A stretch of 64,000 nt of DNA from Spongiivirga citrea. GTDB lineage: Bacteria > Bacteroidota > Bacteroidia > Flavobacteriales > Flavobacteriaceae. The stretch spans positions 620,001 to 684,000 of the forward strand of contig NZ_JAABOQ010000001.1 in the NCBI RefSeq assembly GCF_010671565.1, in the 5' to 3' direction. Every line of letters begins with the position of its first letter. Position 1 is the first letter of the stretch. A program made the position numbers and the translations under genes. Of the stretch, positions 1-64,000 are shown piece by piece. The notes under the pieces are model-generated. The model saw nothing but the letters and a program-made list of their open reading frames with translations, was not told the origin of the DNA and ran no database searches.

Positions 1-2
1 CC

Positions 3-137
3 ATTTTATTATCTAGCGGAGTTCTTGTTGCAATTAGCTTACTAGTTTATGTTATTTATCGAAACAAGATTCTTAACAAAAAATTCCACAAGCTTAAAAA
101 AGAGCTTTATGGTGAAACGATAAAATTAGAAAGTTAA
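3..137 (+). CDS. C-terminal end of an unidentified membrane protein (partial)
   Basis: An open frame enters from the left edge of the window and stops with TAA at 135-137. The 44 visible residues are one hydrophobic stretch (VLVAISLLVYVIY) followed by a basic tail rich in Lys (NKKFHKLKKELYG), which looks like a transmembrane helix with a cytoplasmic end. Its last four bases overlap the stop of the convergent peptidase gene. Too little is present to name a family. Confidence 0.5.
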   Translation: MLLSSGVLVAISLLVYVIYRNKILNKKFHKLKKELYGETIKLES

Positions 138-1441
138 TTTTCTGAATTTATTAAGCGATAAATTAATAACGCAGCTCTTTTAGTAAGTGTTTCAACAGTA
201 TTTAAGTTCACTGTTTCTTGAGGAGTATGGGCATCTGTTCCCATTGTTCCTAATCCGTCTAGGCAATCGACATATTGTGCTACAAAAGAGATATCAGCAG
301 CACCTCGACCTCCTGGGTCATAGGCTTTAACACGACCTTGACCTAAATCTTTACTAACTCTATCGAGTGCTTTTAGTAATTTTTCATTTCCAGGAGTAGG
401 TCCCATTGCCGGGTAACTATCAGTAAACTCAATTGTGGCCTTAGTCTTTGGTAGATTATCAGCAACGATTGCTCTCATTTTAGTTCTCGCCTCTTCTTTT
501 TGCGCTTCTGATATAAATCTAAGCCCTCCTTTTACAACTGTTTTCTGAGCAACGACATTACTCTTACCAAAAGCGTTGCCACGGCTTGCATTATAGTCAA
601 TAGACAAATCCGTCCCACCCATTATAATTCCAGGATTAAACGTCAAGTATTCTGGACCTTTCACTTTGGTATAAAACTCATTGAGAATACGGGACATTTC
701 AAAAATAGCTCCTGCTCCTACACGCTCATTAAAAATACCTGATGAGTGTGCTCTAAAACCAGAAACCTCTACCTTCCACCCACTACTTCCTCGTCTTGCA
801 GTAGTAGCATCATTATATCCCGTAGATGTTTCAAAACCCAATGCAATATCACTGCGCTTTGCGGCATCAATTAGTGGTTTTCGGCTTATACTTAATGGCT
901 TTCCTGTACTTTCTTCATCGCCCGTAAATGCCACAATTATTTGCGCATCTTTCAATAGCTTATTTTCTTGTAAGGCTTTAAGCGCGTATAGAATAACAAC
1001 ATCTCCGCCTTTCATATCATTTGCTCCTGGACCTTTTGCTATACTATCATTCACTTTTTCAAATTGCTGAAAGGGACTATCTTCTTCAAAAACGGTATCC
1101 AAATGCCCTATTAAAAGTATCTTTTTTCCAGTATTTCCTTTATGCTCAGCAAATAAATGTCCAGCACGTTTCATGTCCGTTGGCATATCAATCCAATTTG
1201 CGGAGAAACCAATATCATTAAACTCTTTTTGAAATACCATACCAACTTGCTTTACTCCTTTTAAGTTTTGAGTACCGCTATTGATATTGACTACTTTTTC
1301 TAAAAATTGAAGAGCTTCTTTATTATTACGTTCGATCGTCTTAATGATCTTACGTTCTTTTCTAGAAAGATTTTTTTGTGCAAAAAGTGGCTGAATACAT
1401 AAAAATGAAACAACCACCAAAAGAAGAGTAAACGACCTCAT
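134..1441 (-). CDS. M20 family zinc metallopeptidase (glutamate carboxypeptidase-like), exported
   Basis: This 435-residue protein begins with a signal peptide (about residues 1-21, ending FAQ), so it probably acts in the periplasm or outside the cell. Motifs of the M20 di-zinc peptidases are present: HLDT at 113-116, a metal-binding Asp in GANDMKGG near 142, the catalytic/metal pair GDEES at 174-178 and a late His in GTDAHTPQE. The family removes C-terminal glutamate or other amino acids from peptides and folates; the substrate here cannot be read. ATG start at 1441. The gene is convergent with the partial gene at the window edge, overlapping it by 4 bp. Confidence 0.87.
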   Translation of the reverse strand: MRSFTLLLVVVSFLCIQPLFAQKNLSRKERKIIKTIERNNKEALQFLEKVVNINSGTQNLKGVKQVGMVFQKEFNDIGFSANWIDMPTDMKRAGHLFAEHKGNTGKKILLIGHLDTVFEEDSPFQQFEKVNDSIAKGPGANDMKGGDVVILYALKALQENKLLKDAQIIVAFTGDEESTGKPLSISRKPLIDAAKRSDIALGFETSTGYNDATTARRGSSGWKVEVSGFRAHSSGIFNERVGAGAIFEMSRILNEFYTKVKGPEYLTFNPGIIMGGTDLSIDYNASRGNAFGKSNVVAQKTVVKGGLRFISEAQKEEARTKMRAIVADNLPKTKATIEFTDSYPAMGPTPGNEKLLKALDRVSKDLGQGRVKAYDPGGRGAADISFVAQYVDCLDGLGTMGTDAHTPQETVNLNTVETLTKRAALLIYRLINSEN

Positions 1442-1480
1442 GTCAAATTGAATTTAAACTAAAAGTAATCAATTTGACAT
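1440..1480. repeat. Inverted repeat between the CBS-type synthase and the M20 peptidase
   Basis: Perfect 11-bp arms ATGTCAAATTG (1440-1450) and CAATTTGACAT (1470-1480) are separated by 19 nt. The left arm covers two bases of the peptidase start codon. There is no following T-run, so it is not a classic terminator. It could act as an operator or as an mRNA hairpin that masks the peptidase start. Confidence 0.5.
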
Positions 1481-1497
1481 GAAATCAGTTTAGAAAA

Positions 1498-2856
1498 TTA
1501 AATAGCACTAATGATATCGTGCTTGGTAATAATATGATGCTTGCCGTTACTTAATTCCACCAGTACAGCTTGATTTTCTTTAGTAATCAAATTAGAAACC
1601 TTATCTATTGTCGCATCCGCCTTCACAATCGGAAAAGCAGCTTGCATTACATCTTTAATAGGAACAGTTGCAATGTCACCATTTTTGATATAGGCCTGCA
1701 GTAACGCAGTCTCATCTAAAGAACCTACGAAACCTTCATGGTCTTCGACTGGAATCTGAGAAATTTTATACTCGCGCATGCGTTCAATAGCATGTTGCAC
1801 TAATTCTTCAGTTCTTACTGTCACCAAAGGTTTATCACTATGATCTTTTATAAGATCAGCAGCCACTGTTACCTCTTCATCTAAAAATCCACGGTCCCGC
1901 ATCCAATCGTCATTAAACATTTTACCAACATAACGACTACCATGATCGTGGAATAAAATAACCACCACATCATCTTTTGTGAAGTGTTCTTTTAATTGCA
2001 ACAATCCTTTAATTGCAGCCCCTGCGGAATTACCAAGAAACATTCCTTCCTCTTTTGCCAAACGACGGGTATAAATCGCAGCATCTTTATCAGTAACCTT
2101 AGTAAAACCATCAATTACACTAAAGTCAACATTTTCTGGAAGAATATCTTCACCAATTCCTTCAGTTACGTAAGGGTAAATCTCATTCTCATCAAAAATT
2201 CCTGTTTCATGGTACTTTTTAAATACCGATCCGTAGGTATCAATTCCCCAAACCTTAACATTCGGATTTTGCTCTTTAAGATACTTACCAACTCCTGAAA
2301 TCGTTCCTCCAGTTCCGACACCAACAATAAAGTGAGTCACTTTTCCGTCAGTTTGTTTCCAAATTTCTGGCCCAGTACTTTGGTAGTGTGCTCTAGCGTT
2401 AGACGGATTGTCGTACTGATTTACATACCAAGAATTTGGAGTTTCTTCAGATAATCGTTTTGAAGTGGAATAATACGATCTCGGATCATCGGGCTCCACA
2501 TTCGTTGGGCATACTACTACTTCACTTCCCACCGCACGAAGAATATCCATTTTTTCCTTCGACTGTTTATCGCTAATCACGCATACCATTTTGTAACCTT
2601 TGATGATTGCTGCTAAGGCCAATCCCATCCCTGTATTACCCGAAGTACCTTCAATTATGGTCCCTCCAGGTTTTAATCGACCATCAGCCTCTGCATCTTC
2701 AATCATTTGCAAGGCCATGCGATCTTTTACCGAATTACCTGGATTAAAGGTTTCGTATTTAGCAAGTACCAAAGCATCGACTCCTTTTACAAGCGTATTC
2801 ATTTTTATCATTGGGGTGTTCCCAATTGTACCTAATATATTTTCAGCGTATTCCAT
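1498..2856 (-). CDS. PLP-dependent cystathionine beta-synthase / cysteine synthase with a CBS domain pair
   Basis: A 452-residue two-part enzyme. Residues 1-320 form a fold-type II PLP synthase domain: the Schiff-base Lys is K44 in NSVKDR, the substrate loop is TSGNTG (71-76), and the phosphate-binding glycine-rich loop is GVGTGGT. Residues about 335-452 are two CBS motifs, which usually bind adenine nucleotides or SAM. It should condense serine with homocysteine, or an activated serine with sulfide; sequence alone does not decide. A cytosolic role in sulfur amino-acid metabolism fits the sulfate-assimilation operon elsewhere in the window. ATG at 2856 lies 17 nt past a -7 element. Confidence 0.87.
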   Translation of the reverse strand: MEYAENILGTIGNTPMIKMNTLVKGVDALVLAKYETFNPGNSVKDRMALQMIEDAEADGRLKPGGTIIEGTSGNTGMGLALAAIIKGYKMVCVISDKQSKEKMDILRAVGSEVVVCPTNVEPDDPRSYYSTSKRLSEETPNSWYVNQYDNPSNARAHYQSTGPEIWKQTDGKVTHFIVGVGTGGTISGVGKYLKEQNPNVKVWGIDTYGSVFKKYHETGIFDENEIYPYVTEGIGEDILPENVDFSVIDGFTKVTDKDAAIYTRRLAKEEGMFLGNSAGAAIKGLLQLKEHFTKDDVVVILFHDHGSRYVGKMFNDDWMRDRGFLDEEVTVAADLIKDHSDKPLVTVRTEELVQHAIERMREYKISQIPVEDHEGFVGSLDETALLQAYIKNGDIATVPIKDVMQAAFPIVKADATIDKVSNLITKENQAVLVELSNGKHHIITKHDIISAI

Positions 2857-2873
2857 TAATCAAAATTGTGGTG

Positions 2874-2881
2874 CAAAGATA
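2874..2881 (-). promoter_or_regulatory. Bacteroidota -7 promoter element for the CBS-type synthase
   Basis: On the minus strand the sequence is TATCTTTG, an exact match to TAnnTTTG, the -7 element of the Bacteroidota major sigma factor. It lies 17 nt upstream of the ATG at 2856. I see no convincing TTG at -33. Confidence 0.45.
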
Positions 2882-2921
2882 CTTGTAATCTTCACAATAA
2901 AGAAAGTTGAATAAGAAGGTT

Positions 2922-4157
2922 TTAATCAAACCGAATTGCCTTAACCGGGCTAATCTTGGTTATTATTTGAGAGGGCAACAATAACATGAGCACACACAGT
3001 AGCAACACACCCAAATTAAGCGCTATGATATAGCGAACATCTATATAAACAGGAGCCTCGGTAACATAATAATTGACAGGATCGAGTTTAATGAAACCAA
3101 ACTTTTTCTGGATATATAATAAGCCTACACCAATCACATTGCCCCAAAGTAGCCCTAGGACTATTAAATAGCCTGCATTATATAAAAATATCTGCCTTAT
3201 GCTCCTGTTTTGCATTCCCATGGCTTTAAAGATGCCAATCATAGGTGTTCGTTCTAAAATAAGAACTAGCAAAGCCGTAATCATATTTATACCTGCCACA
3301 AAGATCATGATAACCATAATGATCAAAATATTAAAATCGAAAATCGCGAGCCACTCGAAAATGGTGAAAAATTGGTCGGCAATGGTGGTGGTATTCAATG
3401 TAGATAGAACACTTCCGTACACCTCATTTCCTTTTTCCTGTAGTTCAGAAAAATCATCAATAAATACTTCGAAACTTCCAACTTCATCCGGTTTCCAACG
3501 ATTCATACGTTGAATGTGCCTGATATCGGCAAAGACATACTTTTCATCAAACTCTTTAAAACCGCTATCGTATAAGCCGACAATTGTAAAATTGCGCTTG
3601 TTGGGTATGTCTGAATTATTTCTGAGAAAAAAAGAGCCAAAAGAATCACCAACTGAAAGTTGTAATCTATTGGCCATATAAGCCGACAGGATCACCTCCT
3701 TGTTTTCCTTTTCTTCATCGACTTTCGGAGTTCGACCTTCAACAATAAACTCATCGAAATTTTGCCATTGATAATCTGCTCCAACACCTTTTAAAACAAT
3801 TCCTTCAAAAGTATTTTCAGTACGAATAACACCAGCCTTTGTAGCCACAGCCTGGATATGCTTAATGCCATCTACCGTTTTAAACTCGGGATAAAATTCT
3901 TGATTTGTAGAAATGGGCTTTCCCGAACTTTGAGAATTGTTATTGTCGAAATTGACTATTTGAATATGTCCATTGAACGCTGCAACTTTATCTCGTATTT
4001 TTTGTTGCAAACCAACACCAACAGCAATGGCAACCATCATCATGATCAAACCCAACGCAATTGCACTAATGGCAATTTTTATTATCGGCCCCGATATGCT
4101 ACTTTTATAATGCTTGCTGCCAATAATACGTTTGGCGATAAAATATTCTAAATTCAA
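2922..4157 (-). CDS. ABC transporter permease, FtsX/LolC-LolE-like
   Basis: A 411-residue membrane protein with one N-terminal helix (about residues 25-50), a periplasmic domain of about 220 residues and three C-terminal helices (about 275-400). This is the MacB/FtsX permease layout seen in lipoprotein-releasing transporters. The opening NLEYFIAKRIIG is typical of the flavobacterial LolE-like family. The start codon is TTG at 4157; the ATG at 4165 is out of frame. No ATPase gene is adjacent, so the partner must be elsewhere. Only 11 bp separate it from the divergent DUF1343 gene, so the two promoters must overlap the opposing coding sequences. Confidence 0.82.
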   Translation of the reverse strand: MNLEYFIAKRIIGSKHYKSSISGPIIKIAISAIALGLIMMMVAIAVGVGLQQKIRDKVAAFNGHIQIVNFDNNNSQSSGKPISTNQEFYPEFKTVDGIKHIQAVATKAGVIRTENTFEGIVLKGVGADYQWQNFDEFIVEGRTPKVDEEKENKEVILSAYMANRLQLSVGDSFGSFFLRNNSDIPNKRNFTIVGLYDSGFKEFDEKYVFADIRHIQRMNRWKPDEVGSFEVFIDDFSELQEKGNEVYGSVLSTLNTTTIADQFFTIFEWLAIFDFNILIIMVIMIFVAGINMITALLVLILERTPMIGIFKAMGMQNRSIRQIFLYNAGYLIVLGLLWGNVIGVGLLYIQKKFGFIKLDPVNYYVTEAPVYIDVRYIIALNLGVLLLCVLMLLLPSQIITKISPVKAIRFD

Positions 4158-4168
4158 CGGATCATACT

Positions 4169-5389
4169 GTGTTACAACTTTTCAAAAATACGCTTTTAGC
4201 TTGTCTTTTTTTACTCATTTCTTGTGGAGGTCAGACACGGAAAAAATCTATTTCTCAAGACGAACAAAAGACCTCAATCCCCAAAACACCTATTACCGCA
4301 GCGAACCAAACTGAAAACTACATACATAAGCTAAAAGGAAAGCGTATTGGTATTGTAGCGAATCAGACCTCAGTTATTTTTAAAAAAGAAGGATATACCC
4401 ATTTAGTCGATTCATTAATATCGCTTAATGTAAATGTAGTAAAGGTATTTGCGCCCGAACATGGATTTCGCGGTTCAGCCGATGCTGGAGAAGATGTTGA
4501 GGATGGTTTTGACAAAAAAACCAAGCTTCCCATTTTTTCACTACATGGAAAACACAAAAAACCCACGGAAGAACAATTACAGAATCTCGACCTCATCATT
4601 TTTGATATTCAAGATGTGGGTGTTCGTTTTTACACCTATATATCAACCTTGCATTATGTTATGGAAGCGGCGGCAGAAAATAGCAAAAAAGTATTAGTTT
4701 TTGACAGGCCCAACCCCAACGGGCACTATGTTGACGGACCGACCTTGAAAATGGAATACTCAAGCTTTGTAGGCAAACATCCTATTCCGTTGGTTCACGG
4801 AATGACTATTGGTGAATATGCTCAAATGATCAACGGCGAAAACTGGCTTACTGATTCGACAAAATGTGATATTGAAGTAATTCCAATAGCGAATTACAAT
4901 CATAATACTCAATACAGTCTACCGATACGGCCATCGCCAAATTTACCAAATGATAAATCGATTAACTTATATCCTAGTTTAGGTTTATTTGAAGGCACGA
5001 ACATCAATGCGGGTCGTGGCACTGAATTTCAATTTCAACGATACGGAGCACCATTTTTAGATACTCTGAAATATGATTTTAAATACTGGCCAAGACCTAA
5101 TTTTGGAGCGAAATACCCTAAACATTCTGGTGGAGTTTGCTATGGAAAAGATCTTACCAAAACTCCGTATTTATCTAAAGTTGATTTGTCTTGGGTTATT
5201 GATGCCTATAACAATACCAAAGACAAAAGCTTATTTTTTAAAGATCGAGGCTTTACCATTCATGCGGGGAATGAGGAATTACGAAAGCAAATTGAAGCTG
5301 GAATGAATGTGGAGGAGATTCGTGAGACTTGGAAGTCTGATCTAGAGGGATTTAGAGAGATAAGAAAGAAGTATTTAATATATGATTAA
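4169..5389 (+). CDS. DUF1343 lipoprotein, probable exo-beta-N-acetylmuramidase (NamZ-like, GH171)
   Basis: A 406-residue protein with an SPII signal and lipobox (LLIS followed by Cys19). Hallmarks of DUF1343 are visible: RIGIVANQTSV, FAPEHGFRGSADAGE, IFDIQDVGVRFYTY, FDRPNPNGHYVDGP and GLFEGTNINAGRGTEFQF. Family members include NamZ, which releases N-acetylmuramic acid from the non-reducing end of peptidoglycan fragments; applying that here is inference. It is anchored in the envelope, consistent with cell-wall recycling. The start is GTG at 4169; no in-frame ATG gives a better signal peptide. The next gene follows after 2 bp. Confidence 0.85.
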   Translation: MLQLFKNTLLACLFLLISCGGQTRKKSISQDEQKTSIPKTPITAANQTENYIHKLKGKRIGIVANQTSVIFKKEGYTHLVDSLISLNVNVVKVFAPEHGFRGSADAGEDVEDGFDKKTKLPIFSLHGKHKKPTEEQLQNLDLIIFDIQDVGVRFYTYISTLHYVMEAAAENSKKVLVFDRPNPNGHYVDGPTLKMEYSSFVGKHPIPLVHGMTIGEYAQMINGENWLTDSTKCDIEVIPIANYNHNTQYSLPIRPSPNLPNDKSINLYPSLGLFEGTNINAGRGTEFQFQRYGAPFLDTLKYDFKYWPRPNFGAKYPKHSGGVCYGKDLTKTPYLSKVDLSWVIDAYNNTKDKSLFFKDRGFTIHAGNEELRKQIEAGMNVEEIRETWKSDLEGFREIRKKYLIYD

Positions 5390-5391
5390 TA

Positions 5392-5808
5392 ATGAATAAG
5401 ATTTTCGACACCTACCGTCCTGATGGATTTCGAACCGTAAATCCCTATTTATTTACTGCCAATCCGGAAGAGTTAATTGACTTTATGAAACTTGTGTTTT
5501 ATGCTGAAGAAATAGGTCGCTCTTTACATCCTAAAACTGGGGTGATTCCTAATTGTATTTTGAAAATTGGTGATTCTTGCATAATGATCAGCCAAGCACC
5601 AGCCTCTTTCTTAAATATGAGAACTGCACTTTATTTATATGTTGATGAAGTAGATGAAATACATAGGCGTGCAGTAGAAAATAGTGCTAAAGTAGAGTTT
5701 GAGCCAGCAGATATGGACTATGGTGATAGACAATCGGGTATTGTTGATCCAGCTGGTAATTACTGGTGGATATCAAAACGACTAGTTAAAAAAGGGTATC
5801 ATGATTGA
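5392..5808 (+). CDS. VOC superfamily protein, PhnB-like glyoxalase fold
   Basis: A 138-residue protein built of two beta-alpha-beta-beta-beta units, as in PhnB-type VOC proteins. The opening VNPYLFTANPEELIDFMKLVF and the closing DRQSGIVDPAGNYWWISK are typical. These proteins bind a metal or act as small-molecule binding or resistance proteins, and the function of this one is not known. It starts 2 bp after the NamZ-like gene and is probably co-transcribed with it. No signal peptide, so cytosolic. Confidence 0.75.
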   Translation: MNKIFDTYRPDGFRTVNPYLFTANPEELIDFMKLVFYAEEIGRSLHPKTGVIPNCILKIGDSCIMISQAPASFLNMRTALYLYVDEVDEIHRRAVENSAKVEFEPADMDYGDRQSGIVDPAGNYWWISKRLVKKGYHD

Positions 5809-5829
5809 TTCATATTAAATTCGGAAAAC

Positions 5830-6273
5830 ATGAAACAAAATATTTTAATACTAGTGTTACTTCTTTTTATTTCAATAGGTTGTACTGACAGAAATCAAAA
5901 TGATCTTGAAAACTGGCAAGCTGAGATTATTAAAGTCGAAAAAGACTTCAATGACATGGCTCAGAAAGACGGTTTAATTAAAGCCTTTGAATTTTATGCC
6001 GCGAAGGATGGAGTTATCCGAAGAGGTAAAAAAGTCATCAAAGGAAAAGAAGCCATTGCCAATTGGTATCAAAAGGATGTAAGACCAAACGAAACCCTAA
6101 CTTGGAAACCAACCTTCGTTGATGTAAGTGAATCCGGAGATTTAGCGTATACCTATGGTGACTATGTTTTTACTTCATTGGATTCTTTAGGTAACAAAAA
6201 AGAAAACAAGGGCATTTTTCATACTGTTTGGAAAAGGCAAAAAGACGGTAATTGGCGATTTGTTTGGGATTAA
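5830..6273 (+). CDS. NTF2-like / DUF4440-type lipoprotein
   Basis: A 147-residue protein with an SPII signal (lipobox FISIG followed by Cys18). The rest matches the cone-shaped NTF2/SnoaL fold: an N-terminal helix (WQAEIIKVEKDFNDMAQ), GVIRRGKKVIKGKEAI in the middle and a closing strand KDGNWRFVWD. Such lipoproteins are common in Bacteroidota and lack a firm function. It follows the VOC gene after 21 bp and may be the last gene of that transcript. Confidence 0.72.
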   Translation: MKQNILILVLLLFISIGCTDRNQNDLENWQAEIIKVEKDFNDMAQKDGLIKAFEFYAAKDGVIRRGKKVIKGKEAIANWYQKDVRPNETLTWKPTFVDVSESGDLAYTYGDYVFTSLDSLGNKKENKGIFHTVWKRQKDGNWRFVWD

Positions 6274-6321
6274 CAATTATCAAAACGTTCATATTACATT
6301 CCTTTAAGCCAAAAAAAAAGA

Positions 6322-6346
6322 GGTCTCGACTCAGCTCGACCAGACA
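6322..6346. repeat. Short dyad repeat of dispersed type
   Basis: The segment starting GGTCTCGACTCAGCTCGACC holds an imperfect inverted repeat (GGTCtCGA / tCGaCC) and ends in CAGACA, directly after a run of nine A. It resembles the small dispersed hairpin repeats common between genes in Flavobacteriaceae. Only one copy was noticed in this window. Confidence 0.3.
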
Positions 6347-6426
6347 ATATTTTTAGGTTCTATCCTTTGCATAGAATTCAATTTTCTTAAAATTCTCTCA
6401 AAAATTTAAATTGATTTATTATTTAG

Positions 6427-6438
6427 TTGATATATCAA
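6427..6438. promoter_or_regulatory. Perfect 12-bp palindrome, probable MarR operator
   Basis: TTGATATATCAA is a perfect palindrome whose right end lies 27 bp upstream of the MarR ATG at 6466. MarR proteins bind short AT-rich dyads of this kind and often repress their own operon. The position, just before a two-gene operon led by marR, supports autoregulation. Confidence 0.55.
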
Positions 6439-6465
6439 TTATATTTACATCAAATATATTGTCTA

Positions 6466-6906
6466 ATGCATTTCGAAAGTCCTTCTAAAACGATCTTTTA
6501 TCAAATAGAAAAAGCTATAAAGCAGTACCGCACTATGGCGCAGGTCAATCTCAATCAACTTGGCTATAATGTGACCATTAATCAAATTCTACTGATGATC
6601 CAAATACAACAGCAGTCAGACATAAGTCAGGTAGAACTTGCTAATCTTTTATTTAAAGATGTGGCCTCAGTAACTCGAATGATCGAATTACTAGTTCGGG
6701 AAAATCTTGTTCAACGTGCAGAAAACAAAATTGACCGAAGGAAAAAAGATCTAAAAATCACTAAAAAAGGAGGAGAATTGCTGAACAAAGCAATTCCCGT
6801 AATTTCCAAAAATAGGGCTACTGCTCAAAAAAATATGAGCGAAGATGAGCTACAAACCCTTTTTAAACTATTAAATAAAATCATCATCAACACATCAAAA
6901 AAATGA
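6466..6906 (+). CDS. MarR family winged-helix transcriptional regulator
   Basis: About 146 residues from the ATG at 6466. An upstream in-frame TTG at 6427 falls inside the operator palindrome, so I reject it as the start. The winged helix is clear: ISQVELANLLFKDVASVTRMIELLVRE as helix-turn-helix, then KKDLKITKKGGELL as wing and following helix. The protein should dimerise and bind the palindrome at 6427-6438. The stop overlaps the next start (ATGA at 6903), so it is translationally coupled to the serine hydrolase, which is its most likely target gene. Confidence 0.85.
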   Translation: MHFESPSKTIFYQIEKAIKQYRTMAQVNLNQLGYNVTINQILLMIQIQQQSDISQVELANLLFKDVASVTRMIELLVRENLVQRAENKIDRRKKDLKITKKGGELLNKAIPVISKNRATAQKNMSEDELQTLFKLLNKIIINTSKK

Positions 6907-8225
6907 AACAGTTAATCAAAGTGCTATGTTTTGTTTGCTTAGTAGCCTGCAAAACAAATGGAAAATCACAATCGGCTTACCAAGGAAATGTCGAAACAGT
7001 AAAAAAACTACTCGATAGCACCGATTTAGGTAAAAATTATAATGGCTCCATACTAATAGCTGACGGAAAAGACGTTCTTTTTAAAAAATCGTATGGTACT
7101 AATCCACAAAACAATCAACCGAATGAAGTAGATACAAAATACGGAATCGCCTCGATGGGTAAAATGTTTACCGCTATTTCGATTATGCAGTTGTTAGAGA
7201 AGGAACAACTAACACTGCAACAAACCATAGGTGATATTTTTCCAGACTATCCCAATGAGCAGGCCAAAAAAATCACCATCCAGCAACTACTTTCTCATAC
7301 TTCGGGGCTTGGAGACTTCTTCGGACCAGAATTTGACAAAAATTCGGATAACATAAAAAGCTTACAGGACCATTTACCCTATTTTGTGAACGACCCTTTA
7401 GAATTTACTCCAGGTGAACAAATGCGCTACAGTAATGCTGGTTTTATTATTTTAGGTTTGATTATCGAAAAAATCACAGGCGTCGATCACAATTCTTATG
7501 TCACTAAAAATATATTGATTCCATCGGGTACGTCATCAGCAACATCATTATCAAGTTCAGCGGGTGGTGGAGATTTAACAGTTGAAGATCTTCACAAATT
7601 TGCCGTTGCACTTAAAAGTAATGAACTCATTAGTGAAGAATCACATTCTCAAATTACGACCGATCATTTTGGCAACGGATATGGCTATGGAATGAGCTTA
7701 AGAAACTTAAACGGCAAGGAAATTTACGGTCATAATGGCGGTGCTCCAGGTGCATCAGGAGAATTAGACTTGGTAAAAGGAGAATCACTAATCATAGCTA
7801 CATTATCTAACAGAAGCCCTATGGATGGCTGGGCACAGGTACGAACGCATTTAAGAAAAGAGTTTTTTGGAAGTACACCCAAAACCACAGAATTTTTAAA
7901 TACCGAAGAAGTAGTTAAAACTTACAAAGAGCAGGGTTTCGAAAAAGCAAGCAAACTACTCGCGAAGCTAGACAACAACATCTCTGATCGAAATACCTTT
8001 CGATTTGCGCAACAATATGCTGAACAAGGACAAGTAAACAAGGCTGTTGACATTTTAAAGCTAATTGTACAAGCCTATCCTGATCAATGGCATCCTTACA
8101 GTTTTCTTGCCGATTTTCAATTACAAGCAGGATTAAAAGATGAAGCAATTAAAAACTATAAAAAGAGCTTAGAAATAAATCCAGAAAACCAACAAGCGAT
8201 CGAACAGCTAAAGAAAATTGAGTAG
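6903..8225 (+). CDS. Serine beta-lactamase-like hydrolase lipoprotein with C-terminal TPR repeats
   Basis: A 440-residue lipoprotein (lipobox LVA followed by Cys16). Residues about 35-330 carry the class C/DD-peptidase motifs: S84-M-G-K87 (SxxK), Y176-S-N (YxN) and H277-N-G (HxG, in place of KTG). Residues about 340-440 form two or three TPR-like repeats (NTFRFAQQYAEQGQVNKAVDIL, HPYSFLADFQLQAGLKDEAI). The family includes esterases, D-aminopeptidases and penicillin-binding proteins; true beta-lactamase activity cannot be assumed. It overlaps marR by 4 bp. Location: periplasmic side of a membrane. Confidence 0.85.
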   Translation: MKQLIKVLCFVCLVACKTNGKSQSAYQGNVETVKKLLDSTDLGKNYNGSILIADGKDVLFKKSYGTNPQNNQPNEVDTKYGIASMGKMFTAISIMQLLEKEQLTLQQTIGDIFPDYPNEQAKKITIQQLLSHTSGLGDFFGPEFDKNSDNIKSLQDHLPYFVNDPLEFTPGEQMRYSNAGFIILGLIIEKITGVDHNSYVTKNILIPSGTSSATSLSSSAGGGDLTVEDLHKFAVALKSNELISEESHSQITTDHFGNGYGYGMSLRNLNGKEIYGHNGGAPGASGELDLVKGESLIIATLSNRSPMDGWAQVRTHLRKEFFGSTPKTTEFLNTEEVVKTYKEQGFEKASKLLAKLDNNISDRNTFRFAQQYAEQGQVNKAVDILKLIVQAYPDQWHPYSFLADFQLQAGLKDEAIKNYKKSLEINPENQQAIEQLKKIE

Positions 8226-8248
8226 CTGTTGCACACAATATACCAACC

Positions 8249-8270
8249 TAGGGATTGTTACTAGTCCCTA
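8249..8270 (+). terminator. Weak hairpin terminator after the serine hydrolase
   Basis: TAGGGA (8249-8254) pairs with TCCCTA (8265-8270) across a 10-nt loop and is followed by TTTT. It lies 24 bp past the hydrolase stop. The stem is short, so this is tentative. Confidence 0.35.
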
Positions 8271-8368
8271 TTTTAACCACTGTTCACTCCCGGTCCGATA
8301 GCTTTATTCTGGCAGGGAGTACTTTCAAAATACCTATACTTCTCGACCTTGTTGTATCTTCTTGGATC

Positions 8369-8800
8369 TTAATTGGCCCAATAATCCACTACAAATACCT
8401 TTTCTAAATGTGGTTGCAAGGCAGCAACAAATTCCTGATGCTTTGGGTGTGGTGAATAGACAGAGTCACGATCTTGTTCTGAACCAAAAGTTACCAAATA
8501 ACAATGGGTAAAATCTTGATGAAAATTTTCCGGACTGTCATTAATTCCCCATTCAAAATCTTTTATTTCAGGAATAGCGGCAGGCAATGCGTTAAACATA
8601 TCATTTAAATTGTTTACAGCCGCCTCAGGTGCTTCATCTTTAAATTTAAATAACACCACATGACGTAGTAATTTTTCAGGCATAATTTCTTCTTTAACAG
8701 TTTCGGAAATTTCTTTTTCTTCCTTTTTCTCAGCACACGATTGACTACCTACTCCAATAAATACTAATAAACATAATGCAATTTTCACTCGATTGATCAT
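8369..8800 (-). CDS. Dabb (stress-responsive alpha/beta barrel) domain lipoprotein
   Basis: A 143-residue protein with an SPII-like signal (about residues 1-22, Cys22 after VGSQS). Residues about 43-140 are a Dabb domain of the ferredoxin-like dimeric barrel type: LLRHVVLFKFKDEAPE, then EWGINDSPENFHQDFTHCYLV and HPKHQEFVAALQPHL. The domain occurs in small-molecule cyclases and in unassigned proteins. It is the last gene of a probable PhyH-SDR-Dabb operon (20 bp after the SDR gene), so it may handle the same compound outside the cytoplasm. Confidence 0.78.
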   Translation of the reverse strand: MINRVKIALCLLVFIGVGSQSCAEKKEEKEISETVKEEIMPEKLLRHVVLFKFKDEAPEAAVNNLNDMFNALPAAIPEIKDFEWGINDSPENFHQDFTHCYLVTFGSEQDRDSVYSPHPKHQEFVAALQPHLEKVFVVDYWAN

Positions 8801-8820
8801 TCAATTTTTTGTTTTAATTG

Positions 8821-9615
8821 TTATAAAATTCCACCAATACTACCACCATCAATTTTAATAGCTGCACCGTTTGTGGCTGCCGCAAGCGGACTTGAGTAAT
8901 ATGTTATTGTACTTGCAACCTCATCTACTGATGCAAAACGTTGCAATAACGAAGACGTTCGTACTTCCTTAAAAAAGTCATTTGCAACTACTTCTTTTGT
9001 TTTGTTTTCTTTTTCTGCTACATCCTCTAAAAAATCTACTGCTCCCTCGGTTAAAGTTGATCCGGGAATTATCGTATTTACGGTCACTCCTTTTCCTTTT
9101 GTCAATTGAGCCAGTCCTCTTGAAATAGCAAGTAACGATGCCTTCGTTGTGCTATAAGCAATAAGATCCTCAGGCACCAAGCTGGCACATTCGCTAGAAA
9201 TAAATAAAATCCTACCCCAATTTCGTTCAAGCATTTTTGGCAATAAATTTCTAGATAACCTGACACCACTCATTAGGTTAACTTCCATTTGGTTTTGCCA
9301 ATCATCATCTGTCGTTTCAAAGAAGGTTTGAGACTTATAAATACCCACATTATTGATTAGTATATCAATATTAGGAAGCTTTTCAATCAGCAACTGGACT
9401 TCTTTCGGATTAGAAAAATCAGCAGCAATTCCATTTATATTGGATTGGGGGAACTGACTTTTGAGTCTTTCGAGAGCATTATTAATACCTTCTTGATTTC
9501 TTCCGTTAATAATAACACTTGCTCCCTCTTGAAGTAGTGTCAATGCAGTTGCAAATCCAATTCCAGAAGTAGATCCTGAAATAAAAGCAGTTTTTCCTCT
9601 AAGGTTTAATTCCAT
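8821..9615 (-). CDS. SDR family NAD(P)-dependent oxidoreductase
   Basis: A 264-residue classical short-chain dehydrogenase. The nucleotide loop is GSTSGIG (14-20), followed by NNVG (88-91), a catalytic Ser near 140 and Y154-S-T-T-K158 (YxxxK). It ends with the usual IKIDGGSIGGIL. It should oxidise or reduce an alcohol/ketone in the cytosol; the substrate is unknown. It lies 5 bp after the PhyH gene and 20 bp before the Dabb gene, and the cluster faces an AraC regulator, which suggests a small inducible catabolic pathway. Confidence 0.87.
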   Translation of the reverse strand: MELNLRGKTAFISGSTSGIGFATALTLLQEGASVIINGRNQEGINNALERLKSQFPQSNINGIAADFSNPKEVQLLIEKLPNIDILINNVGIYKSQTFFETTDDDWQNQMEVNLMSGVRLSRNLLPKMLERNWGRILFISSECASLVPEDLIAYSTTKASLLAISRGLAQLTKGKGVTVNTIIPGSTLTEGAVDFLEDVAEKENKTKEVVANDFFKEVRTSSLLQRFASVDEVASTITYYSSPLAAATNGAAIKIDGGSIGGIL

Positions 9616-9620
9616 ATTGA

Positions 9621-10604
9621 CTACCAGTTTCTCAAACCTAGTAATTTTTCTCCTAGGGTGTTCAATTTTGCAGTTTCATATTTTGTCTGTTCCCAGTTTC
9701 TAGGGTCACCAGGAAATGCATAACCTTCTGGTGCAATTCTATTTTTCCATGAGTTTATTCGCCATTCTCTTAGTTCCTTATTTTCTTCTTGCGCCGGCAT
9801 CATCGCAATATATTGAGCTATACGCACTTTATCTTCAGAAAGATTTGGTCTAATACCATGCGGTTCTGAGCTATTAAAAATAAGAAGGTCGCCAGCTTCC
9901 AAAGGGACCTTTACCAGCTTATCTTTCAAATCGGATACATCTGGTTTAAAATGATCTCGATCTTCAGGTTGGGTTAACTTCCATGTATCATAATTTTTAA
10001 ATAACCATGGAATGCATTGAAAGCCACCCATATGCTCGTCTATTTGATCGGCTAATGCCAAAACTCCTTGCACATTTTGAGGTTTTGTATCTGGGTCATA
10101 ATCCCAATGAATAAATCCCTTATACTCAAAACTAGGTCGAATTGGGAAATTTAAATTGGCACGATCGATAGTCACCCATAATTTTTCCGTTCCCCATATA
10201 TCTACAAAAGCATCATATACCTTTTGTGTTTGTCTATTATTCCAAAGATGTTGGTTGTTATACACCTCAACCATTCCGGTACCTGCTAATTCTTTCATTT
10301 GCATTTCCGCTCTCGGAGCAGTATACCATGTATTTTTATCATTCGGGTTCTTGTCTTCAAACTCCCATAAGAAAGATGCCGTCTTAGCTGCCTGATCTTT
10401 TGGTACTGCATTCTTTATTACCACATAACCGTTCTCCTTCCAAAAATTCCACTGATCTATCGTTAGAACGCGTAACGAATCTGGTGTGGCTTCCCTTCGA
10501 AGCTGTACATTACTACTTTTCGCAGTTGACGGATTTCCTGGAATATCAGTATGTTCATTTTTGGGGACCATCGTCGGAGCCATTGTTTTGTTCTCATCTT
10601 TCAT
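9621..10604 (-). CDS. Phytanoyl-CoA dioxygenase (PhyH) family Fe(II)/2-oxoglutarate oxygenase
   Basis: A 327-residue cytosolic protein with the 2-His-1-carboxylate iron site: H166-x-D168 in HWDYDPD and H249 in EPHGIRPN, with R261 placed to bind 2-oxoglutarate. Helices and strands around WNFWKENGYVVIKNAVP are typical of the N-terminal part of PhyH. It should hydroxylate a small substrate at the expense of 2-oxoglutarate and O2. It is the first gene of the operon with the SDR and Dabb genes and is divergent from the AraC regulator, 140 bp away. Confidence 0.82.
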   Translation of the reverse strand: MKDENKTMAPTMVPKNEHTDIPGNPSTAKSSNVQLRREATPDSLRVLTIDQWNFWKENGYVVIKNAVPKDQAAKTASFLWEFEDKNPNDKNTWYTAPRAEMQMKELAGTGMVEVYNNQHLWNNRQTQKVYDAFVDIWGTEKLWVTIDRANLNFPIRPSFEYKGFIHWDYDPDTKPQNVQGVLALADQIDEHMGGFQCIPWLFKNYDTWKLTQPEDRDHFKPDVSDLKDKLVKVPLEAGDLLIFNSSEPHGIRPNLSEDKVRIAQYIAMMPAQEENKELREWRINSWKNRIAPEGYAFPGDPRNWEQTKYETAKLNTLGEKLLGLRNW

Positions 10605-10682
10605 AACCCAATGATTTTAATTAATAACTACCACAAAGTTGAATTATATTCTCGTTGGATAGTTTACGATAGTTAGCCAAAA

Positions 10683-10692
10683 ATTGTACAAT
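10683..10692. promoter_or_regulatory. Candidate operator in the PhyH/AraC intergenic region
   Basis: ATTGTACAAT is a perfect 10-bp palindrome about midway between the divergent PhyH and AraC starts. It is a possible binding site for the AraC protein, but short AT-rich palindromes also arise by chance. Confidence 0.22.
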
Positions 10693-10744
10693 ATTGATAT
10701 TACTTAAATAATTAGCTCTTTTTTATCTTAATTTAGTGATAGTT

Positions 10745-11587
10745 ATGAAAATTCAACTCGAAACAATTACTAGCAATACTGACCGATCATTTTCAATGAT
10801 GTACAATCCTCGGTTAAGTGATCTTTTCTATTGGCATTTTCATGAAGAATATGAATTGGTTTATGTAGAAGCAGAAAGCGGACCTCGACATGTAGGCGAT
10901 CATATTAGTACATATCAGAAAAATGATCTGGTATTGATCGGCTCAAATATTCCCCATTTAAATTTTGATTATGGTCTAAAAACAGCATATAGAAAAGTTG
11001 TTGTGCATTTAAGAAGAGATTTTATCGAGAAACATATTCAAAAATCTCCTGAGCTTGCTTCTCTAAATACTTTATTTGAGAGATCTCGATATGGAATAGC
11101 CTTTATTGGTAGTGTCAAAAAGAATATAGGAGAACAACTATTCGGTTTTGAACAACTCCAGCCTTTCCAACAATATTTACAATTGTTAGAAATTCTAGAA
11201 ACCCTAAGCAAAACTACCTCCTTCGAACTTTTACATAACAAACCATATACTAAAAGATATAGTGAGCGCCAGCAAGACCGTATGCGCGCTATTTATGCAT
11301 TCGTGGATAAGAATTATCATCAAAAAATCGAATTGAGCGAGATATCTGGTATAAGTAATATGACTAAAGAGGCATTCTGTAGGTACTTTAAAAAAGAAAC
11401 TGGCTATACCTTTGTATCCTTTCTAAACCGATATAGAGTTAGTCAATCTAAACGCTATTTGATGTCAGGAAAAAGCATTAGTGACGCTTGTTATAGTTGT
11501 GGGTTCGAGAGTTTATCATATTACAATCGCATTTTTAAAAAGGTAACGAACGAAAACCCCAGTGTTTTTAGAAAGCGTTATCAGTAA
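10745..11587 (+). CDS. AraC family transcriptional regulator with cupin sensor domain
   Basis: About 280 residues from the ATG at 10745; a GTG nine bases earlier is less likely. The N-terminal half is a cupin-like sensor (YWHFHEEYELVYVE, then GPRHVGDHISTYQKNDLVLIGSNIPHL), the type that binds sugars. The C-terminal 100 residues hold the double HTH: IELSEISGISNMTKEAFCRYFKKETG and SISDACYSCGFESLSYYNRIFKK. It is divergent from the PhyH-SDR-Dabb operon and probably activates it in response to that pathway's substrate. Its 3' end overlaps the convergent GDPD gene by 20 bp. Confidence 0.86.
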   Translation: MKIQLETITSNTDRSFSMMYNPRLSDLFYWHFHEEYELVYVEAESGPRHVGDHISTYQKNDLVLIGSNIPHLNFDYGLKTAYRKVVVHLRRDFIEKHIQKSPELASLNTLFERSRYGIAFIGSVKKNIGEQLFGFEQLQPFQQYLQLLEILETLSKTTSFELLHNKPYTKRYSERQQDRMRAIYAFVDKNYHQKIELSEISGISNMTKEAFCRYFKKETGYTFVSFLNRYRVSQSKRYLMSGKSISDACYSCGFESLSYYNRIFKKVTNENPSVFRKRYQ

Positions 11588-12464
11588 TTTCATTTTCTAA
11601 TAGATTAATCAAACGGTCGGGATAATCCGTGATAATACCATCAACCTTAAATTTGAGCAAGGTTTTCATGGTAGTAGTATCATTTGCCGTCCATGGAATG
11701 ACCTGCAGTCGTTCATCCTGTAACAGCTCTACTTTCTTTTCGGACAATAACCCGTAATAAGGACTAATAATGGAAGGTTTAAATGAAAGTGCGCTCAATT
11801 TTAAATCGATATTCTCATTATCCTCAACCAACAAAGCAGTGCTGAGCTTGGGATTCATTTGATGCGTAATTTCCAAAGCGCGAATATCAAATGACTGCAC
11901 TGTCACTCGGTCTTCTAAATTTCTTTCACGAATAAGATTGATTAACAGCTTGGTAAATTCTTCTACTTTGGGAGTAAAAATACCATCATAAGTCGGGTGG
12001 CTCTTAATTTCGATATTGTACAAAATGGTTTCATCAGTCTCATCTTCCGCTAGGTCAAAGATTTCTGAAAGTAACGGTTTATGCGCTTTAATTTTTTGTT
12101 GATTGGGAAAACGGAGATGTTTTTTCATTCCCACATCAAATCTCTTTATCTCCTTATAATTCATTTGATAGAGGTTGAATGATTTCTCATTCTCCTCGGT
12201 AATTTCTTCTCCATTAGGTCCTATTGAAATTTCATGATTCATAAAAGGTTCATGAGAAACTACTAGTTGATGATCTTTGGAAACTGCCAGGTCTAACTCT
12301 AAGGTTGTCACTCCCAATTCAATTGCTTTTTTGAATGCAGGAATGGTATTTTCTGGCAATATTCCTCTACAACCACGGTGGCCTTGTACGTCAATCATTA
12401 GTTTATCTTTTGGTTGGTTACATGCCGCAATGAATAACAAGAAAATTAAACATACTCTATTCAC
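11568..12464 (-). CDS. Glycerophosphodiester phosphodiesterase family lipoprotein
   Basis: A 298-residue protein with an SPII signal (LFIAA then Cys15). The GDPD barrel shows QGHRGCRGILPENTIPAF with the catalytic His-Arg, ELDLAVSKDHQLVVSHE with the metal-binding acids, and IEIKSHP; it ends with WTANDTTTMKTLLKFKVDGIITDYPD, the usual C-terminal strand. It should hydrolyse glycerophosphodiesters to glycerol-3-phosphate and an alcohol in the envelope. The start is GTG at 12464, inside the end of the upstream gene (8-bp overlap), so the two are coupled. Confidence 0.87.
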   Translation of the reverse strand: MNRVCLIFLLFIAACNQPKDKLMIDVQGHRGCRGILPENTIPAFKKAIELGVTTLELDLAVSKDHQLVVSHEPFMNHEISIGPNGEEITEENEKSFNLYQMNYKEIKRFDVGMKKHLRFPNQQKIKAHKPLLSEIFDLAEDETDETILYNIEIKSHPTYDGIFTPKVEEFTKLLINLIRERNLEDRVTVQSFDIRALEITHQMNPKLSTALLVEDNENIDLKLSALSFKPSIISPYYGLLSEKKVELLQDERLQVIPWTANDTTTMKTLLKFKVDGIITDYPDRLINLLENEITDNAF

Positions 12465-13287
12465 TGGTTGTCGCTTTACGATACCCTTGAAATGGGATTT
12501 TTAATAACGGAACAATCTCAGCATTCTCTTTAGGATCCGGCACAGTATCTATTCCATACACAATATCTTCATTATTCATTTTGGCAAAAGTCCCAAAAAG
12601 TCGATCCCAAATTGAAAAAATATTACCATAATTTGTATCGGTATACGGCATTACATGATGATGATGCACCTTATGCATATCTGGCGAGACGATAACCCAA
12701 CTAAGCGCATTATCTAGCCATTTTGGAATTTTAATATTGGCATGATTAAACTGGGATAGCACAACAGAAATACTTTGGTATAAGAACACAAGGGCAATAG
12801 GTGCTCCCACAATAAAAACCCCAACCAACGTAAATGCAAACCGGATTACACTTTCCCCGGGATGATGTCTATTAGCAGTGGTTGTATCAACATTGGTATC
12901 GGTATGATGAATAAGATGAAACATCCATAATGGTTTAATCCTATGCTCCGCCCAGTGCGCAGTATACGCGCCTATTAAATCTAATAACATTAGTCCGATC
13001 AACACATATGCCCAAAGTGGCACTTCTGGCAACCATTGTAAAACCCCAAAATCATTTGCGATTACCCAATCAGATGTCCACAATAGTAAAAATGCTAGAA
13101 CAAAATTGACAACAACTGTTGTTAAGGTGAAAAAGATATTAGTCCAAGCGTGCTTAAACTTTCTATAACGCATTTTGAATAAGGGTACAGCGTACTCCAA
13201 TAAAAAGAAAAATGTAATTCCTGAGACAATAATTAAACTTCTGTGTGATGAAGGAATGGTCTCAAAATATGCAATAATCTCTTCCAT
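12457..13287 (-). CDS. Sterol desaturase / fatty acid hydroxylase family membrane protein
   Basis: A 276-residue protein with four or more membrane helices in residues 15-170. The di-iron histidine clusters of the family are present: HWAEHR, HLIHHTDTNVDTT plus NRHHPGE, and HKVHHHHVMPYTD. These enzymes hydroxylate or desaturate lipids at the membrane; the lipid here is not known. It overlaps the downstream GDPD gene, so lipid modification and phosphodiester turnover may be linked. Confidence 0.85.
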   Translation of the reverse strand: MEEIIAYFETIPSSHRSLIIVSGITFFFLLEYAVPLFKMRYRKFKHAWTNIFFTLTTVVVNFVLAFLLLWTSDWVIANDFGVLQWLPEVPLWAYVLIGLMLLDLIGAYTAHWAEHRIKPLWMFHLIHHTDTNVDTTTANRHHPGESVIRFAFTLVGVFIVGAPIALVFLYQSISVVLSQFNHANIKIPKWLDNALSWVIVSPDMHKVHHHHVMPYTDTNYGNIFSIWDRLFGTFAKMNNEDIVYGIDTVPDPKENAEIVPLLKIPFQGYRKATTSE

Positions 13288-13317
13288 GTTCTTACTTTTT
13301 TTAGCAATATAATTTTT

Positions 13318-13809
13318 TTATTGCAATCGTTGTTTCATCTTTTCCACAATGTTGAAGGCAGCGGGGCAAATAGCAACATTTTTAAGGGTGAGATTTCCTA
13401 TTTGATGAAATTTCTTCCTGTCAGTATGTGGAAACTCGCGACAAGCCTTTGGCCGAACATCATAAATTGAACAATAATTATCAGTGCCAAGAAAAGTACA
13501 AGGAACTGATTGTAAGACGTAATCATTGTCTTCATCAACTCGTAAAAACTGACTTATAAACTGATGATCCTTCATTTTAAAATGCTTCGCTATTCGGCTT
13601 ACATCTTTATCAGTAAATAATGGGCCTGTAGTTTTACAACAATTGGCGCATGTTAAACAATCAGTTTGCTCAAACTCTTCTTCATGCAATTCCTGCATGA
13701 TATAATCTAACTTTTTAGGAGGCTTTTTTTTAAGCTTGTTAAAAAACTTCTTGTTTTCAGTATGCTTATCTTTGGCCTTTTCTGGAAGTTCTCGCAACAG
13801 CTCGTCCAT
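13318..13809 (-). CDS. YkgJ-type cysteine cluster protein (zinc/iron chelating)
   Basis: A 163-residue cytosolic protein of the CxxCxxCC family. Cysteines fall in CLTCANCC, CTFLGTDNYC, PKACREFP and a late AICPAAF, eight in all in a metal-binding arrangement. Members are widespread but their function is unsettled. It is upstream of, and in line with, the hydroxylase gene (30 bp gap) and divergent from the methyltransferase. Confidence 0.8.
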   Translation of the reverse strand: MDELLRELPEKAKDKHTENKKFFNKLKKKPPKKLDYIMQELHEEEFEQTDCLTCANCCKTTGPLFTDKDVSRIAKHFKMKDHQFISQFLRVDEDNDYVLQSVPCTFLGTDNYCSIYDVRPKACREFPHTDRKKFHQIGNLTLKNVAICPAAFNIVEKMKQRLQ

Positions 13810-13841
13810 TCTTTTTTATACAAAGTTAACCAATTCGTACT

Positions 13842-14549
13842 ATGGATATTTTAGGCATGGCCATGCTAGATTATATAAACGGAAATTATTCTGAAGACAT
13901 TATTACAGAAACTTCTATTTCGGAAAAAGACACCTTATCGGTTCCTTACCTTTTTAGAAGCTACCAAGAAATGCCAAAAATTGAGCGTGCTGCATTAGAT
14001 CTCGCTAAAGGAACCATTCTTGACGTTGGCTGCGGAGCTGGCAGTCATAGTTTATATCTCCAAAATGAGAGAAAACTGATGGTGAAATCTATCGATATTT
14101 CTGAAGGAGCGATCGAAACATGCAAAAAACGAGGTGTTCATAATGCACAACTTCAAGATTTTTTCGACCTAAAAAATGAACAATATGATACTGTTTTATT
14201 GTTGATGAATGGTCTTGGTGTATGCGAAACACTTTCTGGAATTGATCGTCTATTCAATCAACTAAAAAATATTTTGAAACCAAATGGCCAAGTACTTTTA
14301 GATAGTAGTGATCTTATCTATATGTTCGATCGAGAAGAAGATGGTAGTGTTTTGCTAGAAGCAGGACAAGGTTATTATGGCGAACTCCAATTCATAACCT
14401 ATTACAAAGACGCCGTAGGTGAGCCTTTTGATTGGTTGTATTTAGATTTTAATACGCTACAAAGGGCTGCAGACGTTAATGGCTTTAATTGCGAACTAGT
14501 TGTTGAAGGGGAACATTACGACTATTTGGCCAAGCTAACTGCTAAATAG
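13842..14549 (+). CDS. Class I SAM-dependent methyltransferase
   Basis: A 235-residue Rossmann-type methyltransferase. Motif I is ILDVGCGAGSHSLYL (about residues 58-72), followed by the acidic SIDISEGAIE and by DTVLLLMNGLGVCETL. The long opening (MLDYINGNYSEDI) belongs to a flavobacterial subfamily of unknown substrate. Divergent from the Cys-cluster gene with 32 bp between starts. Confidence 0.8.
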   Translation: MDILGMAMLDYINGNYSEDIITETSISEKDTLSVPYLFRSYQEMPKIERAALDLAKGTILDVGCGAGSHSLYLQNERKLMVKSIDISEGAIETCKKRGVHNAQLQDFFDLKNEQYDTVLLLMNGLGVCETLSGIDRLFNQLKNILKPNGQVLLDSSDLIYMFDREEDGSVLLEAGQGYYGELQFITYYKDAVGEPFDWLYLDFNTLQRAADVNGFNCELVVEGEHYDYLAKLTAK

Positions 14550-14603
14550 GGCAAAAGTTTTACATTAAAAAAGTCTTTTTAATCTCATCTATTTTAAAAC
14601 AAC

Positions 14604-15005
14604 TCAATCAGCTATTTTACGATAACGCTCTACACAGGCTTCAAAGCACGGGTAATAAATGAATAAATTGTCATCCTTTAGCTCATATCTAACACTCGAA
14701 TCTGCTGAAAAAACCTCGCAAATAATAGTAACTAATGAAGATTCATGCGAATACGTACCAGTTTGACTAGCGTTTTCATCATTAACTAGATCACAAAGAG
14801 TTCCTCTGGATATCATTACCGTTCCGTTTTCATCAAAAACAAGCTGTTTTCCAGATGATAGTGGCTGAAATGCGCCACTACCGTCACCAGGATCTACTAA
14901 ACGCGCATTTATTTCCCATGTACCAATAACAGTATTCGTATCTAAATCATCATTGTTACAAGAAATAGTGAGCAGAAAAATTGATATTACCATAAACCAC
15001 CTCAT
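14604..15005 (-). CDS. Small lipocalin-like lipoprotein
   Basis: A 133-residue lipoprotein (LLTIS then Cys16). IGTWEINARLVDPGDG, GKQLVFDENGTVMISRG and GTYSHESSLVTII are consistent with a lipocalin-like barrel of the type found in many Bacteroidota lipoproteins. The three Cys in the mature chain (TLCDL, TIICEV, YPCFEACVE region) may form disulfides. Function unknown. Convergent with the methyltransferase gene across a short AT-rich gap. Confidence 0.65.
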   Translation of the reverse strand: MRWFMVISIFLLTISCNNDDLDTNTVIGTWEINARLVDPGDGSGAFQPLSSGKQLVFDENGTVMISRGTLCDLVNDENASQTGTYSHESSLVTIICEVFSADSSVRYELKDDNLFIYYPCFEACVERYRKIAD

Positions 15006-15139
15006 ATCTTAGTATTTTTAAACAGATGTATTTTAAACCAATGGTTGCGTAAGTATGTCTTAAAAAATACAACTAAGCTAAAGTTGAAATATTTTAACAT
15101 TTTAGCAGTTATGTAATTGTTGTTTAATCAAATTGCCAA

Positions 15140-15916
15140 ATGATAGGGAAAAAGTTAGTATTAGGTATTGCGTTTTTTAGTTTGTTTATTATCTCATCAT
15201 GTAAGAATGATGATGGCCCAGCCGATCCAGAAATAGATCGCACAGCCAATTTATTGGCAACTGGTGATTCTGCAAATGATTTATTAAGTGATACAACATA
15301 TAATAGTCTAGTTTTAGAAATTGTATCAGTTCGTGGTTTCGAGCTAAGGTCAAGTTCGGTTCAGAATCTTACTAATTTTTTGAATGAACGAATTAATAAA
15401 CCTGGCGGAATTCGTGTGATACAACGTTCAATCGATGCACCCCAGAATGAAGATTATAGTTTACAACAAATCGCAAATATTGAACGTGACCAACGCCAAA
15501 ATTATAATTCTGAGGATGAAATAGCGGTATACCTTTTTAATGCTAATAGAAAGTCTGAAGAAGACACTGATCCCGATAGTTTTACACTGGGGGCAGCCTA
15601 CAGAAACACGAGTTTTGTGCTGTTCGGCTCAGTAATTCAAGACCTAGGTACAAGAAATAATGGTGTTAGTACCGAGCAGATTGAGAGTGCAACTTTACAA
15701 CATGAATTCGCTCATTTATTAGGCTTGGTTGATCTAGGAACACCAATGCAAACAGATCACTTAGATGAAGAAAACGGACAACACTGTAATGTTGCTAATT
15801 GCTTGATGAATTTTCAAATTACGTTTAGCTCGGGTAATATGAACATGATGGGCAGTTCCGATCCAGAGTTAGATCCTCTTTGCATCGCTGACTTGCAGGC
15901 TAATGGTGGACGTTAA
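15140..15916 (+). CDS. Metzincin-like zinc metalloprotease lipoprotein
   Basis: A 258-residue lipoprotein (LFIISS then Cys21). The zinc site is H188-E-F-A-H192-L-L-G-L-V-D198, matching the extended metzincin motif HExxHxxGxxD, and is followed by HCNVANCLMNF, where CxxxxCxM supplies a Met-turn-like segment as in archaemetzincins. Only one later Cys (PLCIADL) is present, so the second structural zinc site of archaemetzincins would be incomplete. Expected at the cell surface or in the periplasm as a protease; the substrate is unknown. ATG start, single-gene unit. Confidence 0.75.
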   Translation: MIGKKLVLGIAFFSLFIISSCKNDDGPADPEIDRTANLLATGDSANDLLSDTTYNSLVLEIVSVRGFELRSSSVQNLTNFLNERINKPGGIRVIQRSIDAPQNEDYSLQQIANIERDQRQNYNSEDEIAVYLFNANRKSEEDTDPDSFTLGAAYRNTSFVLFGSVIQDLGTRNNGVSTEQIESATLQHEFAHLLGLVDLGTPMQTDHLDEENGQHCNVANCLMNFQITFSSGNMNMMGSSDPELDPLCIADLQANGGR

Positions 15917-15924
15917 AAATAGTA

Positions 15925-15977
15925 TTCAGTTGGCAGTAAAATACAATCCCCAATTCTGACTCTGAACTCTGAACTAA
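15925..15977. repeat. Degenerate copy of the CAGTTGGCAGT repeat
   Basis: TTCAGTTGGCAGT at 15925-15937 matches the core of the inverted repeats that flank the four-helix-bundle gene near 27.5 kb. It is followed by CTGACTCTGAACTCTGAACT, a short tandem of CTGAAC units. It lies between convergent genes, and no protein gene is attached to it. Confidence 0.5.
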
Positions 15978-15979
15978 AC

Positions 15980-16612
15980 TTAAGGTATATTAAGATACTT
16001 ATGTGTCTGTAAGGAGACTTTCCACTTAGGGTTTTGCATTACATAGTCAACAATTTGCGGAATCATTTTATCGCGCTTACTCCATTCGGGTTGTAAATAC
16101 AAAATGCAATCGTCTGGCACTTTATCAGCTTGTTCTTCAGCAAACTCAAAGTCATTTTTATTGTAAACGATCACCTTTAACTCGTTGGCATTCCTATAAA
16201 CTTCGGGCGTGGGTAATTTTAGCTTTTTAGGAGAAAGACAAATCCAGTCCCACTTTCCTGTTAATGGATATGCTCCTGAAGTTTCAATGTGAACGCTAGC
16301 GCCTTTTTCTTTAAGTTCGTTCGTCAACTTAGTCATATCCCAAGTCAATGGCTCACCGCCAGTTACTACAACTGTATCGCTATATTTTATCGCATTTTCT
16401 ACAATTTGTGAAGTCAAAGTAGGCGGATGCACTTCTGCATTCCAACTTTCTTTTACATCACACCAGTGGCATCCCACATCACAACCGCCTATTCGTATAA
16501 AATAAGCGGCTGTTCCTTTGTGATAGCCTTCTCCCTGTATGGTGTAAAACTCCTCCATTAAAGGAAGCATTTCACCTTTTTTTACAAGCTCATGTGTTTC
16601 TGCGGTAACCAT
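15980..16612 (-). CDS. queE: 7-carboxy-7-deazaguanine synthase
   Basis: A 210-residue radical SAM enzyme. The cluster motif is C44-x3-C48-x2-C51 (GGCDVGCHWCDV), followed by VVTGGEPL and by HIETSGAYPL. FYTIQGEGYHKGTAAYFIR is the usual QueE N-terminus. It converts carboxytetrahydropterin to 7-carboxy-7-deazaguanine in queuosine (or other 7-deazaguanine) synthesis. The other queuosine genes are not in the window. The RidA gene lies upstream in the same direction with a 20-bp gap. Confidence 0.9.
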   Translation of the reverse strand: MVTAETHELVKKGEMLPLMEEFYTIQGEGYHKGTAAYFIRIGGCDVGCHWCDVKESWNAEVHPPTLTSQIVENAIKYSDTVVVTGGEPLTWDMTKLTNELKEKGASVHIETSGAYPLTGKWDWICLSPKKLKLPTPEVYRNANELKVIVYNKNDFEFAEEQADKVPDDCILYLQPEWSKRDKMIPQIVDYVMQNPKWKVSLQTHKYLNIP

Positions 16613-16632
16613 GCCGCAAAGATAACTTTTTG

Positions 16633-17076
16633 CTATCTAGCTGCAACACATTCGATCTCAATCTTTGCGCCAACAGCAAGACCGCTCACAGCAAAGGTGG
16701 TACGTGCCGGTTTATTAGGAAAAAACTCTTTGTATACTTCATTAAACGCAACAAAGTCATTAATATCGGCTAAGATTACAGTGCATTTCACAACATTATC
16801 TGTAGTCATTTGATGTTGCGCGAGTACCTCAATAATGTTCTGACACACCTGTCTTGTCTCTGGTTTAATGCCTCCAGGCACCAGTTTTCTGGTGGCTCCG
16901 TCGATACCTACTTGCCCTGCTAGAAAAAACAAATTCCCTACTTGTACGGCATCAGAAAATGGAGCATCCTTTTTACGCTCTTCATGAGATGCATGAAATG
17001 TAACTTCTCCTGAATTGTTACAGGAAATTAAGGATATTATGCAGAATACACATAAAGGTATTTTAGAAAATTTCAT
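16633..17076 (-). CDS. RidA family protein with lipoprotein signal
   Basis: A 147-residue YjgF/Rid protein preceded by an SPII signal (SLIS then Cys19). The Rid core is intact: the active-site Arg is R125 in NKPARTTFAV and the Glu is E142 in KIEIECVAAR. RidA normally removes reactive enamines/imines in the cytosol; here the enzyme appears to be exported and membrane-anchored, so its substrate may differ. ATG start with a well-formed signal, so the exported form is not an artefact of start choice. Confidence 0.82.
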   Translation of the reverse strand: MKFSKIPLCVFCIISLISCNNSGEVTFHASHEERKKDAPFSDAVQVGNLFFLAGQVGIDGATRKLVPGGIKPETRQVCQNIIEVLAQHQMTTDNVVKCTVILADINDFVAFNEVYKEFFPNKPARTTFAVSGLAVGAKIEIECVAAR

Positions 17077-17276
17077 TGTGATTGGTTTTCGTTAGATAGT
17101 ATTAAAAGTAGTGAAAAGGAAAATTCCCAAAATCAAAAATTGCAACTATCCAATCTTAAATATCAAATCCGCTCTTTTTATCCCATTTTCGGCACGCTTT
17201 ATCTCTTTTTAATTTTTCGACTTTTACCCTTTTTCACTTACAAAGGGAATCGCTATTTTTAACAAAACTTAATTCG

Positions 17277-18803
17277 ATGAGCAGAAAGGACGAATTTTTT
17301 GAATATATAAACACTGGCAATACGTTTAAGGGTGAATTTATCACTATGGGAGCTGGCATCTTGGATGGCGAAACTGTTACGAATGCACATGTAAAAGTGC
17401 CATTAAAAACTATGAACCGTCACGGACTTATTGCAGGTGCTACGGGAACAGGAAAAACGAAAACGCTTCAAGTAATTGCAGAAAATTTATCAGAAAAAGG
17501 AATTCCTGTATTATTAATGGATATCAAGGGAGATTTAAGTGGAATTGCCCAGCCTAGCCCAGGACATCCAAAGATTGATGAACGCCATGAAAAAATTGGA
17601 CTTCCGTTTAATGCCAAGAAGTTTCCGGTTGAGATCATGTCACTTTCCGAACAAGATGGCGTACGAATGCGCGCAACTGTTTCTGAATTTGGTCCTATTC
17701 TTCTTTCTAGAATATTAGACGTTACAGAAACACAGGCTGGTATTATAGCTGTTATTTTTAAATATTGTGACGATAATAAGCTACCCCTTCTAGATCTTAA
17801 AGATTTTAAAAAGGTGCTACAATACGCCACTGGCGAGGGTAAAAAAGAAATTGCCGAATTATACGGTCGTATTTCTACCTCATCGACTGGAGCCATTTTA
17901 AGAAAGATTGTTGAGTTAGAACAACAGGGAGCTGATCTGTTTTTTGGTGAAACCTCGTTTGACGTTGAAGATCTAGTGCGTGTAGATGAAAACGGAATGG
18001 GATATATCAACATCATTCGACTAACTGATATTCAAGATCGACCTAAATTATTCTCGACTTTTATGTTGAGCTTGCTTGCGGAAATTTATGAGACTTTTCC
18101 TGAGCAAGGCGATAGCGGAAGACCAGAATTAATCATGTTTATTGATGAAGCCCATCTTATTTTTAATGAGGCTTCCAAAGCGTTATTATCTCAAATTGAA
18201 AGCATTGTAAAGTTGATACGCTCTAAAGGAATTGGATTATATTTTGTTACTCAAAATCCGACTGATGTGCCAGAAGCTGTGCTGAGCCAGCTAGGATTAA
18301 AGGTACAGCATGCACTAAGGGCTTTTACTGCAAAAGACCGTAAAGCCATCAAATTAACTGCACAAAATTATCCAGATACTGATTACTACGATACAGCTGA
18401 AGTATTAACTTCTCTTGGTATTGGTGAGGCACTTATTTCTGCTTTGGATGAAAAAGGTCGTCCTACTCCACTTGCTGCAACCATGTTGCGTGCTCCGATG
18501 AGCCGAATGGATGTGTTGACTGATAGTGAGCTAAAAAAATTGCTCGATGAATCCAAATTGATAAAAAAATACAATGAGGACATCGACCGTGAAAGTGCTT
18601 ACGAATTGCTTGATAAAAAAATCAAAAAGGCCGAAGAGGTAAAAGCAAAAGAAGAAGAACGTGAAGCCAAAGAGAAAAAATCAAGATCAACTAGCAGAAG
18701 TTCAAGTCGACGTCGAAGTACAGCGATGAATCCTGTCGTAAAAGTATTGACAAGTGCCACCTTTATTCGTAGTGTTTTTGGGATATTAAAAAAGGTATTA
18801 TAA
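17277..18803 (+). CDS. HerA-like (DUF853) P-loop ATPase
   Basis: A 508-residue ATPase of the HerA/FtsK branch. Walker A is GATGTGKT (54-61), Walker B is IMFIDEAHLIF (about residue 285), and the C-terminal part carries LPVL-type sensor segments typical of DUF853. The last 70 residues are a charged Lys/Glu coiled stretch followed by a Ser/Arg tail and a hydrophobic end. Related proteins translocate DNA, but the role of this group is not settled. It is preceded by a 200-bp intergenic region in which I see only an AT-rich promoter-like stretch. Confidence 0.82.
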   Translation: MSRKDEFFEYINTGNTFKGEFITMGAGILDGETVTNAHVKVPLKTMNRHGLIAGATGTGKTKTLQVIAENLSEKGIPVLLMDIKGDLSGIAQPSPGHPKIDERHEKIGLPFNAKKFPVEIMSLSEQDGVRMRATVSEFGPILLSRILDVTETQAGIIAVIFKYCDDNKLPLLDLKDFKKVLQYATGEGKKEIAELYGRISTSSTGAILRKIVELEQQGADLFFGETSFDVEDLVRVDENGMGYINIIRLTDIQDRPKLFSTFMLSLLAEIYETFPEQGDSGRPELIMFIDEAHLIFNEASKALLSQIESIVKLIRSKGIGLYFVTQNPTDVPEAVLSQLGLKVQHALRAFTAKDRKAIKLTAQNYPDTDYYDTAEVLTSLGIGEALISALDEKGRPTPLAATMLRAPMSRMDVLTDSELKKLLDESKLIKKYNEDIDRESAYELLDKKIKKAEEVKAKEEEREAKEKKSRSTSRSSSRRRSTAMNPVVKVLTSATFIRSVFGILKKVL

Positions 18804-18840
18804 ACCTGTAATTATTTAAGATAACTTCTTCCAAAAATAA

Positions 18841-18869
18841 TAGCTTTGCACTTTTAACGAAAGTTAAAA
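18841..18869 (+). promoter_or_regulatory. -7 element plus small hairpin upstream of a lipoprotein gene
   Basis: TAGCTTTG (18841-18848) fits the TAnnTTTG consensus. Directly after it TTTTAAC (18852-18858) pairs with GTTAAAA (18863-18869) around a GAAA tetraloop, so the transcript would begin close to or inside a small 5' hairpin. The ATG it serves is at 18898. Confidence 0.4.
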
Positions 18870-18897
18870 CTAGAACTAGACTAAAAAACAGATTGAC

Positions 18898-19455
18898 ATG
18901 CAAGTAACATACAAAGCCTTTACTTTGTGTATGTGCCTATTATTGGCCTGTGGTTGTGCTAAAAAGGACACCACCTTTTTAATTTCTAAAGGAGCAATTG
19001 GTGCTTTAAAAAACACGAATAATGCATCCCAACTTGATTCCATTTTTGCAGCAGATTCTGTCGTAAAAAGAAGTAGTAAAGAAGATATCGTTTATACAGG
19101 CGGTGATTCATTTTTGATATATGAAAAGGGTGGAAAGCATCTATTTACTGCCACACCATCTTCAAAAGACACCCTGAAATTAATTGAGACAATTAGAATT
19201 ATCGATTCGCGCTACAAAACAGACAAAGGACTTGGCCTAGAAAGTACGTTTAAAGATATTCGGGATAATTATACAATTTCAGGTATTCAAAATAGTATTA
19301 ATTCTGTAGTGGTTTTTGTAAATGAAATTGATGCTTTTATTACTATAGATAAAAAAGAATTGCCAGCAAATTTGCGCTACGATTCTAATATTAAGATTGA
19401 AGCAGTACAGATACCAGATACCGCTAAATTCAAATATTTTATGTTAGGCTGGTAA
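18898..19455 (+). CDS. Lipoprotein of unknown function
   Basis: A 185-residue lipoprotein (CLLLA then Cys17, with a second Cys at 19). The mature chain has mixed alpha/beta composition, with KGLGLESTFKDIRDNYTISGIQNSINSVVVFVNEIDAFITIDKKELP in its second half, which reads like a conserved segment. I do not recognise the family. It leads a close run with the cupin (6-bp gap) and hydrolase (11-bp gap) genes. Confidence 0.65.
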   Translation: MQVTYKAFTLCMCLLLACGCAKKDTTFLISKGAIGALKNTNNASQLDSIFAADSVVKRSSKEDIVYTGGDSFLIYEKGGKHLFTATPSSKDTLKLIETIRIIDSRYKTDKGLGLESTFKDIRDNYTISGIQNSINSVVVFVNEIDAFITIDKKELPANLRYDSNIKIEAVQIPDTAKFKYFMLGW

Positions 19456-19461
19456 ATTGAC

Positions 19462-19830
19462 ATGAGCAAAAAATTCAACATACAAAAATCGCCTTTTGTT
19501 GTTCCAACAACAGATGGAAAAGTAATTGAAGAACATTGGGGCCTTGCTACCGATGGTAATGATCAGATCAGTATTGCTCATATGATAGCACCACCCGGGT
19601 GGAGTGAACCTTTTCAGAGTCCCGAATTTGATGAATATACCTATATCATTCGCGGAAAAAAACAGTTCATTATCGAAGAAGAAATCGTTGTTTTAGAAGC
19701 GGGTCAGTCAATAAAAATAGAAAAGGGAGCCCGCATTCAATATTCCAATCCATTTGATGCTGAATGCGAATATATTGCCATTTGTAAACCAGCTTTCTCG
19801 ATGGGACGTGTGCATCGCGAAGAGGAGTAA
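19462..19830 (+). CDS. Cupin domain protein
   Basis: A 122-residue single-domain cupin. The barrel motifs read SEPFQSPEFDEYTYIIRGKKQFIIEEE and VVLEAGQSIKIEKGARIQYSNP. The usual His pair of motif 1 is mostly replaced (one acidic residue kept), so metal binding is uncertain. It lies between a lipoprotein and an alpha/beta hydrolase gene, probably co-transcribed. No specific role can be given. Confidence 0.75.
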   Translation: MSKKFNIQKSPFVVPTTDGKVIEEHWGLATDGNDQISIAHMIAPPGWSEPFQSPEFDEYTYIIRGKKQFIIEEEIVVLEAGQSIKIEKGARIQYSNPFDAECEYIAICKPAFSMGRVHREEE

Positions 19831-19841
19831 TACAACTGCTT

Positions 19842-20675
19842 ATGATAAGAAACCTACTTATTCAATTTTATCGTACCTACTTAAATTCACTGGTCTATAT
19901 TGCGCCAAAATTTGCAGCAAAAACCGCCATGAAGCTATACACTACTCCTAGAAGTGGAAAACTCACTAGAGAGCAGTCAGAATTCCTTTCATCGGCTACC
20001 CGACAGCAACATCAGCATGATGATCTAACACTATACAGTTATTTATGGCCTGGTAGAGAAAAAACGATTTTGTTGGCACACGGTTGGGAAAGTAACGCTG
20101 GGCGATGGGAAAACACCATTTTGAAACTTAAAGAAACAGGATATTCAATTGTCGCATTTGATGGTCCTGCTCATGGACAATCAAGCGGAACTCGATTTGA
20201 TGGTATTTTATATGCTGAATGTATAAAAACAATTGTAGATTTTTATAAACCATCTACTATCATAGGACATTCGGTAGGCGGGATGAGTTCAATTTATTCC
20301 TATTACAAATACCAATTTCCGGCTTTAGAAAAGTTAATCTCTATTGCTGCTCCATCAGAGTTCACTCATTTAATGGATAATTACAAACGTATTATTGGGT
20401 TTAATGATCGAATGATGAATGCTATTTACACCTTTGTACACCATAAGTACAACTTTGACCCAAGGGAATTTTCATCTGCCAATTTTGCGGCTTCTTTTGA
20501 AATAAACACCATGGTAATTCACGATAAATACGATGATATTATTGCATACCAAGAGGGCGTAGCAATAGCTAGTAGTGTTACCAATGCGACCTTTATTACA
20601 ACTGAAAATATGGGGCATTCCGTTAACACACCCGAGGTTGATAAGTATATCTATGATTTTGTGAAACCTGATTAG
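19842..20675 (+). CDS. Alpha/beta hydrolase
   Basis: A 277-residue protein with the alpha/beta hydrolase core. The nucleophile elbow is G142-H-S144-V-G, the oxyanion region is LLAHGWESNAGRWE (78-90), DGPAHGQSSG follows strand 4, an Asp sits in HDKYDDIIAY and the catalytic His in NMGHSVNTPEV. It is likely an esterase or lipase-like enzyme with unknown substrate. No cleavable signal is visible; the opening hydrophobic stretch may associate with the membrane. Confidence 0.82.
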   Translation: MIRNLLIQFYRTYLNSLVYIAPKFAAKTAMKLYTTPRSGKLTREQSEFLSSATRQQHQHDDLTLYSYLWPGREKTILLAHGWESNAGRWENTILKLKETGYSIVAFDGPAHGQSSGTRFDGILYAECIKTIVDFYKPSTIIGHSVGGMSSIYSYYKYQFPALEKLISIAAPSEFTHLMDNYKRIIGFNDRMMNAIYTFVHHKYNFDPREFSSANFAASFEINTMVIHDKYDDIIAYQEGVAIASSVTNATFITTENMGHSVNTPEVDKYIYDFVKPD

Positions 20676-20685
20676 AGTATCTTTG
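20659..20685 (+). promoter_or_regulatory. Promoter of rluF, placing transcription start at or near the ATG
   Basis: TTG at 20659-20661 and TATCTTTG at 20678-20685 are spaced by 16 nt. The element ends only 4 nt before the ATG at 20690, so the message would be leaderless or nearly so, unless read-through from the hydrolase gene supplies the leader. Confidence 0.4.
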
Positions 20686-20689
20686 CCAA

Positions 20690-21421
20690 ATGCCAGAAGA
20701 AAAACAAATACGCATTAACAAATACCTTAGTGAGATTGGCTATTGTTCGCGTCGCGCTGCAGATAAATTGATCGACCAGGGACGCATTACTATTAATGAT
20801 AAGATTCCTGAAATGGGAACAAAAGTAACTGAAGGCGATGTTGTAAAAGTTGATGGCAAACAAGTAGGAAAAGAAGATCAAGATAAAAAAGTATATCTCG
20901 CATTTAATAAGCCTATTGGTATTGTCTGTACAACGGACACCAGAGTGGAAAAAAATAATATCATCGACTACATTAACTATCCTACTCGCATTTTCCCGAT
21001 AGGTCGGCTTGACAAACCCAGTGAAGGCCTTATTTTTTTAACCAATGATGGTGATATCGTCAACAAAATTCTTAGAGCGCGGAACAATCATGAGAAGGAA
21101 TATATCGTATCCGTAGATCGACCTATTACTCATGATTTTATCAAAAAAATGGGAAATGGCGTGCCTATTCTCGATACAGTAACTCGTAAGTGTGAGGTAA
21201 GTCAAGTAAGCAAATTCGTTTTTAGAATCGTTCTTACCCAAGGATTAAATCGTCAAATTAGACGTATGGCCGAGCATTTAGGATATGGCGTCACCAAATT
21301 AAAGCGTATTCGCATCATGAATGTAAAACTAGATATGCCTGTAGGGAAATGGCGCGATCTAACAGATGCAGAGCTAAATGAAATAAATAGATTGGTTTCA
21401 GATAGTAGTAAAACCATCTAG
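20690..21421 (+). CDS. rluF: 23S rRNA pseudouridine synthase, RluF type
   Basis: A 243-residue protein: an S4 RNA-binding domain (residues 6-65, RINKYLSEIGYCSRRAADKLI) and an RsuA/RluB/E/F catalytic domain with D108 in GRLDKPSEGL. The segment KLKRIRIMNVKLDMPVGKWRDLT favours RluF over RluB. It isomerises a uridine in 23S rRNA (position 2604 in E. coli numbering). Its 5' end is 14 bp from the hydrolase stop. Confidence 0.88.
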   Translation: MPEEKQIRINKYLSEIGYCSRRAADKLIDQGRITINDKIPEMGTKVTEGDVVKVDGKQVGKEDQDKKVYLAFNKPIGIVCTTDTRVEKNNIIDYINYPTRIFPIGRLDKPSEGLIFLTNDGDIVNKILRARNNHEKEYIVSVDRPITHDFIKKMGNGVPILDTVTRKCEVSQVSKFVFRIVLTQGLNRQIRRMAEHLGYGVTKLKRIRIMNVKLDMPVGKWRDLTDAELNEINRLVSDSSKTI

Positions 21422-21508
21422 GTACTTGTTAAGAATTTCATAATTGGCTTTCATTGGGTCACTATCATAATTATCTTTTACCTATACTAACCAACTTTTA
21501 AATAGGTA

Positions 21509-22081
21509 ATGAGAACATTTCTATTTGTCATTTTTATTTTCATTTCTAGCAACATATATTGTCAAAATCTATACAACTTCGAACCTAGTGAACAATTTCC
21601 TTTTGGAAAATTGAACCCAAAAGCGCCTAAGCAATTGGCAGATTTCGAACCTCTAATTGGTAAATGCGAATGCTCATCAGAAAGTAGAAATCCAGATCAA
21701 ACATGGGCTAAGCCAATAAAAATGACTTGGCAATTTAAATACATAATGAACGGAATGGCCATACAAGATGAGACCCTAAAGGAGGATGGGCGTCATTCCG
21801 GCAGCATTAGACAATTTAATAAGGATAGTTTGAAATGGTATGTACATTATTATTCATCAGGGTCAGCGGTTCCAATACTACCAGCTTGGGAGGGAACTAA
21901 AAAAGAAAATGGAAACATCATTTTATACAGAAAACAAAAAGCACCGAATGGCATGCATGGGTTTTATAGATTAACCTTTTACGCCATAAATGATAAAGGC
22001 TATAAGTGGATCGGTGAATGGGTAAATAAAGATGAAACAATCGTCTTTCCTACTTGGAAAATTAGTTGTGTTAAAATGTGA
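21509..22081 (+). CDS. Exported DUF1579-like protein
   Basis: A 190-residue protein with a signal peptide (residues 1-18, ending IYCQ). The body has a lipocalin-like strand pattern: PLIGKCECSSESRNPD, KMTWQFKYIMNGMAIQDE, RQFNKDSLKWYVHYYSS and YKWIGEWVNKDETIVFPTW. This resembles the DUF1579 group, whose function is unknown. A single gene with an 87-bp leader region. Confidence 0.62.
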   Translation: MRTFLFVIFIFISSNIYCQNLYNFEPSEQFPFGKLNPKAPKQLADFEPLIGKCECSSESRNPDQTWAKPIKMTWQFKYIMNGMAIQDETLKEDGRHSGSIRQFNKDSLKWYVHYYSSGSAVPILPAWEGTKKENGNIILYRKQKAPNGMHGFYRLTFYAINDKGYKWIGEWVNKDETIVFPTWKISCVKM

Positions 22082-22142
22082 AGTATAGATTTATTGAACA
22101 CATAATTATTCCGATCTTTGAGTAATCAAAAAAATAAAAAGC

Positions 22143-22568
22143 ATGTCATCAATCACTCCCTTCCACGTTGCAATACCAGTTCATAATTTGTCAGAATGCA
22201 GAACTTTTTATCGAGAAACTTTAGGCTGCAAAGAGGGCAGAAATAGTGATCACTGGGTAGATTTTAATTTTTTCGGACATCAATTGGTAATTCATCACAA
22301 AGCACAAGATGAAACAGATAGTGCTGCTCATAATGACGTAGATGGCAAAGCCGTTCCTGTACCACATTATGGTGTTGTCTTACCATGGGATACGTTTCAA
22401 TCGTTCTCAGCCGACTTACGATCAAAAAATATTGAGTTTATTATTGAACCATATATCCGATTTGAAGGTGAAGTTGGAGAGCAAGCTACCATGTTCTTTA
22501 AAGATCCTTCGGGAAATGCTTTAGAGTTTAAAGCATTCAAGGATATGGAACAGTTGTTTGCCAAATAA
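22143..22568 (+). CDS. VOC family protein (glyoxalase/dioxygenase fold)
   Basis: A 141-residue VOC protein. [23 protein letters not shown] opens the first module and [18 protein letters not shown] closes the second; His8, His46 or His50 and the Glu in LEFKAF can supply the metal site. It is probably an isomerase or dioxygenase-type enzyme with unknown substrate. Convergent with fhs with 5 bp between stops. Confidence 0.8.
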
Positions 22569-22573
22569 GCCAT

Positions 22574-24241
22574 TCAGAACAAACCAGTAATATCGCCGTT
22601 CGCATCCATTTTGATATGATTTGCTGATGGTGTTGCTGGTAATCCCGGCATTCTTAAGATGTTTCCTGCAATGGGCACAATAAAGCCCGCGCCGGTGGCA
22701 ATTTCAAATTCTCTTATATGAATGTCAAAGTTTTCTGGTCGACCAAGTCGCTTTTCGTCATCACTGAGGCTTTTCTGAGTTTTGGCAATACATACTGGTA
22801 AATTACCATAACCCATGGCTTCAAATTGCTTTAGTTGCCTATTCGCCTTATTACTTAAAATCACATTCTCAGCACCGTAAATTGTTCTACAAATCTTTTC
22901 CATTTTTGTACGGATGTCATCAGTTAGTTCGTAAGTTGGGCTAAATTTTTGAGTGCACCCTTCTACAGCCGCAGCAACTTTATTGGCAAGATCGACACAG
23001 CCTTTACCTCCTTCTGCCCAGCCATAACTCAAGGCGACTGGAATGTTATTTTTCTCGCAATAATCGAATAAAAACTTCTTTTCGGCATCTGTATCACTGC
23101 TAAAGGCATTAATAGAAACAACAATGGGTAATCTAAAACTTCGTAAACTGGATATGTGCCGTTCTAAATTTGGCAGGCCTTTTTCAAGAGCATCTACATC
23201 CTCATTGGTCAACTCTTTTATATTTTTCCCTCCGTGATATTTTAATGCTCTAATGGTCGCTACCAAGACAACTGCTTTAGGAGAAAGATTTGCCATTCTA
23301 CATTTAATATTCAAGAACTTTTCTGCGCCTAGATCAGATCCAAAACCTGCTTCTGTGACTACGTAATCACTAAGACTTAACCCCATTTTTGTAGCGAGAA
23401 TCGAGTTTGTTCCTTGAGCAATATTGGCAAAGGGCCCACCGTGAATAATAGCTGGATTACCTTCTAGGGTTTGCACTAAATTCGGTTTTATAGCGTCTTT
23501 AAGCAACACCGCCATCGCGCCTTGCGCATGCAAATCTTTTGCATAAACTGGTTTGCCCTCCCAAGTGTCTGCGACATAAATATTCCCACATTTTTCCTGA
23601 AGATCATTCATGTCTCTACAAAGGCAAAGCAAAGCCATAATCTCCGAAGCAGCTGTGATATTAAAACCAGTTTCTCTAGGAACACCACCCGATTTACCTC
23701 CAAGAGCAGCAACGATTTTTCGGAGTCCTCTGTCATTCATATCCATACATCGTTTCCAAATGACTGTACGCGGATCGATACCGATACTTTTGGTCTTACT
23801 CTGAATGTTGTTATCTATTAAAGCTGCTAACAGGTTATTCGCTTTTTCGATAGCATGAAAATCCCCGGTAAAATGTAGATTGATATCTACCATAGGAATT
23901 ACCTGGCTATATCCGCCTCCAGCGGCACCTCCTTTGATACCAAAAACTGGACCTAAACTAGGTTCTCTAAGTACCGTAACAGTTTTCTTACCAATGTGAC
24001 TTAGTGCGTCACCTAGTCCTATAGATGTGGTTGTTTTTCCTTCCCCAGCGGGTGTGGGGGTAATTGCTGTAACTAAAACTAAATTTCCATTGTTAACGGA
24101 TTTCTCATCGATTAAATCTAACGGGAGTTTGGCTTTATCTGACCCATAATACTCTAGTTGGTCTTCTTGGATACTAAGTTTTGAAGCAATTTCCTTAATA
24201 TGTTTTGGTTGGATGCTACTGGCAATTTGTAAGTCGGTCAT
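22574..24241 (-). CDS. fhs: Formate-tetrahydrofolate ligase
   Basis: A 555-residue protein, the usual family length. The ATP-binding loop is PTPAGEGKTTTS (62-73), and REPSLGPVFGIKGGAAGGGYSQVIPM is diagnostic. It makes 10-formyl-THF from formate, THF and ATP in the cytosol. Together with folD nearby it covers the one-carbon route between formate and methylene-THF. No THF riboswitch was seen in the 30-bp upstream gap. Confidence 0.95.
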   Translation of the reverse strand: MTDLQIASSIQPKHIKEIASKLSIQEDQLEYYGSDKAKLPLDLIDEKSVNNGNLVLVTAITPTPAGEGKTTTSIGLGDALSHIGKKTVTVLREPSLGPVFGIKGGAAGGGYSQVIPMVDINLHFTGDFHAIEKANNLLAALIDNNIQSKTKSIGIDPRTVIWKRCMDMNDRGLRKIVAALGGKSGGVPRETGFNITAASEIMALLCLCRDMNDLQEKCGNIYVADTWEGKPVYAKDLHAQGAMAVLLKDAIKPNLVQTLEGNPAIIHGGPFANIAQGTNSILATKMGLSLSDYVVTEAGFGSDLGAEKFLNIKCRMANLSPKAVVLVATIRALKYHGGKNIKELTNEDVDALEKGLPNLERHISSLRSFRLPIVVSINAFSSDTDAEKKFLFDYCEKNNIPVALSYGWAEGGKGCVDLANKVAAAVEGCTQKFSPTYELTDDIRTKMEKICRTIYGAENVILSNKANRQLKQFEAMGYGNLPVCIAKTQKSLSDDEKRLGRPENFDIHIREFEIATGAGFIVPIAGNILRMPGLPATPSANHIKMDANGDITGLF

Positions 24242-24274
24242 ATGGTGGATTTATGTGAACTAAGGTTGACGATT

Positions 24275-24769
24275 TTACTTCTTAGGAATTGAACGATATA
24301 GGAAATAAAAAATTGGAATAAATATTAAAACTAGAAAGGCAATTAAAAAATACGAGCCTAATCCGCTTTGCTTTCCGATTGCAACATTAATAGTGCTATA
24401 GGTTATATATGCAAATACTAGGGCAATCGAAGTATTTAAAAACCTGATAAGCTTAGTTGCATTTTGATATTGTTTCTTTGCATTTTCAGCAGTAATCTTT
24501 TGAGGATAGTTAAAAATGTGTGGATATTTATTCAACATAAATAAACCAAAAAACATTACAGTTCCTAGTATTGGTAATAACCAAATAGAACTTTTACTTC
24601 CAAAATCATCGGCAGTACCGTCGGCTCCAAAATGTGTTGGTATTTTTTCAGGAAGTTGATTGTAATAAACAATGGGTAAAACAAGTATAATTATTATGAA
24701 AGCTAATCCTAAAGTTTCAAGAAAAACATCAAGAACATCCTTTTCAATTTTAATTTTAGGTCTATCCAT
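24275..24769 (-). CDS. DUF1648-type membrane protein
   Basis: A 164-residue protein with four predicted helices (about 16-36, 60-78, 108-125, 135-156). The loop YNQLPEKIPTHFGADGTADDFGSKSSIWLLP is the DUF1648 signature. Members are small multi-pass proteins often near regulators, with no assigned function. It is 12 bp downstream of the esterase gene and 33 bp upstream of fhs. Confidence 0.78.
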   Translation of the reverse strand: MDRPKIKIEKDVLDVFLETLGLAFIIIILVLPIVYYNQLPEKIPTHFGADGTADDFGSKSSIWLLPILGTVMFFGLFMLNKYPHIFNYPQKITAENAKKQYQNATKLIRFLNTSIALVFAYITYSTINVAIGKQSGLGSYFLIAFLVLIFIPIFYFLYRSIPKK

Positions 24770-24781
24770 TTTTACACCTGT

Positions 24782-26506
24782 TTATTTATAACGCCAGCTA
24801 GTCAAATCAGCGTCCTTTGGTGCACTTTCAGCTATTCGTTTCATTATTTTAGGAACATACATACTGTTGTATCGCAGTCTAGAAATGGCATTGGGTTGAT
24901 CTGGATCGCCATTCCAGCAGTGCTCATCGCCATCACCATAGGCAATTTCTCCATCGTAATGTGGATTGGTTGTATTCTCTAGGAAATCCTCCATTAAATA
25001 CACCGCATTATTCAAATAGTAATTATCCATATCACCACAATAAATATGGATTTTCCCTTTTAATTTCTCTCCTAACTTATCCCAGTCTCGTTCCATAATA
25101 TGGCGTAGGTCATAATTTTCTTTCCAGAATTCAGCTACCTCATGATCGATATCACCTGTGTATTTATCCCATATTCGTTTTGGGTATCCGTCTTCATCCT
25201 GAGGTGAATAGGTCGCCTCCCATATATCCCATTGCTGCCCACTTCTTGACTCATTTCCTAAAACAAGTTCTAGGTGATTTGCCTCGCGTACCGTTGCGTC
25301 AATCTGCCCTAAATAATCACGATGCATAGGAACTTCTATTTTCTTATGCTCGCTTTTGTAGTAGTAGGCATTTTCATCTTCATAAATATTAGCTAAGCAA
25401 TAGGCTCTGAAATCAATTGGGTCCGGGCATGCCGCAAAACATCCATTGTACTCATCTGGATATTTCACTTGAACAGCTAATGCTTCCCAACCACCAGTTG
25501 AGCCACCATATAAAAAACGAGACCAACCCTCTCCTATCCCCCTAAATTGCCTCTCTATTTCCGGGATTAGTTCATGAGTAATTGCATCTCCATAAGGACC
25601 TTGACTAGCAGAATTTACCGCATAACTATCGTCGTAATATGGTGTGGGGTGTTGAATTTCAATAATTAGAAAACGAGGAAAATCAGGTTCGTTCCATCGT
25701 TTATAAAAGTCATAGGCTTCTTGTTGTTGTGTAATATTGTATCCATCTAATTTGAAGCGATCGGAGTACTCCGGCTTTAAATTAGGATCTGGAGGTGTTG
25801 TACGAAATCCGCCAAAATTGGAAGGAAAATGCCCGTGAAATACCATTAATGGATACTTCGCTTCGGAATGCTCATTAAATCCTTTAGGAAGCAATACATG
25901 AGCTCCTAAATAAATATCTCTTCCCCAAAATTTCGAGAGCTTTTCGGACTTTACCTTAATGTGTTTGATCCACTCTGTATCCTCAGGTTCTTCGATTTCT
26001 GGGATCATTTGATCCATCACAATCTCAATTGGTTGCGAGTTTTTCGGATCAATATTAATTTTGATTGGTTTACTATAGATGTTTCCTGGTGATCTATTCC
26101 ATTGTTGTCCTTCGCCATTATCCATTGGCAGTTTTACTGTATGTCCTGTCGACAGATTAAAAGTTTCATAAGTATGTAACAAAGCCTGCACATTATATTC
26201 ACCTGGCTTTATGTCTTTCAAACTTTCGATTGGAAACCCGAAAATATCCTGATCGAAACTGCTAGCTACATTTGGTTCCCAACCCTCAACATTCTTTCCG
26301 TAAATGAGTTGTGTATTTAAACCTGTAGAAATTTGAAAACGGGGTTCTTTTTCATCATTCGTAGATAGCATCAATAACAATCTACCATCTTTGGCATCTT
26401 TACTTATTGCATCTGAAAAAGACACATTTATTTGAAGTCCACTTTCTTCTTTTTTACAACTAGTAAAAAGAACGAGTGATACTACTACTATTCTTAACAA
26501 TCGCAT
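24782..26506 (-). CDS. Lipoprotein alpha/beta hydrolase (putative esterase)
   Basis: A 574-residue lipoprotein (LVLFTS then Cys17). Residues about 30-180 look like a beta-rich accessory domain (GEYNVQALLHTYETFNLSTGHTV). Residues about 190-570 form an esterase-like hydrolase with the nucleophile elbow YGGSTGGWEA and a His in DGDEHCWNGD. The region KYPLMVFHGHFP is the usual first strand. Homologues are described only as putative esterases. Envelope-located; may act on peptides or acylated sugars. DUF1648 follows directly. Confidence 0.78.
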   Translation of the reverse strand: MRLLRIVVVSLVLFTSCKKEESGLQINVSFSDAISKDAKDGRLLLMLSTNDEKEPRFQISTGLNTQLIYGKNVEGWEPNVASSFDQDIFGFPIESLKDIKPGEYNVQALLHTYETFNLSTGHTVKLPMDNGEGQQWNRSPGNIYSKPIKINIDPKNSQPIEIVMDQMIPEIEEPEDTEWIKHIKVKSEKLSKFWGRDIYLGAHVLLPKGFNEHSEAKYPLMVFHGHFPSNFGGFRTTPPDPNLKPEYSDRFKLDGYNITQQQEAYDFYKRWNEPDFPRFLIIEIQHPTPYYDDSYAVNSASQGPYGDAITHELIPEIERQFRGIGEGWSRFLYGGSTGGWEALAVQVKYPDEYNGCFAACPDPIDFRAYCLANIYEDENAYYYKSEHKKIEVPMHRDYLGQIDATVREANHLELVLGNESRSGQQWDIWEATYSPQDEDGYPKRIWDKYTGDIDHEVAEFWKENYDLRHIMERDWDKLGEKLKGKIHIYCGDMDNYYLNNAVYLMEDFLENTTNPHYDGEIAYGDGDEHCWNGDPDQPNAISRLRYNSMYVPKIMKRIAESAPKDADLTSWRYK

Positions 26507-26565
26507 TTTGGTTGGTTTTTGATAGCCTTAAGATACTCATTTTCTTTTTCCTTTTGAACAACAAA

Positions 26566-26591
26566 AAACCCGAAGCAGATACTTCGGGTTT
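26566..26591 (-). terminator. Rho-independent terminator of folD
   Basis: AAACCCGAAG (26566-26575) pairs with CTTCGGGTTT (26582-26591) around a 6-nt loop. On the minus strand the stem is followed by a run of T, and it lies 10 bp past the folD stop. Confidence 0.8.
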
Positions 26592-26600
26592 TGTGATTGT

Positions 26601-27491
26601 TTATTTTGATTTAAGGGATCTGTGCCGTTCTCTTGCGAGCAATGTGTTTTTCAATAACATGGCAATAGTCATTGGCCCCACTCCGCCAGGAACTGGAGTT
26701 ATATAACTAGCTTTTTTACTAACATTCTCAAAATCGACATCACCGGTGATATAGTAACCTCGTTCTCTTGTTTCATCAGGGACTCTTGTGATACCCACAT
26801 CGATAATGACTACATCATCTTTTACCATTTCGGCTTTTAGGAATCCTGGAACTCCTAAAGCTGAAATAATAATATCAGCTTGACTAGTGATTTGTGTAAT
26901 GTTTTTTGTTCGACTGTGTGTCAATGTTACTGTAGAGTTTCCAGGAAATCCTTTTCTACCCATTAATATACTCATAGGTCTGCCCACAATATGACTACGC
27001 CCGATTACGACTGTATGTTTTCCCGAGGTTTCAACATTATAACGCTCTAATAATTCCAGAATACCAAATGGTGTCGCTGGAATAAATGTACTCATATCTA
27101 ATGCCATTTTACCAAAATTCATTGGATGAAATCCGTCAACGTCCTTGTCAGGATCGACCGCCATTAGTACTTTTTGAGTGTCAATTTGTGGAGGAAGTGG
27201 GAGTTGGATAATGAATCCATCGATATCGTCGTTATCATTAAGTTCTTGGATTTTCTTCAATAACTCAATCTCAGAAGTTGTATTAGGCAACTTCACTAAA
27301 GTAGACTCGAAACCAAGACGCTCACATGCTCTTACTTTACTTCCTACATAGGTTAAACTAGCGCCATCATTTCCCACTAAAACTGCAGCTAAGTGAGGAA
27401 CTTTTTCACCACGTTCTTTCATTTTATCAACCTCAACCTTGATTTCGGCCTTGATATCATTACTTGTCTTCTTTCCGTCTAAAATTGTCAT
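26601..27491 (-). CDS. folD: Methylene-THF dehydrogenase / methenyl-THF cyclohydrolase
   Basis: A 296-residue bifunctional enzyme. YVGSKVRACERLG carries the active-site Tyr and Lys, GFIIQLPLPPQID and PATPFGILELL are family signatures, and VIGRSHIVGRPMSILM is the nucleotide-binding loop. It interconverts methylene-, methenyl- and 10-formyl-THF. It ends in a strong terminator. The flavobacterial folD-ffh neighbourhood is interrupted here by the repeat-flanked four-helix-bundle gene. Confidence 0.95.
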   Translation of the reverse strand: MTILDGKKTSNDIKAEIKVEVDKMKERGEKVPHLAAVLVGNDGASLTYVGSKVRACERLGFESTLVKLPNTTSEIELLKKIQELNDNDDIDGFIIQLPLPPQIDTQKVLMAVDPDKDVDGFHPMNFGKMALDMSTFIPATPFGILELLERYNVETSGKHTVVIGRSHIVGRPMSILMGRKGFPGNSTVTLTHSRTKNITQITSQADIIISALGVPGFLKAEMVKDDVVIIDVGITRVPDETRERGYYITGDVDFENVSKKASYITPVPGGVGPMTIAMLLKNTLLARERHRSLKSK

Positions 27492-27498
27492 CTTTTAA

Positions 27499-27530
27499 AA
27501 GTCTTCAGTTGGCAGTCTTCAGTCCGCAGT
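27499..27530. repeat. Left inverted repeat of the four-helix-bundle cassette
   Basis: The 32-bp segment begins AAGTCTTCAGTTGGCAGT and ends CAGTCCGCAGT. Its inverted partner lies at 27916-27947 and matches at 28 of 32 positions. The repeat abuts the stop codon of the four-helix-bundle gene (27531) and starts 7 bp past the folD start codon. Confidence 0.85.
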
Positions 27531-27893
27531 TTACAAACCAAACTTACCCGGATTATTAATCATAAAATTCAGAAGTTTTCCCACTTCTAAACTCAGATTA
27601 TCAAATTTCTTTTTCTCTTTACTAGAAATATATTCACAGGCAAGAGCAAACTCTAGCCATAATTGTGTTTCAGTATTTTCACTATCAGCATCAGAAAGTT
27701 TACTTTTCCAATGCTTCTCATATTGTCGTTTTCGATAAGCTTCGGCAATTGCTGCACAAACAGATCGGGATGATCTTCTTATTTGACTTGTTAAGTCATA
27801 TTTTTCTTCAGCTGGAAATTCTTTCGATTTATGAAAGAGGTCCATTGCCAATTCAAATGCATTTTGATATGCTACTAAGGTTTTAAATCCCAT
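27531..27893 (-). CDS. Four-helix-bundle protein (S23 / 23S rRNA intervening-sequence family)
   Basis: About 120 residues from the ATG at 27893; an in-frame TTG at 27902 is less likely. The family pattern is clear: LVAYQNAFELAMDLFHKSKEFPAEEKYDLTSQIRRSSRSVCAAIAEAYRKR followed by ALACEYI. The fold is a four-helix bundle that pentamerises in Avd and in rRNA-IVS proteins. Free-standing copies in Bacteroidota have no agreed function. It is enclosed on both sides by inverted repeats and splits folD from ffh, so it looks like a recently inserted cassette. Confidence 0.85.
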   Translation of the reverse strand: MGFKTLVAYQNAFELAMDLFHKSKEFPAEEKYDLTSQIRRSSRSVCAAIAEAYRKRQYEKHWKSKLSDADSENTETQLWLEFALACEYISSKEKKKFDNLSLEVGKLLNFMINNPGKFGL

Positions 27894-27915
27894 AGCTACC
27901 AAATTTTAAATCTTC

Positions 27916-27947
27916 ACTGTTAACTGGAGACTGCCAACTGAAGACTT
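27916..27947. repeat. Right inverted repeat of the four-helix-bundle cassette
   Basis: This 32-bp segment ends CTGCCAACTGAAGACTT, the reverse complement of the left repeat start. Compared with 27499-27530 it differs at 4 of 32 positions, all in the inner half. Its outer end overlaps the last two bases of the ffh stop codon (27946), so the repeat supplies part of that stop. Confidence 0.85.
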
Positions 27948-29274
27948 ATTTCATTCCCTGCATCATTTGCATCATCTTACGGCCGCCCCCACCTTGCATC
28001 ATTTTCATCATTTTACTCATTTGGTTGAATTGCTTTAATAATTGATTCACCTCCTGAATTGTTCTACCAGAACCTTTTGCGATCCTCTTTTTTCTACTAG
28101 CATCAAGTAAAGCAGGTTTTGTACGTTCAGCTGGGGTCATTGAGTGAATGATGGCTTCGACATGTTTGAAAGCATCATCATCAATATCAACATCTTTTAA
28201 AGCTTTACCTGCACCTGGAATCATACCCATCAAGTCCTTCATGTTACCCATTTTCTTGACTTGATTAATTTGCTTTAAGAAATCATCAAATCCGAATTGG
28301 TTTTTGGCTATCTTCTTTTGAAGTTTTCTCGCTTCTTCTTCATCAAACTGCTCTTGCGCACGTTCAACAAGGGAAACAACATCTCCCATTCCCAAAATAC
28401 GATCGGCCATACGATCTGGATAGAATACATCGATCGCTTCCATTTTTTCACCTGTACCAATAAACTTAATTGGTTTATTAACTACAGATTTTATGGATAA
28501 TGCAGCACCACCTCTAGTATCACCATCTAGCTTGGTTAAGACGACACCATCAAAATTTAGAATATCGTTAAAGGTCTTTGCCGTATTCACTGCATCTTGA
28601 CCCGTCATAGAATCAACAACGAACAATGTTTCTTGAGGCTGAATAGCTTTATGAATGTTTGATATTTCATTCATCATCTCCTCATCAACAGCCAAGCGAC
28701 CCGCGGTATCGACGATAACTATATTATGACCATTGCTTTTTGCATGCTTAATCGCGTTTTGTGAAATAGCAACAGGATCTTGATTTCCTTCTTCTGAATA
28801 TACTTCAACTCCGATTTGCTCTCCAACTACATGCAACTGATTGATTGCCGCTGGACGGTATATATCACAAGCAACCAATAATGGTTTTTTGGTCTTTTTA
28901 GTTTTAAGATAGTTAGCCAGTTTACCGGAAAAAGTTGTCTTACCCGATCCTTGCAAACCTGACATTAAAATAACAGTTGGTGTACCAGATAAGTTAATAC
29001 CTTCTGCATCACCACCCATTAATTGAGTTAACTCATCTTTTACGATCTTAACCATTAACTGTCCTGGTTGAAGGGTAGTTAATACATTTTGACCTAAGGC
29101 TTTTTCTTTTACAGTTGTCGTAAACTGTTTTGCAATTTTGAAATTGACATCAGCATCCAACAATGCTCTTCTAACTTCTTTAAGAGTTTCTGCTACATTG
29201 ACCTCGGTGATGCTTCCATGTCCTTTTAATACATGTAAAGCCTTATCTAATTTATCTGAAAGATTGTTGAACAT
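27946..29274 (-). CDS. ffh: Signal recognition particle GTPase
   Basis: A 442-residue protein with N, G and M domains in order. The P-loop is GLQGSGKTTFSGKLA (about 104-118), DTAGRLAVDEEMM and TKLDGDTRGGAALS are G motifs, and the M domain ends in the methionine-rich tail QMSKMMKMMQGGGGRKMMQMM. It binds signal sequences and the SRP RNA and targets membrane proteins. The SRP RNA gene was not found nearby. Confidence 0.96.
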   Translation of the reverse strand: MFNNLSDKLDKALHVLKGHGSITEVNVAETLKEVRRALLDADVNFKIAKQFTTTVKEKALGQNVLTTLQPGQLMVKIVKDELTQLMGGDAEGINLSGTPTVILMSGLQGSGKTTFSGKLANYLKTKKTKKPLLVACDIYRPAAINQLHVVGEQIGVEVYSEEGNQDPVAISQNAIKHAKSNGHNIVIVDTAGRLAVDEEMMNEISNIHKAIQPQETLFVVDSMTGQDAVNTAKTFNDILNFDGVVLTKLDGDTRGGAALSIKSVVNKPIKFIGTGEKMEAIDVFYPDRMADRILGMGDVVSLVERAQEQFDEEEARKLQKKIAKNQFGFDDFLKQINQVKKMGNMKDLMGMIPGAGKALKDVDIDDDAFKHVEAIIHSMTPAERTKPALLDASRKKRIAKGSGRTIQEVNQLLKQFNQMSKMMKMMQGGGGRKMMQMMQGMK

Positions 29275-29501
29275 ATCTGTACTGATTCAATTTTATAGAA
29301 AGCTGCAAAGTTAATCAGTTAATTTGAAAATTAGGGGATTTGATGATTTGAAAATGTAATATCTGAAACAGAATTGTACATTGATATTGCTTTAAACAAA
29401 ATTATGCGTAGAATCTCTACGATCGTACCTCAATAGGGACCACTTGGCTCTTATTATTTCACAAACGAAGTGTAATCAAATAATAAGATCTCAGTGAAAT
29501 G
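29275..29501. other. Intergenic region upstream of ffh with two hairpins
   Basis: No gene is visible. There is a short hairpin CGTAGA-ATC-TCTACG at 29407-29421 and a longer one with 10-bp arms CTTATTATTT (29450-29459) and AAATAATAAG (29478-29487) that encloses a second stem CAC/GTG. They sit between the end of the proposed small RNA and the ffh promoter region. Confidence 0.5.
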
Positions 29502-29537
29502 AAAAAGGCTGCATCTCCGAAGAAATACAACCTTTTT
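29502..29537 (-). terminator. Terminator copy 1, 16-bp stem with UUCG loop
   Basis: Read on the minus strand, a 16-bp stem closes on a UUCG tetraloop with a C-G closing pair. Three stem positions are G-U pairs in this orientation but A-C mismatches on the plus strand, so the functional strand is minus. The stem ends in five T. The same unit recurs at 30865-30900. Confidence 0.82.
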
Positions 29538-29668
29538 TCCCAACCAAAAACCTAATGTAAATTGTTCATATAAAACTGATCAAACATCACTAAAATCAGT
29601 TTCTGTATTTTTTTAAACTTAGCCAATTAAAAGGGGCATTTTTAATTGGTGTTTGTTCTTGTTTGTTT
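29502..29668 (-). ncRNA. Candidate small RNA of the ECF regulon
   Basis: A promoter copy of the ECF class (29675-29706) points into a 580-bp region that has no protein gene on this strand. The predicted transcript of about 165 nt would fold into three successive hairpins: 10-bp arms CCAATTAAAA/TTTTAATTGG (29623-29649, 7-nt loop with CCCC), 8-bp arms AAACTGAT/ATCAGTTT (29573-29602), and the 16-bp UUCG terminator. The only short ORFs are of about 5 and 11 codons. The 5' end is set by assuming a start about 7 nt past the -10 block. Function unknown; base-pairing regulation through the C-rich loop is a guess. Confidence 0.5.
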
Positions 29669-29674
29669 ACATAT

Positions 29675-29706
29675 ATAAAACAACTACAGCACCAAATACC
29701 CTACCC
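29675..29706 (-). promoter_or_regulatory. ECF-class promoter copy: small RNA
   Basis: On the minus strand GGGTAGGGT, 14 nt, TTGTTTTAT. It differs from the consensus only at the first base of the -35 block. It stands upstream of the proposed small RNA. Confidence 0.75.
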
Positions 29707-29767
29707 TATTTTTTTACTTTTTTCGAAATTCTTTTGTTCTCGGGAACAATCATAATTTTTAACAAAA

Positions 29768-29792
29768 AATCCTGACAATAATCGTCAGGATT
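29768..29792 (-). terminator. Terminator of the 284-aa lipoprotein gene
   Basis: AATCCTGAC (29768-29776) pairs with GTCAGGATT (29784-29792) around a 7-nt loop, and on the minus strand a T-run follows. It is 64 bp past the stop at 29856. Confidence 0.82.
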
Positions 29793-29855
29793 CATTTTAT
29801 AATTACAATTAGTTTATTTCGGGTAGTTTATAATTAAACAATCTAAATCGTCTTG

Positions 29856-30710
29856 CTATAGACAGCCTCCTATAATATCTCCGTGTCGCAAGTGTGCTGC
29901 CAATGTACTTATTTCAACAATGCGTTCTGTTCGTCCGTTAGCACCAACATGGCATACGTTTACAGTACCAACTGGCTCTGCTATCAGTCGTACTTGATAT
30001 TGATCACTTATTAGCTTAATCTCACTTGTCAACTGATCATTATCTATAATACTTATAGTTTTATCCTCAAATTCCGACCGTATCGAAATGGGATATTCAA
30101 TTTCCAACACATCAGATTGTAACATATTTGTAAGTAGATTCATCATGTCTCGGTTATTCCTAACCAAGATCATTCCTCTTTCTCTAGAAATAGTATTAAA
30201 AAAGGCAAAACTTACTGGATAAATTACAGTGGCGCCACTAACCGCATTATAGTCAGGCTTATTTTTGTATTCCTCTTTTACAGTAACTAATTGCTCTTCA
30301 TTCTCAATTGTTTTGACTGAAAAATCGTTAAAGCGCATGTCTATAGGGTAATCAAAAAACACTTTATCATCATCTTCGATTGAATACTCAGCAACAATCT
30401 CTGCAATTTTAAGGCCCTTTCTATTTTCAACAGTGAATGTTTGTCCATTCATCGATACTTTGACAGGAAATATAACCTTTGCCTGCGACAAGGAGTCTAG
30501 CACATCATCCCTGCTACCATTTATTGTGGTAATCTTTAAAATATTATTTACAAGAGGATCATTCTTAGTAATTGCCTCTTCAGAGATCGTATATCCTTCT
30601 TCAGGCATATTCGTCTCATCGGGCCCATCACTATCAGCTTGACAACTGCTAAAAAGCAAAATTGCTGGCAATAGGAAGATTAATGCTTTAAGGGGGGTAT
30701 TACATTTCAT
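29856..30710 (-). CDS. Surface lipoprotein of the ECF regulon (short paralogue)
   Basis: A 284-residue lipoprotein (LLFSS then Cys23). The mature protein repeats a module of about 65 residues: a strand ending FPVKVSMNGQTFTV, a helix, FDYPIDMRFNDFSVKTIEN and another helix; then IYPVSFAFF... and IEYPISIRSEFEDKTISIIDN. The same module builds the 475-aa lipoprotein downstream of the sigma gene. I do not recognise a named family. An ECF-class promoter stands 58 bp upstream, and its own terminator follows. It is probably an outer-membrane lipoprotein working with the TonB receptor; that is inference from context. Confidence 0.75.
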   Translation of the reverse strand: MKCNTPLKALIFLLPAILLFSSCQADSDGPDETNMPEEGYTISEEAITKNDPLVNNILKITTINGSRDDVLDSLSQAKVIFPVKVSMNGQTFTVENRKGLKIAEIVAEYSIEDDDKVFFDYPIDMRFNDFSVKTIENEEQLVTVKEEYKNKPDYNAVSGATVIYPVSFAFFNTISRERGMILVRNNRDMMNLLTNMLQSDVLEIEYPISIRSEFEDKTISIIDNDQLTSEIKLISDQYQVRLIAEPVGTVNVCHVGANGRTERIVEISTLAAHLRHGDIIGGCL

Positions 30711-30767
30711 AATATTATGCTTTTAATTATAGTATTAAAAACACTAGTTTGGCATAGTCTATCTACT

Positions 30768-30799
30768 ATTAAACAATTTGGTTGTACTTAACCCTACCT
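30768..30799 (-). promoter_or_regulatory. ECF-class promoter copy: 284-aa lipoprotein
   Basis: On the minus strand AGGTAGGGT, 14 nt, TTGTTTAAT. The lipoprotein ATG is at 30710, giving a leader of about 50 nt. Confidence 0.78.
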
Positions 30800-30864
30800 T
30801 ATATCGATAAAGTGTAAAGTGTCGTATGTCTAGCGATAGATTTAATATTCATATTAGGCACATG

Positions 30865-30900
30865 AAAAAGGCTGCATTTCCTAAGAAATACAACCTTTTT
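30865..30900 (-). terminator. Terminator copy 2, 16-bp stem with UUAG loop
   Basis: Same unit as 29502-29537: 16-bp stem on the minus strand, here with two G-U pairs and a UUAG loop. One G-U of copy 1 is an A-U pair here, a change that keeps pairing. Both copies are preceded by an identical 25-bp stretch (30903-30927 and 29540-29564), so about 60 of 63 bases are shared. Confidence 0.8.
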
Positions 30901-30932
30901 TTCCAACCAAAAACCTAATGTAAATTGTGTGT

Positions 30933-30961
30933 ATTAATCCAATCTAGATTGTTGGATTAAT
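30933..30961. terminator. Hairpin after the 41-aa ORF
   Basis: ATTAATCCAA (30933-30942) and TTGGATTAAT (30952-30961) are perfect 10-bp arms with a 9-nt loop. It lies between the small ORF stop (30990) and terminator copy 2. With no adjacent T-run it may protect the 3' end and not terminate. Confidence 0.5.
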
Positions 30962-30989
30962 AGCTTTCTTGTAAAACTTATTTTTGAAA

Positions 30990-31115
30990 TTATGCAACGG
31001 TAGTTGCAACTAACAATCCTACGATTGTTATCATGGTAAGTGCAATTCCACTTAGCATAAAGTTAGATTCTTGACGTAATTTTCGGGGGCTTAATAATCG
31101 TGTTTGTGCTTTCAT
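30990..31115 (-). CDS. 41-aa single-helix membrane peptide of the ECF regulon
   Basis: ATG at 31115 to TAA at 30990, 41 codons. Residues 1-18 are basic (MKAQTRLLSPRKLRQESN) and residues 20-41 form one hydrophobic helix (MLSGIALTMITIVGLLVATT). This charge pattern predicts an inner-membrane peptide with the N-terminus inside. The ECF-class -10 block ends only 4 nt before the ATG, so translation would be leaderless or would start at the internal ATG at 31058, which leaves just the helix. Followed by a hairpin and terminator copy 2. No family recognised. Confidence 0.5.
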   Translation of the reverse strand: MKAQTRLLSPRKLRQESNFMLSGIALTMITIVGLLVATTVA

Positions 31116-31119
31116 GCTT

Positions 31120-31151
31120 ATAAGACAATTATAAACATAAAAACCCTACCT
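31120..31151 (-). promoter_or_regulatory. ECF-class promoter copy: 41-aa peptide
   Basis: On the minus strand AGGTAGGGT, 14 nt, TTGTCTTAT, preceded by AGAAAAAG as in the fecR copy. It lies 60 bp past the stop of the long lipoprotein gene and directs transcription of the small ORF. Confidence 0.78.
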
Positions 31152-31210
31152 CTTTTTCTAATAAAAAAAGCGCAAAAATAAATAACTCATTTGAAATCAG
31201 TAATTTATAA

Positions 31211-32635
31211 TTACAATTTATCAAAAACCAAGGTAGCTTCTAAGGTACCCGCATTAAAAAGTTCTAGGGTTATTTGATCATCATTATAATTAAGTACCTG
31301 CCAGCTTGTGGCTATTTGTGTAAAGGGAGGTATATCTTCAAACGTCATCGCTAATGACAAATCAAACTGATCGCGTATAGTAACTTGCCAGGTGCCTTCT
31401 ACCCCAGCATTATTTATTGCAGCACGAAGTTCACCATTTGAGCTAAACGTAAAAACACGTTGATTGAAAAGGATAGTTTGATCGCCACTAGCTGCAGTGG
31501 TATAATTACTAACCTGCCAACCTGCACTAGCAAATAATGTATTCAATTCGGGAGGAGTAGTAGCTCGGACTCTTCGTAATGTCAAAAATTGATCTCTAAA
31601 TCTGATATCAAATTCTAAGTCGTTTAACTGTATAAGATCCCAATCTCGATCAAATACACCGTTTAAAGTGGTATCGTTAAAATCAAGGTCCAATTCTAGC
31701 GAACTGTAATCTCGTTCTAAGCTCCAGTTTCCTGAACTATTTGTTCCTCCATTATCAACTTGTAAGGTACCATCCGTATTAAAGGTCACATTATTGGTCG
31801 AAAACTCTACAGTACGATCATTGGTTCCTTCTATATAACTCTTAATAACGAAGTCGTCTGCATCAAGTAATGCTCTAAAGGCGGAATCATCTAAAATAAG
31901 CCCATCGGGTGTAAAACAATCATCAGCTGCAATTGCTTCTAATAACGTTTCTAGCTCAGTACCATTAGCAACATCTCGCATTTCGCCATCTTCTAAAGTA
32001 ACCTCTACCGGGTATAATAAACTAGCTATTTCCTGTTGGTTTAATTCTAAACCTTCATTGTCAGCAGCCAAAGCAACCATGAAATCGAATAACTGTTTAT
32101 CAGTTTCTAGTCTAAAATTATCAGAAGTTTGTTTTGCCTGATCAAAAGTGATCATAAATAAAGGATAGGTGAAATCAAGACAAGTAAGCGCTCCCAATTG
32201 AAAATCTCGTTCACATTCTTGGATTAGCGCATCGAAATCTGCCTCGCTCGCAATGGTGTCTATCGTATGATCATCGTTTAAAAATGAAATTGGATACGTA
32301 AATGTCACAAAATCATAATCAGCTGTACTACGATCAAAAATGGCTTGAACCTGGCTTATTCCATCATCTGATGTTAAGGTTAATTGTTCTCCATTTACAG
32401 TCACTGTAACGGGATATACTAACTCACCACAATTATAATCGTCGATTAAGTTATCAACTCGACCATCGTTTGCAGAAGTATTTTTAATGAAAGTAAAAAG
32501 ATCCGAATCTACCGTAATAGTTTCTAAACTAATAACTGGTCGCTCTTCTATATCCGGTATATCTTCTTGACAACCAATTAAAAACAAAAAAATCGCACCT
32601 ATTGTATATATACCAAATTTTGAGGGATTAATCAT
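31211..32635 (-). CDS. Surface lipoprotein, long paralogue with lipocalin-like C-terminal repeats
   Basis: About 475 residues from the ATG at 32635, which gives a clean SPII signal (FLFLIG then Cys); an in-frame upstream start at 32722 would bury the signal behind 29 residues. The N-terminal half repeats the module seen in the 284-aa lipoprotein: YPVTVTVNGEQLTLTSDD, FTYPISFLNDDHTIDTIAS, LDFTYPLFMITF, LLYPVEVTLEDGEM. The C-terminal half has two lipocalin-like units, NWSLERDYSSLELDLDF and GTWQVTIRDQFDLSLAMTF. Divergent from the sigma gene; it lacks a clear ECF-class promoter. No named function. Confidence 0.75.
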   Translation of the reverse strand: MINPSKFGIYTIGAIFLFLIGCQEDIPDIEERPVISLETITVDSDLFTFIKNTSANDGRVDNLIDDYNCGELVYPVTVTVNGEQLTLTSDDGISQVQAIFDRSTADYDFVTFTYPISFLNDDHTIDTIASEADFDALIQECERDFQLGALTCLDFTYPLFMITFDQAKQTSDNFRLETDKQLFDFMVALAADNEGLELNQQEIASLLYPVEVTLEDGEMRDVANGTELETLLEAIAADDCFTPDGLILDDSAFRALLDADDFVIKSYIEGTNDRTVEFSTNNVTFNTDGTLQVDNGGTNSSGNWSLERDYSSLELDLDFNDTTLNGVFDRDWDLIQLNDLEFDIRFRDQFLTLRRVRATTPPELNTLFASAGWQVSNYTTAASGDQTILFNQRVFTFSSNGELRAAINNAGVEGTWQVTIRDQFDLSLAMTFEDIPPFTQIATSWQVLNYNDDQITLELFNAGTLEATLVFDKL

Positions 32636-32732
32636 AAAATAAGATGTCACTATACTATTTGATTTAGTGCCTAAATTACCACCTTTATTTTCTATTTTAA
32701 AAATTGTTTTCTCTAAATGCACTCAAAAACGT

Positions 32733-32740
32733 TAATTTTG
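32733..32740 (+). promoter_or_regulatory. Housekeeping -7 element of the sigma gene
   Basis: TAATTTTG matches TAnnTTTG and lies 41 bp upstream of the sigma TTG start. No ECF-class element precedes the sigma gene, so the sigma factor itself seems to be expressed from the major promoter class. Confidence 0.4.
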
Positions 32741-32781
32741 GCTAGATTTAAATATAATTTCTACAATAAATACGATTTATT

Positions 32782-33294
32782 TTGAGTGAGGTAGTTATCC
32801 CTAATGTATGTGAAGAGGCTGTTTTTGGAAATATTTATATGACGAACTCAAAAGCCATATACCGATACATATATTATAAGTGTGGTGATGAAGACAAAGC
32901 CAACGATGTAGCCCAAGAATCTTTTCTAAAGCTTTGGGAAAACTGTAAAAAGGTTGCAAGCGATAAAGCAAAGGCTTTTTTGTATCGGGTTGCCAACAAT
33001 TTGTTCTTGAATGATGTTAAATCGAAGAAGATTGCTTTAAAATATGCCAAGCAAAGTGAGAATGTTGATAACGAATCACCTGAGTATGTTTTAGAAGAAA
33101 AAGAATATAAAGATAAATTAGAGCGGGCACTAGCTAGATTAACGGAAGCTGAGCGCACCGCTTTTTTAATGAATAGAATTGACGGCAAAAAATATAAAGA
33201 AATTGCCGAAATGCTTGATATATCAGTAAAAGCAGTAGAAAAAAGGATTCATAAAGCCCTCCAAAAATTGCGAGAAACTATAGATGGAATCTAG
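32782..33294 (+). CDS. ECF sigma factor (FecI-like)
   Basis: A 170-residue sigma-70 family protein with only regions 2 and 4. Region 2 reads AIYRYIYYKCGDEDKANDVAQESFLKLW (about 25-52). Region 4 reads LARLTEAERTAFLMNRIDGKKYKEIAEMLDISVKAVEKRI (about 114-153), with the recognition helix at SVKAVEKRI. The start is TTG at 32782; the next ATG (32839) would remove the beginning of region 2. It should recruit RNA polymerase to the bipartite promoters found around it, under control of FecR. Next gene is fecR after 158 bp that hold one of these promoters. Confidence 0.88.
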   Translation: MSEVVIPNVCEEAVFGNIYMTNSKAIYRYIYYKCGDEDKANDVAQESFLKLWENCKKVASDKAKAFLYRVANNLFLNDVKSKKIALKYAKQSENVDNESPEYVLEEKEYKDKLERALARLTEAERTAFLMNRIDGKKYKEIAEMLDISVKAVEKRIHKALQKLRETIDGI

Positions 33295-33328
33295 TTTTTT
33301 AAAATTTTTTAATTTTTTTTCGAAAAAG

Positions 33329-33360
33329 AGGTAGGGTAAACTTAAAACAAGTTGTTATAT
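33329..33360 (+). promoter_or_regulatory. ECF-class promoter copy: fecR and TonB receptor
   Basis: AGGTAGGGT, 14 nt, TTGTTATAT. It lies between the sigma and anti-sigma genes, so active sigma would raise FecR and receptor but not itself. The leader to the fecR ATG (33453) is about 85 nt. Confidence 0.8.
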
Positions 33361-33452
33361 GTATGTAGCACCAGATTATTTCGAGTTTGCGACGAGATTT
33401 AAAAGTGTTATATAGTTTGCAAAACAAGTTTAAAGTTTAAGAAATTTTTACC

Positions 33453-34382
33453 ATGAAAGATAATTTTTTAGCAAAATGGCTAAATGATGAGTTAGAAAGC
33501 TCAGAGCTTCAGGAGTTACAAAAAACTCCAGAGTTCGAGTCGTATAATAAGATCATTAGTACATTAGATAAGTTGGAAGCCCCAGCCTTTGATGAAAAGG
33601 CGGCATTTGCTTCTTTTAAGTCCAACTATCTTGCTACACCCCAGATTAAAGAAGAAAAAGAAACCAAAGTCATTAAAATGAATGTTTGGAAACCAATTTT
33701 ACGCATAGCAGCTGTGGTTGTGCTTGCTGTAGGTTTCTACACATATTTTAATACACTTGATACTTCAGTAGCTACAGATTTAGCTCAAATGTCGGAAATT
33801 ACACTTCCTGATAATTCTGAAGTAATAGTGAATGCCGGTTCTGAAATTTCTTTCAACAAAAACAGTTGGAATGAAAACAGAGAAGTAAACCTTAAAGGTG
33901 AGGCATTCTTTAAAGTTGCAAAAGGACAAAAATTTGACGTAGTCACTACTGATGGTATTGTATCAGTATTAGGTACGCAATTTAATGTAAATAACCGCGA
34001 AGGACTATTCCAAGTAACATGTTACGAAGGTTTAGTAAGTGTAGCGCATAAAGGTCAGGTAACAAAATTACCTGCAGGAACTGCCTTTACCGTATTAAAT
34101 GGTGAAGTAGTTTCTAAAGAGTCGCCTACAACTCAAGTTCCTTCATGGACAATTAATGAAAGTTCTTTCAAGAGTATGCCGTTAGGTATTGTAATTGCAG
34201 AGCTTGAAAGACAGCATAATGTCGTTATTGAAACTCAAAATTTAGACTTGAATAAGAATTTCACAGGAAATTTTAGTAATAACGACGTAAATTTAGCTTT
34301 GAAGAGCATCAGTATTCCTTTAAATCTTATATTTGATATTCAAGATAAGAAGGTAATATTATATGCAGAAAATAATAAGTAG
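33453..34382 (+). CDS. FecR-type anti-sigma factor
   Basis: A 309-residue inner-membrane protein. Residues 1-75 are cytoplasmic and should hold the sigma factor; a helix spans about 77-98 (ILRIAAVVVLAVGFYTYF). The periplasmic FecR domain follows (EITLPDNSEVIVNAGSEISF, GEAFFKVAKGQKFDVVT, SVLGTQFNV) and the C-terminal DUF4974 unit (SFKSMPLGIVIAELERQHNVVIE) resembles an STN domain. It relays the receptor signal to sigma. The last 20 bases overlap the receptor start, so the pair is coupled. Confidence 0.9.
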   Translation: MKDNFLAKWLNDELESSELQELQKTPEFESYNKIISTLDKLEAPAFDEKAAFASFKSNYLATPQIKEEKETKVIKMNVWKPILRIAAVVVLAVGFYTYFNTLDTSVATDLAQMSEITLPDNSEVIVNAGSEISFNKNSWNENREVNLKGEAFFKVAKGQKFDVVTTDGIVSVLGTQFNVNNREGLFQVTCYEGLVSVAHKGQVTKLPAGTAFTVLNGEVVSKESPTTQVPSWTINESSFKSMPLGIVIAELERQHNVVIETQNLDLNKNFTGNFSNNDVNLALKSISIPLNLIFDIQDKKVILYAENNK

Positions 34383-36945
34383 GAGTTGGCACCTATTAAT
34401 ACTCCTCTTTTTATTACATAATTTTCAGGTAAGTTTTTCGCAAGACTTAAAACAAAACAACAAATTGCTGCTCGTTGAGGTACTTCCTCAAATAGAGCAG
34501 CAATTTTCTGTTACATTTACTTACGTAGATGAAACACTTGATAATGTTTATGTTAGGGCTTTTGACGTAAAAAAAACCTACTTAAGTAAACTTCTCCAAA
34601 ACATTTCGAGCCAAACACAACTTGTGTTTAACGAGCTTACAAAAGGCAACTATGCTATTAGTGAAAATCCAGAATTAACTGTCTGTGCAACGATCATCGA
34701 TGCAGAAAATGACGACCGTATTTTTGGTGCTACTATCGTAGTCGTAAACAAAAGCCAGGGAGCATTAAGTATTGAAGATGGTAGTTTTAAACTTTCAGAA
34801 ATAAAGCGAACGGACTCTTTAGAGGTTCGCTATCTTGGGTATAAATCTGTTGGGGTATACGCAAAAGACCTACTCGACCTTACCAATTGCCCTCTTATTA
34901 AGTTAGAAAGAAAGTACGAAACCCTTAACGAAGTAGTCTTAACCGAGTTCTTAACTGTTGGTATTCAAAAGCAAAAGGATGGCGTAATTAGCATGTCTCC
35001 TGATGATTTTGGAATTTTACCTGGTCTTGCAGAACCAGATGTGCTTCAGACCATACAGGCATTGCCAGGAGTAAAAAGTATTGACGAAACCATTTCGGAC
35101 ATCAATATTCGCGGCGGTACAAATGATCAAAATTTAGTTTTATGGGATGATATTAGAATGTTTCAACTAGGACATTTCTTCGGTTTAATATCGGCATTCA
35201 ACCCCTATGTTACTAATAACATTGCAGTCATTAAAAATGGAACCAATGCACAGTATGGTGATGGCGTAAGTAGTGTCATAAAAATGGAAACCGACAATGA
35301 CGTTAAGGAAGAATTTAGTGGCGGTGGAGGTATAAATTTTATTGGTGCTGATGCGTATGCTAACCTTCCTATAAGAGAAGGGCTTTCTGCACAGGTTTCT
35401 GCACGAAGATCGGCAACCGATTTCTTACGATCACCGACCTATGATCAATATTTCACTAGAGCTTTTCAAGATTCGAAAATCACCGACCTCACTACAAATG
35501 AAGATGTTGAAGATATAGAAGGTGAAGAAACTTTTTTCTTTTATGATCTATCAGCAAAAATATTATATGATCTTGATGATAAACATTCGTTTAGAGCTAG
35601 CTTTATTAATATTGCAAATAAACTTACCTATGTAGAACGGGCTGAAGTAACAGGAAACCCGTTTGACGAAGAAAAAGAAAGTTCTCTCGATCAAAAGAGT
35701 TTAGCCTTTGGAGGAAATTGGACTGCAAAATGGACTGACCGACTCACCACTACCCTTTCGGGTTACTACACAAACTACGATCTTGATGCGCTCAATTTTA
35801 CACTATTTTCTGATCAACGTCTACTTCAATTAAATGAGGTACTTGAAACAGGAACCAAGTTAGTAGCTACCTATGATCTTCAAGGAGAGCGCGTCTACTT
35901 ATCAGGAGGATATCACTTTTCAGAAATTGGAGTAACCAATATAACTGATATTAATATTCCTAGTTTTAACGAAACTCGAAAAGATGTTTTGAGAAATCAT
36001 GCTGTTTTTGGTGAATACAATTTTTCATCTGAAACTGGAGATCTAGCTGCACGTCTTGGACTTCGAGCAAATTATTTTTCCAATTTCGAAAAATTGGTAA
36101 TCGAACCACGTCTTAATGTTGTATACAAGTTTTCTCCGGAAATAACTGGAGAGCTTCGTGCAGAAATGAAAAGTCAGACAGCAACACAGGAAATTGACCT
36201 TCAGGATAATTTTTTAGGAGTTGAGAAACGCCGCTGGGAGCTATCTAACGATGGTAGTAGACCCATAACGCAAAGCAAGCAAGCGTCAACTGAATTTAGT
36301 TATAACAAGAATAATTGGCTTGTGTCCCTAAGTGCTTTTTACAAAGATGTTACAGGAATCACCACCTCAAACCAAGGCTTTCAAAACCAAAATCAGTTTG
36401 CCCGTTTCGAAGGTGGTTACAGCCTCTCGGGAGTTGAATTCTTATTAAATAAAAAAGCAGCCAATTTTAGTGCTTGGTTAGGTTATAGTTATAATGTAAA
36501 TAATTATGAATTTACCGATCTCGATCCTGGTGAATTTAGAAATAACCTCGATGTGCGACATGCAGTTACCGTAGCAGCTACTTATACTTGGCAAAAAATC
36601 CGGTTTGCACTTGGGACTAATTGGCGAACAGGTAGGCCTTATACCTTACCGCTACCAGGAAATGAAATAAATGAAAGCGGGTTAATCAACACCATTAATT
36701 ATGATGTCCCCAATGGTGCCAATCTCGATGATTATTGGAGAACAGATTTTTCGGCCAACTACAAGTTTAATGTTAACGACCGATTAAGAGCTACTGTAGG
36801 AGCAGCTTTATTAAATATTTTTGACAGACGCAATACCTTAAACATATATTATCGACTTGACACACCTCAATCAGATAACGTTCAAGAAGTAGAGCAAAAG
36901 TCTTTAGGTATTACTCCAAACGTAAGTTTCCGCTTAAATTTCTAG
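34363..36945 (+). CDS. TonB-dependent outer-membrane receptor/transducer with STN domain
   Basis: An 860-residue protein: signal peptide (1-27, ending FSQ), STN signalling domain (about 30-105, LLLVEVLPQIEQQFSVTF), carboxypeptidase-like regulatory domain (about 110-185, IDAENDDRIFGATIVVVNKSQGA), plug (about 205-320, LQTIQALPGVKSI, NIRGGTNDQNLVLWDD) and a 22-strand barrel ending in Phe (VSFRLNF). No SusD partner is adjacent. With sigma and FecR it forms a cell-surface signalling trio; the ligand is unknown. Convergent with the HTH gene, 4-bp overlap of stops. Confidence 0.9.
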   Translation: MQKIISRSWHLLILLFLLHNFQVSFSQDLKQNNKLLLVEVLPQIEQQFSVTFTYVDETLDNVYVRAFDVKKTYLSKLLQNISSQTQLVFNELTKGNYAISENPELTVCATIIDAENDDRIFGATIVVVNKSQGALSIEDGSFKLSEIKRTDSLEVRYLGYKSVGVYAKDLLDLTNCPLIKLERKYETLNEVVLTEFLTVGIQKQKDGVISMSPDDFGILPGLAEPDVLQTIQALPGVKSIDETISDINIRGGTNDQNLVLWDDIRMFQLGHFFGLISAFNPYVTNNIAVIKNGTNAQYGDGVSSVIKMETDNDVKEEFSGGGGINFIGADAYANLPIREGLSAQVSARRSATDFLRSPTYDQYFTRAFQDSKITDLTTNEDVEDIEGEETFFFYDLSAKILYDLDDKHSFRASFINIANKLTYVERAEVTGNPFDEEKESSLDQKSLAFGGNWTAKWTDRLTTTLSGYYTNYDLDALNFTLFSDQRLLQLNEVLETGTKLVATYDLQGERVYLSGGYHFSEIGVTNITDINIPSFNETRKDVLRNHAVFGEYNFSSETGDLAARLGLRANYFSNFEKLVIEPRLNVVYKFSPEITGELRAEMKSQTATQEIDLQDNFLGVEKRRWELSNDGSRPITQSKQASTEFSYNKNNWLVSLSAFYKDVTGITTSNQGFQNQNQFARFEGGYSLSGVEFLLNKKAANFSAWLGYSYNVNNYEFTDLDPGEFRNNLDVRHAVTVAATYTWQKIRFALGTNWRTGRPYTLPLPGNEINESGLINTINYDVPNGANLDDYWRTDFSANYKFNVNDRLRATVGAALLNIFDRRNTLNIYYRLDTPQSDNVQEVEQKSLGITPNVSFRLNF

Positions 36946-37208
36946 TGTATTTTAAAAGGATAGTTATTGGCCGTATGTATCATTTCGATACGCCCATCTT
37001 CCTTGATCCAATTTAAAATCGTCCCACTTTTTTTAATTCCGTATTTACGCTGTAGCTTTTCGATACTTAAAAACCCATTCTGATATTCCTGAATGACTCT
37101 GTTTTTAAATGCCTGGCTGTAAATACGTGAGCCTTTTGATTTTTTTGTAAGCATGTTGCGTTGTGTCATTGTTGTTTGCATGAGTGCAATACTCAAGCAT
37201 GTTGTCAT
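36942..37208 (-). CDS. Solitary transposase-type HTH protein 1
   Basis: An 88-residue protein. Residues about 25-70 form an IS3 OrfA-like HTH (YSQAFKNRVIQEYQNG, then LSIEKLQRKYGI, then ILNWIKEDG). No catalytic DDE domain follows on any frame and no terminal inverted repeats were seen, so this is not an active insertion sequence. Start ATG at 37208; the Met at residues 10 or 14 is also possible. An ECF-class promoter stands 55 bp upstream. It is probably a DNA-binding regulator derived from a transposase. Confidence 0.7.
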   Translation of the reverse strand: MTTCLSIALMQTTMTQRNMLTKKSKGSRIYSQAFKNRVIQEYQNGFLSIEKLQRKYGIKKSGTILNWIKEDGRIEMIHTANNYPFKIH

Positions 37209-37263
37209 GTTGTTGTATTAGGAAATAGGTTTGGGAGAGAACGAAAACTAAAGGTCTTCAACT

Positions 37264-37295
37264 ATATAACAATTCGTCCAAGAAAAACCCTACCT
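37264..37295 (-). promoter_or_regulatory. ECF-class promoter copy: HTH protein 1
   Basis: On the minus strand AGGTAGGGT, 14 nt, TTGTTATAT, identical in both blocks to the fecR copy. The leader is about 50 nt. Confidence 0.8.
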
Positions 37296-37318
37296 AGTTC
37301 TTTTGTAAAATGCAAAAA

Positions 37319-37339
37319 CCCCGCCACAAAGTGACGAGG
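37319..37339 (-). terminator. Terminator of HTH gene 2
   Basis: On the minus strand CCTCGTCAC pairs with GTGGCGGGG around a 3-nt loop (two G-U pairs, which show the strand) and is followed by GTTTTTGC. A second stem, ACAAACC/GGTTTGT, lies at 37352-37375, nearer the stop. Confidence 0.75.
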
Positions 37340-37388
37340 TCTCCCAGTTTGACAAACCTATAAAAATGGGTTTGTTCAAGGTGTTTCC

Positions 37389-37646
37389 TTATGAATATTG
37401 CAATTTGTGCTTATTTAAGGCTATTTGCGTTTCTAGTTTATTTAAATATTGTTTTCTGTTCGAAACAGAACTTTTGTTAGTATAATGACCAATCCAGCTC
37501 AATATCTCATGACAGGTGTCTATACCATATTTATTTCGAAGTCCTTCGATACTTAGCAAGCCTTGCTCGTACTCTTTAGTCACCAACTGCTTAAAAGTTT
37601 CGCTGTATAAAGTAACTTTTTGAATATTTTTTGGTCTTGCTTTCAT
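37389..37646 (-). CDS. Solitary transposase-type HTH protein 2
   Basis: An 85-residue protein related to the one at 36942-37208: LYSETFKQLVTKEYEQG, LSIEGLRNKYGI and ILSWIGH line up with YSQAFKNRVIQEYQNG, LSIEKLQRKYGI and ILNWIKE. The basic N-terminus (MKARPKNIQK) precedes the HTH; a helical, charged tail follows (KQYLNKLETQIALNKHK). ATG start, own ECF-class promoter 43 bp upstream and own terminator. Likely a regulator, possibly forming mixed complexes with protein 1. Confidence 0.7.
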   Translation of the reverse strand: MKARPKNIQKVTLYSETFKQLVTKEYEQGLLSIEGLRNKYGIDTCHEILSWIGHYTNKSSVSNRKQYLNKLETQIALNKHKLQYS

Positions 37647-37688
37647 TGATAAGATTGTTATAAATACTAACTTTTTGTGCTAGTACAT

Positions 37689-37720
37689 ATAAAACAATTT
37701 GCTTCAATAAAACCCTACCT
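37689..37720 (-). promoter_or_regulatory. ECF-class promoter copy: HTH protein 2
   Basis: On the minus strand AGGTAGGGT, 14 nt, TTGTTTTAT. It sits in the 121-bp gap between argS and the HTH gene. Confidence 0.8.
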
Positions 37721-37767
37721 ATAATTAAGAGGTTTTCGAAAAAAAATGTGAGGTGAAAATTGAAAGA

Positions 37768-39543
37768 TTACATACGTTCAGGAACGTCTATACCCAACAG
37801 ACTGCAAGAAAGCTTAATAGTCTTTCCTACTTTGCCCGCAAGCTGAATTCTAAATGCTCTTTTTTGGGCATCTTTTTCTCCTAGAATATGAATATTTTGG
37901 AAAAATGAGTTGAACTCTCTTACCAAATCATATGTATAATTTGCAATCAATGCTGGACTATATTGAGCCGCCGCTTGTTGCACTACATCTGGGTACTGTT
38001 CCAAGCGTTTTAAAAGATACTTTTCCTTTAGATCAATGTCAATAGTTGTATCAATAGGTGCTACTCTATAGTCCACTTTTCGCAAAACGGATTGAATACG
38101 TGCATAGGTATATTGAACAAAAGGACCTGTGTTTCCTTGAAAATCGATAGACTCTTTTGGGTCGAATAAAATTCGTTTTTTAGGATCAACCTTTAATATA
38201 TAGTATTTTAAGGCAGCGAGACCAATAGTTTGATATAATGCTAACTTTTCAGCGTCAGTATAATCCTCTAATTTGCCTAATTCTCTAGAAATTTCGCCAG
38301 CAGTTTCAGCCATATTCTGAATAAGGTCATCCGCATCTACTACAGTACCTTCTCTACTTTTCATTTTACCCGAAGGTAAATCGACCATACCATAACTTAA
38401 ATGATACAAATTTTCTGCCCAGCCAAAACCAAGTTTTTTCAAAATCAGAAACAGGACTTTAAAATGATAATCTTGTTCATTACCCACTGTATAAACCATG
38501 CTATTTATCTCGGGATTATCATTTACACGTTGTATCGCTGTACCAATATCTTGAGTCATATATACAGCAGTACCATCGCTGCGCAAAACAATCTTTTCAT
38601 CAAGCCCATCATCAGTAAGGTCTATCCACACACTGCCATCTTCTTTTCTATAAAAAACCCCTTTTTCTAGCCCACTTTCTACTACATCTTTTCCTAATAA
38701 ATAGGTGTCACTTTCATAATAAAAGCTATCAAAATCTACCCCTAGGGCTTTGTATGTGACATCAAATCCGTCATATACCCATTGATTCATCATTTTCCAA
38801 AGTGCAACTACTTCTTCATCCCCTTGCTCCCATTTGCGCAACATTTTTTGAGCTTCCTGCAATATAGGAGCTTCTTTTTTTGCTTGATCTTCAAGTAGAC
38901 CGTTGACCATTAAATCTTCAACTTGTTTTTTATACTCCTGATCAAAACGAACATAGTAGTTACCTACTAGCTTATCTCCTTTTATTTTTTCCGAATCTGG
39001 AGTAGCTCCATTTCCAAACTTCTGCCAAGCCAACATTGACTTACAAATATGGATACCACGATCATTTATGATTTGTGTTTTTATAACTTTCTTACCGGCT
39101 GCCTTTTGTATTTGAGCAACCGAATACCCTAAAAGATTGTTTCGAATGTGCCCTAAGTGTAGCGGTTTGTTCGTATTTGGTGAGGAATATTCAACTAATA
39201 CCCCACCGTTTGATACGTCAGGAGTTATATGACCAAATTGCTCGTCTTGCTGTATTTGATTAAAGTAATTAAGGTAATAGCCATCAGCAATTACCAAATT
39301 TAAAAAGCCCTTTACCACATTATAATCGACGACCTCATTGGTATTTGTTTTTAAATAGACACCTATGGTTTCGCCTAGCTGCACTGGATTTGTTTTTACA
39401 TATTTCAGTAACTGAAAGATTACAACAGTGATATCGCCTTCAAAATCTTTACGCGTACTTTGAAATTCAACAGCATCGATAGTAACATCATAATCATTTT
39501 TAACTAACTGTTTTATTGCATTTGTAATTACTTCTTGCAGCAT
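37768..39543 (-). CDS. argS: Arginyl-tRNA synthetase
   Basis: A 591-residue class I synthetase. The HIGH-type motif is NKPLHLGHIRNN (about 121-132), the KMSK-type loop is replaced by SGKMKSREG, and the ArgRS-specific DALR anticodon-binding domain closes the protein (VQYTYARIQSVLRK onward). It charges tRNA-Arg with arginine. ATG at 39543, close behind a -7 element. Confidence 0.96.
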   Translation of the reverse strand: MLQEVITNAIKQLVKNDYDVTIDAVEFQSTRKDFEGDITVVIFQLLKYVKTNPVQLGETIGVYLKTNTNEVVDYNVVKGFLNLVIADGYYLNYFNQIQQDEQFGHITPDVSNGGVLVEYSSPNTNKPLHLGHIRNNLLGYSVAQIQKAAGKKVIKTQIINDRGIHICKSMLAWQKFGNGATPDSEKIKGDKLVGNYYVRFDQEYKKQVEDLMVNGLLEDQAKKEAPILQEAQKMLRKWEQGDEEVVALWKMMNQWVYDGFDVTYKALGVDFDSFYYESDTYLLGKDVVESGLEKGVFYRKEDGSVWIDLTDDGLDEKIVLRSDGTAVYMTQDIGTAIQRVNDNPEINSMVYTVGNEQDYHFKVLFLILKKLGFGWAENLYHLSYGMVDLPSGKMKSREGTVVDADDLIQNMAETAGEISRELGKLEDYTDAEKLALYQTIGLAALKYYILKVDPKKRILFDPKESIDFQGNTGPFVQYTYARIQSVLRKVDYRVAPIDTTIDIDLKEKYLLKRLEQYPDVVQQAAAQYSPALIANYTYDLVREFNSFFQNIHILGEKDAQKRAFRIQLAGKVGKTIKLSCSLLGIDVPERM

Positions 39544-39563
39544 TAACTTCTTTTTTAAGGCTG

Positions 39564-39571
39564 CAAAGATA
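39564..39571 (-). promoter_or_regulatory. -7 element of argS
   Basis: TATCTTTG on the minus strand, an exact TAnnTTTG match, lies 20 nt upstream of the argS ATG. Confidence 0.45.
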
Positions 39572-39658
39572 ACTATTAAACCGAAATTGATGATGTTTTG
39601 AATATAGCTTATATGAGTGTATATAATGGTATCTTTATAAATAAAAAAAACGCGCTAT

Positions 39659-40093
39659 ATGTTGTTAAACGTTTCGTATAATGACCCCAAGATTAAAGAA
39701 CAAATTGAACAAGAAGTCGGTAAGCCTTATACATTAAAAGAGCGGTTAAAACTAAAAGGTGTTGGCTCGCCAAAATTACTTATAACATCGACTAGTATAG
39801 AAATTCATAACCTACTCATTTTAGACAAATACATCAATACCTGTAATATTGAGCTACGCCCCAATGGTATTATTGTTCGATTTAGATCGCTCTTAGAAAC
39901 ATTTGCACTTGTCATTCCATATTACAAATTGTCCCTTTATAAAGGCAGGTCGGATGAATATTCCATTTTTAAGGATCAATATTTCATAAAGATAAAGGCT
40001 GAACCTACCAACAATCAACTTAACAAATTCATTAAAAAAATAACTCAAAAAAAAGCCGACATCTCCTCTTTCAATGGTGATATTTATTCGTAA
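39659..40093 (+). CDS. Conserved hypothetical protein
   Basis: A 144-residue soluble protein with no signal peptide or membrane helix. The strand-rich middle (IEIHNLLILDKYINTCNIELRPNGIIVRFRSLL and VIPYYKLSLYKGRSDEY) suggests a PH-like or small beta-barrel domain, followed by a basic helix (NNQLNKFIKKITQKK). I do not recognise a family. It precedes the SDR gene by 17 bp. Confidence 0.6.
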   Translation: MLLNVSYNDPKIKEQIEQEVGKPYTLKERLKLKGVGSPKLLITSTSIEIHNLLILDKYINTCNIELRPNGIIVRFRSLLETFALVIPYYKLSLYKGRSDEYSIFKDQYFIKIKAEPTNNQLNKFIKKITQKKADISSFNGDIYS

Positions 40094-40110
40094 TTTATGA
40101 TCGTAATCAA

Positions 40111-41553
40111 ATGAATATGAATGTATTACTAACCGGAGCCAATGGCTACATTGGAATGCGTTTACTTCCAAGACTACTAGATATGGGGCATAACGTTATA
40201 TGCTGTGTACGAAATGCAAAACGCCTATCTGTAGACCAAGAGACACTTAATAAAATAACGGTTATTGAAATAGACTTTTTAGATGAGCCTGATCCGGATA
40301 AAATCCCACCAGAAATTGATATAGCGTATTACTTAATTCACTCAATGACTTCATCTACAACCGATTTCGATCAAAAAGAAGAAGTATCCGCACGCAATTT
40401 CAACACGTACATGAGTTATACATCGGTAAATCAAGTTATCTATTTAAGCGGAATTGTAAACGAAAAAAATCTTTCTAAACACCTTTGGTCTCGTAAAAAT
40501 GTCGAAGAAACCTTGTACGAAGGTAATTACAATGTAACTGTTTTACGAGCTGCCATTATTGTAGGTTCTGGCAGTGCTTCTTTTGAAATAATTCGTGATC
40601 TATGTGAAAAATTACCCTTTATGATTACACCAAAATGGGTCTTGACAAAAGCGCAGCCTATTGCAATTCGAGATGTTATCAATTTTATGCTCGAAGTAAT
40701 AGGAAATGAAAAGTGCTACAACGATTCTTTTGATATTGGCGGGCCAGATATCCTTACCTACAAACAAATGCTTCATTTATATGCCAGAACAAGAGGCTTT
40801 AAAAACTGGATTTTGACGCTACCACTGATGACACCTAAATTGTCATCGTATTGGCTTTACTTCGTTACCTCGACCTCATACAAACTTGCACTAAATCTTG
40901 TAGATAGCATGAAAATTGAGGTGATTACCAAAGATACCCGCTTACAACAAATCTTAAAAATTGAGCCCCATACCTATACAGAAGCTATTGAAATGGCTTT
41001 TACCAGAATAAAACAAAATCGTGTCGTTAGCAGTTGGAAAGATAGTATGATAAGTGGCCGGTTTAAAAAGGAATTAAAAAAGTATGTTGAAGTACCTACT
41101 TTTGGCTGCTTGAAAGATGAAAAAACAAAAAAAGTAGAGAAACCCGAATTGGTTTTAAAAAACATTTGGAGCATTGGTGGGGATAAGGGTTGGTATTATG
41201 GCGACTGGCTATGGAGGATAAGAGGGTTTATAGATAAGCTAATAGGCGGTGTTGGCTTAAGAAGAGGGCGTACTAACCCGAACAACATATACGAGGGTGA
41301 TGCCCTAGATTTTTGGCGAGTGCTTTTAGCTGACAAAAAAAACAAAAGGCTTCTCCTTTTTGCAGAAATGCGTGTGCCCGGTGAAGCATGGTTAGAATTT
41401 AATATTGATGAGAACAATGTGCTACACCAAACGGCAACTTTTAGACCACGAGGACTTATTGGGCGTTTATATTGGTACAGTATGCTTCCTTTTCATTTTT
41501 TTATTTTTAGTGGGATGATTAGAAATATATGTAATGTAAATTCTATCGATTAA
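40111..41553 (+). CDS. NAD(P)-binding SDR protein with C-terminal DUF2867
   Basis: A 480-residue protein. The first 300 residues form an atypical SDR: LLTGANGYIGMRLL is the dinucleotide loop, DIAYYLIHSM and VIYLSGI follow the strands. The last 150 residues are DUF2867-like (GDKGWYYGDWLWRIRGFID, EGDALDFWRVL, LLFAEMRVPGEAWLEF, RPRGLIGRLYWY). This fusion is common in Bacteroidota with no assigned reaction. ATG at 40111, or the ATG at 40117. Confidence 0.82.
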   Translation: MNMNVLLTGANGYIGMRLLPRLLDMGHNVICCVRNAKRLSVDQETLNKITVIEIDFLDEPDPDKIPPEIDIAYYLIHSMTSSTTDFDQKEEVSARNFNTYMSYTSVNQVIYLSGIVNEKNLSKHLWSRKNVEETLYEGNYNVTVLRAAIIVGSGSASFEIIRDLCEKLPFMITPKWVLTKAQPIAIRDVINFMLEVIGNEKCYNDSFDIGGPDILTYKQMLHLYARTRGFKNWILTLPLMTPKLSSYWLYFVTSTSYKLALNLVDSMKIEVITKDTRLQQILKIEPHTYTEAIEMAFTRIKQNRVVSSWKDSMISGRFKKELKKYVEVPTFGCLKDEKTKKVEKPELVLKNIWSIGGDKGWYYGDWLWRIRGFIDKLIGGVGLRRGRTNPNNIYEGDALDFWRVLLADKKNKRLLLFAEMRVPGEAWLEFNIDENNVLHQTATFRPRGLIGRLYWYSMLPFHFFIFSGMIRNICNVNSID

Positions 41554-41681
41554 CACGCACTTAAAAAGTCGTTAATGGAGAATATGTGCCGATGATAGAA
41601 ATTGAATCTTAAAACCCAAAAATTAAGTCAAGGATTATTTTAAGTTCTTATTTTTATAATTGCTAACATCCCCCTAGCGTT

Positions 41682-43028
41682 ATGATTTTTAGGACCCGTT
41701 TTTTAAAATGGTACTTTATAGTCGCCCTAGTTATTCCTTTGGCGTATATTTTACTTTCTTATACAAAAGATAGTGAGCCAATAGCTAGTGGAAAAGTCCG
41801 AATTGAAAAAACAGTTTCAGGATATCAATTGTTAAAAAACAACAAGCCTTTTAAAATTAAGGGCGCAGCAACCGATTCTCTCTTTTTAAATGAACTTTCT
41901 TTAGCAGGTGCAAATACAATAAGAGTATATGATACATTGGGGTTAAGAAAAATACTCGATGAAGCAGCTGCAAATGATCTTAGTGTAATGGTCGATTTGC
42001 CCATACAGCGGTGCCTACGAGAATTGTGCGATTTTTACGAAGATGAAACCTTCATTCAAAATAATCTAAACACCTTCGATGCATTTATAAAGACTTATAA
42101 AGATCACCCCGCTTTATTAATGTGGGTACTTGGTAATGAGGTTAAATTTCCTAAGCGATCAAAAAGTAAAAACTTCTATTCTTTTTTCAACCGTCTCGTT
42201 AAAAATATTCGAAAAAACGATCCTAATCATCCAATCACTACGGCTATATCCAATTCATCCAAAATACAGATTATGCGCATTGCGCTTTGGTGTGAACCAT
42301 TAGATGCCATCTCGTTTAATAGCTTTGGAGGATTAGGAAACATGGAAAATGACCTTGATAAAACCTCCTTATTTTGGAAAGGTCCTTTTATTATTTCGGA
42401 ATGGGGAATTAATGGACCATGGGAAGCTGCAAGTTATACCAATTGGGGTGCACAAATTGAAGATACTAGTACCAAAAAGGCGGAACAGTATGTTGAGCGG
42501 TATCAACAATTTATTAATACTGACAATACAAGATTCTTAGGTGATATCTTCTTTTATTGGGGAAAAAAGCAAGAGCGTACACACACATGGTATAGTACTT
42601 TTTCAGATGACAGTCTAAAGACAGAGGCAGCTTTAGCAATGGAAAGTATTTGGAAAGAATCAAAACAAGAGGAAAGTATTCCAAAGATAAAATATCTACT
42701 AATTGATAAAAAAGGAGCAAACGAAAGTCTTGTCTTTCAGCCTGAAATAACAAAAGAAATTGAACTGGTACTCGAAGAAAACGGTGGTTCACATACAGTA
42801 ATTTCTTGGGAAATACTACCTGAAAATTGGTATTATCGCTGGCATGATGTAGAAGAAAAACCAAAACCAGTTTTTAAATTTCAAGACAGTACCGCAACTA
42901 GAATAAGCTTCAAGACACCAAGTGAACCAGGGCCGTATCGTATATTTAGTTATATCAAAAACGCTAAAGGAAATTACGCTACCGCAAATATTCCTTTCTA
43001 CGTTTTAAAAAAGGATAAAACAATCTAA
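41682..43028 (+). CDS. Membrane-anchored TIM-barrel glycosidase-like protein (GH2/GH5-type clan)
   Basis: A 448-residue protein with an N-terminal signal anchor (9-27). Residues about 45-330 form a TIM barrel whose acid/base Glu sits in VLGNEVKF (about 151) and nucleophile Glu in IISEWGINGPW (about 240), as in clan A glycosidases. The C-terminal 110 residues are an Ig-like domain (ISWEILPENWYYRWHD, PGPYRIFSYIKNAKGNYAT). It lies 3 bp before the GT2 fusion gene, and that protein's last module resembles this one, so both should act on the same polysaccharide outside the inner membrane. Confidence 0.75.
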   Translation: MIFRTRFLKWYFIVALVIPLAYILLSYTKDSEPIASGKVRIEKTVSGYQLLKNNKPFKIKGAATDSLFLNELSLAGANTIRVYDTLGLRKILDEAAANDLSVMVDLPIQRCLRELCDFYEDETFIQNNLNTFDAFIKTYKDHPALLMWVLGNEVKFPKRSKSKNFYSFFNRLVKNIRKNDPNHPITTAISNSSKIQIMRIALWCEPLDAISFNSFGGLGNMENDLDKTSLFWKGPFIISEWGINGPWEAASYTNWGAQIEDTSTKKAEQYVERYQQFINTDNTRFLGDIFFYWGKKQERTHTWYSTFSDDSLKTEAALAMESIWKESKQEESIPKIKYLLIDKKGANESLVFQPEITKEIELVLEENGGSHTVISWEILPENWYYRWHDVEEKPKPVFKFQDSTATRISFKTPSEPGPYRIFSYIKNAKGNYATANIPFYVLKKDKTI

Positions 43029-43031
43029 AAT

Positions 43032-46000
43032 ATGGTACAAGCCCCTACAAAAAAACAAGTGCGCGCATTGCGATTCTTAATCATTGTTGGGGTTCTTACT
43101 ACAATCAATTTTTTTTATTGGTTCTTAAACCCAGATTTAATCGGGTATAAACCGGTGTATATCATTCTAGTAATTACGATGGCATATTCGTATTCTAAGG
43201 TTATTTATGAATGGTATCACTATTGGGATATTTCTGTTCCTGATGAACCCAATGGCAATAAGAAATTTACTGTCGATGTACTCACGACTTTCTTTCCAGG
43301 AGAACCCTATGACATGATCATCGATACGCTGACTGCTATTCAAAAAATGCCTTATCCACATACGACTTATTTGTGTGATGAAGCCAATGATCCTTTTTTA
43401 AAAGAACAATGCAAACGGTTGGGTGTTATTCATGTAACTCGTGATAACAGAATTGACGCTAAAGCTGGAAACATTAACAATGCATTAAAGCAAGCAACTG
43501 GAGAAATTTGTCTTATTCTCGATCCTGATCATATGCCGCAACCTAATTTTTTAGATCAGGTACTACCTCATTTTGAAAATTCAGAGCTTGGTTATGTACA
43601 AACAGTACAGGCATACTCTAACCTAAATGAGTCTTATGTAGCCAAAGGAGCAGCCCAGCAAACATTTCAGTTTTATGGCCCGATGATGATGTGCATGAAT
43701 TCATACGGTACCGTAAATGCCATTGGAGCAAATTGCGTTTTTAGGCGTGCTGCCTTAGATTCAATTGGTGGGCATGCAGCTGGACTTTCTGAAGATATGC
43801 ATACCGCAATGAAGCTGCATGCTAAAGGTTGGAAATCGATCTATGTACCAAAGGTTTTCACCTTAGGCCTTGTACCATCAAATATAACCGCTTATTACAA
43901 ACAACAATTAAAATGGTCGAGAGGTACCTTAGAATTATTGGTAACTACCTATCCTAAAATATTCAGAAAGCTTAGCCTTCGACAAAAATTACATTATGGT
44001 CTTATTCCGTTTCATTATCTCATAGGCATTATATACTTAATCAATTTTCTTATTCCAATAATCTCTTTACTTACTTGTACGTATCCGTGGAAAGGTAATA
44101 TGGTCATGTTTGGTATTATTATTCTCCCATTAGTTTTTAGTGTTCTTCTTATAAGATCATATGTACAACGTTGGGTTATGAACGAAAGAGAACGCGGATA
44201 TCATATAATAGGTGGATTATTACAAATAAGCACTTGGTGGGTGTATTGTTTGGGACTTTTCTATACCATTATAAGAAAAAAAATACCTTATTTACCAACA
44301 CCAAAGGACGATTCAGATCAAAATAACTGGCCTATCGTTTTTCCAAATTTAATTATTGCCGCGGCCTCTATTTTTGCAATCAACTATGGGTTATCTATAG
44401 ATTGGACTCCATTTAATGTCTTCATGTCCGGCTTCGCATTATTGAATACGTTTTTCATGTTATTTTCGGTCTATTTGGCGCGACATGAAGTTGGTAAATA
44501 TGCTGGCCCCAACGCAAACGCTTTTCAGAAAAAGTATCAGAATGTTAAATTGAACATTAAAATCAGATTGTGGAATACAAGACACATCTTATATGATATT
44601 TCAAGAAGGTTCGCTGTGCCAATTTTGGTGGGCGCTTTGTTACTATCTGGCGGATTACTAAAATACCATCAATACACACAATGGGATGGAGTTAAAGCGG
44701 ACAAACAATTTAGTTTAAAGCCAAATTACACCGGTATTTTTCTTCCTACAAAAAATGACGGTTTATCGAATATTGAAACCATCAGCGCGATAGAGGAATC
44801 TCAACAAACTCATTTCGATATTCATTCACTTTATCTTGCATGGGGTGATGATGAACAATTTCCAGAGAAATTGGTTTCATCTATTTATGATAATCAAAGT
44901 ATCCCTATGATCACATGGGAGCCTTGGGCCAGTACTTTTCAAATAAGCGACAGTATTGATCAATTAAAAAATAATCAGAAAATCTTCAAGCATATTAACG
45001 AAGGTTTTTTTGACGATTATATAACTAGTTTTGCCTTGAAAATAAAGGCTTCCAAAAAACCGCTATTTCTTCGTTTCGCACATGAATTTGATAACCCCGC
45101 TTATCCATGGTCGCCAAAAGGAAAAAATACTGCTGGAGAGTTTAGGCAAGCATGGCGGTACGTCCACAATAAATTCTCAGAGCTTAATGTCACCAATGCT
45201 ATTTGGGTTTGGAATCCTTGGAAAGCAGATGCAATAGCCGATTATTTTCCAGGAAAGGAATACATTGATTGGGTAGGGCTTACTGTCCTTAACTATGAAA
45301 ACAATTCTTTCGAAGACTTATACGACCATTTCAAAACTGAATTAAAGTATACCACCAACGCGCCAATAATGATTGCTGAATTTGGCTCGCTTGGTTCTGA
45401 AGAATATAAGAATAGGTGGATAAGCGATGCCCTTTCTACAATTAAAAATGAGCATGATGAGATTAATGCTCTTGTCTATTTTAATAGCAATGTAGACACG
45501 AATGTGCCTGATGCTTTGTCAGCCGATGTATTAAAATGGGATATTGAAAACTTTGGTGGACATAATGCTCAATTTACTACTAACAATATTCCATCATACA
45601 CCTATGATGAATTGGTTTTTAACACTTTAAGGAGTCAAAGTAAGATTGATCAGTCTATTTTCACCAAACCAATAAAGGGAGTTAACTACAAAAAAGGAAG
45701 CAATTGGTATAAGGATCACTATGTATTAAATAGAATAAACTTGATTGAAGATTTTACTAAAATGAAATCTTTAGGGATAAACACTTTGCAGTACTTTGGT
45801 CCAGGAATCTATGACAAAAACGTTCTTAGCATTAGTGCAGAGCAAGATCTTGATGTTATTTATAGTTTTTGGATTGAACAGGATATTGACTTCATAGCAG
45901 ATAAGTCGACACTAGATGCACTAAGCAAAAAGATTACTAAAACAGTAAAGTATTATAAGAACGACGAACATATCATTAGTTGGAATATTGGGAATGATGT

Positions 46001-46799
46001 TTTTAAAAATTTGTATGGTGTCTTTGATAAGCCGGTTTTACAGCATCAACAAATGGCATATTTAAATTGGGCTCGTGATCTTATTTCAAAAATTAATGTG
46101 ATTGACGACAGACCTATTTTTATAGATATTGAAGTAAATGACCGCACTTTGTACCAATTAGAAAAAATGACTGCCAAATTACCTTCTTCGGTTAATTATG
46201 CATTACGTATTAATGATGATTCAAAAAATATTGCTGCCATTGTATCTTATTTTAAAAAAAATAAAATGACATATTACCTTAGCAGTATTTCAGTCAATAA
46301 AATGCTAGAAAGCGACTTAGTTGATGAAAATGTGTGCATTACTAACTGGCAAGATCAGTTTGAAAATAACCGATTAAGTTTTGACGGATTATACAACCAA
46401 AAAGGATTGGCAAAACCGACAGCTATTGTTTTACAAAACAAATGGAGCGGAGTTGATATCGATACTAGGACTTCTCATTTATTACAGCCCCATATCCTTA
46501 AATATGCAAAACCAACGTATGCAGGTAATCAACTGGCCTACAGGGCTATGTTTTTAAAAGATGATGGTAATTGGGTATATGGAAAGGACCTACCGGGTCG
46601 TATTAACTATCAATGGAGCATGGTCAAAATGGCTGGACCGCAAGCAGCAATCGCTTCGAAGATCCTTGGCACGGGACCAAACATAAGTATTATAATTCCA
46701 GAAAAAAGTGAAACGTATCAGCTGTTATTGGAGGTCCAACAAAATGGTGTTGTTACAAGCACCATGAGTACTTTAAATACTGAACTTATTTCAAAGTAA
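43032..46799 (+). CDS. Fusion: GT2 polysaccharide synthase, GH26-like domain and degenerate GH module
   Basis: 1255 residues in three parts. Part 1 (1-560) is a cellulose-synthase-like GT2: two N-terminal helices, CDEANDPFL, LDPDHMPQP (DxD, about 163), LSEDMHT (about 252), QQLKWSRGTLE (QxxRW-type, about 294), then several helices. Part 2 (about 560-840) is a GH26-like barrel with acid/base Glu in RFAHEFDNPAYPW (about 684) and nucleophile in MIAEFGSLG (about 783). Part 3 (about 880-1255) resembles the preceding gene product, but its NE motif reads SWNIGNDVF, with Asp for Glu, so it is probably not catalytic. The protein likely polymerises and trims or exports a beta-glucan or mannan. Confidence 0.82.
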   Translation: MVQAPTKKQVRALRFLIIVGVLTTINFFYWFLNPDLIGYKPVYIILVITMAYSYSKVIYEWYHYWDISVPDEPNGNKKFTVDVLTTFFPGEPYDMIIDTLTAIQKMPYPHTTYLCDEANDPFLKEQCKRLGVIHVTRDNRIDAKAGNINNALKQATGEICLILDPDHMPQPNFLDQVLPHFENSELGYVQTVQAYSNLNESYVAKGAAQQTFQFYGPMMMCMNSYGTVNAIGANCVFRRAALDSIGGHAAGLSEDMHTAMKLHAKGWKSIYVPKVFTLGLVPSNITAYYKQQLKWSRGTLELLVTTYPKIFRKLSLRQKLHYGLIPFHYLIGIIYLINFLIPIISLLTCTYPWKGNMVMFGIIILPLVFSVLLIRSYVQRWVMNERERGYHIIGGLLQISTWWVYCLGLFYTIIRKKIPYLPTPKDDSDQNNWPIVFPNLIIAAASIFAINYGLSIDWTPFNVFMSGFALLNTFFMLFSVYLARHEVGKYAGPNANAFQKKYQNVKLNIKIRLWNTRHILYDISRRFAVPILVGALLLSGGLLKYHQYTQWDGVKADKQFSLKPNYTGIFLPTKNDGLSNIETISAIEESQQTHFDIHSLYLAWGDDEQFPEKLVSSIYDNQSIPMITWEPWASTFQISDSIDQLKNNQKIFKHINEGFFDDYITSFALKIKASKKPLFLRFAHEFDNPAYPWSPKGKNTAGEFRQAWRYVHNKFSELNVTNAIWVWNPWKADAIADYFPGKEYIDWVGLTVLNYENNSFEDLYDHFKTELKYTTNAPIMIAEFGSLGSEEYKNRWISDALSTIKNEHDEINALVYFNSNVDTNVPDALSADVLKWDIENFGGHNAQFTTNNIPSYTYDELVFNTLRSQSKIDQSIFTKPIKGVNYKKGSNWYKDHYVLNRINLIEDFTKMKSLGINTLQYFGPGIYDKNVLSISAEQDLDVIYSFWIEQDIDFIADKSTLDALSKKITKTVKYYKNDEHIISWNIGNDVFKNLYGVFDKPVLQHQQMAYLNWARDLISKINVIDDRPIFIDIEVNDRTLYQLEKMTAKLPSSVNYALRINDDSKNIAAIVSYFKKNKMTYYLSSISVNKMLESDLVDENVCITNWQDQFENNRLSFDGLYNQKGLAKPTAIVLQNKWSGVDIDTRTSHLLQPHILKYAKPTYAGNQLAYRAMFLKDDGNWVYGKDLPGRINYQWSMVKMAGPQAAIASKILGTGPNISIIIPEKSETYQLLLEVQQNGVVTSTMSTLNTELISK

Positions 46800-46816
46800 A
46801 ACAGAATCGCAGGTAG

Positions 46817-47758
46817 TTATTTCTTCTTAATATCCATAGCAAGTTGTCTAGTGAACATTTCTGCACTTTTAGAAAACAAATGCGATCCGTCGTAATATGT
46901 ATAGCTTGAATGATCCTTAGTATAATCCCAATAAGGTACATTTACTTTATTAGCAATTGAATCGATTTGACTATTCATTTCGGGCCAAAACTCCGTTTCA
47001 AAATCTAAAACATCTTTTAAAACTGGCGTACGAACCACATACACCTTTCCGTATTCTTTTAGCATTAAAACTGTATCCTCAAAAGCTTTCAATCGAGCAA
47101 TCGAAATTTTTTGTCCTACAAGTATTTTCTTATATGATATTAAGGTCTCTTCACTCCATTTATCTACCATCTTCTCAGTGATTTCATAGGTACTGGTTCC
47201 TTCCCTAAATTCTATCCAGCCATTATCGTGGGTTACAACCACGTCATTTTTCGGCCAGAAAACAATACCCTTATATAATGGATTTGCATAACATTTAACC
47301 ATGTATTCAAAATTGGGATCAACATTAACATAATCCATCTTACCAAGCATGGTATCTTCGTCAAGCTTATCTACATCATCTTCACTAGAGTTAATTGGGA
47401 TTAAAAAACTTCCCGGAGACACTGATACTATAAATACACCATTTGTCGTCCCTTCAGCTATCTTATTCTCAATATCCTTTTTATAAACCGATCCGTAAGG
47501 CGATCTATATAATTCAAATGAGAAATTAAGGACTGGTTTCGCAATCTCATCATCTCCAAATTCTTGATCTAATACTTCAGGAGAAATCCCAAAATTAGAA
47601 CGAGATAAACCAACTACCATACTTCCCGCTGGATACCTAAATTTGTGATAATAGCGATCTACATATCTATCAATAATGAAATAACTGCAACAAAAGTATA
47701 AGGCCAATAAAATGATAAGCAGCCCCGTCAGTTTAAATATGAATTTAGATAGTTTCAT
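46817..47758 (-). CDS. SGNH-like periplasmic protein, MBOAT partner
   Basis: A 313-residue protein with one N-terminal membrane helix (about 7-27). VVGLSRSNFGISPEVL resembles SGNH block I (Ser in GLSRSNFG) and YDGSHLFSKSAEMF supplies a terminal D-x-x-H pair. Such proteins accompany MBOAT acyltransferases and complete acetyl transfer to a polysaccharide, as AlgJ/AlgX do for alginate. Its start overlaps the MBOAT stop by one base (TAATG), so the two are coupled. Convergent with the GT2 fusion, 17 bp between stops. Confidence 0.72.
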   Translation of the reverse strand: MKLSKFIFKLTGLLIILLALYFCCSYFIIDRYVDRYYHKFRYPAGSMVVGLSRSNFGISPEVLDQEFGDDEIAKPVLNFSFELYRSPYGSVYKKDIENKIAEGTTNGVFIVSVSPGSFLIPINSSEDDVDKLDEDTMLGKMDYVNVDPNFEYMVKCYANPLYKGIVFWPKNDVVVTHDNGWIEFREGTSTYEITEKMVDKWSEETLISYKKILVGQKISIARLKAFEDTVLMLKEYGKVYVVRTPVLKDVLDFETEFWPEMNSQIDSIANKVNVPYWDYTKDHSSYTYYDGSHLFSKSAEMFTRQLAMDIKKK

Positions 47759-49209
47759 TAAAATTGAAAATATATAAAACTATTTTGTCTATTAAATGCA
47801 AGTAATACCATTGCAGCAATACAAACTACATATAAACTCCAGCGTATTGCTATTTTCTTTGATGAAAACAGCTCATAAATTTTATCATTTCCTTTGTAAA
47901 AATGAATTGCTTGAACCAAGAGTATTAGCAATATCGAAATAATAATCTCGACAATATCATTAGTGATATTAAAGTAAAAAGCTCGAATATCAAACATACT
48001 CTTAATATAAACTAATGCATTGTAAATAGAGCTTGATCGGAAAAAGATCATTGTAAAAGCTAAGTAATGTAGTGTAACAAATCCCCATAAAAATTGCCTA
48101 ATATGTTTAGAAATCGGAATTGGTGACTTATCTAAAATCCGATTTCGCAGCTTGTTTGTTCCTTGTTCAAATAACAAAAACAATCCACATAACACACCCC
48201 ATACTACAAAAGTCCAGTTGGCACCATGCCACAGTCCGTTTATGAAGAATACGACAAAAACGGCCAGAAATGCTTTTAATTTAAAGTCCCTAACTAAAGG
48301 ACGATATAAATAATCCCTTAACCAGTGCATTAATGATCGATGCCATCGTTGCCAAAATTGGGCCGCACTAGTAGAAAAGAATGGTCTATTAAAATTATTC
48401 ATCAAATCGAAACCCAAGACTTTAGCTGCTCCAACAGCAATAATGGAGTAGGCTGAAAAGTCATAATAAATTTGAAAACCAAAAAAGTACATTGCCAGAA
48501 ACAATGGTATTCCAGGAGTTCCTGCTGGATTGCCATGGGCGTAATCTACATACACCCCTAGCCTATCGGCCACAACCATTTTTAAAAAAAACCCCCAACT
48601 CATTAGGATTATTCCTTTGCGAATAGCCTCAATATCTATTTCTATTTTTTTATGGAATTGGGGTAGTAAACGCGAAGCTCTCTCGATTGGACCAGCAACC
48701 AGTTGAGGGAAAAATGCCACGTAAAGTGCATACTTTCCTAGATGGTGTTCTGGTTCGATTTTTCCTCGATAAATATCAATACTGTAACTAAGTGTTTGAA
48801 ATGTATAAAAACTAATACCTACAGGGAGCAAAATGTTTCCATAAGCAGAAGTTGAAGCTGTAACTGTATTTGTATCTACTTGCCCAAAATATGCCATTAT
48901 TTGGCTAACAGATTCGCTAAAAAACCCAAGGTATTTAAAGAAGAAAAGCATTCCTACATTGGCCAAAACGCTCAGCATTAAATACCACTTTCTCCTTTGT
49001 TTATGAGCTGTCCTATGCATTTTTATTCCTAATGCATAATCAATAAGCGTCGATGCAATTAATAAGAAAACCAAGGTGACATCCCATTGCATATAGAAGT
49101 AATAACTACATCCTAGCAACCAAGCCCATCTGTGTTTATGGGGAAATAAGTAGTAAACCACAACTGCTATAGGGAAAAAGAAAATAAAGTCAAGCGAGTT
49201 GAATAACAT
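47758..49209 (-). CDS. MBOAT family O-acyltransferase (AlgI-like)
   Basis: A 483-residue multi-pass protein. The AlgI features are present: LPVGISFYTFQTLSYSIDIYRG, YVAFFPQLVAGPIERASRLLPQ, FWQRWHRSLMHWLRDYLYRPL and the catalytic His region FINGLWHGANWTFVVWG. It moves acetyl groups across the inner membrane for polysaccharide O-acetylation. Its gene is coupled to the SGNH-like partner and faces the GT2 fusion gene, so acetylation of that polymer is a reasonable inference. Confidence 0.88.
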   Translation of the reverse strand: MLFNSLDFIFFFPIAVVVYYLFPHKHRWAWLLGCSYYFYMQWDVTLVFLLIASTLIDYALGIKMHRTAHKQRRKWYLMLSVLANVGMLFFFKYLGFFSESVSQIMAYFGQVDTNTVTASTSAYGNILLPVGISFYTFQTLSYSIDIYRGKIEPEHHLGKYALYVAFFPQLVAGPIERASRLLPQFHKKIEIDIEAIRKGIILMSWGFFLKMVVADRLGVYVDYAHGNPAGTPGIPLFLAMYFFGFQIYYDFSAYSIIAVGAAKVLGFDLMNNFNRPFFSTSAAQFWQRWHRSLMHWLRDYLYRPLVRDFKLKAFLAVFVVFFINGLWHGANWTFVVWGVLCGLFLLFEQGTNKLRNRILDKSPIPISKHIRQFLWGFVTLHYLAFTMIFFRSSSIYNALVYIKSMFDIRAFYFNITNDIVEIIISILLILLVQAIHFYKGNDKIYELFSSKKIAIRWSLYVVCIAAMVLLAFNRQNSFIYFQF

Positions 49210-49372
49210 TTGAGAGCTACCTAATTTTCAGGAAAAATAAGGCTTCTACGAATGCTACCAAAATAAAAAGGAAGAAGTCCTATTTTTGACACACAAGCGC
49301 TTAGTCAACACCTAAGTGAGTGCAAAAAACTACAAGACATAAAATTTCAAAGCAAAGAAATCTTGTTTTGTT

Positions 49373-50620
49373 CTATTCCACAAAACCAACAGCACAGGTA
49401 TTATTTGTCCGTGGATTGATCAAAATGAATGCGCCATTATTTTTATTAACTGCATAATGATCTAAGAAAATGGGGCTTGCTAGTTTTAAACTGGTAATTG
49501 CAATATCATTTAGTTTAAGACTTGAAGCTTCCTGCAAATTTGATGGGTTTTCTGGTGGAATTATTGCGTGTATTTGTTCTAGTCTTACTTGTACGGTCTT
49601 ACTCCCTGCTTGTAACAAAAATTTTGAACCTATTGCAGCCTGATCTTCTTCTAACCAAACCAATTTTGCCTTAATACTCTTTTCTGTTATTGGTATTGCC
49701 TCGTTATTTTTTGTGATGATAGATCCACGGCTAATATCAATTTCCCTATCTAGAGAAATGCTAACAGAATCTCCTGTAGCTGCATTTTCCAAAAGATTGA
49801 TATCTTTCCGTATTTCGGTTACAATCGCATTTTTTTGAGAAGGATAGACCATCACTTCATCTCCTAATGTAATGGTCCCGCTAGCTACGCGACCAGAATA
49901 GCCACGGTAGTCAACAAACTCATTATTTTGAACATGCAGTACGTTTTGTACATCCATTCTAAACGCTGTAACTATATCTTGTTCTGATTCTATCTGATGC
50001 AAGACACTATTTAATGTTTCGCCTTGATACCAAGCTGTATTGCTAGAATGATTAACAACATTATCACCTTTTAATGAACTAATCGGGATAATTTCAATGT
50101 TCGGATTACTATGTTCGAAGGATGCAGTCATTCGTTGTATATCTGCGGCGATTTTTAAAAATACATCTTCACTGTAGTCAACAAGGTCCATTTTGTTGAT
50201 ACAAAAAACAACAGTATGTAATCGTAACAATTGGCTAATGAAAAAATGGCGATAGCTCTGTTCTAATAGTCCTTTCCGAGCATCAATCAGAATAATAGAA
50301 ACCTCAGCATTAGATGCACCAGTAACCATATTTCTGGTGTATTCAACATGCCCAGGGCTATCAGCAATTATGAACTTACGCTTATTTGTTGAGAAATAAA
50401 TATGGGCTACATCGATAGTAATGCCCTGCTCTCGCTCTGCAATTAATCCATCGGTAATCACCGAAAAATCAAGATCGGCTAAGCCTTTTTCAGCTGTCTT
50501 TTTCTCAATAAGCGCTTCCTGCTCCTTAGTTAATGCATCGGTATCGTATAAAAGTCGACCGATCAAGGTACTTTTACCATCGTCTACACTTCCTGCCGTA
50601 CTTATTCTTAGTAAATCCAT
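49373..50620 (-). CDS. cysN: Sulfate adenylyltransferase, GTPase subunit
   Basis: A 415-residue EF-Tu-like GTPase. G1 is GSVDDGKST (10-18), G3 is DSPGHVEY, G4 is NKMD. The C-terminal beta-barrel domains follow; no APS kinase domain is fused. With CysD it makes APS from sulfate and ATP, driven by GTP. It is the last gene of the cys operon; a REP-like hairpin lies in the gap to cysD. Confidence 0.93.
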   Translation of the reverse strand: MDLLRISTAGSVDDGKSTLIGRLLYDTDALTKEQEALIEKKTAEKGLADLDFSVITDGLIAEREQGITIDVAHIYFSTNKRKFIIADSPGHVEYTRNMVTGASNAEVSIILIDARKGLLEQSYRHFFISQLLRLHTVVFCINKMDLVDYSEDVFLKIAADIQRMTASFEHSNPNIEIIPISSLKGDNVVNHSSNTAWYQGETLNSVLHQIESEQDIVTAFRMDVQNVLHVQNNEFVDYRGYSGRVASGTITLGDEVMVYPSQKNAIVTEIRKDINLLENAATGDSVSISLDREIDISRGSIITKNNEAIPITEKSIKAKLVWLEEDQAAIGSKFLLQAGSKTVQVRLEQIHAIIPPENPSNLQEASSLKLNDIAITSLKLASPIFLDHYAVNKNNGAFILINPRTNNTCAVGFVE

Positions 50621-50667
50621 TTACTGTCTGTTTCTATAGATAATTTAAAATCTCCACTCCCCATGCA

Positions 50668-50721
50668 TCTCGATACAATTTCAATTTCCCTTCCAGTCAA
50701 TTGAAATCACTCGATGTGACA
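50668..50721. repeat. REP-like hairpin element, copy A
   Basis: Order: TCTCGATACA (50668-50677), inverted repeat ATTTCAATT/AATTGAAAT (50678-50686 and 50699-50707) with a 12-nt loop, then CACTCGATGTGACA (50708-50721). Copy B at 56674-56717 has the same ends with a different inner stem. It lies between cysD and cysN. Confidence 0.75.
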
Positions 50722-50732
50722 TTAGTCTTTTA

Positions 50733-51635
50733 TTAAAAATATCCGTCTTTTTTTCGTTGTTCTAATGCTGACTCGCTTCGTTGATCGTCTATACGTGCAC
50801 CTCTTTCGGAGTGCTTTGAAGCTTTGTTTTCATCTAAAACTAATTTGACTGTATTCGCAGTTGATGGTAGTGCAGCTGTACAGGTCATATCGCCAACCGT
50901 TCGAAAGCGTACTACATCTTCTATAATCTCATCTGTATCAACCAAATTGAGGTAATCAGAAAGCGCTAGAAAAGCGCCATCCCGTTTCACCAACCTACGC
51001 TTATGCGCAAAATAGATGCTTGGTAATTCTAAATTTTCTTGAAGAATGTAACTCCAAATATCTTCTTCAGTCCAGTTGCTAATAGGAAATGCTCTGACAT
51101 TTTCACCAAATTCAATTTTCCCATTTAATATTTGAAATAATTCAGGTCGTTGCTTTTTGGCGTCCCACTGGCCAAAATCATCACGCACTGAAAAAATACG
51201 CTCTTTCGCTCTTGATTTTTCCTCATCACGACGCGCACCTCCTAAACAAGCATCAAAACCGAGTTCTTCAATTGCATCTAACAAAGTTACTGTTTGAAGT
51301 GAATTTCTGCTGGCATATTTTCCACTTTCTTCTTTTACTTTATTCTGATCAATCGCATCCTGTACATATCGTACTTCGAGCTTAACGCCTAACTTTTTAA
51401 TATATGCATCCCGAAATTCAATCGTCTCAGGAAAATTGTGTCCAGTATCGACATGTAAAAATGTAAAAGGGATTTTAGCAGGGTAGAAAGCCTTCTTAGC
51501 GAGATGAGCCATGGTAATGGAATCTTTTCCGCCGGAAAAAAGTAAGGCGGGATTTTGAAATTGAGCTGCAACCTCTCGAAGTATGTAAATACTTTCGTCT
51601 TCTAATGTCTGTAAATGACTGTTTTGTACTGCCAT
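50733..51635 (-). CDS. cysD: Sulfate adenylyltransferase, catalytic subunit
   Basis: A 300-residue PP-loop ATP pyrophosphatase: SGGKDS at 34-39, FLHVDTGHNFPET, GGARRDEEKSRAKER and RFRTVGDMTCT are all as in CysD. It adenylates sulfate to APS together with CysN. It follows cysH after 6 bp in the operon DUF2061-cysH-cysD-cysN. Confidence 0.96.
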   Translation of the reverse strand: MAVQNSHLQTLEDESIYILREVAAQFQNPALLFSGGKDSITMAHLAKKAFYPAKIPFTFLHVDTGHNFPETIEFRDAYIKKLGVKLEVRYVQDAIDQNKVKEESGKYASRNSLQTVTLLDAIEELGFDACLGGARRDEEKSRAKERIFSVRDDFGQWDAKKQRPELFQILNGKIEFGENVRAFPISNWTEEDIWSYILQENLELPSIYFAHKRRLVKRDGAFLALSDYLNLVDTDEIIEDVVRFRTVGDMTCTAALPSTANTVKLVLDENKASKHSERGARIDDQRSESALEQRKKDGYF

Positions 51636-51641
51636 ATCTTT

Positions 51642-52265
51642 TTAATTTGAAATAGTATTGCTGTGCAAACCGCATTCTCTATTTTCCAACACTTTGGTTG
51701 GATCATAATATTTAAACTCATTCGGTAAATCATGCTCAGATATATACGCATCTAATTGTGTATCCGTCCAATGATAAAATGGACTTACTTTTAGTACACC
51801 ATCCTTTCCCTGAGAAAAAATATCTAGTGAATCTCTTAATGCCGTTTGTCCTTTTCTCAGATTAGTAAACCAAATATCTGGCTGATGTTTTGCCATCGCT
51901 CTTTTAAAAGGCTCAAGCTTTACTTGATTTGTAAACTCGCCATGAAGCGGTGAATCTATATCGGGAATTCCCATTACCGCATCGCGATGAGCAGACGTTT
52001 GTTTAGGAACATATAAATCTATATTAAGATTTAATCGATCAATCAAATACTCGGCATGCTTATACGTTTGAGGAGTATTATAACCTGTATCGCACCAAAT
52101 CACATCTATTTCTGGTATAACATTGGTAACTGCGTGTAAAATTGCTACTTCATAAGGTCTAAAATTGGTGGTAATTACCAGTTTTTTGCCTGACGAATTT
52201 GCAAACTCAATTACTTCATTAATTGATTTATCCCGAAATAATGTGTTGATATTTTCAATATTCAT
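51642..52265 (-). CDS. cysH: Adenylylsulfate / phosphoadenylylsulfate reductase
   Basis: A 207-residue protein with the CysH core (IDVIWCDTGYNTPQTYKHAEYL, WFTNLRKGQTALRD) and the catalytic Cys near the C-terminus in ECGLHS. The extra Cys pairs that bind a [4Fe-4S] cluster in APS reductases are missing, which points to the PAPS type; yet no APS kinase gene or domain is seen in the operon. It reduces activated sulfate to sulfite with thioredoxin or glutaredoxin. 6 bp from cysD. Confidence 0.9.
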   Translation of the reverse strand: MNIENINTLFRDKSINEVIEFANSSGKKLVITTNFRPYEVAILHAVTNVIPEIDVIWCDTGYNTPQTYKHAEYLIDRLNLNIDLYVPKQTSAHRDAVMGIPDIDSPLHGEFTNQVKLEPFKRAMAKHQPDIWFTNLRKGQTALRDSLDIFSQGKDGVLKVSPFYHWTDTQLDAYISEHDLPNEFKYYDPTKVLENRECGLHSNTISN

Positions 52266-52274
52266 ATTGCCCTT

Positions 52275-52511
52275 TTAATGTCTTTTTACTTTATTCCAGA
52301 TACGCTCATGAAAATAATACAAGACCATTTTTGATACGACTTCAATACCCCCAATACCAAAAGCAATCTTCATATCTCCAGTTAGCAAATATGATATTAT
52401 CATAGTATCTAAAGTGCCAATAATGCGCCAAGAAATTGTCTTAAGAAGCGATATTTTCGGACTGTCTGATGTCTGTTTAGATTGATCTGGTCGTAAAATA
52501 TCAAGTATCAT
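52275..52511 (-). CDS. DUF2061 small membrane protein
   Basis: A 78-residue protein. SLLKTISWRIIGTLDTMIISYLLTGDMKIAFGIGGIEVVSKMVLYYFHERIWNKV is the full DUF2061 unit with two helices. It often leads sulfate assimilation operons in Bacteroidota; a link to sulfate or sulfite handling at the membrane is inference. First gene after the -7 element at 52538-52545, 9 bp before cysH. Confidence 0.85.
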   Translation of the reverse strand: MILDILRPDQSKQTSDSPKISLLKTISWRIIGTLDTMIISYLLTGDMKIAFGIGGIEVVSKMVLYYFHERIWNKVKRH

Positions 52512-52537
52512 TTAATAGCATGGTTTTAATAAAGGCT

Positions 52538-52568
52538 CAAATATACTATTAATCTATCGGATTAGTAG
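52538..52568 (-). promoter_or_regulatory. cys operon promoter with operator dyad
   Basis: On the minus strand TATATTTG (52545-52538) matches TAnnTTTG. Directly upstream of it lies a dyad CTATTAATC (52546-52554) / GATTAGTAG (52560-52568), 8 of 9 paired with a 5-nt centre, filling the space between the -7 and -33 regions. A protein bound there would block polymerase. The Rrf2 regulator encoded next door is the obvious candidate. Confidence 0.6.
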
Positions 52569-52587
52569 ATTTATGAGTTAAATTTTT

Positions 52588-53001
52588 TTAATCGAATGTT
52601 AAATCGTGAAGTGTTTTATTCTCTAGTACATTTAGTGTATTATCTCGAACTTCGATCATAAGTTTATGCAATGAGCACGCCGCTTCATCCGGGCAATCAG
52701 CGCATTTTTCATAGAAATTTAGGCTCACACAAGGTAGCATCGCAATGGGCCCTTCTAATATTCTGATAAGAGACGCTAGTGTAATCTCTTTCGGATCTTT
52801 AATAAGATAGTAACCGCCACCTTTGCCCATTTTTGAAGCGAGAAAACCTGTATTTTTCAATAATAAAAGGATAGTTTCCAAAAACTTTCTTGAGATATTC
52901 TCATTCTCAGCAATCTCAGAAATAAGTACGGGACTTTTATCTTCTTTTTTGGCAATATACGTTAAAGCCTTTAATCCGTATTTGGTTTTCTTAGAAAGCA
53001 T
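52588..53001 (-). CDS. Rrf2 family transcriptional regulator with cysteine cluster
   Basis: A 137-residue protein: winged helix (KTKYGLKALTYIAKKED, LISEIAENENISRKFLETILLLL, GFLASKMGKGGGYYL) and an effector region with four Cys in CVSLNFYEKCADCPDEAAC. The Cys set could hold a [2Fe-2S] cluster as in IscR/NsrR or sense redox state. It is upstream of the cys operon in the same direction, separated by the promoter/dyad, as for CymR-like control of sulfur uptake. Confidence 0.86.
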   Translation of the reverse strand: MLSKKTKYGLKALTYIAKKEDKSPVLISEIAENENISRKFLETILLLLKNTGFLASKMGKGGGYYLIKDPKEITLASLIRILEGPIAMLPCVSLNFYEKCADCPDEAACSLHKLMIEVRDNTLNVLENKTLHDLTFD

Positions 53002-53016
53002 GGTAGAAAGATAGCA

Positions 53017-53952
53017 TTATTTTCTCGGAAGAAAAACCTCGGCCATCATGCAACGTGCGCTTCCCCCTCCGCAAGTTTCAATTGTGTTTAAAGAACTTGA
53101 TAAAATTTCGCAGTATTTCTCGATGGTGGCTATTTGTAATGGTGTTAAACTTTTATGCGCAGCCTCGCTCATTACCAAGTAAGGTTTCCCATCATCACCT
53201 TCTACTTGAAGCATATTACCTGCAAAGTGCAGCACCTGTTCTTCTGATATTTCAATGACTTCCTTTTTATCCTCTCTTAAATGGGCCAATACGTTTTTAC
53301 GCTCTTTTTTATCATCAATACTATCTAGACAAATCACACAAAAATCCTCCCCCAAACACATCATCACATTGGTATGATAAATGGGACTTCGCTCACCATT
53401 AAATGTCTGATTGGCAGTAAAAACAACCGGAGTATATTCAAAATCTTCACAAAACTCAATGAGTAATTCTTCATCCGCTCTTGGTGACAAAGCACAATAG
53501 GCTTTTCTGTTTACTCGGTCCAACAGTAAACTTCCTGTTCCCTCTAAAAAGACTTCTTCATCCTCTGCGCTAGTATAATCGACAATACTTTCAATTTTAA
53601 ATCCATCCTTTTCTAGCACTTCAAAAACATCTTCTCTGCGTTCTGACCTCCTATTTTCTGCAAACATAGGATAGACCGCCACAGTGCCTTTTTCATGAAA
53701 AGAAATCCAATTATTAGGGAAGTGCGCGTCTGGTGTATCTGTATTTTTATCACCTTCAATTACTACAACATTTACACCAACATCTCTAAGTTTTTTTACA
53801 AACGCATCAAACTCACCTACAGCTTTAGACAATAATTCATCTGGCGCAATATGGTCAAGTGACTTTTGATAATAATTATTGACAGCCGTTTGTTCATTAG
53901 ATCTGAAATTGGCCGGTCGTACCATTAAGATGGTGTTGGTTACTTGTCTCAT
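53017..53952 (-). CDS. ctlX: Citrulline-utilisation-type hydrolase (CtlX), arginine deiminase superfamily
   Basis: A 311-residue pentein-fold protein: TILMVRPANFRSNEQTAVNN opens it, PDAHFPNNWISFH gives the substrate carboxylate site, FLEGTGSLLLDR the acidic pair, HTNVMMCLGE the catalytic His and GGGSARCMMAEVF the nucleophilic Cys. CtlX-type proteins are linked to arginine/citrulline use, but the reaction is not firmly known to me. It is 15 bp past the Rrf2 start codon and downstream of another guanidino hydrolase. Confidence 0.83.
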   Translation of the reverse strand: MRQVTNTILMVRPANFRSNEQTAVNNYYQKSLDHIAPDELLSKAVGEFDAFVKKLRDVGVNVVVIEGDKNTDTPDAHFPNNWISFHEKGTVAVYPMFAENRRSERREDVFEVLEKDGFKIESIVDYTSAEDEEVFLEGTGSLLLDRVNRKAYCALSPRADEELLIEFCEDFEYTPVVFTANQTFNGERSPIYHTNVMMCLGEDFCVICLDSIDDKKERKNVLAHLREDKKEVIEISEEQVLHFAGNMLQVEGDDGKPYLVMSEAAHKSLTPLQIATIEKYCEILSSSLNTIETCGGGSARCMMAEVFLPRK

Positions 53953-54097
53953 TGGGTTTCGTTTGTAGTTATTGGATTACTGAGTTGCCTTGTTAATAGA
54001 TTTGTAAACGCTGTATTGTAGTTCTTGGCTCTTTTCTACCTGTTCTATTCTCTTTTTTTGAATCACAATACAGACTTCGAAACTATTCTCGACACAA

Positions 54098-54127
54098 TTT
54101 TTGATTTCACTATTGTTCAATCAAAAA
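54098..54127. terminator. Hairpin in the gap between two pentein genes
   Basis: TTTTTGATT (54098-54106) and AATCAAAAA (54119-54127) are perfect 9-bp arms with a 12-nt loop. It lies 95 bp past the stop of the upstream hydrolase gene. It may terminate that transcript. Nothing else is seen in the 269-bp gap. Confidence 0.4.
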
Positions 54128-54221
54128 TCATTAGAACTAACATCACTAGAAATTTCTGTTTTCTGGCAGCAAAATTAGTTCGTAAAATCGTATTTATTGA
54201 TATGAAGGTGAAAATAAAAGT

Positions 54222-55142
54222 CTAATTTTTATCCCTAATTAATGGCATGGTACTGCAGCGCAATAGGCCTTCTTGTTTTGAGATTTCGGCATAGGGCACC
54301 TCTTCTACTGTGATACCATTAGCTCTCAACCAGGCATTAAGCCTTGTAAAACCTTTTTCCGAAATCACCACATCGGGTGCGATTGAAAAGATGTTACTAT
54401 TCATATGATACATTTCATCCTTGGTAATTTCAAAAACTTTATCCTTACCAAAAAGATCAACTAACCAATTGTACTCCTCCTCTATTAGGAATCCGTTTTT
54501 ATGAATAATTGCCATATCCTTCCCGACCGGCTGAAAACAGCAATCTAAATGCAAGGCATTGTTTTTAGCATCAGTATTTGATTTACGGAGCTCAAACGCT
54601 TTTACCTTCTTGTTTGGAAACAGTTCCTTCAAAGCATTCACTGCTTGAATATTAGTTCTCGCTGTAATATAATCAGGATAGTCATCTCCTGTATATGTTC
54701 CAACAAAAATGTAATCATGATAAGGCATTACATCACCACCTTCGACATGGGCTTCCTCAGGAAGGGTAATTACTTTTTCAGGATCTATCTGATTTATTAA
54801 ATAATCAATAGCATGGATTTCACGTTCGCGATCCGGTAAAATATTCGACTTTATAAATTTATCCTCGATAACAAAAGCAATGTCGCGAGCAAAAATCTGA
54901 TTGTAATTTTCAATCACTTCTGGTCGATGAATTACCACATCATACTTCCTAAAAACGGCAGCAACTGCTTCCATTTCTCTTACCATATCCTCTTCTGCAG
55001 GATACGTCCCCTGTTTTATGTGCAGTGCTGATTTGGGGTCATAAGCATCCTCTATCTTAGGAGTTGGACCATTACTTTTTGCAGTACCTAAAACAACAGC
55101 CCTAAGGCGCGAAGTTTCGTCATTTACATGAAGTTGTAGCAT
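54222..55142 (-). CDS. Arginine deiminase / amidinotransferase superfamily hydrolase
   Basis: A 306-residue pentein protein: IFARDIAFVIED, EEAHVEGGDVMPY (acidic substrate site), NALHLDCCFQPVG (catalytic His) and EGLLRCSTMPLIR (catalytic Cys). The layout resembles dimethylarginine dimethylaminohydrolase and arginine deiminase/amidinotransferases; the substrate cannot be chosen by eye. Between ctlX and gltA in one direction, a pairing that suggests guanidino compounds feeding carbon to the citrate cycle. Confidence 0.8.
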   Translation of the reverse strand: MLQLHVNDETSRLRAVVLGTAKSNGPTPKIEDAYDPKSALHIKQGTYPAEEDMVREMEAVAAVFRKYDVVIHRPEVIENYNQIFARDIAFVIEDKFIKSNILPDREREIHAIDYLINQIDPEKVITLPEEAHVEGGDVMPYHDYIFVGTYTGDDYPDYITARTNIQAVNALKELFPNKKVKAFELRKSNTDAKNNALHLDCCFQPVGKDMAIIHKNGFLIEEEYNWLVDLFGKDKVFEITKDEMYHMNSNIFSIAPDVVISEKGFTRLNAWLRANGITVEEVPYAEISKQEGLLRCSTMPLIRDKN

Positions 55143-55162
55143 GTTGTATTGCTTAAAAAAGA

Positions 55163-55190
55163 AAAGCGATACTTAGCTAAGTATCGCTTT
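55163..55190 (-). terminator. Terminator of gltA
   Basis: A perfect 28-bp palindrome made of AAAGCGATACTTAG and its reverse complement, 19 bp past the gltA stop. On the minus strand it is followed by TCTTTTTTAAG. Confidence 0.82.
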
Positions 55191-55208
55191 ATACTATTTA
55201 AATTGATT

Positions 55209-56495
55209 TTATCTCTTTTCCAATGAAACGAAGTTACGGTAGTTCTCACCGATATAAACTTGACGAGGTCTTCCGATAGGCTCTTTACGTTGGCGCATTT
55301 CTCTCCATTGGGCAATCCAACCTGGTAAGCGACCTAGTGCGAACATTACAGTAAACATCTCTGTCGGAATTCCCATTGCTCGGTAAATAATCCCAGAATA
55401 AAAATCGACATTAGGATACAACTTACGTTGTACAAAATACTCGTCTTTTAAAGCTTCTTGTTCCAATCCTTTCGCAATATCCAAAATAGGATCTTCAACG
55501 CCTAAGTCGCCTAGTACTTCGTCTGCAGCAACTTTTATGATCTTCGCTCTAGGGTCGAAGTTTTTATAAACTCTATGACCAAAGCCCATAAGTCTAAAAG
55601 GGTCTGACTTATCTTTAGCTTTCGCCATGTATTTTTTAGTATCACCGCCATCTTCTCTAATAGCCTCTAACATTTCTAAAACAGCTTGGTTAGCTCCACC
55701 ATGAAGTGGCCCCCATAGGGCAGAGATTCCAGCAGAAATTGAGGCAAATAATCCCGCATGTGATGAACCCACGATTCGTACAGTAGAAGTAGAACAGTTT
55801 TGCTCATGGTCAGCATGTAAGATTAGTAATTTGTCTAATGCATTTACTAAAATTGGATTCATTGTATACTCTTCATTTGGCTTGCGGAACATCATTTTCA
55901 AAATATTCTCTACATAACCCAATGAGTTATCACCATAATCTAAAGGAAGTCCTTGCTTTTTGCGCATTGTCCATGCTACTAAGACAGGAAACTTTCCTAG
56001 TATTTTTACAATAGAACGGTACAAATCTTCTTCCGAATCAACGTTAACTGATGATGGATTAAAAGCAGTTAGTGCACTCGTTAAAGATGACAATACACCC
56101 ATTGGATGTGCTGATTTTGGAAAACCATCTAGAATTTTCTTTACCTCTTCATCAACAATTGCCTTATCTTTTATGTCGGCATGAAATTTATCATGTTGTT
56201 CTTTTGTTGGTAACTCACCAAAAATCAATAGATACACAACCTCCAAAAAGTCCGCTTTTTCAGCAAGATCTTCGATTGAGTATCCTCGATATCTCAAAAT
56301 ACCTTTTTCGCCATCTAGAAAGGTGATTCCACTTTCACATGAACCTGTATTTTTATAACCAGGATCAATGGTAATAACCCCACCAGTAGCACCGCGAAGC
56401 GTCTTGATATCGATGGCTTTCTCCCCTTCTGATCCTTCAATTATAGGAAATTCATATTTGTTTCCACCTATTTCTAAAGTAGCTGTATTTGACAT
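55209..56495 (-). CDS. gltA: Citrate synthase
   Basis: A 428-residue type II citrate synthase. Catalytic residues lie in HADHEQNCSTSTVR, ALWGPLHGGANQAVLEM and GFGHRVYKNFDPRAK; FRYxG-type RYRGYSIEDLAE is also present. It condenses acetyl-CoA with oxaloacetate. It follows eno with a 228-bp gap that contains a terminator and a REP-like element, so it has its own promoter. Confidence 0.96.
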   Translation of the reverse strand: MSNTATLEIGGNKYEFPIIEGSEGEKAIDIKTLRGATGGVITIDPGYKNTGSCESGITFLDGEKGILRYRGYSIEDLAEKADFLEVVYLLIFGELPTKEQHDKFHADIKDKAIVDEEVKKILDGFPKSAHPMGVLSSLTSALTAFNPSSVNVDSEEDLYRSIVKILGKFPVLVAWTMRKKQGLPLDYGDNSLGYVENILKMMFRKPNEEYTMNPILVNALDKLLILHADHEQNCSTSTVRIVGSSHAGLFASISAGISALWGPLHGGANQAVLEMLEAIREDGGDTKKYMAKAKDKSDPFRLMGFGHRVYKNFDPRAKIIKVAADEVLGDLGVEDPILDIAKGLEQEALKDEYFVQRKLYPNVDFYSGIIYRAMGIPTEMFTVMFALGRLPGWIAQWREMRQRKEPIGRPRQVYIGENYRNFVSLEKR

Positions 56496-56588
56496 ATAAA
56501 ATTGTGTGTTTTTAAAAGGAATACGAAATTACGAAAACCTTTGCGATTTATAAAGTTAAGCGCGTCTTGAAACGCTTAAATATTTGAC

Positions 56589-56632
56589 AAAAAAATCCAC
56601 CTAAACTTACAATGAGTTTGGTGGATTTTTTT
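56589..56632 (-). terminator. Terminator of eno
   Basis: 13-bp arms AAAAAAATCCACC (56589-56601) and GGTGGATTTTTTT (56620-56632), with an inner AACT/AGTT stem. On the minus strand it ends in T7. It lies about 90 bp past the eno stop, after the REP-like element. Confidence 0.82.
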
Positions 56633-56673
56633 GAATTATTGCGCTTTTTTGAAAATAACTAATTCATAAAGCT

Positions 56674-56717
56674 TCTCGATACAATCTCGATAGCTATCGA
56701 GATCACTCGAAGTGACA
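56674..56717. repeat. REP-like hairpin element, copy B
   Basis: TCTCGATACA (56674-56683), a perfect 20-bp palindrome ATCTCGATAG/CTATCGAGAT (56684-56703), then CACTCGAAGTGACA (56704-56717). The ends match copy A at 50668-50721 while the inner stem is different but still perfectly paired. Located between eno stop and its terminator. Confidence 0.78.
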
Positions 56718-56723
56718 CTTGTA

Positions 56724-58034
<1,311 letters not shown>

Positions 58035-58049
58035 CTAATTTTAGAAAAT

Positions 58050-58076
58050 CAAAGATACGAAACCGATAAATTTCAA
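58050..58076 (-). promoter_or_regulatory. Promoter of eno
   Basis: On the minus strand TTG (58076-58074), 16 nt, TATCTTTG (58057-58050). It lies 36 nt before the eno ATG. Both parts fit the Bacteroidota TTG / TAnnTTTG promoter. Confidence 0.55.
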
Positions 58077-58197
58077 CGCTCATTTATACACGAAACCGTG
58101 CGGAAATGTGGCGATAACGTTTTAGGAAATTAATTAATGATGAATAATTAAAAAACAATTATAAAAAATGGGAAATTGATAATGCAACCATATTGAA

Positions 58198-58617
58198 TTA
58201 AGCCCCTAATAACACTTCATTTTTTACTTTATGATAAGTAAGCGCCAATTGAATGCAATGTTTTAATTCGGTTTCAGGAATTTGTTCATTCAACTTAAAA
58301 ACGATTGCCCTATTCCCTTCAAAATTAAATACACCCTTGTATATTTTTCTAAAAGTCGGAACCAACTTTGTCGAACAGCTAAAATACATTGCATATTGAT
58401 CGGGAGATTTTTGTTTCCAATCCATTCGTAAAGTACTTCCGTTCATGGTTAAGTAACTTGGTTCATTCCATTTTAATGTCTCTTCAATTGAATTTAAACC
58501 ATCAATAGAAGCAGCAACTTCGAGGACTAATGCTCTTAGATGATTCATTTTCGCCTGGACGTTCTCAGGGTAGTGATCGAAAATTTCTTTGACTTTTGAG
58601 TTGGTGTTGAGTTGCAT
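58198..58617 (-). CDS. DUF1801 domain protein
   Basis: A 139-residue cytosolic protein: VKEIFDHYPENVQAKMNHLRALVLEVAAS, IEETLKWNEPSYLT, and FNFEGNRAIVFKLNEQIPETEL match the DUF1801 (YdhG-like) fold. Function unknown. A stand-alone gene in the interval between carA and eno. Confidence 0.8.
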   Translation of the reverse strand: MQLNTNSKVKEIFDHYPENVQAKMNHLRALVLEVAASIDGLNSIEETLKWNEPSYLTMNGSTLRMDWKQKSPDQYAMYFSCSTKLVPTFRKIYKGVFNFEGNRAIVFKLNEQIPETELKHCIQLALTYHKVKNEVLLGA

Positions 58618-58695
58618 CTGATTGGTAATTGAAATATAATATGAACATAAAAAATAAGACTTCCAAATAGAAACCTCGCAGATAGAATCTATATT

Positions 58696-59820
58696 TTAAA
58701 TCGCCGAGCTTTTGGATTTTACCCCAAATAAAAAACGAGCGATTTTAAAGGGATAAATCACGAACCGATAAATCACTATCGTAACAGATAATGTACTTAT
58801 TAGAAGCAGCGCTATTTTAAACAAAATTGAAAGATTCAACTGCACTATATAATACGCTAGTACAACAATGACTGTTTGATGCAGTATATAGAAAGGATAT
58901 GCTGCCTGATTAAGCAATGGCAACAAATTGCTTTTTCGATTAAAGAATACTTGCCCATAACCAAGTGCAGTTATAATTAAAGACCAACTTAAAAGTACTG
59001 AAACGGTATACCAAATATCCCATAATAGCTTATTACTAACATTTTCTGGCACCCAACCTTCAGGAAAAAAATAGTACCCATAGAAAACTATAATACTAAA
59101 CATGCTAAGTTTTAAGTTATGCCTCCTGTAATTCTTTAAGTTACTCCAAATCAAGTCGGATTGATTTATCAAGATACCGGCGATGAAAAAATATCCGTAA
59201 AACAATGTTGAGGACAGGTTGGTAATATCTTTGGAATCAGACGGGAAGTATTTTTTCGAAATTATTCTGATCAATACTAAAGGAATTACCCACAGAAACA
59301 TGCCGAGTTTTGTAGAGGTTGTTTTTTCTACCCATCCTAACATTGTTTTAAATCGTGTTGATTTGAAAAACAAAATTATTGGTATACACAGAATTGACAG
59401 AAAAAATAAGTTTTCTAGAAACCATAGGTGATTTGCCTTCAATTTAAAATGCTCTTTACTATAAACATCCAGATACGAATTGAATGACTCGTAATTCTCG
59501 AAAAATGTTTGAGGAGGAACGATGATCAATACGCCAAAAATTAAGGGTATTAATAATCGATAGGATCTCTCCTTAATAAAATGAATCCAATTTCGTCTTT
59601 GAAAAGCATAAACCGTTCCGACACCGGAAATCAGGAAAAGTATGGGTAATCTAAACTGTTCAAAAAATACCATAATATCATCTAGCAGCTTACTAGATTC
59701 ATTATTCATGATATGAAAATCATCTCCGTTAAATGGCATTCCTATATGATGAAGATAAACAGCGAAGATTGAAATCACCCTCCACCAATCTAAATCGTAG
59801 CGTCTTTCTTTTATGTTCAT
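58696..59820 (-). CDS. Acyltransferase 3 family membrane protein
   Basis: About 374 residues from the ATG at 59820 (MNIKERRYDLDWWRV); an upstream in-frame start at 59937 adds an unlikely 39-residue hydrophobic leader. The family opening RYDLDWWRVISIFAVYLHHIGMP carries the catalytic His in YLHH, and about ten membrane helices follow. Such proteins transfer acetyl or other acyl groups to sugars, lipids or glucans. The LytTR gene lies upstream in the same direction and may control it. Confidence 0.83.
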   Translation of the reverse strand: MNIKERRYDLDWWRVISIFAVYLHHIGMPFNGDDFHIMNNESSKLLDDIMVFFEQFRLPILFLISGVGTVYAFQRRNWIHFIKERSYRLLIPLIFGVLIIVPPQTFFENYESFNSYLDVYSKEHFKLKANHLWFLENLFFLSILCIPIILFFKSTRFKTMLGWVEKTTSTKLGMFLWVIPLVLIRIISKKYFPSDSKDITNLSSTLFYGYFFIAGILINQSDLIWSNLKNYRRHNLKLSMFSIIVFYGYYFFPEGWVPENVSNKLLWDIWYTVSVLLSWSLIITALGYGQVFFNRKSNLLPLLNQAAYPFYILHQTVIVVLAYYIVQLNLSILFKIALLLISTLSVTIVIYRFVIYPFKIARFLFGVKSKSSAI

Positions 59821-59959
59821 TGCTAAATAAAATTGATATTTAGAGAACAAACATAGTCCTACAACTAACATCCTAGTGACTAATGTTACCAATGACAAAG
59901 GGATGTTATAAAGAACAAAGAAAAGAAACTTAGCCAATAAGGCCTTTCATGGACTGAAA

Positions 59960-60829
59960 TTAATTTCTCCTCGATATTGTTGTATCAAAAAATCGAATAT
60001 TAGCACGTGACACGGGAATTTTATCTTTTACACCAGACAATGATAACATATAACCTTGAGCATTGCCGGAAACCGAATTAATGTAATTACTATTTACAAG
60101 AAAAGAGCGATGTGTTTTTATAATATGTACGTAATCTTTAAGCTGGTTTTCCAGTTCCTTAAGTGATATACGAACCATCGTTCTATTGGCACCTGTTTCA
60201 TTTCTCAAAAAAATATCGGTGTAATTTCCATCTACTTTCGCGAAAACGAAATCTGATAATTTCAGATCAAAGTACTCTGATTTAAGCGGAGTTTTAATTG
60301 TTACTAGAACCTCCTTCGGTTCTGCCGAACTGTTCAGATTAATACCTTTAGCTTTTTTCTTATATTTCGATAATAACCTTTCTAAATTAAGAGGTAACAC
60401 GACTGCAACAATTAAAATTCCCACCAGAAATGTGTTTCGTATCTCTTCAAAAAAATAACGTGAAGACCAATTATCTGGTTTGTCATAGATAACATCACGT
60501 ATCAAAAAACTACCAATTCCCACCAAAAAAAGGTAGATCGATATCCACAGAGCCTCTTTTCCAATCGACCAGTCAGTCTCTTCTTTTATAAGATTATTGA
60601 GTACTGAAAAAAATACAATTCCTAATAGCAGTGGCACTACGGAATGAATAACACAAATCCAGAAATAGTCGATTTTATGTTCTGCTCTATTCACCTCAAA
60701 AGGCTCAAACACGTAACTAAACAAAAAGCTTAAAGCTGAAATTAGTAACAATATCGCTATGACCTTTCTAATACTAGAATAATAATATGGATATGGATTT
60801 TTTAGATAGTCAATAGCATTTACTGGCAT
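59960..60829 (-). CDS. LytTR transcriptional regulator with four membrane helices
   Basis: About 289 residues from the ATG at 60829; a GTG at 60853 is an alternative. Four helices lie in the first 160 residues (VIAILLLISALSFLFSYVF, SVVPLLLGIVFFSVL, ISIYLFLVGIGSFLI, FLVGILIVAVVLPL). Residues about 195-289 are a LytTR DNA-binding domain (FVFAKVDGNYTDIF, HIIKTHRSFLVNSNYI, IPVSRANIRFF). A membrane-bound one-component regulator without a receiver domain; the adjacent acyltransferase gene is the likely target. Confidence 0.82.
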   Translation of the reverse strand: MPVNAIDYLKNPYPYYYSSIRKVIAILLLISALSFLFSYVFEPFEVNRAEHKIDYFWICVIHSVVPLLLGIVFFSVLNNLIKEETDWSIGKEALWISIYLFLVGIGSFLIRDVIYDKPDNWSSRYFFEEIRNTFLVGILIVAVVLPLNLERLLSKYKKKAKGINLNSSAEPKEVLVTIKTPLKSEYFDLKLSDFVFAKVDGNYTDIFLRNETGANRTMVRISLKELENQLKDYVHIIKTHRSFLVNSNYINSVSGNAQGYMLSLSGVKDKIPVSRANIRFFDTTISRRN

Positions 60830-60888
60830 TCGAAAACGGAAATTTTGTATCACTAAAGTAAGGGAAATTGAAATATTTGAACAAAAAA

Positions 60889-60922
60889 AGACCTACAAGG
60901 TTTTTAAAAATCTTGTAGGTCT
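60889..60922 (-). terminator. Terminator of carA
   Basis: AGACCTACAAG (60889-60899) pairs with CTTGTAGGTCT (60912-60922); the minus strand continues TTTTTTTG. It is 26 bp past the carA stop. Confidence 0.85.
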
Positions 60923-60947
60923 GTCTGTAGTCGCTAAACTACTATTT

Positions 60948-62057
60948 CTAATTCGCCTTGGCGATATTCTCAATAAACTGATCGAACAAATACAGCGAAT
61001 CATTTGGTCCTGGGCTTGCCTCTGGATGGTATTGTACCGAGAAACAATTCTTATTTTTCATTTTAATTCCAGCTACCGTATCATCATTTAAATGAACATG
61101 GGTCACTTCAAGTTCGGTATTGGATTCAGCTTCTTCACGATTTACAGCAAAACCATGATTTTGTGAAGTAATCTCTCCTTTACCTGTAAGTAAATTTTTA
61201 ACTGGATGATTAATCCCGCGGTGACCGTTGTGCATTTTATAAGTAGACACTCCGTTTGCTAAAGCGATCACTTGATGCCCTAAACAGATACCGAATAAAG
61301 GTTTATCTTTTTCAATGATTTGTTTAGCAACGCCAATGGCACTTTTTAATGGCTCAGGGTCACCAGGACCGTTTGATAAGAAATACCCGTCAGGATTCCA
61401 TGCTGCCATATCTTCGAACTTAGTGTCGTATGGAAATACTTTTACGTACGCCCCGCGACTTGCTATATTTCTTAGAATATTCTTTTTGATACCAATATCT
61501 AAAGCGGCAACTTTATAATTCGAATTCTCATCACCAAAATAATACGGTTCTTTAGTTGATACTTTAGAAGCCAATTCTAGTCCGTCCATATTCGGAACTG
61601 CCGCCAATTGCTTTTTTAGTTCATCCAGCTTCTCGACTTCTGTGGTAATAACACCGTTCATAGCACCATTGTCACGAATATGACTTACCAAGGCACGGGT
61701 GTCGACATCAGAAATGGCTATTAGATTGGATTTTGCTAGAAAATTCTCCAATGAATCGTCGGCCTGTTCTCTAGAATATTGATAACTAAAATTACGGCAT
61801 ATTAATCCTGCGATCTTAACAGAATCTGATTGAGACTCTTCCTCTTTGGTACCATAGTTACCAATATGTGCATTGGTCGTAACCATTAACTGACCGTAGT
61901 AGGATGGATCGGTGAATATTTCTTGATATCCCGTCATACCGGTATTAAAACAAACTTCACCGAATGCGCTACCTTCTGTTTCTCCCACAGCTTTACCGTG
62001 AAAAATGGTGCCATCGGCTAATAAAATAAGGGCTTTTTTTCTTGATTGGTACTTCAT
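60948..62057 (-). CDS. carA: Carbamoyl-phosphate synthase small subunit
   Basis: A 369-residue class I glutamine amidotransferase. The nucleophile is in PLFGICLGHQVIAL and the His-Glu pair in FSVQYHPEASPGP; the N-terminal domain opens KALILLADGTIFHGKAVG. It hydrolyses glutamine to feed ammonia to CarB, which is not in the window. It lies 163 bp from rplQ, beyond a terminator, as in other Flavobacteriia. Confidence 0.95.
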   Translation of the reverse strand: MKYQSRKKALILLADGTIFHGKAVGETEGSAFGEVCFNTGMTGYQEIFTDPSYYGQLMVTTNAHIGNYGTKEEESQSDSVKIAGLICRNFSYQYSREQADDSLENFLAKSNLIAISDVDTRALVSHIRDNGAMNGVITTEVEKLDELKKQLAAVPNMDGLELASKVSTKEPYYFGDENSNYKVAALDIGIKKNILRNIASRGAYVKVFPYDTKFEDMAAWNPDGYFLSNGPGDPEPLKSAIGVAKQIIEKDKPLFGICLGHQVIALANGVSTYKMHNGHRGINHPVKNLLTGKGEITSQNHGFAVNREEAESNTELEVTHVHLNDDTVAGIKMKNKNCFSVQYHPEASPGPNDSLYLFDQFIENIAKAN

Positions 62058-62167
62058 CTTGTTGTGCTGTTTTATTCTATTTCAATTTGTATTCAAAAAT
62101 CTCGTCAATACACGAGCTGCAATTTATTTTTAAACATTAACCGTTTTCGGTTACAAAAAAACATAAA

Positions 62168-62199
62168 AAAAAGGATAAACTTAAAAGCTTATCCTTTTT
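62168..62199 (-). terminator. Terminator of the rpsD-rpoA-rplQ operon
   Basis: AAAAAGGATAA (62168-62178) pairs with TTATCCTTTTT (62189-62199) over a 10-nt loop; T8 follows on the minus strand. It is 21 bp past the rplQ stop. Confidence 0.85.
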
Positions 62200-62220
62200 G
62201 ATATTAACGAATAATGTTCA

Positions 62221-62805
62221 TTACTCTTTCGTTTCTTCAGCGTTGTCGTCTGCTTTAGGCTCTTCTGCTGGAGCTTCTTCAGCTTTCGTTTCTTCTACAG
62301 CTTCTGCTTTCGCCTCAGTTGCAGTTTCTTCAACTTCTGCTTTTACTTCTTCTACTGTCTCTTCAACCGCGACAGGAGCATCAGCTTTTTTCTTAGAACG
62401 GCTACGACGTGATTTCTTCTTAGCGGGTGTTCCAGACGTGTAGGTCTCGTTAAAGTCTACCAACTCGATCATTGCCATTGAAGCGTTATCACCTAAACGA
62501 TTTCCCATTTTAATGATACGTGTGTATCCCCCTGGGCGATCGCCAACCTTTGTTGCTACTTCTCTAAAAAGTTCACCAACAGCTTCTTTTTGTCTTAAGT
62601 AACTAAATACTATACGACGGTTGTGCGTAGTGTCTTCTTTAGATTTTGTAACTAGCGGCTCTACAAATTGCTTTAATGCCTTTGCTTTCGCCACTGTTGT
62701 ATTTATGCGCTTGTGCTCAATTAATGAACAAGCCATATTGGCCAACATCGCTTTTCTATGCGCTGTTTTACGACCTAAATGATTAAATTTCTTTCCGTGT
62801 CTCAT
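62221..62805 (-). CDS. rplQ: 50S ribosomal protein L17 with acidic C-terminal extension
   Basis: A 194-residue protein. Residues 1-125 are ordinary L17 ([54 protein letters not shown]). After a basic linker ([12 protein letters not shown]) come about 60 residues of Glu/Ala/Lys/Val repeats. The tail is low complexity and probably disordered. Last gene of the operon. Confidence 0.95.
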
Positions 62806-62866
62806 CTTCGTTAGATATGAGATTTTAGATGTTAGATATTAAAATCTAACTTCTGTAATCTATACG

Positions 62867-63859
62867 TTAATCCTTGTCTAATTTATATTTGGTAAGGTCC
62901 ATACCGAAGTTTAGTCCTTTTACATTTACTAGCTCTTCAAGCTCAGTTAATGATTTTTTACCAAAGTTTCTGAATTTCATTAAATCGTTCTTGTTGAAAG
63001 ATACTAGGTCACCCAATGTATCAACTTCAGCAGCCTTTAAACAGTTTAATGCACGTACTGAAAGATCCATATCAATCAACTTTGTTTTAAGAAGTTGACG
63101 CATATGTAATGACTCTTCATCATAAGTCTCAGTCTGAGCGATTTCATCCGCTTCAAGAGTAATGCGCTCATCAGAGAACAACATGAAGTGGTGAATAAGT
63201 GTTTTAGCAGCTTCGGTTAATGCATCCTTAGGATGGATAGATCCGTCAGAAACGATTTCGAAAACCAATTTTTCGTAGTCAGTTTTTTGCTCAACACGGT
63301 AATTCTCGATGCTGTACTTTACATTCTTAATTGGAGTGTAAATAGAATCGATTGCAATAGTACCGATTGGCGAACTTGACTTTTTGTTCTCTTCAGCAGG
63401 AACATAACCACGACCTTTCTCGATAGTAATGTCCATATTGATGTTTACAGAAGGTTCCATATTACAGATAACCAAGTCTGGATTTAGTACTTGAAAACCT
63501 GAGATGAACTTCTGGAAATCTCCAGCAGTTAACTGCTCTTTTCCTGTTACTGAAATAGCTACTGCTTCGTTGTCAACATCTTCGATTTGACGCTTGAAAC
63601 GAACTTGTTTCAGATTAAGGATGATTTCTGTTACATCTTCTACCACACCATCAATCGTTGAAAATTCGTGATCTACCTTATCCATACGGATTGAGGTGAT
63701 TGCAAATCCTTCAAGTGATGATAACAGCACTCTTCGCAGAGCGTTACCAACTGTCAATCCATATCCAGGTTCAAGTGGACGGAATTCGAATTTTCCTTCG
63801 AATTCAGATGAATCGATCATGATAACCTTATCCGGCTTTTGAAAATTTAGTAATGCCAT
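62867..63859 (-). CDS. rpoA: RNA polymerase alpha subunit
   Basis: A 330-residue protein: N-terminal dimerisation domain ([30 protein letters not shown]), and the C-terminal domain with two helix-hairpin motifs ([37 protein letters not shown]). It assembles polymerase and contacts promoter DNA and activators. Located 20 bp after rpsD and 61 bp before rplQ. Confidence 0.97.
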
Positions 63860-63879
63860 AATTTAGTTGTGGTAAATTA

Positions 63880-64000
63880 TTATTTAGAATACAATTCGAC
63901 GATTAGTTGCTCTTTAATGTTTTCTGGAATTTGAAGACGCTGAGGAATAGTAACAAACGTTCCTTCTTTCTTTTCAGAATTCCAAGTAATCCATTCGTAA
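63880..64000 (-). CDS. rpsD: 30S ribosomal protein S4, C-terminal end (partial)
   Basis: The frame enters from the right edge and ends in TAA at 63880-63882. The 40 residues read [20 protein letters not shown] and then [17 protein letters not shown], the usual S4 C-terminus. The order rpsD-rpoA-rplQ is the alpha operon. Confidence 0.93.

Follow-up and report, generated by a model that had tools for sequence, protein, structure and literature searches.

Genes and repeated sites at the locus

The stretch of DNA analysed here, referred to as the window, comprises 64 kb (G000:C9:620001-684000) of a genome of 4.15 Mb in 17 contigs. It carries genes for an ECF sigma factor, a FecR-like anti-sigma factor and a TonB-dependent receptor, together with lipoprotein genes, short frames, a putative small RNA and six promoter-like sites, arranged as follows:

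29502..29672, minus strand: copy 1 of small RNA family W, presumed to extend from just past site 1 to the terminator hairpin at 29502-29538, with a conserved core at 29539-29565
29675..29706, minus strand: promoter-like site 1, GGGTAGGGT-N14-TTGTTTTAT, preceding small RNA W
29856..30710, minus strand: 284-aa lipoprotein, of a family found divergent to sigma in relatives
30768..30799, minus strand: promoter-like site 2, preceding the 284-aa lipoprotein
30862..30928, minus strand: 3' part of small RNA W, comprising core and terminator, repeated at 96% identity behind the 41-aa frame
30990..31115, minus strand: 41-aa small protein frame with a single hydrophobic stretch
31120..31151, minus strand: promoter-like site 3, preceding the 41-aa frame
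31211..32650, minus strand: 479-aa lipoprotein (start uncertain), divergent from sigma
32782..33294, plus strand: ECF sigma factor, 170 aa (alignment with orthologues begins at residue 8, leaving the start codon uncertain)
33329..33360, plus strand: promoter-like site 4, between sigma and fecR
33453..34382, plus strand: FecR-like anti-sigma factor, 309 aa (FecR 2.6e-17, FecR_C 2.1e-08)
34363..36945, plus strand: TonB-dependent receptor, 860 aa, with an N-terminus resembling the FecR_C/STN signalling domain
36942..37208, minus strand: 88-aa protein, HTH_Tnp_1 below the curated cut-off
37264..37295, minus strand: promoter-like site 5, preceding the 88-aa frame
37389..37646, minus strand: 85-aa protein, no family above cut-off
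37689..37720, minus strand: promoter-like site 6, preceding the 85-aa frame

Regions 2 and 4 are the only domains of the sigma factor, with matches to Sigma70_r2 (7.8e-12) and Sigma70_r4_2 (3.8e-19) that both lie above the Pfam cut-offs and a match to TIGR02937 that is also above cut-off. The receptor of the window matches the FecR_C signalling-domain model at E=0.15 only; among four orthologues tested, those of L160 and L180 match it (8.6e-11 and 4.4e-5, respectively) and those of L137 and L138 do not. The L160 receptor also has a weak STN match (2e-4, below cut-off). A predicted lipoprotein structure (mean pLDDT 70.5) had no match in the PDB at E 0.001, and a search of viral contigs found no relative of the 88-aa protein.

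A preliminary description of this DNA had reported six copies of RGGTAGGGT-N14-TTGTYWWAT, with a spacer of fixed length and free sequence. All six stand at the positions and on the strands claimed for them, with 0 mismatches each, and the rest of the 64 kb, in which no further copy had been noticed, holds no seventh site even at two or fewer mismatches. Across 100 dinucleotide shuffles of the window the mean was 0.04 sites and the maximum 1, versus the six real sites. The first block is AGGTAGGGT in five of the six and GGGTAGGGT in the remaining one, again as reported. The spacer is constant at 14 nt in the six and far beyond them (see below). Spacer sequences do differ among the six sites, but they are not entirely free, the four bases after GTAGGGT being mostly A or T in 102 sites from relatives. 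Sites of relatives also show the second block to be better described as YTGTTWYA, and the relaxed motif GTAGGGT-N14-YTGTTWYA was used for family-wide counts. As to the targets proposed, the fecR-receptor genes, the 284-aa lipoprotein, the 41-aa frame, the small RNA and the 88- and 85-aa frames each follow a site. The designation of the last two as HTH proteins needs correction: for the 88-aa protein it corresponds to a Pfam match below cut-off, and the 85-aa protein has no HTH match.

Distribution of the motif in the genome and the family

The genome contains 15 exact sites, six of them in the window, with a further six at one mismatch and 15 at two. The reversed motif, used as a control, gave 0 sites at one mismatch or fewer, versus the 21 real ones, and three at two mismatches. 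None of the 21 overlaps an open frame of at least 100 codons (list read by eye). Nine of the 15 two-mismatch sites were readable, six of these overlapping long open frames, and such sites are mostly due to chance. The regulon extends far outside the window. Sorted by what follows them, in a by-eye reading of the locus listings, the 21 sites comprise one before the fecR-receptor genes, five before longer secreted-looking proteins or lipoproteins (the 284-aa protein, a CAP-domain lipoprotein and three others), three before the 88-, 85- and 122-aa proteins, four before frames of 20-53 aa, and eight without a clear frame (three W copies, one class F RNA, three others, and one 88 nt upstream of a tRNA-Cys).

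At a threshold of 1e-30 the window's sigma factor has matches in 208 of 299 Flavobacteriaceae genomes. Where a close sigma is present (E < ~1e-52; 85 genomes, the own genome excluded), the relaxed motif is found in 78 genomes, with 250 sites versus 11 control sites. It is also found in 36 of 102 (62 sites, 5 control) and 5 of 20 (12 sites, 1 control) genomes in which the best sigma match is more distant. Among the 91 genomes with no match at 1e-30, six have a site, and the count (6 sites versus 6 control) is at the control level. The difference between close-sigma and no-sigma genomes is pronounced (Fisher p 8e-34, a statistic that ignores relatedness). The own genome, with 19 relaxed-motif sites, has the highest number of the 299, the next having 8, and in other families of the same order 0 of 23 genomes have a site at one mismatch. 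The motif is co-inherited with the window's ECF sigma factor. Counting against an assignment to this sigma factor are the 7 of 85 close-sigma genomes without a relaxed site, the 41 of 122 genomes that have sites and only a distant match, and a second sigma match at 1e-30 in the own genome; other ECF factors could read the sites.

The position of the sites around orthologous sigma genes is highly regular. In 29 of the 30 top loci (window included) a site at three or fewer mismatches occupies one or both of two fixed places, namely the gap between sigma and fecR, and the region upstream of sigma, pointing away from it into a divergent gene; none of the 30 has a site directed into the sigma gene. 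In 79 sigma loci from titled genomes, with spacers of 8-21 nt permitted between GTAGGGT and YTGTY, a 14-nt spacer separated the blocks in all 42 pairs of the sigma-fecR gap, in 53 of 54 divergent pairs and in 118 of 121 pairs anywhere in the loci. Among the 50 loci with a sigma identity of at least 54%, 35 have the gap site, 45 the divergent site and all 50 one or the other; the corresponding numbers for the 29 loci below 54% are seven, eight and nine. Site-bearing genera include Maribacter, Cellulophaga, Robiginitalea, Zhouia, Aquimarina, Polaribacter, Lutibacter and Flavobacterium. Mapped onto the sigma tree, the presence of a site requires 7 changes rather than 1, versus 17.3 when labels are shuffled (0 of 500 shuffles as low), and it is strongly clustered, yet not confined to one clade. 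In Aquimarina one sigma clade has the site (15 rows) and a paralogous clade is without it (6 rows), isolate 2-328 having both.

The divergent gene of relatives encodes a lipoprotein of the same family as the 284- and 479-aa proteins of the window, with a 7TM-transglutaminase protein in its place in Aquimarina (L160). In the window the divergent 479-aa lipoprotein gene is without a site at two or fewer mismatches, although its counterpart in relatives has one; its smaller 284-aa relative does carry a site. Since no site reads into sigma and one precedes the fecR-receptor genes, the sigma factor should raise its own anti-sigma factor and receptor. By this placement the sigma gene would not be its own target, and the presumed inhibitor and receptor would be. 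A scan for hits before orthologous genes had been proposed as a check in the preliminary description, with random scatter as the contrary outcome. The result favours the proposal: sites recur before orthologous genes in other genera, at the sigma-fecR gap and before the divergent gene, the 21 sites of the own genome avoid long frames, and the motif is inherited together with this sigma factor. Matches inside genes were set aside, a recurrent one in a gene that we take to be dapD (L045, L049) being a coding coincidence.

Candidate small RNAs behind the motif

Another 57 regions flanking motif sites in relatives, nearly all of them away from sigma, were examined along with further such loci. Recurring followers among the stretches listed are an RNA-like gene, termed class A, that frequently neighbours a pdxH-like gene; peptides of ~27-58 aa with a single helix, next to a peptidyl-prolyl isomerase; membrane peptides of 55 aa, adjacent to an M14-like peptidase; and lipoproteins (neighbouring genes named by eye). 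Class A begins with a head (AAATTGCTATGAAAAAG), followed by a linker that varies in length, then by a core (TTCATGTGTTTAGGTTGGTTTTTGATTTT) and lastly by a terminator in which the sequence changes and the pairing is kept. A model built from 13 copies, with the promoter left out, matches 56 of the 299 genomes at E 0.01; below 1e-6 it still matches 38 genomes, representing 34 genera. The close sigma is present in 37 of these 38, and the 38th (G183) has a best sigma match of 3.3e-51. The best 30 of the 38 loci include the 13 training rows and 17 copies unseen by the model. All 17 follow the motif at two or fewer mismatches (seven exact, 16 at one or fewer), with 2-5 nt from motif to model start; the best motif match in 600 random windows from the same loci, by comparison, had 4-8 mismatches. 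Outside the best 30, the copy in G018 (L044) has an exact motif.

Rfam release 15 at gathering score gave no match over the RNAs in the 20 class A loci scanned out of the best 30, nor in the own-genome loci, the window or 10 class F loci; only tRNAs were matched. The best sub-threshold matches near class A were Termite-leu (32.6 of 51 bits) and isrJ (32.5 of 37 bits). No description of class A was found in the text of open-licence PMC papers. A 12-base complement of class A had 37 non-self exact matches in 13 genomes versus 32 for controls, which is no excess; several of these matches represent a single conserved stretch, which is not a 5' leader.

The own genome matches the class A model only at E 0.009, without a motif, and seems to lack this RNA. 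It contains instead family W, in three copies (window 29675-, L013 and L020) that are 83-84% identical and all lie behind sites; the last 67 nt of W are repeated behind the 41-aa frame. No convincing copy was found in the other 298 genomes, and candidate relatives in five of them (E 1.5e-5 to 6.8e-4) were rejected as short and with no motif nearby. In a consensus fold of the three copies the terminator and a second stem are kept through a few paired changes, and the core pairs with an upstream loop.

Possible targets of W were sought in the own genome. Complements at three mismatches gave 16 non-self matches versus 12 for reversed controls, which is no excess. Duplex energies were computed at the starts of 590 genes from ~864 kb of the 4.15-Mb genome, both genes and their starts being only predicted. 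The best duplexes of the W core (mean of top 10, top 20) were stronger than those of all 200 dinucleotide shuffles, while for the class A core in the same scan 100 of 200 shuffles were as strong. The top-10 excess of W was gone in zones within genes (110 and 67 of 120 shuffles as strong), and in one of these zones W pairs at -14 or lower were likewise more numerous than in any of 120 shuffles. Secreted-like proteins were not enriched among the top 20 W duplexes (0.50 versus 0.47). The W core probably pairs with the start regions of some mRNAs, and the duplexes are to be taken as a lead rather than a target list.

A proposed surface-signalling regulon and its alternatives

FecI/FecR/FecA cell-surface signalling is composed of an ECF sigma factor, an anti-sigma factor and a TonB receptor. 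The window resembles this system in its sigma-fecR-receptor order and domain content, and two of the four receptor orthologues tested have an N-terminus akin to the signalling domain, to which the window's receptor shows a weak match. It differs in that a site splits sigma from fecR, with the anti-sigma factor and not the sigma factor as predicted target, and in that the predicted regulon is genome-wide, with lipoproteins, small peptides and small RNAs. The system is of a known kind (FecI/FecR-type), and what differs is the promoter, the sigma/anti-sigma split and the RNA arm.

The original proposal that the sites are promoters of the sigma factor at 32782-33294 gains support from co-inheritance, fixed spacing, fixed places, recurrence before orthologous genes and placement ahead of an independently modelled RNA, and a single surface-signalling sigma factor very probably reads all six near-identical promoters. 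Ligand binding by the TonB-dependent receptor would be relayed through its N-terminal domain; the FecR-like protein would respond by releasing the sigma factor, and free sigma would bring RNA polymerase to GTAGGGT-N14-YTGTTWYA. With no site of its own and one before fecR-receptor, sigma activity would raise its inhibitor and sensor, a negative feedback. The same promoter would drive lipoproteins, small membrane peptides and small RNAs, the RNA being class A in relatives and apparently replaced by family W in the own genome. Judged from sequence comparison, this explanation as a whole (sites as the sigma factor's promoters, receptor-FecR-sigma signalling, feedback and RNA arm) appears highly likely to be correct.

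The motif may alternatively serve several related ECF sigma factors of overlapping specificity and not this one alone. Sites persist in genomes whose best sigma is more distant (36 of 102; 5 of 20), G183, where the best sigma match is 3.3e-51, carries class A together with an exact motif, and overlap among flavobacterial ECF regulons is expected by Guerin et al. (PMC9723704). Against these points stand the control-level counts in genomes without a match at 1e-30 and the paralogous Aquimarina clade without a site, and the distant matches may be diverged orthologues; such sharing is, on balance, rather unlikely. It is very improbable that the two blocks are instead the operator of a DNA-binding regulator, with the primary sigma factor reading the promoters. 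Dimeric regulators also typically use bipartite sites at a fixed distance, but the sites here are directional, being neither inverted nor direct repeats; they lie 2-5 nt ahead of the modelled RNA starts, and they co-occur with the sigma gene and precede its neighbours.

Copying of a small mobile or duplicated element is a hardly credible source of the repeated sites: the spacers vary freely among the six, the flanks are unrelated and the sites of relatives hold fixed places beside sigma, even if the W RNAs have been duplicated (83-84% identity) and promoters may have been copied along with them. More weight, if still at a distinctly low level, is due to the view that class A and W transcripts are mere leaders or carriers of tiny proteins and not regulatory RNAs. 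Some copies contain short frames (21 and 46 aa in L044), the W module also occurs behind the 41-aa frame, and the W core may be paired inside the RNA. Yet the two conserved blocks, variable linker and terminator of changing sequence with kept pairing in class A are unlike a conserved frame, and no long frame follows in the copies read.

An ECF motif of Flavobacterium psychrophilum, SM6, is characterised by a CGT box at -10 and by T9SS genes; a sigma/anti-sigma pair is among its listed targets, as is Rfp11, a putative regulatory RNA (Guerin et al., PMC9723704). The same source suggests that further ECF-controlled starts may await discovery. On that description SM6 is likewise an ECF-type promoter class in Flavobacteriaceae with a putative regulatory RNA among its targets. 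They differ in that the window-type motif has TGTT; as the two sets were compared through the description of SM6, single RNAs could coincide. All 102 sites of relatives read TGT, partly by the search pattern, and the preceding base is T or C. Among the downstream genes listed no T9SS gene, such as SM6 has, was recognised by eye. No description of the window's motif was found in searches of open-licence PMC papers; GTAGGGT in the one paper that also concerned flavobacteria and sigma factors was a primer sequence, and TTTAGGTTGGTT occurred in the open-licence literature only in work on a human cancer cell line, as judged by its title. To our knowledge, little is known of ECF promoter specificities in Bacteroidota. 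The promoter is now described precisely enough for its regulon to be compiled from any genome of the Flavobacteriaceae, and it leads to a small RNA in 34 genera and to peptides too short for usual annotation.

The closest RNA system is that of the FopS small RNAs of Bacteroides thetaiotaomicron, which exist in several copies with a conserved core, one of them derived from a 3' UTR (PMC11697453). They have a primary-sigma promoter and a 5' seed, and repress susC mRNAs at the start codon (PMC11697453). Class A and family W are likewise putative Bacteroidota small RNAs with a conserved core, W being multicopy with its 3' part also behind a frame. Unlike FopS as described there, they lie behind an ECF motif, with the core just 5' of the terminator.

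In E. coli, Sigma-E is the envelope-stress ECF factor that makes the small RNAs MicA and RybB, which act on surface proteins. The same logic is proposed for the window's sigma factor, in another phylum and with a different type of anti-sigma factor and different sequences; a role in envelope stress would be conjectural. As a tentative idea, which we hold possible but would not favour, the Flavobacteriaceae may have their own counterpart of sigma-E/MicA-RybB. One surface-signalling ECF factor would command a compact core made up of its anti-sigma factor, its receptor, small membrane peptides, the divergent surface gene and one conserved small RNA; the RNA arm would evolve by replacement, with class A lost and W and class F recruited in the window's lineage; and the RNAs would shut off mRNAs of surface proteins by acting at their start codons as new lipoproteins and peptides are being produced. 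It becomes directly testable whether rebuilding of the cell surface in this family relies on small RNAs and an ECF factor, in the manner of sigma-E in enterobacteria.

The class F RNA is present in 10 of 299 genomes and in 0 controls. Upstream of it the ECF motif is found in the own genome and in G128 and not in the other eight, seven of which have a TAnnTTTG box instead (by eye), so that the same RNA seems to have changed promoters.

A third RNA, class F

The third RNA, class F, consists of TGAAACATAAAGTAAGC followed by 6-11 bases and then GCCTCTAAAAAG, and is carried by 10 of the 299 genomes. The ECF motif (GTAGGGT-N14-YTGTTWYA) precedes it in two of these, S. citrea and the flavobacterial genome G128, and is absent from that position in the other eight. 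When the 10 class F loci were scanned against Rfam, no family reached its gathering score over the RNA.

Class F RNAs in the two genomes with the motif
C10:201723-201762, S. citrea, class F RNA (loci L018/L364)
G128, class F RNA (loci L232/L361)

Lipoproteins and small peptides

Two lipoproteins encoded near the sigma factor gene form a family with recurring YPI..D/NG..V..EL units, which appear as beta-beta-beta-alpha repeats in the predicted structure.

Lipoprotein genes of the window
29856-30710, (-) strand, 284-aa lipoprotein
31211-32650, (-) strand, 479-aa lipoprotein

The 479-aa protein has a lipocalin-like Pfam match, GH43_C, at its C-terminus. For the 284-aa protein no Pfam family scored above its own cut-off, and no fold match to its predicted structure was found in the PDB.

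Among relatives, the motif is followed at L031, L036, L105, L231, and L248 by a small lipoprotein rich in GYYDDGYY repeats (RRNFIKKSGQALLA...). In five relatives (L215, L223, L235, L240, and L252), the motif precedes a membrane peptide of 55 aa (MDVINEII...FGY), adjoined by a peptidase-like gene; this peptide is probably a conserved small protein that annotation has missed. At L041, L054, L123, L125, L236, and L255 the gene behind the motif encodes a one-helix peptide of 27-58 aa, in several loci adjoined by a peptidyl-prolyl isomerase-like gene.

Additional sites in S. citrea

Downstream of a motif site on contig C10 lies an RNA-like stretch (L007:1533-1625) in which the head of the relatives' class A sRNA, AATTGCTATGAAAAA, occurs immediately 5' of the terminator and the class A core is missing; this is possibly a degenerate class A gene. 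On contig C16 (L014:1501-1693), where three tRNA-Cys(GCA) genes lie, a motif site separates the second from the last; this last gene starts 88 nt downstream of the site and scores 39 bits, lower than the first (61 bits).
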